Of a DNA stretch of 34,034 nucleotides, positions 1 to 34,034 are shown piece by piece. The position numbers and the translations under genes are program-made. The notes beneath the pieces were generated by a model. It saw only the letters and a list, made by a program, of their open reading frames with translations. It made no database searches and was not told the DNA's origin. The stretch comes from Bacteroidota bacterium (GTDB lineage Bacteria; Bacteroidota; Rhodothermia; Rhodothermales; JAHQVL01), in assembly GCA_039111535.1 (NCBI GenBank), contig JBCCIM010000048.1:1-34034 (forward strand). Reading direction: 5' to 3'. Each line of letters starts with the position of its first letter. Position 1 is the first letter of the stretch.

Positions 1-2
1 CG

Positions 3-47
3 AGAATGATCGATCAACTACTCGCTCAACAAGAGTGGGGTGTTTGA
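3..47 (+). CDS. Possible 3' end of an upstream gene
   Basis: The first 47 bases are open in frame 3 and end in TGA at 45-47. The encoded tail reads RMIDQLLAQQEWGV, which could be the C-terminus of a protein starting outside the window. It is too short to assign a family, and the other two forward frames also stop within the first 60 bases, so this is only a suggestion. A hairpin at 93-116 would fit as the terminator of such a gene. Confidence 0.25.
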   Translation, partial: RMIDQLLAQQEWGV

Positions 48-92
48 GTGCTTGAACGAGGGCTGCGCTTGAAAAAATAATATCGATTGCTC

Positions 93-116
93 TGCAGCCG
101 GTTTTGTCCGGCTGCA
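93..116 (+). terminator. Hairpin before the first complete gene
   Basis: The arms TGCAGCCGG (93-101) and CCGGCTGCA (108-116) pair perfectly over 9 bp around a 6-base T-rich loop. No long T-run follows, so a rho-independent terminator is plausible but not classic. A TTG that could start the next gene at 104 falls inside the loop, which argues for the downstream TTG at 140 as the real start. Confidence 0.45.
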
Positions 117-139
117 CATTTAATCAAAGGCGATCGATT

Positions 140-1024
140 TTGAGATTTATCAAGCGCTATGCACCGCTCATTTTTCGTTTAATTCTGCGGGCGGCCGTAA
201 TATTTGCTGTAGTCACAGCGATTTATCTTGGCCGACGACCACTTCGAACAGACCTTTTTGTTGGGAATATCCACCCCGGTGTCAGTTACCGAAGGGGAAT
301 AGTTAATCGCCCAGATCGTATTGTGTATCACTTAATTGAGGTTGATCTAACCACGCCGGGCTTGTCTTTTACCAGCACTGATCCCGTTACTGAAATTGAA
401 TACGCAGCCCAGACGGTCGAGGAATTTGCGGCTGAAAATGACACTGAAGTCGCAATCAACGGGAACTTTTTCTACCCATTCCACTCTGAAGCCCCATGGG
501 ATTTTTATCCACATCGTGGAGATTTGGTAGAGCTAAGCGGGATTGCAATTAATGATGGGGTGAGGTACAGCTCGCCTCGGCATGATTGGCCTGCACTGTG
601 TATTAGTTCTGAGCCACGGGCTGAAATAAGCAGCTCTGGCCGCTGCCCGGCCGGGACACAGACGGCACTGGCTGGCAACATCCAAACGGTGAAAGATGGC
701 AGAATGGTCGAACTGCCAGATGAAAAGGTTTATACTCGCAACGTTATCGGCGTCAATGAAACCGGTGACCGGCTGTGGATTTTGATCGTTGATGGCAAAC
801 AGCCGTTTTACAGTGCAGGCGCGACCTTTTTCTTTTGCGCCCAACTGCTCAAAGAGGCTGGCGCTACCGATGTGCTTAATCTCGATGGGGGCGGTTCTAC
901 GACATTGGTTATTAAGCAGGATGGTGAACAGCAGGTTTTTAATGCCCCCTATCACACACGAGTGGTGATGCGCCAGCGGCCGGTTGCAAACCATCTTGGC
1001 ATACAGATTGAAAAGATGGAATGA
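140..1024 (+). CDS. Phosphodiester glycosidase (NAGPA) family protein, membrane-anchored
   Basis: The product is about 294 residues. A basic N-terminus is followed by one hydrophobic segment (about residues 8-30), so it is probably anchored in the membrane with the domain outside the cytoplasm. The domain carries the hallmarks of the NAGPA family (PF09992): AINGNFFYPF in its first half and NLDGGGSTTLVI near the end. Members remove N-acetylglucosamine caps or act on exopolysaccharide-like phosphodiesters; the substrate here is unknown. The reading frame is open from a TTG at 104, but that codon sits in the loop of a hairpin. I chose the TTG at 140, preceded by AAAGG at 126-130 with suitable spacing. 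Word usage in this gene differs from genes after 2.6 kb. The family call is firm; the start and substrate are not. Confidence 0.8.
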   Translation: MRFIKRYAPLIFRLILRAAVIFAVVTAIYLGRRPLRTDLFVGNIHPGVSYRRGIVNRPDRIVYHLIEVDLTTPGLSFTSTDPVTEIEYAAQTVEEFAAENDTEVAINGNFFYPFHSEAPWDFYPHRGDLVELSGIAINDGVRYSSPRHDWPALCISSEPRAEISSSGRCPAGTQTALAGNIQTVKDGRMVELPDEKVYTRNVIGVNETGDRLWILIVDGKQPFYSAGATFFFCAQLLKEAGATDVLNLDGGGSTTLVIKQDGEQQVFNAPYHTRVVMRQRPVANHLGIQIEKME

Positions 1025-1090
1025 TAAGATGTAAGCTGCGTGCGAAGCTAAGCCATTATCTCACCAACTCTCAACTATCAAATATCAAAT

Positions 1091-1834
1091 ATGAACTATC
1101 CAATTATTGAAAATATCCCATTCGTTGATACCGATCAGATGATTGAAGTGGATCGGGCGATGATCGAAGATTATCATATTGAGCTGATCCAGATGATGGA
1201 GAACGCCGGCCGGAATTTGGCCCATCTGGGTCGCAGTCGTTTCTTGGATGGCGATCCACGAGGAAAAACGGTTGTGGTGATGGCCGGTACCGGTGGCAAC
1301 GGCGGCGGGGGGATGGTGGCGGCTCGCCGTTTGCATAATTATGGGGCGAATGTGACCGTCTTTGTCACGGCCGAAGATGAGCGCTTCACGCCGATCCCGG
1401 CTCATCAGCTCGATATTCTGCGCCGGATGGGGGTAACTGTGCGACCGGCCGAAGAGATTAGTGAGGTGAAAGCGGCCGATCTGATAATCGATGCGGTGAT
1501 CGGCTATAGTTTGAAAGGGGCACCTCGTGGCAATGCGAAAATAATGATTGAATGGGCGAATGGGAATGGCGCACCTATCTTGGCCCTTGATGCACCATCA
1601 GGTATCGATACAGCCAGCGGTGTTGTGTTTGAACCAGCGATCAGAGCTGCTGCTACGATGACGCTTGCCTTACCGAAAAAAGGATTTTTTGTAGATGATA
1701 TTTCTGCTCAATTGGGTGAGTTATATCTGGCCGATATTAGTGTGCCTCCAGAATTGTATGCGAATGATCAGCTGAGAATAAAGGTTGAGGAAATTTTTGC
1801 AAAAAGTGATATCGTTCAGCTTCGATTTGATTAG
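1091..1834 (+). CDS. nnrE: NAD(P)H-hydrate epimerase-like protein (YjeF N-terminal domain), copy 1
   Basis: The 247-residue protein is a single YjeF_N Rossmann-like domain without the C-terminal ADP/ATP-dependent dehydratase (NnrD) half. Family enzymes epimerise R- to S-NAD(P)H hydrate during repair of damaged cofactor. Visible motifs are QMMENAGRNLA near residue 35, the glycine loop GTGGNGGGGMVAARRL, AVIGYSLKG, and LALDAPSGIDTASG, whose Asp matches the proposed catalytic Asp. The glycine loop reads GGGG where most relatives have GGDG, and the second copy at 21916-22635 shares this. By eye the two copies are about 60% identical. It starts 66 bases after the glycosidase gene with no clear ribosome site, and ends 3 bases from the convergent kinase gene. 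Family membership is clear; a physiological role separate from copy 2 is unknown. Confidence 0.85.
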   Translation: MNYPIIENIPFVDTDQMIEVDRAMIEDYHIELIQMMENAGRNLAHLGRSRFLDGDPRGKTVVVMAGTGGNGGGGMVAARRLHNYGANVTVFVTAEDERFTPIPAHQLDILRRMGVTVRPAEEISEVKAADLIIDAVIGYSLKGAPRGNAKIMIEWANGNGAPILALDAPSGIDTASGVVFEPAIRAAATMTLALPKKGFFVDDISAQLGELYLADISVPPELYANDQLRIKVEEIFAKSDIVQLRFD

Positions 1835-1837
1835 GTA

Positions 1838-2644
1838 TTAAGAAGGAATTGCTGCAGGTAGAGTGAACCAGACGGTTGATCCAATATTGTTTGTTGACTC
1901 AACACCAATCTCTCCTCCCTGTTTTTCGATAAGCTTTTTAGCAATTGAGATACCTAAGTTTAGACTTATATCTCTCTTTAACGTGGTAGCTCCGGATAGT
2001 TGGAAAAAAGCCTCTTGTTCAGCAAATGACAGTTTTCTTCCGTTATTTTCAATTGAAAATTTGACTTTGTTATCAAGCCACTGCTGCCAGCTAACCTCCA
2101 CTTTGAGCGGTTCTCCCCCAGACTGAATCGCATTGCCTATAAGACTATACCAGACTTCAGACATCCAATTGGGGTTACCTACAACTTGTGGCCATTCCCT
2201 TGGAAACTTTATGCTTTGTTTGTTTTCGCTTTTATTATTGTGCAATTTAAAAACAACGGCTTCGAATGTAAACCACATATCAAATGAATGAAACTGAGCT
2301 TCTTCATTTTCATAGCGAGCTAAATCAAGCAATGCTTGAATCGTTTCGGCCGATTTTTCACCAATTCGAACGATGTTGTTGATCCATTCATCTTTTTTGT
2401 TTGCAAGCATATCGGGTGATGCTTCACGTAAAAGCTCTGCAAACCCGATCATTTGAGCCACTGGTGATTTAAGATCATGGGCCACAGTTCGTGCAAATGC
2501 GTTGAGCTCTTCATTTCTAATTTGTAGTTCTTCCGCTGTTTTTCGTAGCTCTCGTTCCGCCTGCTCTCTCATAATTTTGTCGCCAAACAATTCAGACAGG
2601 TACCTGAAGACCAAAAACTCGACAACCAGGGCTGGAAAGACCAC
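1838..2644 (-). CDS. Sensor histidine kinase, C-terminal catalytic part (5' end probably truncated)
   Basis: The 268-residue frame holds a coiled linker (about 25-50), a HisKA dimerisation domain with phospho-acceptor His56 in TVAHDLKSPVAQM, and a HATPase_c domain with N-box Asn171 (SLIGNAIQSGG). The second box reads ENNG where DxG is usual, and the late box is NLGISIAKKL. No input domain or full transmembrane region is present. A TGA lies three codons upstream of the GTG start. The first ~17 codons overlap, on the other strand, what looks like the tail of a sugar acetyltransferase gene. I read this as a kinase gene cut near 2590-2645 by recombination or by an assembly join. ATP binding looks feasible despite the weak D-box. 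No response regulator gene adjoins it. Confidence 0.7.
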   Translation of the reverse strand: MVFPALVVEFLVFRYLSELFGDKIMREQAERELRKTAEELQIRNEELNAFARTVAHDLKSPVAQMIGFAELLREASPDMLANKKDEWINNIVRIGEKSAETIQALLDLARYENEEAQFHSFDMWFTFEAVVFKLHNNKSENKQSIKFPREWPQVVGNPNWMSEVWYSLIGNAIQSGGEPLKVEVSWQQWLDNKVKFSIENNGRKLSFAEQEAFFQLSGATTLKRDISLNLGISIAKKLIEKQGGEIGVESTNNIGSTVWFTLPAAIPS

Positions 2645-2675
2645 TGAGGCTCAACAGAGCCGCGCAATAGCGTAA
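2592..2675 (+). pseudogene. Possible 3' remnant of a sugar O/N-acetyltransferase gene (WbpD-like)
   Basis: A forward frame reads SDRYLKTKNSTTRAGK and onward to a TAA at 2673-2675, 19 bases before the aminotransferase start. Left-handed beta-helix acetyltransferases of the WbpD/WlbB type often end in a C-x-x-(S/T)-G-x-RY-L element, and in Wbp clusters they sit beside the aminotransferase and oxidoreductase found here. The frame runs into sequence read as histidine kinase on the other strand, so only the last 25-30 codons would remain. The match is short, and this is inference from context more than from homology. Confidence 0.3.
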
Positions 2676-2694
2676 ACGACTAGAGGAACTACTT

Positions 2695-3822
2695 ATGCAG
2701 GATATAAAAATGGTGGACCTGCGGGGGCAATACCTCGCAATCAAAGAAGAAATTGATGCTGCCATCCAGACAGTGCTCGACCAAACCAGCTTCATCAAGG
2801 GCCCGCATGTTAAAGCCTTCGAGGAAGCCCTGAGCGCCTATGTGGGTAGCGAAGGCACGGTAGCCGTGGGCAATGGTACAGACGCATTACAAATTGCTTT
2901 CATGGCACTAGGTATTGGCGCCGGCGACGAAGTGATTACGCCTGCATTCACGTTTATTGCCACCGCTGAAGCCGCAGCTTTGATGGGCGCCAAACCTGTC
3001 TTTGTGGATATCGATCCGCTGACGTTCAACATGGACCCGGCGAAAATTGAAGCACTCATTACGCCGGCGACTAAAGCCATCGTGCCCGTGCACTTGTTCG
3101 GACAGGCAGCGGACATGGATCCGATCCTGGAAATTGCCAAAAAGCACAACCTGCATATCATCGAAGACTGCGCCCAGGCCATTGGTGCAACGTATAAAGG
3201 GCGCATCGTGGGTAAAGACGGCGCATTTGGTACGCTCTCTTGCTTCCCCTCCAAAAACCTTGGTGCATATGGCGATGCCGGCGCCATGTTCTCCAACGAC
3301 GAAGAACTACTGCATAAAGCACGCATGATTGCCAACCATGGCTCTCAAAAAAAATACTACAACGAGTTGGTAGGTATCAATAGCCGGCTCGATGCGATGC
3401 AAGCAGCCATCCTGAGCGTGAAACTGAAATACCTCGATGCATATAGTGCAGCACGCCAGGCTGCCGCGCGCCGCTACGACATCCTGTTTGCTGATGTTGC
3501 CGAAGTGGAAACACCGCAGACCGCAGCGGACAACGTCCACGTCTTTCATCAGTACACATTGCGCGTGCCGCAGCGAGATGCCCTTTCAGCGCACCTGAAA
3601 GCCAACGGCGTTCCCCATGCGGTATACTATCCGGTGTCGCTCCGCGAGCTACCTGTTTTCATTTCTGACGATGCAGCCGGTGCCGGCGATTTGACAGAAA
3701 CCCGGCGTGCATGTCAGGAAGTTTTGTCTCTGCCAATGCATACGGAGTTGACAGAAGCGCAACAGGCTTATATCGCTGAAACGATTGTGGCGTTTTACCA
3801 GCAACAACCTGTAGCACTCTGA
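2695..3822 (+). CDS. DegT/DnrJ/EryC1/StrS sugar-nucleotide aminotransferase (WbpE/WlbC type)
   Basis: The 375-residue PLP enzyme spans the full family length. The cofactor sites are visible: GNGTDALQIA near residue 59 for phosphate, IIEDCAQAIGATYKG with Asp158 for the pyridine nitrogen, and the Schiff-base Lys187 in CFPSKNLGAYGDAGA. The SKNLGAYGD version is typical of enzymes that aminate the C3 keto group of UDP-GlcNAc-uronate or related 3-keto sugars, as opposed to the WecE-type SFHDTKN motif in the second family member at 26625. AGAGGA at 2682-2687 lies 7 bases before the ATG, one of the better ribosome sites in the window. The Gfo/Idh/MocA oxidoreductase follows after 84 bases, and in the Wbp pathway the two act as a coupled pair. 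The family is certain and the substrate is inferred from that pair. Confidence 0.9.
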   Translation: MQDIKMVDLRGQYLAIKEEIDAAIQTVLDQTSFIKGPHVKAFEEALSAYVGSEGTVAVGNGTDALQIAFMALGIGAGDEVITPAFTFIATAEAAALMGAKPVFVDIDPLTFNMDPAKIEALITPATKAIVPVHLFGQAADMDPILEIAKKHNLHIIEDCAQAIGATYKGRIVGKDGAFGTLSCFPSKNLGAYGDAGAMFSNDEELLHKARMIANHGSQKKYYNELVGINSRLDAMQAAILSVKLKYLDAYSAARQAAARRYDILFADVAEVETPQTAADNVHVFHQYTLRVPQRDALSAHLKANGVPHAVYYPVSLRELPVFISDDAAGAGDLTETRRACQEVLSLPMHTELTEAQQAYIAETIVAFYQQQPVAL

Positions 3823-3853
3823 ACAGTTTAACACCTTAACCTGCGTTTACCTG

Positions 3854-3875
3854 CCGGGGCTGCGTCGCAGCCCGG
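3854..3875 (+). terminator. GC-rich hairpin between aminotransferase and oxidoreductase genes
   Basis: GGGCTGC (3857-3863) and GCAGCCC (3867-3873) form a 7-bp stem with a 3-base loop, extendable by two G-C pairs across a bulged G. The following bases are pyrimidine-rich but not a clean T-run. It may attenuate transcription or stabilise the upstream message. Confidence 0.4.
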
Positions 3876-3906
3876 TTCTTCCTCCCAATCAAGCACGCAT
3901 TTTCAC

Positions 3907-4959
3907 GTGGACACATCTGACAATAAAATCGGACTCGCCCAGGTAGGTATTGGCTACTGGGGTAAAAACCTCTTCAGAAACTTCAGCAGCCTGCCTGATG
4001 CAACCATGATACAGGTTTGCGATCAAAACGAAGGCGTTCTGCGCCGGCTGGCAGACCAAAACCCGGGCCTCCAAACAACAAGCGACTTCGATGACATCTT
4101 GCGCAACGATGCTGTTGATGCAGTTATCATAGCCACACAAACGCCGCTTCACTACGCGTTTGCCCGAGACGCCCTTGCTGCAGGGAAACACGTATTTGTC
4201 GAAAAGCCGTTAACACAAAACACGGAAGAAGCAACTCACCTGGTACAGCTTGCTGAGGAGAATGACCTGCGATTGATGGTTGGCCACCTGCTGCTCTACC
4301 ATCCTGCGTTTGCTTATGTTGAGTCGCTCATCAACAATGGGGAATTGGGCGATATACATTACCTGTACAGCGTCCGTGTGAATCTTGGTATCATCCGCCA
4401 AAAAGAGAATGCGTTTGAAAGCCTGGCGCCACACGACTTGTCAGTAGCCCTGCAATTCCTCGATGAAGCCCCCGTAGCTGTCTCAGCAACCGGTCAGTCG
4501 TTCTTGCAGCCGGGCATCGAAGACGTCGCGTTTGCTACCGTATATTTTGAAGGCGGTAAACTTGCCCATCTACACGCCAGTTGGCTCGACCCACATAAAG
4601 TGCGCAAAGTCACTGTTGTTGGCAGCAAGAAAATGGCGGTGATCGATGACATGCAGGGCACAGAGAAAGTCCGGCTTTTTGACAAGCGGGTGGACATCAA
4701 TGAAGCGCAGCAATACGCAAGCTACACAGAGGCCATGTCAATCCGGACTGGCGATATCGTGAGCCCCAAAATTGACATGAAAGAGCCGCTTAAGCTGGAG
4801 TGCCAGCACTTTGTCGATTGCATCAAAACGGGTGCAACGCCAAAATCAGACGGCCGCAATGGACTTACCGTAGTACGATTGCTTGAAGCAGCCAAAAAGT
4901 CCCTCGCCATGGGTGGTGCTAGAATTGAGCTTGAGCCTGAAGCCAGCTTAGCCGGCTGA
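3907..4959 (+). CDS. Gfo/Idh/MocA-family NAD-dependent sugar oxidoreductase (WbpB/WlbA type)
   Basis: The product is 350 residues. The N-terminal Rossmann fold shows VGIGYWGKNLFRNF and AGKHVFVEKPLTQN, where the EKP lysine is the family's catalytic lysine. The C-terminal half is the usual substrate domain. Relatives WbpB and WlbA oxidise C3 of UDP-GlcNAc-uronate to a 3-keto sugar, recycling NAD+ with 2-oxoglutarate, and pass it to the adjacent aminotransferase (2695-3822). The GTG at 3907 is the most upstream plausible start and keeps the full nucleotide-binding loop; no ribosome site is obvious. Downstream lies a perfect 13-bp hairpin at 4965-4997. The family is certain. The exact substrate is inferred from its neighbour and from the WbpA- and WbpI-like genes further along. 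Confidence 0.88.
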   Translation: MDTSDNKIGLAQVGIGYWGKNLFRNFSSLPDATMIQVCDQNEGVLRRLADQNPGLQTTSDFDDILRNDAVDAVIIATQTPLHYAFARDALAAGKHVFVEKPLTQNTEEATHLVQLAEENDLRLMVGHLLLYHPAFAYVESLINNGELGDIHYLYSVRVNLGIIRQKENAFESLAPHDLSVALQFLDEAPVAVSATGQSFLQPGIEDVAFATVYFEGGKLAHLHASWLDPHKVRKVTVVGSKKMAVIDDMQGTEKVRLFDKRVDINEAQQYASYTEAMSIRTGDIVSPKIDMKEPLKLECQHFVDCIKTGATPKSDGRNGLTVVRLLEAAKKSLAMGGARIELEPEASLAG

Positions 4960-4964
4960 GTTGA

Positions 4965-4997
4965 CAGCGCAACCACTGCCATTAAGTGGTTGCGCTG
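4965..4997. terminator. Bidirectional terminator-like hairpin between convergent genes
   Basis: CAGCGCAACCACT (4965-4977) pairs perfectly over 13 bp with AGTGGTTGCGCTG (4985-4997) around a 7-base loop. It sits in the 65-base gap between the oxidoreductase (+) and the T9SS protein (-). Neither side has a T-run, so the mechanism is uncertain, but stem strength and position favour a shared terminator or mRNA 3'-end stabiliser. Confidence 0.65.
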
Positions 4998-5024
4998 CCA
5001 GATCGAATGAGACCAGATGGTAAC

Positions 5025-7265
5025 TCAATACATTACAATTGTACGTGACACCTGCTTCTGGCCGGCCTGTATTTTCAGAACATAAATCCCTGCAGCCGGC
5101 ACCTCTGCATACCCAACTTTGCCGTTCCAAGCCACGTTGTGCACACCAGCAGCCAGAAATTCGTCCACCAGCGTGATAACAGGCCTACCCAGCAAATCGT
5201 ATACTTGTACCAGCACCTGCTGGGGACTCGCCAGCGTAAACGGTATGGACAGTCCGGCATGCTGAGCACGATGAAACGGATTTGGATACGGCTGAGCCAA
5301 CGTTACTTCAGCCGGCAATTCAGGGGCAGCTTCCGTATCAACGCCCTCAACTTCCATCTTCACGGGTAAACGCTCCCCTTCCGCAGCAACAGCAACAGCA
5401 TATCCTAGCTTGTCCAGTTCAACATCTTGTCCGGCTGGATACGTCAGCAGCGCGTATTTACCCGGCGCTATGGTGCCGCCATCATACCGCACGCCTAACA
5501 CGTTGATATCTGCTGCCCGCTCTACAACCTGCAGGCTGGCGCCGGCATTTTCAAGGGCATAGCTATTTGTTGCCGGCATCGTATTCCACGCTCCACCTAC
5601 GGCTAATTGAAATGCGCGAAGCGGTACAGCAGATTGCAAATAAAGCGTGGTGATTCCCTGGACCGTTTGTAACGCAACCTGTACCGATGCACCATCCTTT
5701 GAATGTGTACCGTCGATTGCCTTAGCGGCCGGCAAAGGCACGGCATCTGGCCATGTGCCAAGCAGAATTGCCTGGCTGACCACGGTCAGGTCGCGCACAT
5801 CCAGCAAACCATCAGGTGAACCAAAGGGATACAAGTCGATGCTTGTCTGCTCACTGGTTGCTAAAACTACGCGCTCCAGCACAGCATCAATACCCAGGAT
5901 CAGATCGCTGGCATCTACAACACCGTCATTGCTGGCATCCCCGCGGCCGCCAGTCCCAATACCAGTAACTTCAATGACATCACTACCGCTCCCTGCATTG
6001 TGGTAGAATGTAAATTGCCCTGCCTGTAGCCCGAAAGCGAGCGCTGTTGGGAAAAAGGACAGGTTGAACGAACGGCTTGCGCCAACCTCGATAGTTGCAG
6101 CAGGTACGTCAACACCATATAGCGGATTGTCTACCGCAACACTATCTATTACCAGCGGTGCTGTACCTGTATTGGTCACCAGGAGCGCAACGGATGCTGA
6201 TGAATCCACAGTGACCGTTCCTACATCAAGTATAGACGCATCTGGGGTAAACGTGGGGCTCCCCGTTGTGAGTGTTACGGTATGGGTAGCCAGCCCTGTC
6301 ACCAGGCCGGCATCTTCCCCTGTTTGTACAGACAGGGCGCCAAGCACGCGTTCCAATAAAAGCGTTGCTGTATCTGTTGTATTCCCAGCATCTACCGCAA
6401 AGACAAGCGTAAACAATGGGTCATATAGGCCGCTGGACAACCCACCACTAGAATTCCCCAATAGTACCGCGCGCATTTCTCCATCACGCGATGCAGCATT
6501 GATTGACCATTGGGAAGTATCAGCAATGGCCGTTCCTCGCAGGATATTTGTCAGCGTAAACGCACCTGTGGCCCAGGAGATGTCAAATTGTAATCCTTGC
6601 AAGGCAGTTACGTTTTCAAAATCAAGGAAAACAGGGACCTCAAATACCCCCATGCTGTTGGCCGTGCTGGCTTCAGCGGCAAAGCCCACGAGACTTTCCT
6701 CATCTTGCGGCATACCCGAACCCATCACGGTCACATCATCAATCCGCACGTTTGCACCAGACGTTGTGCCACCAATGGCTTCAAAAGCAAACTGTACCCC
6801 CGATTGCCCAAGTACAGCTGCCGGCAGCTCAACCTCTACCTCTGCATAGCTCCCATCATCCAAGGGCAGTGCTGCCCCATCATCAAGTACGGTAATAAAA
6901 GATTGCCCACCATCGAGTGTAGCAAGGACGCGCATTGCTTCCTGTGCATAACTGGATGTCCTACGCGCCAGATACAAAAGGCTGCCGGCTGTCATGCCCG
7001 ACAGGTCGGCAGGGGCTGAAATGAGGGTGCCGGCGGCTGTACCCGTAATCTTGGCGTTGTTGCCTCCTGAGCCTGTTGAAGCTACACTACTGCTGGTTTC
7101 CCAGGCTAATGTGGTATCACTCCAGCCCGCGGGTAAAGCAGGTGGCGTAACGGCGTCAAAAGTTTCGACAAAGAATAGGGTAGAATCCTGCGCCATACCT
7201 GCCTGCGGCAAAAAAAGTAGGCTGCATAGCATCATAAAGAAAGGCGTGAATAACCGTCGATTCAT
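5025..7265 (-). CDS. Secreted multidomain protein with cohesin-like, dockerin-like and T9SS type A sorting domains
   Basis: The 746-residue protein begins with a signal peptide cleaved after about residue 25 (QAGMA|QDS). Then come a jelly-roll-like region (30-183, starting FFVETFDAVTPPALPAGW), a cohesin-like beta domain (about 205-335) and an ASH/choice-of-anchor-D-like domain (343-436). Two dockerin-like calcium loops follow (GDASNDGVVDASDLI at 442-456 and SPDGLLDVRDL at 483-493), then a second beta domain (about 525-625). The C-terminus (655-746) has YPNPF, VYDLLGRPV and a final RTIVMY, the pattern of a type IX secretion sorting domain. The protein should be exported through the outer membrane and anchored or released at the surface. 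No catalytic motif is visible, so a structural or binding role is more likely. Domain names are by pattern only. Confidence 0.82.
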   Translation of the reverse strand: MNRRLFTPFFMMLCSLLFLPQAGMAQDSTLFFVETFDAVTPPALPAGWSDTTLAWETSSSVASTGSGGNNAKITGTAAGTLISAPADLSGMTAGSLLYLARRTSSYAQEAMRVLATLDGGQSFITVLDDGAALPLDDGSYAEVEVELPAAVLGQSGVQFAFEAIGGTTSGANVRIDDVTVMGSGMPQDEESLVGFAAEASTANSMGVFEVPVFLDFENVTALQGLQFDISWATGAFTLTNILRGTAIADTSQWSINAASRDGEMRAVLLGNSSGGLSSGLYDPLFTLVFAVDAGNTTDTATLLLERVLGALSVQTGEDAGLVTGLATHTVTLTTGSPTFTPDASILDVGTVTVDSSASVALLVTNTGTAPLVIDSVAVDNPLYGVDVPAATIEVGASRSFNLSFFPTALAFGLQAGQFTFYHNAGSGSDVIEVTGIGTGGRGDASNDGVVDASDLILGIDAVLERVVLATSEQTSIDLYPFGSPDGLLDVRDLTVVSQAILLGTWPDAVPLPAAKAIDGTHSKDGASVQVALQTVQGITTLYLQSAVPLRAFQLAVGGAWNTMPATNSYALENAGASLQVVERAADINVLGVRYDGGTIAPGKYALLTYPAGQDVELDKLGYAVAVAAEGERLPVKMEVEGVDTEAAPELPAEVTLAQPYPNPFHRAQHAGLSIPFTLASPQQVLVQVYDLLGRPVITLVDEFLAAGVHNVAWNGKVGYAEVPAAGIYVLKIQAGQKQVSRTIVMY

Positions 7266-7386
7266 GGCAATGTGCTCTGGTTAAGTGAGAAAAACTGAAC
7301 ACCCCACTAGACCCGCTACCATGATTCACATACCCTAATTCTGTATTATGCAATGAAATGTTTTGCTGCCCTACCCACTATGCCCC
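7266..7386. promoter_or_regulatory. Divergent intergenic region (T9SS protein / sulfatase)
   Basis: This 121-base gap separates divergently transcribed genes and must hold both promoters. I see no convincing Bacteroidota -33/-7 pair and no strong inverted repeat. The call rests on gene arrangement only. Confidence 0.4.
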
Positions 7387-8850
7387 ATGAATAGGTTAAC
7401 ATTTATACCCTTCGCACTAATTCTTCTAACAATCCAGATATCTGGTTGCGAATCAACAGAAGAACAGCGTCCGCCCAATATCATTTACTTCCTCGCTGAC
7501 GACTTGGGGTATGCAGAACTCGGTAGCTATGGACAGGAATGGATTAAAACGCCGCACATTGACAAAATTGCAGCAGAAGGTATCCGGTTTACCCAGCATT
7601 ATTCAGGCAACGCAGTATGCGCCCCATCCCGCTGCAACCTGATGACGGGCAAACACCCGGGCCATGCTTACATCCGTAACAACGGCGATCCGGCCCATTT
7701 GCAGCACATGAAAGAAGAGATGGGGTGGGAATTCCCCGGACAAAACCCGATTCCGGATGAGGAAGTAACCATAGCTGAAATGCTGAAGCAGAAAGGCTAT
7801 GCCACAGCTGCCATTGGTAAATGGGGACTGGGGCATTTTGGCACCACCGGCGACCCAAACCTGCAAGGGTTCGACCTGTTTTACGGATTCAATTGCCAGC
7901 GTCACGCGCACAACCATTATCCTAAATTCCTCTGGAAGAACCGCGAAAAAGAAGTTTTCCCGGGCAACGACCGCACATTGAACGGCGAGACGTACTCGCA
8001 AGACCGATTCAGGGAAGTTGCAATGGACTTTATACAGGAAAACAAAGATGAGCCGTTTTTCCTCTACATGCCGTTTGCTATTCCACACCTTTCGATTCAG
8101 GTGCCGGAATCCTCCCTTGAAGAATACAAAGATGTGATTCCAGAAGAAGCGTACGAACATAAAAGGTACCTCGAGCATCCCTATCCCCGCGCCGGCTACG
8201 CAGCGATGATTTCGCATCTCGACCGCGATGTCGGGGCCATCATGGACCTCATCAAATCGCTGGGGCTGGATGACAATACACTCGTGATGTTTAGTTCAGA
8301 CAACGGCCCTACGTTCAACCGTCTTGGCGGCTCTGACTCTGATTTCTTTGCTTCTGCAGGCCCGTTCAAAGGCCTCAAAGGCAGCCTCTATGAAGGTGGC
8401 ATTCGCGTCCCCCTGGTTGCACGCTGGCCGGGTAAAATTGCACCAGGCCAGGAAAGCAGTCATTTATCTGCATTTTGGGATATTATGCCAACCCTTGCAG
8501 AGGTTACGGGTACAACAGCACCGCTGGGTATCGATGGCATAAGCATTGCGCCTACCTTACTGGGCAAAGATACCCAAAAATCGCATGATCTGTTGTACTG
8601 GGAATTCCCCGGATACGGCGGCCAGCAGGCAATTCGCATGGGAGACTGGAAAGCGATTCGCCAACAAATATTGAAGCAAGACAACCCGGATCCGCTTAAA
8701 ATTGAGCTCTACAACCTCGCTGAAGACATTGGCGAATCAACCGATGTTGCAGACCAACATCCGGAGCTTGTGGAGCAATTCAGGGTAATGATGCGTGAAA
8801 ACAGGGTACCAAGCAGTCTTTTTTCAATGGGACCGCTGGATACCGAATAG
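7387..8850 (+). CDS. Lipoprotein sulfatase (arylsulfatase family S1)
   Basis: The reading frame extends to a TTG at 7363, but the ATG at 7387 gives a clean lipoprotein signal ending in QISGC with Cys21. The 487-residue product has the full alkaline-phosphatase-fold sulfatase layout. It shows metal ligands Asp38-Asp39 in [12 protein letters not shown], the formylglycine site C78-A-P-S-R in [27 protein letters not shown], and SSDNGPT for the second metal ligands. Cys78 would need conversion to formylglycine by a maturase, which is not in this window. It should hydrolyse sulfate esters, probably of polysaccharides, at the cell envelope. It is divergent from the T9SS protein gene. The family is certain and the substrate unknown. 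A sulfotransferase encoded at 20546 suggests that sulfated glycans matter to this organism. Confidence 0.92.
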
Positions 8851-8949
8851 CGTCTTATATCGAGGAATTGCTGTTAATTTGAACCGGCAGGCTTGGATTT
8901 TGCGCAGTGAACCGTGAAATTGAGGGCTAAACCAATTTTTTTGATCCGC

Positions 8950-9822
8950 ATGAAAAGTCAGCACAACATTCTGCTAGTAGTTACGCTTTTGTTGCTGGTT
9001 GCTTCCGGCTGCAAGCTGCGAGGCGACGAGGCACCACAGCAAAGTGGCAGAATTGTATCACCAAGCGAGATCGGGAGCACGTCTGGCTACGAAGAACTAC
9101 GCCGGCAACTTGAGCTCACGCGCGACAGCCTTGTTATTGCCAACAGCATGCTCGAAACGATCGAAGGATCTATGTATGCCGGCAGCGATAGCCTCTTGCG
9201 AAGATATGCCCTGGCCCTATGGCTCGATGGCCGCTCCACCGATGCCATCTCTATGTTGAGCATTGTTGATGGCAGGACCCAGCCGTCCAAGTTTGGCGAC
9301 AGGCGCGGTTCGCTGCTGCTGACGTTCACGATGCTCAGTGCAGTAGTCCTGGGTTTCCTTTACGTTTGCTTGCGGATTTTCCGAAGCATGTCTGATGTGC
9401 AAAGTGAGCGGCCTTTCAACAAAGGCATTGCCGCCCTTGCCGGCTTACTGATTTACTATGTTTTCTCGGTCGCAGGCATTTCGCTGCCCATCCTGATTCT
9501 CAACTCGCTGGCTGTAAAGCCCATTTACTCCATCATTCTCAATTTCTTGTCCCTCATGCTCGGCGCTACAGCGACCCTGTTTGTCGGCAAGATGCTGGCT
9601 TCTGATGGTGAACGAACCGTTTTGGCAGGGATCATCCTCGGTATCTTTACAACCGTGTTCTTCATAGACATGTTGTTCAAGGCACTCTTCTACGCCTTCG
9701 AAACCACGGTACTCCTCCCCAACACGATGTTTGTGCTCGGTGTTGTACTGGTATACCTCTTCGCCCGCGAACCCGCGCAAAACAAATCATCGTACCAATA
9801 CTCGGAGCGGTTTAATCCGTAA
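8950..9822 (+). CDS. Polytopic membrane lipoprotein of unknown function
   Basis: I do not recognise the family. The ATG at 8950 gives a lipoprotein signal, LLLLVASGC with Cys21; a GTG at 8914 is in frame but would bury that signal. Residues 45-110 are charged and helical, and could form a short coiled coil (EELRRQLELTRDSL). Five hydrophobic segments follow at about 121-143, 158-187, 192-216, 222-250 and 252-272. A lipobox followed by several membrane spans is unusual: the N-terminus would sit in the periplasm, tethered by lipid, with the helices in the inner membrane. The gene follows the sulfatase by 99 bases on the same strand and could be co-transcribed. No catalytic motif is visible. Confidence 0.75.
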   Translation: MKSQHNILLVVTLLLLVASGCKLRGDEAPQQSGRIVSPSEIGSTSGYEELRRQLELTRDSLVIANSMLETIEGSMYAGSDSLLRRYALALWLDGRSTDAISMLSIVDGRTQPSKFGDRRGSLLLTFTMLSAVVLGFLYVCLRIFRSMSDVQSERPFNKGIAALAGLLIYYVFSVAGISLPILILNSLAVKPIYSIILNFLSLMLGATATLFVGKMLASDGERTVLAGIILGIFTTVFFIDMLFKALFYAFETTVLLPNTMFVLGVVLVYLFAREPAQNKSSYQYSERFNP

Positions 9823-9953
9823 TTGGCAAGGCGCCGGAGCTGTTCTGCAGTCTTACAATATTTGCGTTGATGCCGCCCGTCATGGCAGACGTGGCTATGT
9901 AACGCTGGCCCCGCTCACGTTGTGTAACACTGGCAACGATCAGCCTGCATAAC

Positions 9954-9991
9954 ACCCCCCCACGTCATGCCGACTTGATCCGGTATCCAGA
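9954..9991 (+). repeat. Left inverted repeat flanking the GIY-YIG gene
   Basis: These 38 bases, containing ACTTGATCCGGTATCCAGA, match the reverse complement of 10336-10370 with about one substitution and one missing G over the 33 or so shared bases. The core resembles the widespread dispersed bacterial repeat that, when translated, reads PDLIRxPE. Confidence 0.8.
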
Positions 9992-9997
9992 ACTAGG

Positions 9998-10288
9998 CTA
10001 CATCAATTCTGAACTCAAGTCTACCCAATTAGGGTTGATCGACTCGATCAATTGTAGCTTCCAGATCCGCTTCCAATTCTTGATCTGTTTCTCTCTGGAA
10101 AGAGCAAGACCAATTTCATCATGCAGTTCATAGTACACGAGGAGATTAACCCCGAATCTTCTAGTAAACCTGTGAGCCACGCCGGCTCTATGCTCCTCCA
10201 TCCGGCGGGAGAGATCGCTGGTGACACCAGTATACAGTGTCCCATTTCGTTTGCTCACAAGAATGTAAACATATCCTTGTTTCGGCAT
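9998..10288 (-). CDS. Small GIY-YIG nuclease-domain protein (UPF0213 type)
   Basis: The 96-residue product is essentially one GIY-YIG domain. VYILVSKRNGTLYTG supplies the two tyrosine motifs (Tyr8, Tyr19-Thr-Gly), DLSRRMEEH supplies the conserved Arg, and SREKQIKNWKR carries the metal-binding Glu near residue 66. The length is normal for the stand-alone YhbQ-like group. These proteins are probable structure-specific DNA nucleases, but their cellular role is poorly known. The gene is isolated between the lipoprotein and AbgT genes and is bracketed by inverted repeats at 9954-9991 and 10336-10370, so it may be part of a small repeat-bound unit. All key residues are present and it looks functional. 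Confidence 0.9.
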   Translation of the reverse strand: MPKQGYVYILVSKRNGTLYTGVTSDLSRRMEEHRAGVAHRFTRRFGVNLLVYYELHDEIGLALSREKQIKNWKRIWKLQLIESINPNWVDLSSELM

Positions 10289-10335
10289 CTGGCTTTTACC
10301 AGATAGACGACTACAGCAGCGCTGGTATAACCTGC

Positions 10336-10370
10336 TCTGGATACCGGATCAAGTCCGGCATGATGTGGGT
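10336..10370 (-). repeat. Right inverted repeat flanking the GIY-YIG gene
   Basis: This is the inverted partner of 9954-9991; its outward-facing strand contains TCTGGATACCGGATCAAGT. The pair encloses the GIY-YIG gene and nothing else. Confidence 0.8.
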
Positions 10371-10424
10371 GAGGTGACGTCTCGAAGACGGTCTCGTGGG
10401 GCGCGATAGTCTTCTGTAAAGCTT

Positions 10425-10469
10425 AAAACGCCTCAGCATTACCGTTTGAGGTTGATGCTGAGGCGTTTT
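10425..10469 (-). terminator. Terminator hairpin after the AbgT gene
   Basis: AAAACGCCTCAGCAT (10425-10439) and ATGCTGAGGCGTTTT (10455-10469) pair perfectly over 15 bp with a 15-base loop. On the minus strand the stem ends in a TTTT run, as expected for a rho-independent terminator 35 bases after the AbgT stop codon. The A/T flanks would let it act in both directions. Confidence 0.85.
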
Positions 10470-10504
10470 CAAATATGTAACCGGGAGAGACTTATGCTCC
10501 GCTA

Positions 10505-12037
10505 TCAGCCACCCAGGAAGAGGGGCGCGCCGGGGCCGACTGGCCAGCCGAACAGGAGCCATGCTACGAGCAAGACAATCCAGGCTGCGAGGAAGACCAG
10601 GGTATAAGGCAGCATGGTAGCCACCACCGTCCCGATGCCGGCCTTTTTATCGTACGTCTCCACAAACGCCACAATCAGCGCGAAATACGACATCATGGGT
10701 GAAATGATGTTCGTGGAGCTATCTCCGATCCGGTAAGCCGTCTGCACCAGCTCAGGTGAATAGTTGAGCAGCATAAACATTGGAATGAAGACCGGTGCCA
10801 TGATGGCCCACTTGGCTGAAGCACTCCCCATCGCAAGGTTGATCAGTGCTGAGAGCAGGATAAACGCAATCATTAATGGAATAGGCCCTAATCCGGATGC
10901 CTGCAACGCCTCAGCACCTTTGATGGCGAAAATCAACCCGAGATTGGTCCACTTGAAGTAGGCCACAAACTGCGCTGCGAAAAACACAAGCACCATGTAG
11001 ATACCGAGCGTTGACATGGCTTTGCCCATGCCGTTCATTACGTCGGTGTCGGATTTGAGCGTGCCGGCACCAAAGCCGTAAGCAATGCCGGCTATACTGG
11101 CGCTTATAAAGATAAACGCGACAATCCCCTGCATAAAGGGCGACCGTAACACGCTGCCTGTCTCCGGCTCCCGCAAAAATCCGTTTTCAGGAATAAGCCC
11201 CCATAGCACAAGTCCCGCTAACACCAGCATGCTGATCAAAGCATACCAAAGGCCGCGTTTTTCTTTTGCCGTTAGTGGATTTATTTCCTCGGGTACGGCA
11301 TCACCCGTGTATTTGCCGAGTCGCGGGATGACAATTTTTTCGGTAACCCAGGTACCCGCTGTTGCGATGATGAACGTCGATACAAACATAAAGTAATAGT
11401 TTGCCGCAGGGTTCACCAGGTAATTGGGATCGATAATCTGTGCAGCTTCTTCAGACAGGCCGGCTAGCAACGGATCGACCGTACCCAAAAACAGATTGGC
11501 GCTATAGCCACCGGAAACACCAGCAAAAGCGGCCGCTAATCCGGCAATAGGATGCCTGCCAACAGCGAGGAAAATGATAGCACTCAGAGGCACCAGCAAC
11601 ACGTAGCCTACTTCGCTTGCCGTATTTGAGAGCACACCTGCAGCCACAATAACAAACGTTAACAGTTTTGTAGGTGCAGACATCACGAGCAATCGCAAAC
11701 TGGCGCCAATCAACCCACTGCCCTCTGCCACCCCAATGCCCAACATCGCAACGAGTACCGTCCCAAGGGGCGCAAAACCGGTGAAGTTATCCAGCATCTC
11801 GGTCAGAATCCGGTGCAGGCCGCTTACCGAAAGCAAGTTGACAGGTCGGATAACTTCGCCCGATGACGGGTTCGTGGCCTCCAAATCAATCAGGCTGAAC
11901 AACCCGGACAGTAAAACTACCAAAAAGGCAAACAGAGCAAACAGGGTTGCTGGATGCGGGAGCAAATTCCCGATGCGTTCTACCGCACCCAAAAACCTCG
12001 CAAACCGGGAATCATCAGTGGTCGGCAACTCAGACAT
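10505..12037 (-). CDS. AbgT-family transporter
   Basis: The product is about 510 residues from the ATG at 12037, matching the usual AbgT length; an in-frame GTG at 12094 would add 19 unlike residues. It is strongly hydrophobic throughout, with family signatures including [13 protein letters not shown] at the start, [16 protein letters not shown] and [19 protein letters not shown]. AbgT proteins sit in the inner membrane and move p-aminobenzoyl-glutamate inward or, in studied homologues, export p-aminobenzoate and sulfonamide-like antimetabolites using ion gradients. The direction cannot be told from sequence. No folate or peptidase gene adjoins it. The gene is divergent from the class V enzyme gene and closed by the hairpin at 10425-10469. 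Confidence 0.9.
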
Positions 12038-12302
12038 ATACGCGTTAAGAATGGTAAACGGAGTGGTGTTTGCCTGACAGGTGGTACCAGGCACGTGGCG
12101 CTTGCACCACCCCCAGCAAAACAGACAAGGTGCTCAATATAACCAAAACCTCTCCTTTTGCACAGTACGTCGTCTGCTGGTCTCCGCTACAAGTTTATGA
12201 TTTTATCGTGACGGACAAGAAAAGCAAAACCGTTAGCGCTGTGCGGCTTATTTTTAGGGTGTACTATCCAGACAGGCTTAAGACACCAGTTTTCAAATAG
12301 AC
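12038..12302. promoter_or_regulatory. Divergent intergenic region (AbgT / class V enzyme)
   Basis: This 265-base gap between divergent genes must hold both promoters. It is A/T-richer towards 12200-12270. I see no convincing operator, riboswitch or small gene in it. Confidence 0.4.
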
Positions 12303-13808
12303 ATGATTGATTCTCCAACCACACGCCGCGAAACCACTTCTGCACTGGAGCACTATTTCCAGCAGTTTCGCGAAGGTATTATCGGCAACAACCAGACGTT
12401 TGAGACGCCTTTTGGTAAGCAACAGATTGTTTATGCAGACTGGATTGCCAGTGGCCGGCTTTACGGCCCTATCGAACAGAAAATCCAGGAGACCTTCGGG
12501 CCTTTTGTCGGCAATACGCATTCGGAATCAAGCATCACTGGCACCTGCATGACCCGCGCCTACCACGATGCACACCGCATCATCAAGGCGCACGTGAACG
12601 CAGGTCCGGACGACGTGATTATCACCGCAGAAACCGGCATGACGGGTGTAATTTGCAAGTTTCAGCGCATCCTGGGCCTGAAGCTGCCCTCTAATCTCAA
12701 AGCCGAGATCAACATTCCGCCGGCGAAACGTCCGGTAGTGTTTATCACCCACATGGAGCACCACTCCAACCAAACCTCCTGGCTGGAGACCATCGCCGAC
12801 GTAATACAGCTGCCGGCTGACGACGAAGGATTTGTCAATCTTGAGTCGATGCACAACATGCTGCTGGAATACAAGGACCGGCCGCTCAAAATAGGCTCGT
12901 TCACCAGTTGCTCCAATGTAACAGGGGTTCAGACTCCCTACCATGCCATGTCGAAGATCATGCACCAGCATGGCGGGTACTGTTTTGTAGATTTTGCAGC
13001 CTCGGCCCCTTATGTAGATATTGACATGCATCCGGAAGATCCTATGGAGAAACTGGATGCTGTCTTCTTCTCACCCCACAAATTCCTTGGTGGGCCAGGT
13101 ACATCTGGATGTCTCATTTTCGACTCATCGCTATACCAAAACTCTGTCCCTGACAACCCCGGGGGTGGTACAGTTATGTGGACGAATCCATGGGGCGAGC
13201 ACAATTACTTCCCTGATATCGAAGCGCGAGAAGATGGGGGCACGCCAGGCTTTCTGCAGGCTATCCGTACGGCACTTGCGATTAAGCTGAAAGAAGACAT
13301 GGGTGTGGCCAATATGGCAGCACGTGAAAAAGAACTGCTTGCGATCGCATTTGATCAGCTACGGCAGATACCGCGGCTGCATATTCTCGCTGATCATATA
13401 GAAGACCGCCTGGGTGTTATCTCGTTTTATGTGGAGGACATCCACTACAACTTGTTGGTAAAACTGCTGAACGATCGCTATGGCATCCAGGTGCGTGGCG
13501 GGTGTTCTTGCGCCGGCACCTATGGCCACTTCCTGTTGCACGTAGACAGGGCACTCTCCAAATCAATCACAGATCAGATCGACAGTGGCGACCTGTCTGC
13601 TAAACCAGGCTGGGTCCGGCTCTCCATCCACCCTACCCTTGAAGAGAAAACCCTGCACTATATCCTCGAGGCCCTCGCCGCCATTGTTGACAATATTGAC
13701 GCGTGGCAGAAAGACTACGCGTATTGTAACCTGAGCAACGAGTTCACCCACGTCGATGGAGACTGCCTCGAAAAAATCAACCTGGAAAGCTGGTTCGAAT
13801 TCAAGTAA
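12303..13808 (+). CDS. Class V PLP-dependent enzyme, cysteine desulfurase/selenocysteine lyase-like
   Basis: The 501-residue protein is longer than SufS (about 400) but has its landmarks: MEHHSNQTSW for cofactor stacking (around 151-160), CFVDFAASAPYVDID with the PLP Asp, and the Schiff-base Lys260 in FFSPHKFLGGPGTSG. RGGCSCAG, with Cys401 and Cys403, lies where SufS-type enzymes carry the persulfide cysteine on a mobile loop. A family-specific insert reads PGGGTVMWTNPWGEH (286-300). It may release sulfur from cysteine, or may act as a lyase on another amino acid; no SufE, SufBCD or IscU gene is nearby to decide. It is divergent from AbgT and convergent with the UDP-sugar dehydrogenase across the hairpin at 13887-13923. 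The fold class is certain, the substrate uncertain. Confidence 0.82.
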   Translation: MIDSPTTRRETTSALEHYFQQFREGIIGNNQTFETPFGKQQIVYADWIASGRLYGPIEQKIQETFGPFVGNTHSESSITGTCMTRAYHDAHRIIKAHVNAGPDDVIITAETGMTGVICKFQRILGLKLPSNLKAEINIPPAKRPVVFITHMEHHSNQTSWLETIADVIQLPADDEGFVNLESMHNMLLEYKDRPLKIGSFTSCSNVTGVQTPYHAMSKIMHQHGGYCFVDFAASAPYVDIDMHPEDPMEKLDAVFFSPHKFLGGPGTSGCLIFDSSLYQNSVPDNPGGGTVMWTNPWGEHNYFPDIEAREDGGTPGFLQAIRTALAIKLKEDMGVANMAAREKELLAIAFDQLRQIPRLHILADHIEDRLGVISFYVEDIHYNLLVKLLNDRYGIQVRGGCSCAGTYGHFLLHVDRALSKSITDQIDSGDLSAKPGWVRLSIHPTLEEKTLHYILEALAAIVDNIDAWQKDYAYCNLSNEFTHVDGDCLEKINLESWFEFK

Positions 13809-13886
13809 GCAGGAGCAATTTGCGTTTACGGATTACGCCGAAGCATTGCGCTGAAACAGAAAATGCGATAGCACAGGCACCAAATA

Positions 13887-13923
13887 AAACGGGTAGCAGT
13901 TTTGATACAACTGCTACCCGTTT
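13887..13923. terminator. Bidirectional terminator hairpin
   Basis: AAACGGGTAGCAGTT (13887-13901) pairs perfectly over 15 bp with AACTGCTACCCGTTT (13909-13923) around a 7-base loop. It lies between convergent genes ending at 13808 (+) and 13951 (-). The A-rich left and T-rich right flanks suit termination in both directions. Confidence 0.85.
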
Positions 13924-13950
13924 CGGTAAATCAAAAAACTGAACCCGTCG

Positions 13951-15360
13951 CTAGAACTCTCCGCCGCCGAGCAAAATCACTTTGTCTTTGCTGTGTGGGA
14001 TGTGCTTGAGCGCATTCCGGGTATCCACTACGGCACGTGCGTGTTCAGCGATCATCGCATAAGGGAACGCGCTATGGTCAGTCAGGATAACGGCCACATC
14101 ATGGTTGGCGAGCACCTCTTCATTCAGATTCAGGGCTTCGAGCTCAACGGCGCTGGGTCCTGCCGGCACACTGATCGTAGGTACGTGTGGATCACAATAA
14201 GAAATATTGTAGACGCCTTGCTCATGCAGCAACTCAATCACCCGGAAAGCAGGTGAGTGCCGTGTATCGTCTACGTCCTTTTTGAAGGCCACACCCAAAA
14301 TGAGCACTTTTGCATCCTCAAGCCGAACAGGCTGACGCGCAATCGTCCGAATTACCGCATCTTGTACGTAGAACGGCATTTCTTCATTTATACGCGCAGA
14401 AAGCGTGATAAAACTGGTTTCAAAATCATAGCGACGTGCCAGCCACGACAGGTAGTACGGGTCAATGGGAATACAGTGACCACCAAGCCCTGGGCCAGGA
14501 TAAAACGGCATATAACCAAACGGCTTTGTTGCCGCTGCTTCGACTACTTCCCAAATGGAAATGCCACCGATGCGGTCACACAATTGGGCCAATTCGTTTA
14601 CAAGCGCAATGTTGACGGAGCGGAAGGTATTCTCCAGCAGCTTCTCCATTTCCGCTACTTTAGGACTGGAAACCGGATGGACGTGCTCAACAACTTTTTG
14701 AATGACACGGGCAGCCAGTTCGGTACAGGCCTGGGTTACACCACCAACAACAATGGGCGTATTGGCAGTTGTAAACTGTTTATTGCCAGGATCAATGCGC
14801 TCGGGACTAAATGCGAGGAAAAAATCACGGCCTAGCTTCAGGTTTTTTTCTTCCCCGTACGCTTCAAGGATGGGCTTCATCAACCCTTCCGTTGTATCGG
14901 GATAGGTTGTAGACTTGAGGATGATGAGCTGACCGGGGCGCAAGTGCTTTGCAATAGACTCGGTAGCAGACTTGATGTACGATGTGTCTGGATCTTTGTG
15001 ATCTGTGACCGGCGTTGGTACACAGATATAGAAAACATCGATGTGTCCGCAGGACTCAAAATCATCTTCTGCGGTAAGTTTGCCGGCATCAACAACCTTC
15101 TTTACCGCAGCATCTGCAACATCCTGGTTGTAGTTATTGCCTGCATTGAGCCGCAGCACGCGCTCTTTGTTCAGGTCGATACCAATGGTGGCATATCCTT
15201 TATCCGCATACTCGATTGCAAGGGGCAGCCCTACGTATCCCAATCCTACAACGCCAATGACTGCTTTGCCTTCATCGATTCTGGTGGCCAGATCATGTGC
15301 CGGCCCAATACCAGCAGCAGATGTGCCCTGGTTCTGATGCTTAGTCTTTTGAAATGACAT
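13951..15360 (-). CDS. wbpA: UDP-N-acetylglucosamine 6-dehydrogenase-like (WbpA type)
   Basis: The 469-residue protein has the three-domain nucleotide-sugar dehydrogenase layout: a Rossmann loop GVVGLGYVGLPLA (37-49), LKSTTYPDTTEGLM, FSPERIDPGNKQF, and the catalytic Cys296 in YPGPGLGGHCIPIDPYYL. The ATKPFGYMPFYPGPG context resembles WbpA more than UDP-glucose or UDP-ManNAc dehydrogenases. The reaction is a two-step NAD+ oxidation of C6 to a carboxylate, giving UDP-GlcNAc-uronate. About 30 extra residues precede the Rossmann fold. It lies downstream of, and on the same strand as, the GT4 fusion (62-base gap) and the SDR gene, so the three probably form one transcript. The WbpB- and WbpE-type genes that would use its product are 9-11 kb away. 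Confidence 0.88.
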   Translation of the reverse strand: MSFQKTKHQNQGTSAAGIGPAHDLATRIDEGKAVIGVVGLGYVGLPLAIEYADKGYATIGIDLNKERVLRLNAGNNYNQDVADAAVKKVVDAGKLTAEDDFESCGHIDVFYICVPTPVTDHKDPDTSYIKSATESIAKHLRPGQLIILKSTTYPDTTEGLMKPILEAYGEEKNLKLGRDFFLAFSPERIDPGNKQFTTANTPIVVGGVTQACTELAARVIQKVVEHVHPVSSPKVAEMEKLLENTFRSVNIALVNELAQLCDRIGGISIWEVVEAAATKPFGYMPFYPGPGLGGHCIPIDPYYLSWLARRYDFETSFITLSARINEEMPFYVQDAVIRTIARQPVRLEDAKVLILGVAFKKDVDDTRHSPAFRVIELLHEQGVYNISYCDPHVPTISVPAGPSAVELEALNLNEEVLANHDVAVILTDHSAFPYAMIAEHARAVVDTRNALKHIPHSKDKVILLGGGEF

Positions 15361-15422
15361 GTATACTTCCTCTTCGTTTTAGGTGGTATCTAGCAGAACG
15401 AAGCGGGGCCGATACAAGTCAG

Positions 15423-17306
15423 TTAATGGGCCTCCTTCGCTTCCGCATCGATTAATGTCCCAAACTCAGGCCATGCTGGTAGTTCATCGAAGCTCAGGTG
15501 AAATGCAAAGCAATCGACGTCGAGTCTGGTACATTCAACACAGATTTCTGTTTTCCGCGCCTCTGTCATTCTACTGGCGGTAATGACAACGGCTTCTGGT
15601 TGATACTCTTTTATGATACGCCCCAAATCCACGAAAGACCCCAACACAGGCACACCATGCATTGTCATGCCGTGTTTCAGTGGATCATCGTCAATGAAGC
15701 CAACAGGGATATAGTTTATTTCAAGGTTAAACCGCATTTCGCGGAGTGTAATGGCGCCGGCATCACCTGCTCCATAAAGCAGAACACGCTTGCCCTGATG
15801 GCGTTGCTGGGCGATAAACTGCCGCAAAGCACGGAAGCCAAACCGGACACCTGCGGCGGCACAGGAAATCAAAAACCAGTCAATAAGGAAGACTGACACG
15901 GAAAGTGTTTCTGCACCGACTACAAAACCGGCCACTACAAAGGCCACAACACCCGATACGGCAGTGGCTATCAACACGCGCAAGAACTCTGCCGTGCCGG
16001 CGTGACGCCATATCCCACGGTACAGACCAAACAGGTAAAAGAGTACAATTTTAATCGCAACCACAACGGGCAACAATCGCTCAAGGTTGACCGCGTGCGC
16101 ATCCGTAAAACCACCTTCATACCGTAGATAATGCGCGACGATGAAAGCAGAAACAATCAAAAAGAGATCTGCAACAACGCCAAACGAAGCTTTCCAACTG
16201 CGTCCAAACAAGGCATGCAGCATCGCAAAGAACTTCTCATTCAACAGATACTCTCTGGTAGAGAAGAAGCCCAATCCTTCTGAAGTCCGGTAGACATCCA
16301 CGCTGGCAAGGTACACACCGAATACGGTAAGCCCAATGCTCATGACAAGAAACAGGGCGTAAAACAGTTGTGGCTCGGTGAATTGCAGCAACAACGCTAC
16401 TGCACCAAAAAACAGGCTGATCCCGTAAAGCGTGAGCACAGCCATTCGCTCAGACAAGCCAAGGAAAACAAGTCGGTGCGAACTGTGGTCGCGTCCGCCC
16501 TGAGAAATTGATCGCCCGGCAAGCGTGCGTACAAGCGTCACCAGGGTTGTATCGAAAATTGGTATAGCCATCACCATCGCCGACATCAGGTAGATGGTAA
16601 AACGGCCAGAGGTGACCTGGGCATCCGACTGGATCATGATTGCCAGTGCAGCAATGGTGTAGCCCAGAAACATACTCCCGCTATCGCCCATGAAAATACG
16701 GGCGGGTTTGAAGTTGAATACCAGAAAGCCGGCAGTAACGCCGACAATAATCAGGGAAATTGCAAGGCCGGCAACATTGCCGGAAAGAAAAGAAAATACG
16801 GCCAGCACAAGGGCAGCAATCGACGAAATGCCGGCTGCTAGGCCATCCATGTTGTCCAGCAAGTTAATGGCGTTGGTGATCCCAATCGTCCACAAAAACG
16901 TAAGGGGGACAACAATCCAGAAGGGCAACCCTTCGCCAAATGAATAGCCGGCAAACAAGAGCAAACCGGAAGCCACAACCTGGGCGACAAGTTTTCCCCC
17001 TGGCTTGATGGTTTTCAGGTCGTCGACGAGGCCCGTCACAAACATGATGGTCGCCCCGAGCCATACCTGCCAGGGTAGCTCAAAGAGAAATAGAGAAAGG
17101 AGCGTGATCGTTGCACCTGCATAAATGGCAATGCCGCCCATGAGCGCCGTTGGCTTGGCATGCCACCGGTCTTTCTTGGGGATCGCAATCCATTTTTTAC
17201 GATGGGCTAACCGGATCACAGCCGGCGTCAACAAGAGTGTACACATGAATGCAACGATTCCGCCCACCCATGGTAGCCAAAAAAAATCGGTACTAAGCAA
17301 ATTCAT
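15423..17306 (-). CDS. WecA-like glycosyl-1-phosphate transferase fused to a WbpM-like N-terminal half
   Basis: Residues 1 to about 340 form a polytopic GT4 MraY/WecA domain with LVDDLKT (Asp95-Asp96), NAINLLDNMDGLA (145-157), FMGDSGSM (205-212) and the His motif GGRDHSSHRL (270-279). It should transfer a HexNAc-1-phosphate from a UDP-sugar to undecaprenyl phosphate and so start the polysaccharide. Residues 370-500 add four more hydrophobic segments, and 505-605 hold a Rossmann-like CoA/nucleotide-binding fold (RVLLYGAGDAGAITLREM, VGFIDDDP). This second part matches the N-terminal half of WbpM/FlaA1-like proteins, but the catalytic SDR dehydratase half is missing. At 627 residues it is nearly twice the normal WecA length. 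The reading frame is continuous. The role of the added half is unknown, perhaps regulatory or scaffolding. Confidence 0.85.
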   Translation of the reverse strand: MNLLSTDFFWLPWVGGIVAFMCTLLLTPAVIRLAHRKKWIAIPKKDRWHAKPTALMGGIAIYAGATITLLSLFLFELPWQVWLGATIMFVTGLVDDLKTIKPGGKLVAQVVASGLLLFAGYSFGEGLPFWIVVPLTFLWTIGITNAINLLDNMDGLAAGISSIAALVLAVFSFLSGNVAGLAISLIIVGVTAGFLVFNFKPARIFMGDSGSMFLGYTIAALAIMIQSDAQVTSGRFTIYLMSAMVMAIPIFDTTLVTLVRTLAGRSISQGGRDHSSHRLVFLGLSERMAVLTLYGISLFFGAVALLLQFTEPQLFYALFLVMSIGLTVFGVYLASVDVYRTSEGLGFFSTREYLLNEKFFAMLHALFGRSWKASFGVVADLFLIVSAFIVAHYLRYEGGFTDAHAVNLERLLPVVVAIKIVLFYLFGLYRGIWRHAGTAEFLRVLIATAVSGVVAFVVAGFVVGAETLSVSVFLIDWFLISCAAAGVRFGFRALRQFIAQQRHQGKRVLLYGAGDAGAITLREMRFNLEINYIPVGFIDDDPLKHGMTMHGVPVLGSFVDLGRIIKEYQPEAVVITASRMTEARKTEICVECTRLDVDCFAFHLSFDELPAWPEFGTLIDAEAKEAH

Positions 17307-17357
17307 GTTTTGATAAATAAGAGCCCGAACGGGCTGGGTCGGAATGATTGTGCATGT

Positions 17358-18422
17358 TTACAGGGGGAGTGGCGTAATTGGATGCCCATTCCGGTGTAAC
17401 TGCTTGGACATTTCTTGATTGGCTTCCGCAGAAAAGGCCGCAGACTTGGCCAGGCGGAAATATGCGATGACATCGCGGAGGATAGCATCTACATCATAAG
17501 ATGGTTTATATCCTATGGTCTGTTGGATTTTGTTGATATTGGGTGTGCGCCGGCGCATATCTTCAAAACCAGGTCCGTACGTTTTTTCGTATGGAATATG
17601 CTGAATGGATGATTCGCTTTTGGCGAGCGTACGAACACGCTCAGCCAATTCATTTATCGTAATTTCCTGGTTACTGCCAATATTAAACACCTGGCCTTCA
17701 GCGCCATCATGATCCATCAACTGGGTGATTGCGCGAATGGCATCGCCGACGTAGGTGAAGCAGCGAGACTGTTCCCCATCGCCAAATACAGAAATGGGCT
17801 CATTAGCCAAGGCGCTTTGGACGAAGTTCGGGATTACCATGCCATAACGGCCTGTTTGGCGCGGGCCTACCGTATTGAAAAAGCGAGCAATGACAACAGG
17901 AAGCTGTTTCTCTTCAAAGTAGGCAAGGGCAAGAAATTCGTCGATTGCCTTTGAACAGGCATAGGCCCAACGCCGCTTTGTTGTCGGCCCAAGGGTCCAG
18001 TCATCGGTCTCAGAAAGGCTTTCAATATCCTCACTTGTTTCCATCAACTTTCCGTAAACTTCAGACGTGGAGGCAAGCAAAACTTTTTTTCCGTAATAAC
18101 TGGCCAGCTTCAGAATATTCTCGGTACCCTGTACATTTGTGACAATCGTCTCGACAGGTTGCTCCATTATCAGACGAACACCCACTGCAGCAGCAAGGTG
18201 AAAAACCTGGTCACACCTTGAAATATGTTGCTCAAGGGTGTGGTAATCGAGAATATCAGCTATCGTTGACTCGAAACGGTTGTGATGAAAGAGGTGCTGT
18301 ATATTTTCTAAACGGCCAGTAGACAGGTTGTCTATAATATGGACATGGTGGCCTTGCTCGATAAGATGATCAGCCAGGTGACTTCCAATAAAGCCTGCTC
18401 CTCCCGTAATGAGGTATCTCAT
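17358..18422 (-). CDS. Extended SDR NDP-sugar epimerase/dehydratase family enzyme
   Basis: The 354-residue protein is a typical extended SDR. It shows ITGGAGFIGSHLADHL (NAD loop, about 5-20), Asp31 for the adenosine ribose, ASTSEVYG with the catalytic Ser/Thr near 118-120, and Tyr154-x-x-x-Lys158 in YACSKAIDEFLALAY. RFFNTVGPRQTGRYGMVIP and FGDGEQSRCFTYVGDAI are substrate-domain signatures shared by UDP-glucuronate decarboxylases, UDP-glucose 4-epimerases and dTDP-glucose dehydratase relatives. I cannot choose among these by eye, but it lacks the DExG motif expected of RmlB-type dehydratases at the active site. It is the first gene of the minus-strand trio that ends with the WbpA-type dehydrogenase. 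Confidence 0.82.
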   Translation of the reverse strand: MRYLITGGAGFIGSHLADHLIEQGHHVHIIDNLSTGRLENIQHLFHHNRFESTIADILDYHTLEQHISRCDQVFHLAAAVGVRLIMEQPVETIVTNVQGTENILKLASYYGKKVLLASTSEVYGKLMETSEDIESLSETDDWTLGPTTKRRWAYACSKAIDEFLALAYFEEKQLPVVIARFFNTVGPRQTGRYGMVIPNFVQSALANEPISVFGDGEQSRCFTYVGDAIRAITQLMDHDGAEGQVFNIGSNQEITINELAERVRTLAKSESSIQHIPYEKTYGPGFEDMRRRTPNINKIQQTIGYKPSYDVDAILRDVIAYFRLAKSAAFSAEANQEMSKQLHRNGHPITPLPL

Positions 18423-19037
18423 AATCTCTTCAATTAATCGGAAAATATTTCAATGCTTGGTGCTGCCGGCTTTACCTGATCCCAAGATCATGCCTAATGC
18501 AGATTTGTATCGGTCAGGTGCATACACATGTTGCGGATTGCGTTGACATCTTAGTCGGAATCATCATTTGCTACAGGCCGGCGCTTCTGTACATGAAAAC
18601 ATTTGCAGGAGAAGCATTGGGCGATACGTGGTAAAAGTTATTAGTTATTAATACGTATTACTTACCCATCATTATATCACTATTACCTTTCGTAGCAAGC
18701 AGAGGAATAACACGGAAAAAGACGAAATTCTCTACGTTTTAACGGTTTGCGGATGATTTCTCCGCCAGTCCAACACACAGGATTAGGCAATAAAGATTAA
18801 GCAGTACCTAATCACACGCCTTTATTATTGTGTATACGGAACGCTGAGTTGCATACCATGGTGATTGCTGTGAAAAGCATTACTACTCCTCTTACACATC
18901 ATGCCAGCACAATCCCCTATTAGAAAAGCTAGGGGGTAACTTTATTCCCGGATAAAAAGATCCCGGCACAAATCGGTGCGGTATACATCGGCCGATAAAC
19001 TGTCAAATAACGCTGTCGAGTGGAAACGCGACTTTCG
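18423..19037. promoter_or_regulatory. 615-base intergenic region with several small inverted repeats
   Basis: I see no credible gene here. The stretch is A/T-rich around 18640-18720. It contains a perfect 12-base palindrome TAATACGTATTA (18649-18660), a 7-bp inverted repeat GATTAGG/CCTAATC (18781-18787 and 18807-18813), and CCCCTA/TAGGGG near 18913-18935. It must hold the promoter of the minus-strand SDR operon and the 3' end of the epimerase message. The role of the repeats is unproven. Confidence 0.35.
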
Positions 19038-20150
19038 TCAGGCTATCGTAGGCCTCAATATCTGTTCCAGAATACCGGCAATGCGAGTTGCCGTGTTACC
19101 ATCCCAAAGTGGTGGGATCTCTCCGGCCTTCCTGTCACCAGATAAAATGGCGGTCACGCGTGCTGCTATTGCATTCGGGTCGAGCTCCATCAACTCGTTG
19201 GTCCCCAGTTCCATTGTGATCGGTCGCTCGGTGGATTCACGAAGGGTAAGACATGGAACTTTAAGGAAGGTTGTCTCTTCCTGGATCCCCCCTGAGTCGG
19301 TTACGAGCAATGCCGCGTTGTCCATCAGCTTGAGAAATTCGAGATACCCTAGCGGCTCCGTGACAATCAAATTAGGGATGGCGCGAAAACGATCCATGTA
19401 CCCGAACGCGTCTAACCGGATACGCGTACGCGGATGCATGGGCATAACAACCGGGCGCAATGGAGTAAGCCGCTCGAGTGTTTCGATCACCTTAAGCAAA
19501 CTCTCCGGATTGTCCACATTTGCCGGCCGGTGCATCGTAACCAGGACATATTGTTTCGACTGTACCGCCAGTTCGTGCAAAATCTGGTTCTCAGCAGCTT
19601 TTTCCCGAAAATGCACCAGCGAATCGATCATCACATTGCCCACAAAGTGGATTTTATCTTCTGGCACACCTTCGTGGCGGAGATTATCGAGTCCGCTTTG
19701 CTCGGTAACAAAAAGGTGGTCGGAAATCGAATCCGTAACGATACGGTTGATTTCTTCAGGCATTTTGCGATCGCCACTGCGCAGGCCGGCTTCCACGTGC
19801 GCAACCGGAATATGGCACTTCGCCGCAACAAGGCTACAGGCTACAGTAGAATTCACATCCCCTACCACCAATACCAGGTCGGGCTTGTGCTCCATCAGCG
19901 CACCTTCAAACGAAATCATGATACGCGCGGTTTGCGCGGCATGAGAACCGCTACCCACACCCAAATAAATATCTGGCTCGGGCAGTTCAAGTTGCCGAAA
20001 GAATACATCACTCATTCGCTCGTCATAGTGCTGTCCGGTATGCACTATGACCGAATGGATATCTCCAAATTGCCGATACGCGCGGTGGAGCGGGCCAATT
20101 TTCATGAAGTTAGGCCGGGCGCCGACAACGTTAAATATTTTAATAGACAT
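19038..20150 (-). CDS. UDP-N-acetylglucosamine 2-epimerase family enzyme (WbpI/WecB type)
   Basis: The 370-residue protein is a complete non-hydrolysing UDP-HexNAc 2-epimerase with a GT-B-like fold. Markers are NVVGARPNFMKIGPL (7-20), VVGDVNSTVACSL with Asp98, HVEAGLRSGDRKMPEEINR with Glu120 and Glu132-133, and TDSGGIQEE for the UDP site. It could make UDP-ManNAc, or act as WbpI on UDP-GlcNAc(3NAc)A to give the manno-configured acid; sequence alone does not separate these. WbpA-, WbpB- and WbpE-type genes in the same window favour the second. The minus-strand start at 20150 keeps the conserved N-terminus. A 10-bp inverted repeat lies 60 bases upstream, and a 615-base non-coding stretch follows. 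Confidence 0.88.
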   Translation of the reverse strand: MSIKIFNVVGARPNFMKIGPLHRAYRQFGDIHSVIVHTGQHYDERMSDVFFRQLELPEPDIYLGVGSGSHAAQTARIMISFEGALMEHKPDLVLVVGDVNSTVACSLVAAKCHIPVAHVEAGLRSGDRKMPEEINRIVTDSISDHLFVTEQSGLDNLRHEGVPEDKIHFVGNVMIDSLVHFREKAAENQILHELAVQSKQYVLVTMHRPANVDNPESLLKVIETLERLTPLRPVVMPMHPRTRIRLDAFGYMDRFRAIPNLIVTEPLGYLEFLKLMDNAALLVTDSGGIQEETTFLKVPCLTLRESTERPITMELGTNELMELDPNAIAARVTAILSGDRKAGEIPPLWDGNTATRIAGILEQILRPTIA

Positions 20151-20545
20151 GCGTCTCGAATGCTGGTTTCACGGCACTAATTTCCTCTTATCTGTATCGT
20201 TCTACCCAACGCGCCTTCTGAAAAGCAATATGCATGTGGTAATAGAAAGAAGGCGCGATAAGCGTAGGGGCAAGTGCCTTGATGCGTGTTTTTTGAGAAA
20301 GCTAAAGATGTAGTCGCTGGTTTCGATACCTCTCAGGAGACACGTGAGCGCGTCGGTTTGTTTGTGTGGACAAACATGCGTCCCCTGTCCTACAGCACAA
20401 TCTTACCAAAGAATGCGCATCCTTGCGCTGTGTTTCAGCCTGTTGTGTTTCAGGCCACTCTTTTTTCATATGGCCTTTGGGGTTGTCCCGGCAGTTCAGC
20501 AAGTGAAACGATAGTAGGAAGAACTGTTCAGTAAGATAGCATATC
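20151..20545. other. 395-base intergenic region between divergent genes
   Basis: No convincing gene is present. A short minus-strand open frame here lacks any family motif and extends into the sulfotransferase start, so I discount it. The region must hold the promoters of the epimerase (-) and sulfotransferase (+) genes and contains the inverted repeat at 20210-20257. Confidence 0.4.
20210..20257. promoter_or_regulatory. 10-bp perfect inverted repeat upstream of the 2-epimerase gene
   Basis: CGCGCCTTCT (20210-20219) and AGAAGGCGCG (20248-20257) are perfect inverted copies separated by 28 bases. They lie 60-107 bases upstream of the minus-strand start at 20150. They could be an operator pair or a stem in the 5' untranslated RNA. 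Confidence 0.35.
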
Positions 20546-21505
20546 ATGAAAATCGCGGTTGACCGTGTAAAGAACTGGGTCTTTGTCACAGGAGAAATTC
20601 GTGGAGGGACTACCTTTGTCGGTAAGATTCTCAGCTTGCCCCTGGAGGTTGACTATATCCATGAGCCTTTCAATATTCGGTGTGGTATGCCCGGCATGAC
20701 CAAGCGGTGGCGTTATGTCAAACCTTCGCTTGATACGCCCGGCATGCAGGAAATCCATGAAGCCGCTTCGCGTATCTTCTCCTACAATTTCAGCCTGCGC
20801 AATTCCCCCTTCGAAAATGAAGCCATCCATCGCAGGATCATAAAGCAACTCGTAGGCACACGCGGGCCCTATTATTTGCGACTTGCCAAAATGAACCCTT
20901 TTCACCGGCATGCAGTCATCAAGGACCCAACCGGCACCTTACTCGCTGAATATCTGCACGTACATTTTGGCGTCAAGCCCGTCATTGTTATCCGACATCC
21001 GGCATCATTTGTTGCCAGCTTGCGCCGCGCAGGTTGGTGGCCAGATGTAAGGAAAATTCTCGATGGCCAACCCGAACTGGTGGCAGACCACCTCAATGGC
21101 AGCCTCGATTCATGGTTCAATAAAGACAGTGATGATCTCCAGAATGCAGCTGCACACTGGCGACTGCTAACACAGGTAGTGGTCAATCAGGCCAAAAAAT
21201 ACGACGGATGGGAATTGGTCAAACTCGAGGACTTGAGCAACAATCCTGTTGAAGAGTTCAAAGCTTTGTACGGGCGCCTTGGACTACCGTGGTCAGAATC
21301 GGTTAAGAAGAAAATCATCAACACCACGCAGGTAAAAGGTAAAGCCGAGGTAAAAAACAACCTCGTTCAGGATTTCAAGCGAGACAGCGCAAAAATCTTT
21401 GAACTCCGGCGCAACTCACTAACCAAAGAAGAGCGCCGAAAAATTTTCGATGTCGTGAAAGACGTTGCGCTCGAATTTTACTCGGAAGAGAGCTTTTCCC
21501 TCTAG
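20546..21505 (+). CDS. PAPS-dependent sulfotransferase family protein
   Basis: The 319-residue protein has the two PAPS-binding elements of sulfotransferases: a 5'-phosphosulfate loop at 14-26 (VTGEIRGGTTFVG, where PRSGTT is commoner) and a 3'-phosphate site RHPASFVASLRRAG starting at Arg150. Between them, IKDPTGTLLAEYL fits the family core. There is no signal peptide, so it should act in the cytoplasm or at the inner face of the membrane, moving sulfate from PAPS to a hydroxyl on a glycan or other small acceptor. It stands alone on the plus strand, between the 2-epimerase (-) and the CBM48 gene (-). Its position inside a polysaccharide region suggests glycan sulfation, but the acceptor is not determined by sequence. 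Confidence 0.85.
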   Translation: MKIAVDRVKNWVFVTGEIRGGTTFVGKILSLPLEVDYIHEPFNIRCGMPGMTKRWRYVKPSLDTPGMQEIHEAASRIFSYNFSLRNSPFENEAIHRRIIKQLVGTRGPYYLRLAKMNPFHRHAVIKDPTGTLLAEYLHVHFGVKPVIVIRHPASFVASLRRAGWWPDVRKILDGQPELVADHLNGSLDSWFNKDSDDLQNAAAHWRLLTQVVVNQAKKYDGWELVKLEDLSNNPVEEFKALYGRLGLPWSESVKKKIINTTQVKGKAEVKNNLVQDFKRDSAKIFELRRNSLTKEERRKIFDVVKDVALEFYSEESFSL

Positions 21506-21519
21506 CTTGCTGATTTAGC

Positions 21520-21813
21520 TCAGGTATACAGCAAACAATTACCAGACCCATAATCATTGGGCTGAAAGCCGTCTGCTGCATCTTCATCAAACCATCGCCC
21601 GTGCTCGGTTAAATATCGAAAGATATACTGTTGGCCCGCAGGAAGCGTTGTTGTGGCCGCAAACGTATTGTCAGTACTTGCCTTAAAATGAAGCGCATCC
21701 GGTTGCCAATCGTTAAAATCTCCCACCACAGATACAATCTGACCTTCGATGGGGGCAGGCAAAATGAACGTTACCTCGGTTGTGTCATCAGACACCTTTT
21801 TCTTGCGAATCAT
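21520..21813 (-). CDS. Stand-alone CBM48/isoamylase N-terminal-like domain protein
   Basis: The 97-residue product is a single early-set immunoglobulin-like domain. VTFILPAPIEGQIVSVVGDFNDWQPDALHF matches the glycogen-binding pattern of AMPK-beta and branching-enzyme N-termini only in short stretches, chiefly VVGDFNDWQ, together with PAGQQYIFRYL and a final NDYGSGNCLLYT. No catalytic domain is attached. Such proteins probably bind alpha-glucans or regulate glycogen enzymes. It follows the nnrE-like gene by 102 bases on the same strand and converges on the sulfotransferase gene with only 14 bases between stops. The domain call is firm; its partner is unknown. Confidence 0.8.
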   Translation of the reverse strand: MIRKKKVSDDTTEVTFILPAPIEGQIVSVVGDFNDWQPDALHFKASTDNTFAATTTLPAGQQYIFRYLTEHGRWFDEDAADGFQPNDYGSGNCLLYT

Positions 21814-21862
21814 TGCGTTCGATAAAATTGTCAGGGGAAAGGCATGTGGCCATGCGCTCTGG

Positions 21863-21884
21863 CCGATTATCCCATAATAATCGG
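21863..21884 (-). other. Small hairpin between the nnrE-like and CBM48 genes
   Basis: CCGATTAT (21863-21870) and ATAATCGG (21877-21884) form a perfect 8-bp stem with a 6-base loop. It lies between two same-strand genes and lacks a T-run on the minus strand, so mRNA processing or partial termination is more likely than full termination. Confidence 0.4.
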
Positions 21885-21915
21885 ATTATTCCTGAAAATA
21901 TTTACCTTTTTTTGC

Positions 21916-22635
21916 TTACCACAACCGTACAATATCTTCGCGGGCAAACACGGCGCTGACGCCAAGATTAAGCGTCCTATTTCCATACAAAGCCGGCGGC
22001 ACACTGATATCAGCCAGGTACGCCTCCCCCACTTGTGCCTTGACCGCTTCCCCTCGCAACCCGTTTTTGGGTAGCGCCAGGGTCATGGTTGCATCAGCCT
22101 TCACCGCAGGTGTATGCACCTCCCCTGTTGCCGTGTCAATGCCGGAAGGCACATCCAGGCTCAATACAGGGGCCTTGCTTGTATTAGCCCATGAGATCAA
22201 CGCGCCAGCCCGGCCTCGCGGATTCCCTTTCAAGCTGTATCCAATGATTGCGTCTACAATCAAGTCAGGGTGGGTGTCTGCTGGTCCAGCTTCTGTAGTA
22301 ACAGAGATGCCCATCCGCTTCAATATATCCAGTTGATGGGCCGGCACACCGGAAAAGTCTTCGACTGGCGCCGTGGTATAAACCTGAACGGAAGCCCCCC
22401 AATTGTGGAGCCTGCGCGCGCAAACCATCCCGCCGCCGCCACTTCCACCCTTCCCTACCAGCACCACAACATCCCGGCCCCGGGGATCACCACCCAAAAA
22501 GCGGCTGCGTGCCAGCGCTGCCAGGTTGCGGCCGGCGTTCTCCATCATTTGAATCAGGAGGATGTTGTAATCCTCGATCATCGCACGGTCCACTTCGACC
22601 ATCTGGTCGGTGGAGAGATAGGGGATGTTGTCCAT
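21916..22635 (-). CDS. nnrE: NAD(P)H-hydrate epimerase-like protein (YjeF N-terminal domain), copy 2
   Basis: The 239-residue protein is a single YjeF_N domain. It shares with copy 1 (1091-1834) STDQMVEVDRAMIEDY-type opening residues, LIQMMENAGRNLA, a glycine loop GKGGSGGGGMVCARRL with GGGG in place of GGDG, IIGYSLKGNPRG, and LSLDVPSGIDTATG with the likely catalytic Asp. By eye about 60% of residues are identical between copies. It lies 36 bases downstream of zwf on the same strand, a sensible setting: glucose-6-phosphate dehydrogenase makes NADPH and this enzyme would repair hydrated NAD(P)H. A companion dehydratase (NnrD) is not in the window. I regard this copy as the resident one because its word usage matches its neighbours. 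Confidence 0.87.
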   Translation of the reverse strand: MDNIPYLSTDQMVEVDRAMIEDYNILLIQMMENAGRNLAALARSRFLGGDPRGRDVVVLVGKGGSGGGGMVCARRLHNWGASVQVYTTAPVEDFSGVPAHQLDILKRMGISVTTEAGPADTHPDLIVDAIIGYSLKGNPRGRAGALISWANTSKAPVLSLDVPSGIDTATGEVHTPAVKADATMTLALPKNGLRGEAVKAQVGEAYLADISVPPALYGNRTLNLGVSAVFAREDIVRLW

Positions 22636-22671
22636 TCTTGTCTTTACTTAAATGGTGCGTAAAGCATTGGC

Positions 22672-24129
22672 CTACTTTTCGAACCAGCGATGCCCTGTTT
22701 TAGCAAGCATAAAATGGGCTTCCTGTGGCCCCCAGGAGCCGGCTTCATAGGCATGGATGGGGACCTCTTCTTTCAATAACGGATCATAGAGTCCCCACGA
22801 CATTTCCACCTCATCTGCCCGTACAAAAAGTGTCTGATCGTTGGTAATCACGTCAAAAAGGAGCGTTTCGTAACCATCCTGCAACGGGCCAAAAGCTTCA
22901 CCATATTCGAAGTGCAAGCGTTTGGTTAGCGTAGAAATTTCCTGGCCCGGCGATTTCACTTCAAAGCCGAGCTCAAAGCCTTCATTGGGCTGCAGCGTAA
23001 GAATCAACCGGTTCGGACTAATTTTGCCTTTTCTGTGCTTTGGGAAAAGCGAAACGGGTGCAGTTCGGAAGTTGACTACAATTTTTGTCAGCCGCTCGTC
23101 CATTCGCTTGCCTGTGCGCAGGTAGAACGGGACGCCTTGCCACCGCCAGCTGTCTATCTGCAATTCGAGGGCGACAAATGTGGGTGTGTTCGAATCAACA
23201 GGCACCCCCTCCTCTTCCAGGTATCCCGGCACTTTTTCATCACCGACGTGCCCCTCCTCATATTGACCGAAGATGATTTTCTCTGGATCTAGCGGTGCAA
23301 TAGACTTGAGCACCTTTACCTTTTCATCACGGATGGCATTTGCCTCAAATTCAGCCGGCACTTCCATCGCCGTCAGGGTAAGCAGCTGCATTAGATGGTT
23401 TTGGACCATATCGCGCAGCGCACCCGATTTGTCGTAATAGCCGGCGCGCTTCTCAACACCCAGCGACTCCGCAACGGTGATTTCAATGCTTTCCACGCGG
23501 TCCCGATTCCAGAGCGACTCGAAGACAGGATTGGCAAAACGGAATACCAGCAGGTTCTGAACAGTTTCTTTGCCCAGGTAATGATCAATGCGATATACCT
23601 GAGATTCTTTGAAGTGCTGGTGCAATACTTCATTCAACTCATGTGCAGAATTCAGGTCTTTGCCAAACGGCTTTTCGATGACCAGACGGGTATAGCCGGC
23701 GCTCTTATTCAGGCCGGCATTACCCAGTGCTTCGATCGTCGGAGCAAAAATGCGCGGCGGCAATGCAAGGTAGAAGGTGCGATTTCCAGGCAGGTCATGT
23801 TCTGTCTCAAGTGCCTCAATACGGCTTGATATTTTGGCATATACTTCGGGCCCAGCATCTTCAATGGGCATGTAATGCAAACACTGCGCGCACCATGCCT
23901 CAAGATCAGACTTGTCCCTCAGCTTTGCCTTCTCAAGGGCTTCGCTGGCCCACGCGCGGAAGCTTTCGTCATCCATTTCATTTCTGGCGATCCCCAGAAT
24001 TTTGAAACGCTCACCCAGGTTGCCTTCATTGGCCAGATGATACAAAGCCGGCAGCAATTTTCGCTGCATTAAATCGCCGGTGGCACCAAACACTACAAAC
24101 ACATGTGGCGCGACATACTCATCGAACAT
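22672..24129 (-). CDS. zwf: Glucose-6-phosphate 1-dehydrogenase
   Basis: The 485-residue protein is full length for the enzyme. It has the NADP loop FVVFGATGDLMQRKLLPAL (11-29), EKPFGKD (152-158) and the active-site signature RIDHYLGKETVQNLL with the catalytic His183 and Lys187. It oxidises glucose-6-phosphate to 6-phosphogluconolactone, entering the pentose phosphate pathway and making NADPH. The usual partners (6-phosphogluconolactonase, 6-phosphogluconate dehydrogenase) are not adjacent; the next genes on the strand are the nnrE-like and CBM48 genes, probably in one transcript. An 8-bp inverted repeat lies about 33 bases upstream of the start. The assignment is secure. Confidence 0.96.
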   Translation of the reverse strand: MFDEYVAPHVFVVFGATGDLMQRKLLPALYHLANEGNLGERFKILGIARNEMDDESFRAWASEALEKAKLRDKSDLEAWCAQCLHYMPIEDAGPEVYAKISSRIEALETEHDLPGNRTFYLALPPRIFAPTIEALGNAGLNKSAGYTRLVIEKPFGKDLNSAHELNEVLHQHFKESQVYRIDHYLGKETVQNLLVFRFANPVFESLWNRDRVESIEITVAESLGVEKRAGYYDKSGALRDMVQNHLMQLLTLTAMEVPAEFEANAIRDEKVKVLKSIAPLDPEKIIFGQYEEGHVGDEKVPGYLEEEGVPVDSNTPTFVALELQIDSWRWQGVPFYLRTGKRMDERLTKIVVNFRTAPVSLFPKHRKGKISPNRLILTLQPNEGFELGFEVKSPGQEISTLTKRLHFEYGEAFGPLQDGYETLLFDVITNDQTLFVRADEVEMSWGLYDPLLKEEVPIHAYEAGSWGPQEAHFMLAKTGHRWFEK

Positions 24130-24161
24130 AAATATCAGACTGGCTATGGTTACAAAATCAG

Positions 24162-24185
24162 GTTACGCAACAGATTCTGCGTAAC
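24162..24185. promoter_or_regulatory. 8-bp inverted repeat upstream of zwf
   Basis: GTTACGCA (24162-24169) and TGCGTAAC (24178-24185) are perfect inverted copies with an 8-base spacer, starting 33 bases upstream of the zwf ATG on the minus strand. The size and placement suit a dimeric repressor operator or a short 5' RNA hairpin. The rest of 24130-24374 shows nothing else I can name, though it must hold the promoter of the plus-strand polysaccharide operon. Confidence 0.4.
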
Positions 24186-24374
24186 GCAGGTGGTATCCCC
24201 GGGTCGGAACTGTATGGGCTTTTAACAGCAACCATCATCTCGCACAAAACAGATGCACAGCACGGATACAACACAGGCATCTCACGAAATACGTTTTATC
24301 AGGAATTTATGTCAAAACCCGCGCATATAACATCAAAGCAGCGTATGTGTTCTATCGCTTAAAAGGAACAGTTT

Positions 24375-24500
24375 ATGCCGGAAAATGTAATTAATCAGCC
24401 TATCCTTAATTTCGCAATTCGGCCTGACGCAAAACGTTACGACACTCAAATAACAACCATCAGTATCCGCCGTTTATTTTCACTCCCCTGCAGGCTATGA
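24375..24500 (+). CDS. Possible 41-residue leader peptide coupled to wzz
   Basis: A short frame starts at ATG 24375, six bases after AAGGAA (24363-24368), one of the best ribosome sites in the window. It encodes 41 residues, beginning MPENVINQPILNF and ending SLPCRL. Its TGA (24498-24500) overlaps the wzz ATG as ATGA, the classic arrangement for translational coupling. The wzz start itself has only a weak ribosome site. The peptide has no recognisable domain, signal or membrane segment. It could be a regulatory leader or a chance frame; the ribosome site plus exact overlap make it worth recording. Confidence 0.4.
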   Translation: MPENVINQPILNFAIRPDAKRYDTQITTISIRRLFSLPCRL

Positions 24501-25708
24501 GCGATACCAATCACCCATCGCGAAACAACGATTCCAATACAGAAGCAGATTCTTCAAGTCCCCAGGAAGCCTCTTTACTGGATCTGTTACTGATCGTAGC
24601 ACGCAATCGGAAGCTGATCATCACAACAACGTTTTGTTGCGCTACCCTGGCCCTGCTGCTTGCGCTGTTTTCGGCATCAAAATACACAGCTTCAGCAAAG
24701 GTCATTCGCGAAGTTGAAACGGACAACTCCATGCGTAATCTGGGCGGACTCTCCCTGCTCAGCGGTATCGGTCTTAATCTTGGCGGCTCCAGCACGGGCC
24801 TCACACCCGATGCCTACCCCGACGTCCTTAGCAGCCGCGAGGTAAGGCTCGCTGTCGTGCGCGATACGTTCTACTTTCGGGACATTGATCAAACACTGAC
24901 CTTCACCGAATACGCCAACCGGGAAAATTGGAAAACATACGTCAAGCGGTTTACCATTGGCCTGCCGGGCACCATCATCAAAGCGATCAGGCCGCCCGTT
25001 GACCGCACAGCAGCCAGTGCAGGTGTGGCACAAGCCTACCCTACCGTAGAGGAAGAAGAGGCCATCAAATATATTTCCGAGTTAATCGGCACGGCCATCG
25101 ACCAGGAAACCGGCCTGATGATCATTGCATCTACAACGCATGACCCCTTCCTCTCACGCGACATTACACAGCGTTTTGTTGAGCATCTGGTAGAACGAAT
25201 AGAAACCATTCGCACCCAGAAAGCCAAACGCGATCTGAACTTCATCAAGCAACGGTACGAAGTGGCGCGCGACTCGCTTGTGTCTACCGAGAACAGCCTG
25301 GCCTTTTTCAACGACAGAAACACAAATCCGCAGAGTGCGCGGTTGCGTACCCAGCAAGCCCGTTTGCAGCGCCAGGTAACGTTCAAATCAGAATTATTCA
25401 GCGACCTTCAGGCCCAATTGACGCAGGCAGAAATTGACCTGCAGCGGAGCCGGCCTGTTATAACTTTGCTCGAAAAGCCCGTCCCCCCCATCAAACCGAG
25501 CGGTCCGCGCCGGCTGATGCTTATTGCAGTGGGTATTATTGTCGGACTAATCCTTGGTGTAGGACTCGCCCTGGTTACGAGTGTACTTGAAAACTTGCGT
25601 GCTAAACAAGAAGAAGAAGCCAAACTGGATGAGATTGCAACAGCTTTCTCGCCGTCGGCGCTCGCTAAATTTATCCGCCCAAGACTCACATCCAAAACCA
25701 AGCAATAA
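24497..25708 (+). CDS. wzz: Wzz/chain-length determinant family protein (polysaccharide co-polymerase)
   Basis: The 403-residue protein has the Wzz topology. A cytoplasmic N-terminus with [16 protein letters not shown] leads into membrane helix 1 (about 38-59). A long periplasmic part follows, with a coiled-coil region around 235-310 ([19 protein letters not shown]). Then come the proline-rich [13 protein letters not shown] and membrane helix 2 (about 339-361). The C-terminal tail is short and has no Walker motifs, so there is no fused tyrosine kinase. It should set chain length for the Wzy polymerase in the inner membrane. It is the first sizeable gene of the plus-strand operon, and rmlA starts 2 bases after its stop. 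Confidence 0.9.
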
Positions 25709-25710
25709 CC

Positions 25711-26598
25711 ATGAAAGGGATAATCCTCGCAGGCGGTTCGGGTTCGCGCCTGTATCCCGTCACGCACGTTGTAAGCAAGCAGTTGCTGCCTGTCTATGAC
25801 AAGCCGATGATTTATTATCCGCTGTCTATGCTTATGCTGGCCGGCATTCGCGACATTCTGGTCATTTCAACACCGCAAGACCTGCCGCGATTTGAACAAC
25901 TCCTTGGCGATGGCAGCCAATGGGGTGTGCAGTTCACCTATGCGGAACAGCCGCGCCCGGAAGGCTTGGCGCAAGCGTTCATTATCGGCAAGGCGTTCAT
26001 CGGCAACGATCCGGTTTGCCTCGTTTTAGGAGACAATATTTTTTACGGGCACGGTCTGAGCGAATTGCTTCAACAGGCAAGCAAAAAAACAGAAGGCGCC
26101 ACCGTATTTGGGTACTATGTTAAAGATCCCCATCGGTATGGTGTTGTTGCGTTTGATGAGAACTTTCAGGCGGTAAGCATTGAGGAGAAGCCAGAGAAGC
26201 CGCAATCTAATTACGCAGTTACCGGCCTGTATTTTTATGATAACCAGGTCATTGACATTGCAACCAATCTATCACCTTCTCCCCGTGGAGAGCTTGAAAT
26301 CACAGACGTAAACAAAGTCTACCTTGCGCAGGGCAACCTGGAGGTGTCAATTATGGGCCGCGGCATGGCCTGGCTGGACACCGGCACGCATGAATCACTG
26401 CTACAAGCCAACAACTTTGTGCATACCATCGAAGCCAGGCAGGGACTCAAAATTTCCTGTCCGGAAGAAATAGCATTCCGCCAAAACTGGATCGGCCCAG
26501 AAGACATCGCGCGGATTGCAGCAACCATGAAAAACAATTCTTACGGCGCGTATCTCTCGCTACTTCTCGAAAAAGAACCTGTGCACGAGCTTTTCTAG
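25711..26598 (+). CDS. rmlA: Glucose-1-phosphate thymidylyltransferase
   Basis: The 295-residue protein matches RmlA in length and motifs: [19 protein letters not shown] (6-24) with the nucleotidyl-transfer Arg13 and Lys23, [27 protein letters not shown] with the metal Asp, and [16 protein letters not shown] near the C-terminus. It makes dTDP-glucose from glucose-1-phosphate and dTTP, the entry to dTDP-6-deoxysugars. RmlB, RmlC and RmlD are not recognisable in the window, and the next genes are a WecE-type aminotransferase and a formyltransferase. The product is therefore more likely an amino sugar than rhamnose. A 4,6-dehydratase must be supplied from elsewhere. The assignment is secure. Confidence 0.96.
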
Positions 26599-26624
26599 CG
26601 TGCACCATCCCCTGAGTATCGTTG

Positions 26625-27788
26625 ATGAAAACAGCACAAGGATCCATTCCTTTTAATGAACCCTGCATCGGGCAAACTGAAATTGATGCCGTAACGCGTG
26701 CCCTTGAACAGGGCGTCCTCCGCGGCGACGGCCCGATTAGCAAACGCGTTGAAGCTACCCTGCAAAAATGGCTGGATGTGCCGCACGTGTTTTTTACAAC
26801 CTCTTGCACACACGCGCTCGAAATGGCCATGATCGCACTCAACATCGGCCCCGGTGATGAAGTGATTATGCCCAGCTTCACGTTTGTCTCCTCAGCCAAT
26901 GCAGTTGTGTTAAGGGGTGCAAAACCTGTCTTTGCAGAAATTGACCCGAACACCCTGAACATCGACCCGGCAGATATAGCGAAAAAAATCACGCCGGCAA
27001 CCCGCGCCATTGTCCCCGTGCATTACGCAGGCGTGGCATGCGACATGGATGCCATCATGGGACTTGCAAAAGACCACAACCTCTACGTGATCGAAGACGC
27101 TGCCCAGGCCATTGATGCTACGTACAAAGGTAAACCCCTTGGTACGATTGGCCACATCGGATGCTTCAGCTTCCACGACACGAAAAACCTGACGTCTGGT
27201 GAAGGCGGAGCGTTTGTGACCAACGAACACTCCATCGCAGAGAAAGCAGAACTGGTGCGAGAAAAAGGCACCAACCGCTCAGCGTTCTTCCGTGGCGAAG
27301 TCGACAAATACAACTGGGTAAGCCAGGGCAGCAGCTATATCCAATCGGATATCCTCGCGGCTTTGCTGGAAGCACAGATCGCCCGAAAAGACGAAATCAA
27401 ACAACAACGTAAACAGGTGTGGGACGCGTACTACGCTGCACTGCAACCCCTTGCAGATGCCGGCCAGATTACCCTCCCCGTTGTGCCTTTCTATGCCGAC
27501 ACCAACTACCACATTTTCTTTTTCAAAATGCCGTCCCTGGAAATCCGCCAGGCGACCTTGAAGGCCATAAAAGCTGATGGCATTCAGGCTACATTTCATT
27601 ACGTACCGTTGCATTCTTCGCCTTACGGCAGAAATACACTTGGCTGTACTGATGACTTGCCAATCACAGAGCACTGCAGCGAGACCTTGATTCGTTTGCC
27701 AATGTATCCGCAACTTCACGTGCAAGCCGAAAACCTGGCAGTACGGATCGCAAAAATTGTCCAGAAAGAGCTCGCTGTATCCATTTAA
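26625..27788 (+). CDS. wecE: dTDP-4-amino-4,6-dideoxygalactose transaminase (WecE/RffA type)
   Basis: The product is 387 residues from the ATG at 26625; a TTG just before it is also in frame. It tracks E. coli WecE closely: IPFNEP opening, PGDEVIMPSFTFVSSANA, IVPVHYAGVACDMDAIM, IEDAAQAIDATYKGKPLGT, and Schiff-base Lys187 in CFSFHDTKNLTSGEGG. VREKGTNRSAFFRGEVDKYNW is a WecE signature region. It should aminate C4 of dTDP-4-keto-6-deoxyglucose using glutamate to give dTDP-Fuc4N. The gene follows rmlA by 26 bases and precedes the formyltransferase by 13, so the three probably act in sequence. It differs from the WbpE-type enzyme at 2695, which has SKNLGAYGD at the lysine. This is a strong assignment. 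Confidence 0.92.
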   Translation: MKTAQGSIPFNEPCIGQTEIDAVTRALEQGVLRGDGPISKRVEATLQKWLDVPHVFFTTSCTHALEMAMIALNIGPGDEVIMPSFTFVSSANAVVLRGAKPVFAEIDPNTLNIDPADIAKKITPATRAIVPVHYAGVACDMDAIMGLAKDHNLYVIEDAAQAIDATYKGKPLGTIGHIGCFSFHDTKNLTSGEGGAFVTNEHSIAEKAELVREKGTNRSAFFRGEVDKYNWVSQGSSYIQSDILAALLEAQIARKDEIKQQRKQVWDAYYAALQPLADAGQITLPVVPFYADTNYHIFFFKMPSLEIRQATLKAIKADGIQATFHYVPLHSSPYGRNTLGCTDDLPITEHCSETLIRLPMYPQLHVQAENLAVRIAKIVQKELAVSI

Positions 27789-27801
27789 GTCCTGCTGCTA
27801 C

Positions 27802-28839
27802 ATGAGAGTCATTTTTTTCTGTGGAGATGGATCGCGTTACGGGATGGCCCACCTCGAACCCATGCTTGCCTCAGACTTTGAGGTTGTTGCCGTTGTATTC
27901 GGTACGCCGGCGCGGTGGGCTACATTCAGACGCGCACTCTCAGGGAAAAAACATGTTGATTTAAAGCACAGATCGTTCTTTCAACTGCTCAAGCGCATCG
28001 GCCCGGCCTTGATGCACCGTTGGCGCAGTCGGCGCGAGCGGCGCGACGTACTGAACATGGTTGCACGATACAACGTCCCTTTGTGGACGGAGGACGACGT
28101 AAACAGCGAAGCATTTATCGCCAAAGCCAAAAAATTGGCGCCCGACCTGGTCATTTCTGCAGCCTACCCACAAATTTTCAAACAGCCCCTGCTCGACATC
28201 GGCAAAAAACAGGCGGTCAACTTTCATCCGTCGCTGCTACCAAAATTCAGAGGCGCGCACCCGCACTTCTGGACCATAGTGGAAGGGGAAACGGAAAGCG
28301 GTGTCACCGCACACGTGATGACAACGGCGCTCGACGAGGGCCCGATTGTTGCACAACGCGGGTTTGACATTACAGGCTTCACTTACGCCGATCTATACAA
28401 CAAGATAGTTGCAGAAACGCCGGCCCTCGTGCAGGATGTTGCTGATTATTACCTGCAAGGACGGGGAGAACTAAAGCCCCAGGATCCGGCCGGCGTCTCG
28501 TATTATCGAAACAATCGGCCCATCCACAGCAAAATCTTCTGGAATCTTCATTCAGCAGAACGAATAAAGAACCTGAGCCGCACGGGCACTGCTTACTTTT
28601 TCTTTCGGGGCAAGAAGATCATGTTATTGCAGGCTGAGGCCCGCGATAAAAACAGAAACATGACCAACAGCCTCGAAGTTGTCCCGGGTGCAATTGTTGA
28701 CGTCAAAGATAACGGACTTGTCGTACAGGCCAGCAGTGGCTTTGTCCATATTCAGCAGATCCGCTATCAGAACAAAACATTAGAATTTAAACAATGGGCC
28801 AAAAGCTGGCGCATTCATATCGGTGAGATACTGGGCTGA
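27802..28839 (+). CDS. Sugar N-formyltransferase (formyltransferase family)
   Basis: The ATG at 27802, 13 bases after wecE, gives MRVIFFCGDGSRYGMAHLEP; an in-frame upstream start at 27757 would lie inside wecE. The 345-residue protein has the formyltransferase core with catalytic Asn140 and His142 in VNFHPSLLPKFRGAHP and Asp178 in TTALDEGPIVAQ. This is the N-H-D triad of methionyl-tRNA and sugar formyltransferases. The last 100 residues form an additional C-terminal region. Directly after rmlA and wecE, the likely role is transfer of formyl from N10-formyltetrahydrofolate to the C4 amine of dTDP-Fuc4N (or Qui4N). True tRNA-fMet transferases sit elsewhere, usually with def. The chemistry is well supported and the sugar is inferred. 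Confidence 0.85.
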   Translation: MRVIFFCGDGSRYGMAHLEPMLASDFEVVAVVFGTPARWATFRRALSGKKHVDLKHRSFFQLLKRIGPALMHRWRSRRERRDVLNMVARYNVPLWTEDDVNSEAFIAKAKKLAPDLVISAAYPQIFKQPLLDIGKKQAVNFHPSLLPKFRGAHPHFWTIVEGETESGVTAHVMTTALDEGPIVAQRGFDITGFTYADLYNKIVAETPALVQDVADYYLQGRGELKPQDPAGVSYYRNNRPIHSKIFWNLHSAERIKNLSRTGTAYFFFRGKKIMLLQAEARDKNRNMTNSLEVVPGAIVDVKDNGLVVQASSGFVHIQQIRYQNKTLEFKQWAKSWRIHIGEILG

Positions 28840-28893
28840 AGGCTCTAAGATTAATCGCCCCCTATTTGCCTCCTAAAACGCCAATCTGCACGC

Positions 28894-29562
28894 ATGGCAC
28901 ATCAGTTAAAAAACAAGCTCATCTACACCATTCACGACCGTGAATTGAAGCGCTGTGCTTCTCAGTATATGAAAGGCGAAATGATCGATATAGGGTGCGG
29001 CACCAAGCCGTACAAAGATTTATTTGCGCCCTATATTTCCAGCCATGTTGGCCTGGATCACGCCATTACGCAGCACGACCAGAGCAACATCGACCTGTAC
29101 GGCACGGCATATGAAATACCTGTCGAAGACGACAAATTTGAAAGCGCGGTATGTAACGCCGTGCTCGAACACCTGGAAGAGCCTTACGATGCGATAGCGG
29201 AGTGTTATCGGGTGCTCAAACCCGGCGGGATGGCGATATACAGCGTCCCCTTCATTTGGCACGTACACGAAGCACCCCGCGACTTCTATCGTTATAGCAA
29301 ATACGGACTGGAGTACCTGTTCAACAAAGCCGGCTTTGAAATTGTTGAATTGAATGCATTGTCTGGCTTCTGGGTTACTTTTGGACAGTTGTTTACTTAC
29401 AACGTATACCGACTCAACAAAGGCCCCCTCAAATGGCTAAGGATTATTGATGCCATCGGGCTGCTGATTCAGGGTGCATCTTATGTCATGGATAAAATTG
29501 ACAAAACAGAACGGTGGACCTGGATGTACATGGTGGTTGCACAAAAGCCGGCAGCCAAATAA
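28894..29562 (+). CDS. Class I SAM-dependent methyltransferase
   Basis: The 222-residue protein has a methyltransferase type 11 core: motif I EMIDIGCGTKPYKDLF (29-44), an acidic residue at the end of strand 2 (GLDHAI), EDDKFESAVCNAVLEHLEEP and YRVLKPGGMAIYSVPF. The C-terminal third (FYRYSKYGLEYLF onward) is typical of glycan-cluster methyltransferases. It may O-methylate a sugar of the growing polymer or its cap; the acceptor is unknown. It lies in the plus-strand operon, 54 bases after the formyltransferase and 21 bases before the flippase gene. Confidence 0.85.
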   Translation: MAHQLKNKLIYTIHDRELKRCASQYMKGEMIDIGCGTKPYKDLFAPYISSHVGLDHAITQHDQSNIDLYGTAYEIPVEDDKFESAVCNAVLEHLEEPYDAIAECYRVLKPGGMAIYSVPFIWHVHEAPRDFYRYSKYGLEYLFNKAGFEIVELNALSGFWVTFGQLFTYNVYRLNKGPLKWLRIIDAIGLLIQGASYVMDKIDKTERWTWMYMVVAQKPAAK

Positions 29563-29583
29563 GCTGCGCTATACCACCCCACC

Positions 29584-31053
29584 ATGCAACTAAAAAACAA
29601 AGCCGTACGAAGCGTCCAATGGGCCAGCCTGTCGCAGGTGGTCAAACAGCTCGTGCAGTTTGGGGCGCTTACCGTGCTTGCGGTCATCCTGGCACCGGGC
29701 GATTTTGGCTTGCTCTCGATGGCCTTGGTTGTGACGGGGATGGTGGACCTGTTCAAAGACTTTGGGACGCGGGTAGCCATCATTCAGAAAAAGGATGCAA
29801 CTGATCGCTTCTTGTCGAGCATTTTCTGGGTCAACGCCGGCATCGGCAGCCTTGCTGCAGGTGTACTCATCCTCATTGCGCCGTGGATCGCCAGCGTTTA
29901 CAATGAACCCCGGCTTACCCCGATTTTACAGATCCTTGCCTTAAATTTCCCCATATCAGGTATTGGCGTTTCTCTCAAAACGTACCTGGAAAAAAGTATT
30001 GCCTTTGGGACCATAGGCATCGTTGAGGCCGGCTCAACCATCCTCGGCGCAATTACAGCCATTGTGCTGGCCTTCATGGGATACGGGGTATGGAGTCTTG
30101 TTGTACAAAGCCTCGTTGCAACAACCAGTGTCACGCTCCTCTCGTGGATATTCTCCACCTGGCGGCCGTCACTCACTTTCCATTGGCCGGAAATCAGAGG
30201 GGTGCTCGGGTACAGCTTAAACTACACGGGATATACCATTCTGAATTACATTGCACGCAACGTAGATTATTTCCTGATTGGCCGCTATTTGGGGCAGGAT
30301 GCGCTTGGGTATTATACGCTGGCCTATCGCATCATGGTGTATCCCATCCAGAACATCAGCGGGATCATCAACAAAGTGATGTTTCCTGTCCTCTCTAAAG
30401 TACAGGACGACAACCGGCTCATCAGCAAAGCATACTTACAAATTGCAGCAACGGTCTCGCTGGTCACCTTCCCGCTTATGCTCGGCGTGATGGTCCTGTC
30501 GGATCCTTTTGTAAAGGTAGTGCTCGGCGAAAAGTGGCTCCCTGTCATCACATTACTCGTTATCCTGGCGCCCGTTGGCCTCTTGCAATCTATCAACAGC
30601 ACAGTCGGGGCTATTTTCCTGATTAAGGACCGTACAGAAGCACTACTCAAGTGGGGTATTTTTAGCGCCGCCATAGTGATTGGCGCATTTACATACGGAC
30701 TCCAGTACGGTATTGAAGGTATGGCATGGGCCTACCTGGCAACCAGTATTGTCCTTTTTATACCAAGTCTGGCTATCCCGATGCGGTTTATTGACCTGCC
30801 TGTAAACAAGGTACTGCGTGCAACCCTGAAACCATTGCTCGGCGGTCTGCTTATGCTTGGTATCCTTGTTGCAATACGGTCTTTCATCCCGGCATCGTTT
30901 GATGCCAATACCCTGGTCTTTGCCGGCCTCGTTCTGACTGGCATACTCATTTATGCGGGGTATACGTGGACCTTTAACAGAACATCGGTTTTACAAATCC
31001 GCGAGCTTATCAGCGCGAGTCACAAGAAAAATGCAAGTCCCAGTCCTTCATAG
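29584..31053 (+). CDS. wzx: Polysaccharide flippase, WzxC/TuaB-like (MOP superfamily)
   Basis: The 489-residue protein is hydrophobic throughout with about 12-14 predicted membrane segments. The opening SVQWASLSQVVKQLVQFG and the stretch LAPGDFGLLSMALVVTGM are typical of the WzxC/TuaB branch of polysaccharide transporters. It should flip undecaprenyl-linked repeat units across the inner membrane for polymerisation. Wzz is upstream, and a multi-membrane Wzy candidate closes the window, consistent with a Wzx/Wzy-dependent system. Its end overlaps the next gene's start by 23 bases, supporting co-translation. Confidence 0.9.
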   Translation: MQLKNKAVRSVQWASLSQVVKQLVQFGALTVLAVILAPGDFGLLSMALVVTGMVDLFKDFGTRVAIIQKKDATDRFLSSIFWVNAGIGSLAAGVLILIAPWIASVYNEPRLTPILQILALNFPISGIGVSLKTYLEKSIAFGTIGIVEAGSTILGAITAIVLAFMGYGVWSLVVQSLVATTSVTLLSWIFSTWRPSLTFHWPEIRGVLGYSLNYTGYTILNYIARNVDYFLIGRYLGQDALGYYTLAYRIMVYPIQNISGIINKVMFPVLSKVQDDNRLISKAYLQIAATVSLVTFPLMLGVMVLSDPFVKVVLGEKWLPVITLLVILAPVGLLQSINSTVGAIFLIKDRTEALLKWGIFSAAIVIGAFTYGLQYGIEGMAWAYLATSIVLFIPSLAIPMRFIDLPVNKVLRATLKPLLGGLLMLGILVAIRSFIPASFDANTLVFAGLVLTGILIYAGYTWTFNRTSVLQIRELISASHKKNASPSPS

Positions 31054-32206
31054 CTTCCCTACCTGGCTGCACCAGACCCAGACCTGGATGTACACCCAGG
31101 TTAAGTATTTGCCGGCCCCAGTTGTGCCGCATATCGTTTGCCACCGCACAGCTAACCTGGAACAGTTTAACATGCCGCACATCCATGCGCTAGCTAATGA
31201 ACCCAAATGGCGATGGTACTGGGAAAAAGGATTGCGCAAGTTTGGTGTACGTAACTACATCAGTTTACTGACCCGTGTAGCAAGGCAGGAGCGCGCCGGC
31301 ATCATCCACTCGCATTTTGGTCCGTATGGCTGGGAAGACATGGAAGCCGCAAAAAAAGTAGGTGCCCAACACGTGGTCACGTTTTACGGTGCAGATGTAA
31401 ACAAGCTGCCCAAACAAGACCCGCGGTGGCTCGACCGCTACAGCCGGCTCTTCGAACACGTCAGCCTCGTGCTTTGCGAAGGACCGCACATGGGCAAATG
31501 TGTAGAGAAACTCGGGTGCCCCGGAGATAAAATCAGGGTGCAACACCTCGGCATTGAACTAGACAAGCATGCCTTTGCGCCACGCACATGGCAGCCAGGT
31601 AAACCGTTGCGTGTTTTGATTGCCTCTTCTTTTCGGGAGAAAAAAGGTATTCCTTACGGGATCAAAGCACTCGCAAAATTGAAAGCGCGGGTACCCATTG
31701 AAGTGACCGTCATTGGGGATGCGGGAAAGGAAGCCACAAGCCAGGCTGAGAAAAAGAAAATTCTCGACGCCATAGCGAACAATGGCCTGGACAACGACAT
31801 CAAGCTGCTCGGCTACCAGTCGTATGACCGACTGATTGAAGAAGCGCGTCAGCACCATGTATATCTCGCGCCCAGCGTAACGGCCAGCGACGGCGACACG
31901 GAGGGTGGCGCACCAGTTTCTATTATTGAGATGATGGCCTCGGGGATGCCAGTGGTGAGTACGTACCACTGCGACATCCCACATATCATCACCCACCAGA
32001 AAACCGGCTTGCTGGCGGAGGAACGAGATGTTGACGGGTTGTTTGCAGGTTTGCTGTGGCTCGTTGAAAACCCGGCCCACTGGGATACCCTCACACAGGC
32101 AGCCCGGGCGAAGATTGAAGAAGCCTACGACGCACGAGTGCAAGGCGAACGCTTGGCGGCTCTGTACCAGGCAGTACTGGCAACCACCTTATCTGTAGCG
32201 GTATAA
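31031..32206 (+). CDS. Glycosyltransferase family 4 (GT-B fold)
   Basis: I chose the ATG at 31031, giving MQVPVLHSFPTWLHQTQTW and 391 residues; an earlier in-frame start would lie deep inside the flippase gene. The donor half shows RVLIASSFREKKGIPYGIKAL and the E-x7-E-type motif in DTEGGAPVSIIEMMASGMPVV. The N-terminal half contains GIIHSHFGPYGWEDME for acceptor binding. It should be a retaining transferase at the inner face of the membrane, adding one sugar to the lipid-linked unit. The donor and linkage cannot be read from sequence. It overlaps wzx by 23 bases and precedes a second GT4 gene by 29. Confidence 0.9.
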   Translation: MQVPVLHSFPTWLHQTQTWMYTQVKYLPAPVVPHIVCHRTANLEQFNMPHIHALANEPKWRWYWEKGLRKFGVRNYISLLTRVARQERAGIIHSHFGPYGWEDMEAAKKVGAQHVVTFYGADVNKLPKQDPRWLDRYSRLFEHVSLVLCEGPHMGKCVEKLGCPGDKIRVQHLGIELDKHAFAPRTWQPGKPLRVLIASSFREKKGIPYGIKALAKLKARVPIEVTVIGDAGKEATSQAEKKKILDAIANNGLDNDIKLLGYQSYDRLIEEARQHHVYLAPSVTASDGDTEGGAPVSIIEMMASGMPVVSTYHCDIPHIITHQKTGLLAEERDVDGLFAGLLWLVENPAHWDTLTQAARAKIEEAYDARVQGERLAALYQAVLATTLSVAV

Positions 32207-32235
32207 TCACGTTAGCAGTCTCGGCTACACAATAC

Positions 32236-33396
32236 ATGCAACGCAAACGAATCATCCTTTTCTTCTCCCACTCTGCTGCCCTGTATGGTGCCGAGCGCTC
32301 GTTGCTGGACCTCATCCTTGGCCTGGATCAAACCCAATTCTACCCTATCGTTGCATTGCCGGCTGAAGGTCCGCTTGCAGATCGCCTCCGCACCAACAAC
32401 ATCGAAGTACGCATCACGGGCCACCAAAACTGGATGGGTGGGAAGTATTTCCTGCTGGCAGCGGCTTTGCGGTTTGGTGCCAATCTCAAAACGTATTTCA
32501 AGCTCAAAAAAGAGTTGGCAGATACACCTATAGATCTGGTCTATACCAACACCAGTGCAACCCCGATGGGTGGCTTTATTGCCCGCGTGCTGGGGGTGCC
32601 CCACCTGTGGCACATCAGGGAATTCATACCCAAAGGCACAGGCGGAAAGTTTTACTATGGCACACAGCGCAGCTTTAATTTCATTCAAAAGGCGGCCTCA
32701 ACTATTGTGTGCAATTCGCATCAGTTGAAAGACGCGCTACGCGCATACTTGCCGGCTGGGCAGATGGAAGTTGTACACAACGGTATTCTGGCGGACAAGC
32801 CGGCTGCACCCGAAAAGCAGCCGCCATCGCGCGACAAAGAGGTGGTCTTTGGTATGGTGGGCAGCCTGAACCCGAGTAAAGGCATTGCTGATGCTATTCA
32901 GGCCCTTGCACAATTGAAAGCGAGTGGTATTACAGGCCGGCTACTGGTCGCTGGCGACGGGCTGGAACGTAACAAAGTCGCGTTTAATGAACTCGCGACA
33001 TCGCTTGGTGTCACGCATCAAATTGAGTGGCTCGGCTACCTTGATGATCCTTCGATTGTGTATCAGCGATCCCACATTGTACTCATTTGCTCCCGCTGGG
33101 AATCGTTTGGGAGGGTTGCAGTGGAAGCCGGCGCATGGGGCTGCCCGGTGGTTGCCTCGAACAAAGGCGGGCTGCTTGAAGTTATCGAAGAGGAGAAAAC
33201 TGGTTTGTTTTACGAACCTGGCGACGTTGAAGGGCTTGTAGCAAAAATCAAAAAGCTTGTAGATCGTCCGAATCTTTATCACGTCATCTCTCTACACGCG
33301 CCGGTTTCAGTATACAACCGGTTTTCGACACGACAGTATATCGAACGCATGGTGCAGGTTATGCAGCGTCAAATCGAAGAAAAAGCGTCCGTTTGA
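32236..33396 (+). CDS. Glycosyltransferase family 4 (GT-B fold), second
   Basis: The 386-residue protein opens with IILFFSHSAALYGAERSLLDL, a typical GT4 N-terminus with the glycine-rich acceptor loop. The C-terminal half has VFGMVGSLNPSKGIADAIQAL, LLVAGDGLERNKV and the donor motif SRWESFGRVAVEAGAWGCPVV with its two spaced glutamates, followed by ASNKGGLLEVIEE. A retaining sugar transferase for the repeat unit is likely. It is unlike the preceding GT4 protein beyond the shared fold, so they probably add different sugars. Its TGA overlaps the TTG start of the following membrane-protein gene (TTGA). Confidence 0.9.
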   Translation: MQRKRIILFFSHSAALYGAERSLLDLILGLDQTQFYPIVALPAEGPLADRLRTNNIEVRITGHQNWMGGKYFLLAAALRFGANLKTYFKLKKELADTPIDLVYTNTSATPMGGFIARVLGVPHLWHIREFIPKGTGGKFYYGTQRSFNFIQKAASTIVCNSHQLKDALRAYLPAGQMEVVHNGILADKPAAPEKQPPSRDKEVVFGMVGSLNPSKGIADAIQALAQLKASGITGRLLVAGDGLERNKVAFNELATSLGVTHQIEWLGYLDDPSIVYQRSHIVLICSRWESFGRVAVEAGAWGCPVVASNKGGLLEVIEEEKTGLFYEPGDVEGLVAKIKKLVDRPNLYHVISLHAPVSVYNRFSTRQYIERMVQVMQRQIEEKASV

Positions 33397-34034
33397 AGTC
33401 CCCGGCAAACATACCGCAAATCAATTTTCTGGCCCTTATCGAGATGCTGATTCTCGGGAGCGCGGCGTTTCTTGCGCTGCTTCCGTTACAGCAGCTATTT
33501 ATGGTCCCGTTTGCCGGCGGCGCCCTCAACACCTTTGAAACCAGCTACCTGCTGATTCTTTTCTTTTCCGTGCTTTGCACGCTCTACTATTTTTCTCTAC
33601 GCACGTCTCGCCCTTTTCTCTACTTGCTGCTTGCCATAGGTGGGTACACGACTTTTCAGTTGCTGTTGGATTCCGGCAGTCTTTTCTACATCGTGCGGCA
33701 ATTGCGGTATTTTATGCCGTTCATCGTTGCCGTTGTTGTCCTGGCAGTACGGCCCAAACGCCTCTACCTGAAAGAGACGCTGTACTACTTGTCTGTAGCT
33801 GCCATGTTGAGCGCGCTTGCTTCCCTGGTTCTACACTTCTTTTTCCAGGAAACGCTTATTCGCATCATCCAGCGATCCAGTGATCCGGCAGCAGGCAACC
33901 ATCTGGCGCTTTTGATACGCTCTGGCCGTTCGCCCTGGGGCAACGCCAGCCTGGTTTACATTACGGTCATAGCCCTCGGTTTTTTGCAGGAATACACGCC
34001 CCGCCGGCAACTCATCGTCAAACTGGCGGTTGGC
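33393..34034 (+). CDS. Multi-membrane protein, Wzy polymerase or O-antigen ligase candidate (3' end outside window)
   Basis: An open frame starts at TTG 33393, overlapping the previous stop, and runs without a stop to the window end (214 codons seen); an ATG at 33444 is an alternative start. Membrane segments are evident from the first 40 residues (MLILGSAAFLALLPLQQLF), then TSYLLILFFSVLCTLYYF, FLYLLLAIGGY, MPFIVAVVVLAV and AAMLSALASLVLHFF. A hydrophilic stretch follows, with SSDPAAGNHLALLIRSGRSPWGNAS, which could be part of the periplasmic loop of Wzy/WaaL proteins. The position after wzx and two glycosyltransferases supports a polymerase. No motif is diagnostic and the protein is incomplete. 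Confidence 0.65.
   Translation, partial: MKSPANIPQINFLALIEMLILGSAAFLALLPLQQLFMVPFAGGALNTFETSYLLILFFSVLCTLYYFSLRTSRPFLYLLLAIGGYTTFQLLLDSGSLFYIVRQLRYFMPFIVAVVVLAVRPKRLYLKETLYYLSVAAMLSALASLVLHFFFQETLIRIIQRSSDPAAGNHLALLIRSGRSPWGNASLVYITVIALGFLQEYTPRRQLIVKLAVG

Follow-up and report, generated by a model that had tools for sequence, protein, structure and literature searches.

Mini GIY-YIG nuclease genes enclosed by inverted CGTC-type REPs: a candidate repeat-bounded mobile unit resembling REP/RAYT systems in design

Bacterial REPs were divided by their tag into two superfamilies, GTAG and CGTC, in the survey of Di Nocera et al. 2013 (PMC3733652). GTAG REPs flank RAYT transposases, which probably mobilise them (PMC3733652). 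CGTC REPs consist of a CGTC, TGTC or CCTC tag, an 8-9 bp stem starting with paired AT, a loop of 4-5 nt and a CCA tail; they are present in many dispersed copies, frequently form inverted dimers, and take in the dRS3 repeats of Neisseria and the RPE-4 and RPE-6 repeats of Rickettsia (PMC3733652). According to their describers, CGTC REPs seemingly have no transposase of their own, no RAYT or IS200 gene flanked by them was seen, and the families are mobilised perhaps by a broad range of transposases (PMC3733652). REPs are also frequently located downstream of genes, where they act on transcripts (PMC3733652). A 2025 REP survey cites this work and mentions no nuclease (PMC12306157), and in the open-access literature no paper linking GIY-YIG with REPs, CGTC, dRS3 or palindromes was found.

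Several described systems are close to the locus studied here. REP/RAYT systems (REPtrons, REPINs) combine one small enzyme gene, the HUH Y1 transposase TnpA-REP, with inverted REPs of a class that is also dispersed without the gene; they carry a one-sided GTAG tag beside the hairpin and are patchily distributed. Homing endonucleases occur among GIY-YIG enzymes, and those of the I-TevI type share with the present gene the catalytic domain and the character of a one-gene mobile entity. Small UPF0213 proteins (PDB 1zg2, BH0048; 1ywl, EF2693) share Pfam domain, size and fold with the protein described below, and Slx1, a structure-selective endonuclease for branched DNA, shares the GIY-YIG fold. 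Slx1 differs in its additional domain, its need for Slx4 and its housekeeping role.

In this study, a 34,034-nt stretch of DNA from a Bacteroidota bacterium (hereafter, the window) was analysed together with the rest of its genome, its relatives and homologous loci from other phyla. A reading made from the sequence alone had described a nuclease gene framed by a near-perfect inverted repeat. The two arms (9972-9991 and 10336-10355) are indeed 20 nt long and 100% complementary, a further 14 nt outside both of them are 93% complementary, and the single ORF between them matches the GIY-YIG family with an E value of 2e-17 (Table 1). Apart from small defects, each arm is a complete REP of the form CGTC-ATGCCGGA-CTTGA-TCCGGTAT-CCA, and the tags of both REPs are directed away from the gene. 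The two REPs are slightly worn; the left one has lost one base in the 5' half of the stem and folds poorly, and the right one has CATC in place of the CGTC tag. The core GACTTGATCCGGTATCCA occurs twice within the window, both times in this unit, against 0.04 expected. Separate from the REP unit, a perfect 15-bp inverted repeat, AAAACGCCTCAGCAT, with a T/A run lies at 10425-10469 and is likely a bidirectional terminator separating the unit from the downstream transporter gene.

Table 1 Features of the proposed unit in the window
Feature	Position	Strand	Description
Proposed REP-bounded unit, tag to tag	9963..10365		403 bp; sole gene is the GIY-YIG gene; based on inverted repeats and sequence
Left CGTC-type REP	9963..9989	+	Tag CGTC, stem-loop ATGCCG-ACTTGATCCGGTAT, tail CCA
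GIY-YIG endonuclease, small UPF0213 type, 96 aa	9998..10288	-	Pfam PF01541, alignments, AlphaFold2
Right CGTC-type REP	10338..10365	-	Intact 8-bp stem ATGCCGGA/TCCGGTAT (one G-T pair), loop CTTGA, tail CCA

The repeat had also been assigned to a common dispersed class whose translation reads PDLIRxPE. Both parts of this assignment agree with the genome: MPDLIRYPE is one reading frame of the right-hand repeat copy, and 42 copies of the core at no more than 2 mismatches are dispersed in the 6.6 Mb genome, with none for the reversed control. The general repeat pattern was found in 58 copies. Aligned genome-wide copies (CGTCATGCCGG...) give CACGTCATGCCGGACTTGATCCGGTATCCAG, comprising the CGTC tag, the stem with its single G-T pair, the CTTGA loop and the CCA tail, and inverted dimers are present in relatives. 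Judged by its structure, in which every structural feature of the superfamily was found (tag, stem, loop, tail, copy number and inverted dimers), the window repeat classifies as an ordinary CGTC-tagged REP.

The GIY-YIG domain makes up nearly the whole enclosed protein, since PF01541, its sole Pfam match, covers residues 5-77 of 96, and the catalytic residues are retained: Y8, Y19, G21, R29, E66 and N85 are invariant in an alignment of 30 relatives. An AlphaFold2 model was obtained with a pLDDT of 92.7. Its fold neighbours by Foldseek are the UPF0213 protein 1zg2, the only match with E below 0.001, and Slx1, with probability up to 1.00 and an E value of 0.06; 1zg2 and 1ywl are the only solved structures among the sequence relatives. 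The dN/dS values of mini GIY-YIG genes lie between 0.03 and 0.21, which indicates that the protein is maintained by purifying selection. Near some distant homologues in relatives (~40% identical, e.g. L101-L103), CGTC REPs were not found.

The sequence-only reading had stated that it would be refuted if the repeat were widespread yet statistically unlinked to GIY-YIG genes; what was found is a very strong association by distance, by gene control, across genomes and by class pairing. In 40 relatives, the density of GTCAT hairpins was 0.89/kb in the 300 bp nearest to GIY-YIG genes and about 0.05/kb at distances above 1 kb, with a permuted-word control near 0.02/kb. A second set of 80 homologous loci was picked by protein similarity alone and covered Alpha-, Beta-, Gamma- and Deltaproteobacteria, Bacteroidota, Nitrospirota, Omnitrophota, Patescibacteria-type lineages and others; here the density was 4.9/kb within 150 bp of the gene versus 0.07/kb at 4-10 kb (permuted words, 0.02-0.07/kb). 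Because REPs prefer intergenic DNA, the GIY-YIG genes were compared with other genes of the same loci. Of the 74 GIY-YIG genes, 37 had a CGTC-type REP on each side at no more than 250 bp, versus 1 of 792 other genes (p 4e-43); a narrower definition gave 24/50 versus 1/677. None of 17 large GIY-YIG genes such as uvrC was flanked by REPs, and about 28% of the homologues in the 74-locus set had no detectable REP within 250 bp. A Neisseria gonorrhoeae record carries its GIY-YIG gene within a dRS3 array, and Sinorhizobium carries one among CCTC-tagged REP dimers. In the window's own genome, a second small GIY-YIG gene that is intact (L002/L071) likewise lies inside inverted repeats that have a CGTC tag and a CCA tail and whose stem, ATGCCCAA/TTGGGCAT, is unlike the window stem and altered on both sides. 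The mini GIY-YIG genes of two apparent exceptions, genomes G065 and G299, are present without REP flanks. The pairing of CGTC-type REPs with a mini GIY-YIG gene is general across many phyla, whereas the published account of the superfamily names no enzyme.

Besides these results, several local arrangements were observed. At L002, tandem arrays with units of ~113 bp on one side (1062-1455) and 104 bp on the other (1752-2062) face each other across the GIY-YIG gene, each unit carrying one CGTC REP. The window's own genome also has a third small GIY-YIG gene (L003/L090, contig C85, 24618-24893), which is interrupted by a TAG stop and has a worn CCTGAG-type repeat, TTCATCCTGAGCCCCGCGAAGGATCTGG, directly downstream. 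The REP-free mini GIY-YIG genes of G065 (L341, L345) adjoin direct repeats resembling tRNA 3' ends, which suggests another mobile context.

The geometry of the window unit recurs at other loci. The nearest upstream REP was on the plus strand in 29 cases versus 11 on the minus strand, and the nearest downstream REP was on the minus strand in 42 versus 8 on the plus strand; the two arms were identical at 16 of 37 loci, compared with 1.2% between loci. Tags are therefore usually directed outward from the gene and arms are matched. Gene-less dimers in relatives were arranged tag-out in 19 of 24 close neighbours and look like the unit minus its gene. These observations bear on a reading in which the nuclease is a host enzyme for hairpin or cruciform processing, the REPs regulate, terminate or insulate its gene, and neither has a role in mobility. 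A fold like that of the branched-DNA nuclease Slx1 and the frequent position of REPs 3' of genes, acting on transcripts (PMC3733652), are in keeping with this reading, but regulation does not need inverted REPs with outward tags, nearly no other gene is flanked by REPs on both sides, the mini genes are patchy and multi-copy with up to 9 copies per genome, and empty sites exist (see below). We consider it improbable.

The repeat class follows the enzyme subfamily. On the Bacteroidota enzyme tree, the class of the associated repeat changes 19 times versus 43.9 times after shuffling. Shared taxonomy could produce such pairing, so labels were also shuffled within genomes, being swapped only among paralogues (92 labelled genes of 132, in 59 genomes); 25 changes were observed versus a mean of 40.5 and a minimum of 30, and 0 of 1000 shuffles were as low. 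Genomes G010 and G031 have three paralogues apiece, associated with three different repeat classes. Repeat class and GIY-YIG subfamily thus form a stable pairing by descent, which could stem from co-inheritance without recognition in trans. At the genome level, in 296 genomes of the phylum counted regardless of relatedness, the ratio of gene presence to absence was 61:8 where any of three repeat classes was abundant and 73:154 in the other genomes (p 3e-17). Dispersed copies were commoner in genomes having GIY-YIG genes flanked by the same class (p 7e-4, 0.014 and 0.011, also regardless of relatedness). In several repeat-rich genomes, namely G041 with 171 TGCGAGG-type copies, G216 with 27 CTGAA-type repeats, and G111, G162 and G255, all GIY-YIG proteins are of the UvrC type or otherwise large; to account for these genomes, one must suppose that the enzyme was lost in the past or that another enzyme is at work.

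The association can also be read as that of a passenger, in which the REP pairs owe their movement to a RAYT, to another transposase or to recombination between REPs and the GIY-YIG gene is carried by chance or for selection. The describers of CGTC REPs suggested a broad range of transposases (PMC3733652), and activity of the enzyme in trans is a step that we infer. Against this, the GIY-YIG family alone, set beside some 800 control genes, is regularly enclosed, in many phyla and with pairing of subfamily and class, and no RAYT or IS200 gene was found flanked by CGTC REPs (PMC3733652). Of the alternatives weighed here, this is the one to which we give least credence.

Empty sites, which the sequence-only reading had proposed to look for in close strains, were found at two sites by comparison between species. 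On plasmid AZO_p3 of Azospirillum lipoferum 4B, the sufB-sufC spacer of 617 bp contains the gene with a REP dimer on each side, a unit that spans 509 bp from tag to tag. The corresponding spacers of A. oryzae, A. ramasamyi and B510 (~95% identity) measure 87, 91 or 129 bp and contain neither gene nor REP; the spacers are too diverged between species to place the exact junction or a target-site duplication. Filled and empty alleles at another site were found on Shinella plasmids, and the empty ones are likewise without REP. Since the empty sites are REP-free, REPs and gene came or went together. In genome G106, two copies of the gene lie 6.4 kb apart and are identical over ~386 bp; on the right the identity ends no more than 2 bases from the outer REP tag, and on the left it ends inside the REP. 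With presence and absence at otherwise conserved sites and a duplicate that ends at a REP tag, the unit appears, from these sequence comparisons, to be mobile.

Other candidate sites were set aside. The Sinorhizobium hflX-mazG site, with its shorter match in K101, is not empty, as the gene is present in both strains, which have different numbers of REP dimers; usable empty alleles were not found for the Rhizobium CIAT894 and Neorhizobium EC2-8 plasmids; and a search for an empty site of the window itself through the neighbouring 302-aa protein, which has no homologue in genomes G001 and G002, was uninformative. Two distant identical copies in G154 lie at opposite ends of one contig, inside 6 kb of identical sequence that most likely reflects overlapping assembly, and were not used. 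Tandem arrays in which a GIY-YIG gene recurs every ~420 bp (L225 in G098:C86, 1931-3231, with one REP per unit; L226 in G175:C63) and large tandem repeats in G221 are real, yet they do not define the ends of the unit.

The empty sites also bear on the main rival, in which the GIY-YIG gene homes into pre-existing REPs and parasitises the repeat family without spreading it. Homing endonucleases are known among GIY-YIG enzymes, many units lie inside REP arrays (L002, Neisseria dRS3, and L221 with a left REP that differs between two copies), and some REP-rich genomes are without the gene. However, at the best two empty sites, sufB-sufC of Azospirillum and the Shinella locus (compared between species), no REP is present without the gene, whereas an empty allele that keeps the recognition site would be expected if the REP were that site. 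Homing enzymes reside in introns or genes without matching terminal palindromes, and neither matched inverted arms nor class-specific pairing would obviously be kept by a homing gene. We judge homing unlikely, although less so than the two readings above.

Taking the observed structure, linkage, class pairing, presence and absence, purifying selection and within-genome duplication together, we give a probability of roughly two in three to the reading that this is a mobile unit of ~400-500 bp bounded by REPs, whose sole gene encodes a repeat-class-specific nuclease and which is similar in design but unrelated to RAYT/REP systems. The unit would consist of an inverted pair of CGTC REPs with tags outward and CCA tails inward around one GIY-YIG gene, as in the window and, at 509 bp, in Azospirillum. 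We infer the steps of recognition, cutting and copying as follows: the nuclease would recognise the REP hairpin of its own class, probably as single-stranded or cruciform DNA, and would nick or cut near the CGTC tag; host replication or repair might then place copies of the released or broken REP pair elsewhere, either together with the gene or lacking it. The gene-less tag-out dimers would be non-autonomous derivatives, standing to the unit as REPINs stand to RAYTs. Because GIY-YIG enzymes cleave DNA by hydrolysis and have no strand-joining activity, reintegration would need host repair or template switching.

The likeness to REP/RAYT systems that had been drawn from the sequence therefore holds for the design and not for membership. 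As in those systems, the enzyme gene lies inside inverted REPs of a class dispersed in the same genome, both in the window and at other loci. Unlike them, the ~95-codon gene encodes a GIY-YIG protein rather than an IS200/IS605-like HUH Y1 transposase (the only Pfam match is PF01541 and the fold matches 1zg2 and Slx1), the tag is CGTC instead of GTAG, and covalent strand-transfer chemistry is not expected.

We also lean, with somewhat less assurance, towards the wider proposition that stand-alone GIY-YIG mini-nucleases are the missing dedicated mobilisers of CGTC REPs as well as of the related TGCGAGG-type and CTGAA-type GTCAT repeats, with enzyme subfamily matched to repeat class. The 2013 survey left the spread of CGTC REPs open; these repeats, Neisseria dRS3 and Rickettsia RPEs among them, are found in many phyla, the mini GIY-YIG enzyme is the best candidate yet for spreading them, and a steady enzyme partner makes the question one for a simple nuclease assay. 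If the reading is true, few known self-contained mobile elements would be smaller than the ~400 bp REP-GIY-YIG unit, and the REP/RAYT strategy would have arisen independently a second time, such that parasites made of a hairpin repeat plus an enzyme would have evolved at least 2 times with unrelated enzymes. A role would also be assigned to a large set of small nucleases without an agreed function.

Two further observations concern repeats in particular genomes. In genome G013 (L077, L094, L096, L098), several GIY-YIG paralogues lie near another palindrome, GCCTCTGGCGCCAGAGGC, which is possibly a further repeat class tied to the GIY-YIG family. On contig C1 of the window's own genome, at ~64333, 66623 and 68860 (L007, L008, L027), REPs are located just upstream of a sequence reading TAYPNPFN, which resembles type IX secretion sorting tails; the repeat translates in the same frame as RHAGLDPVSR, and these REPs appear to lie within the coding sequence of tandem paralogues.
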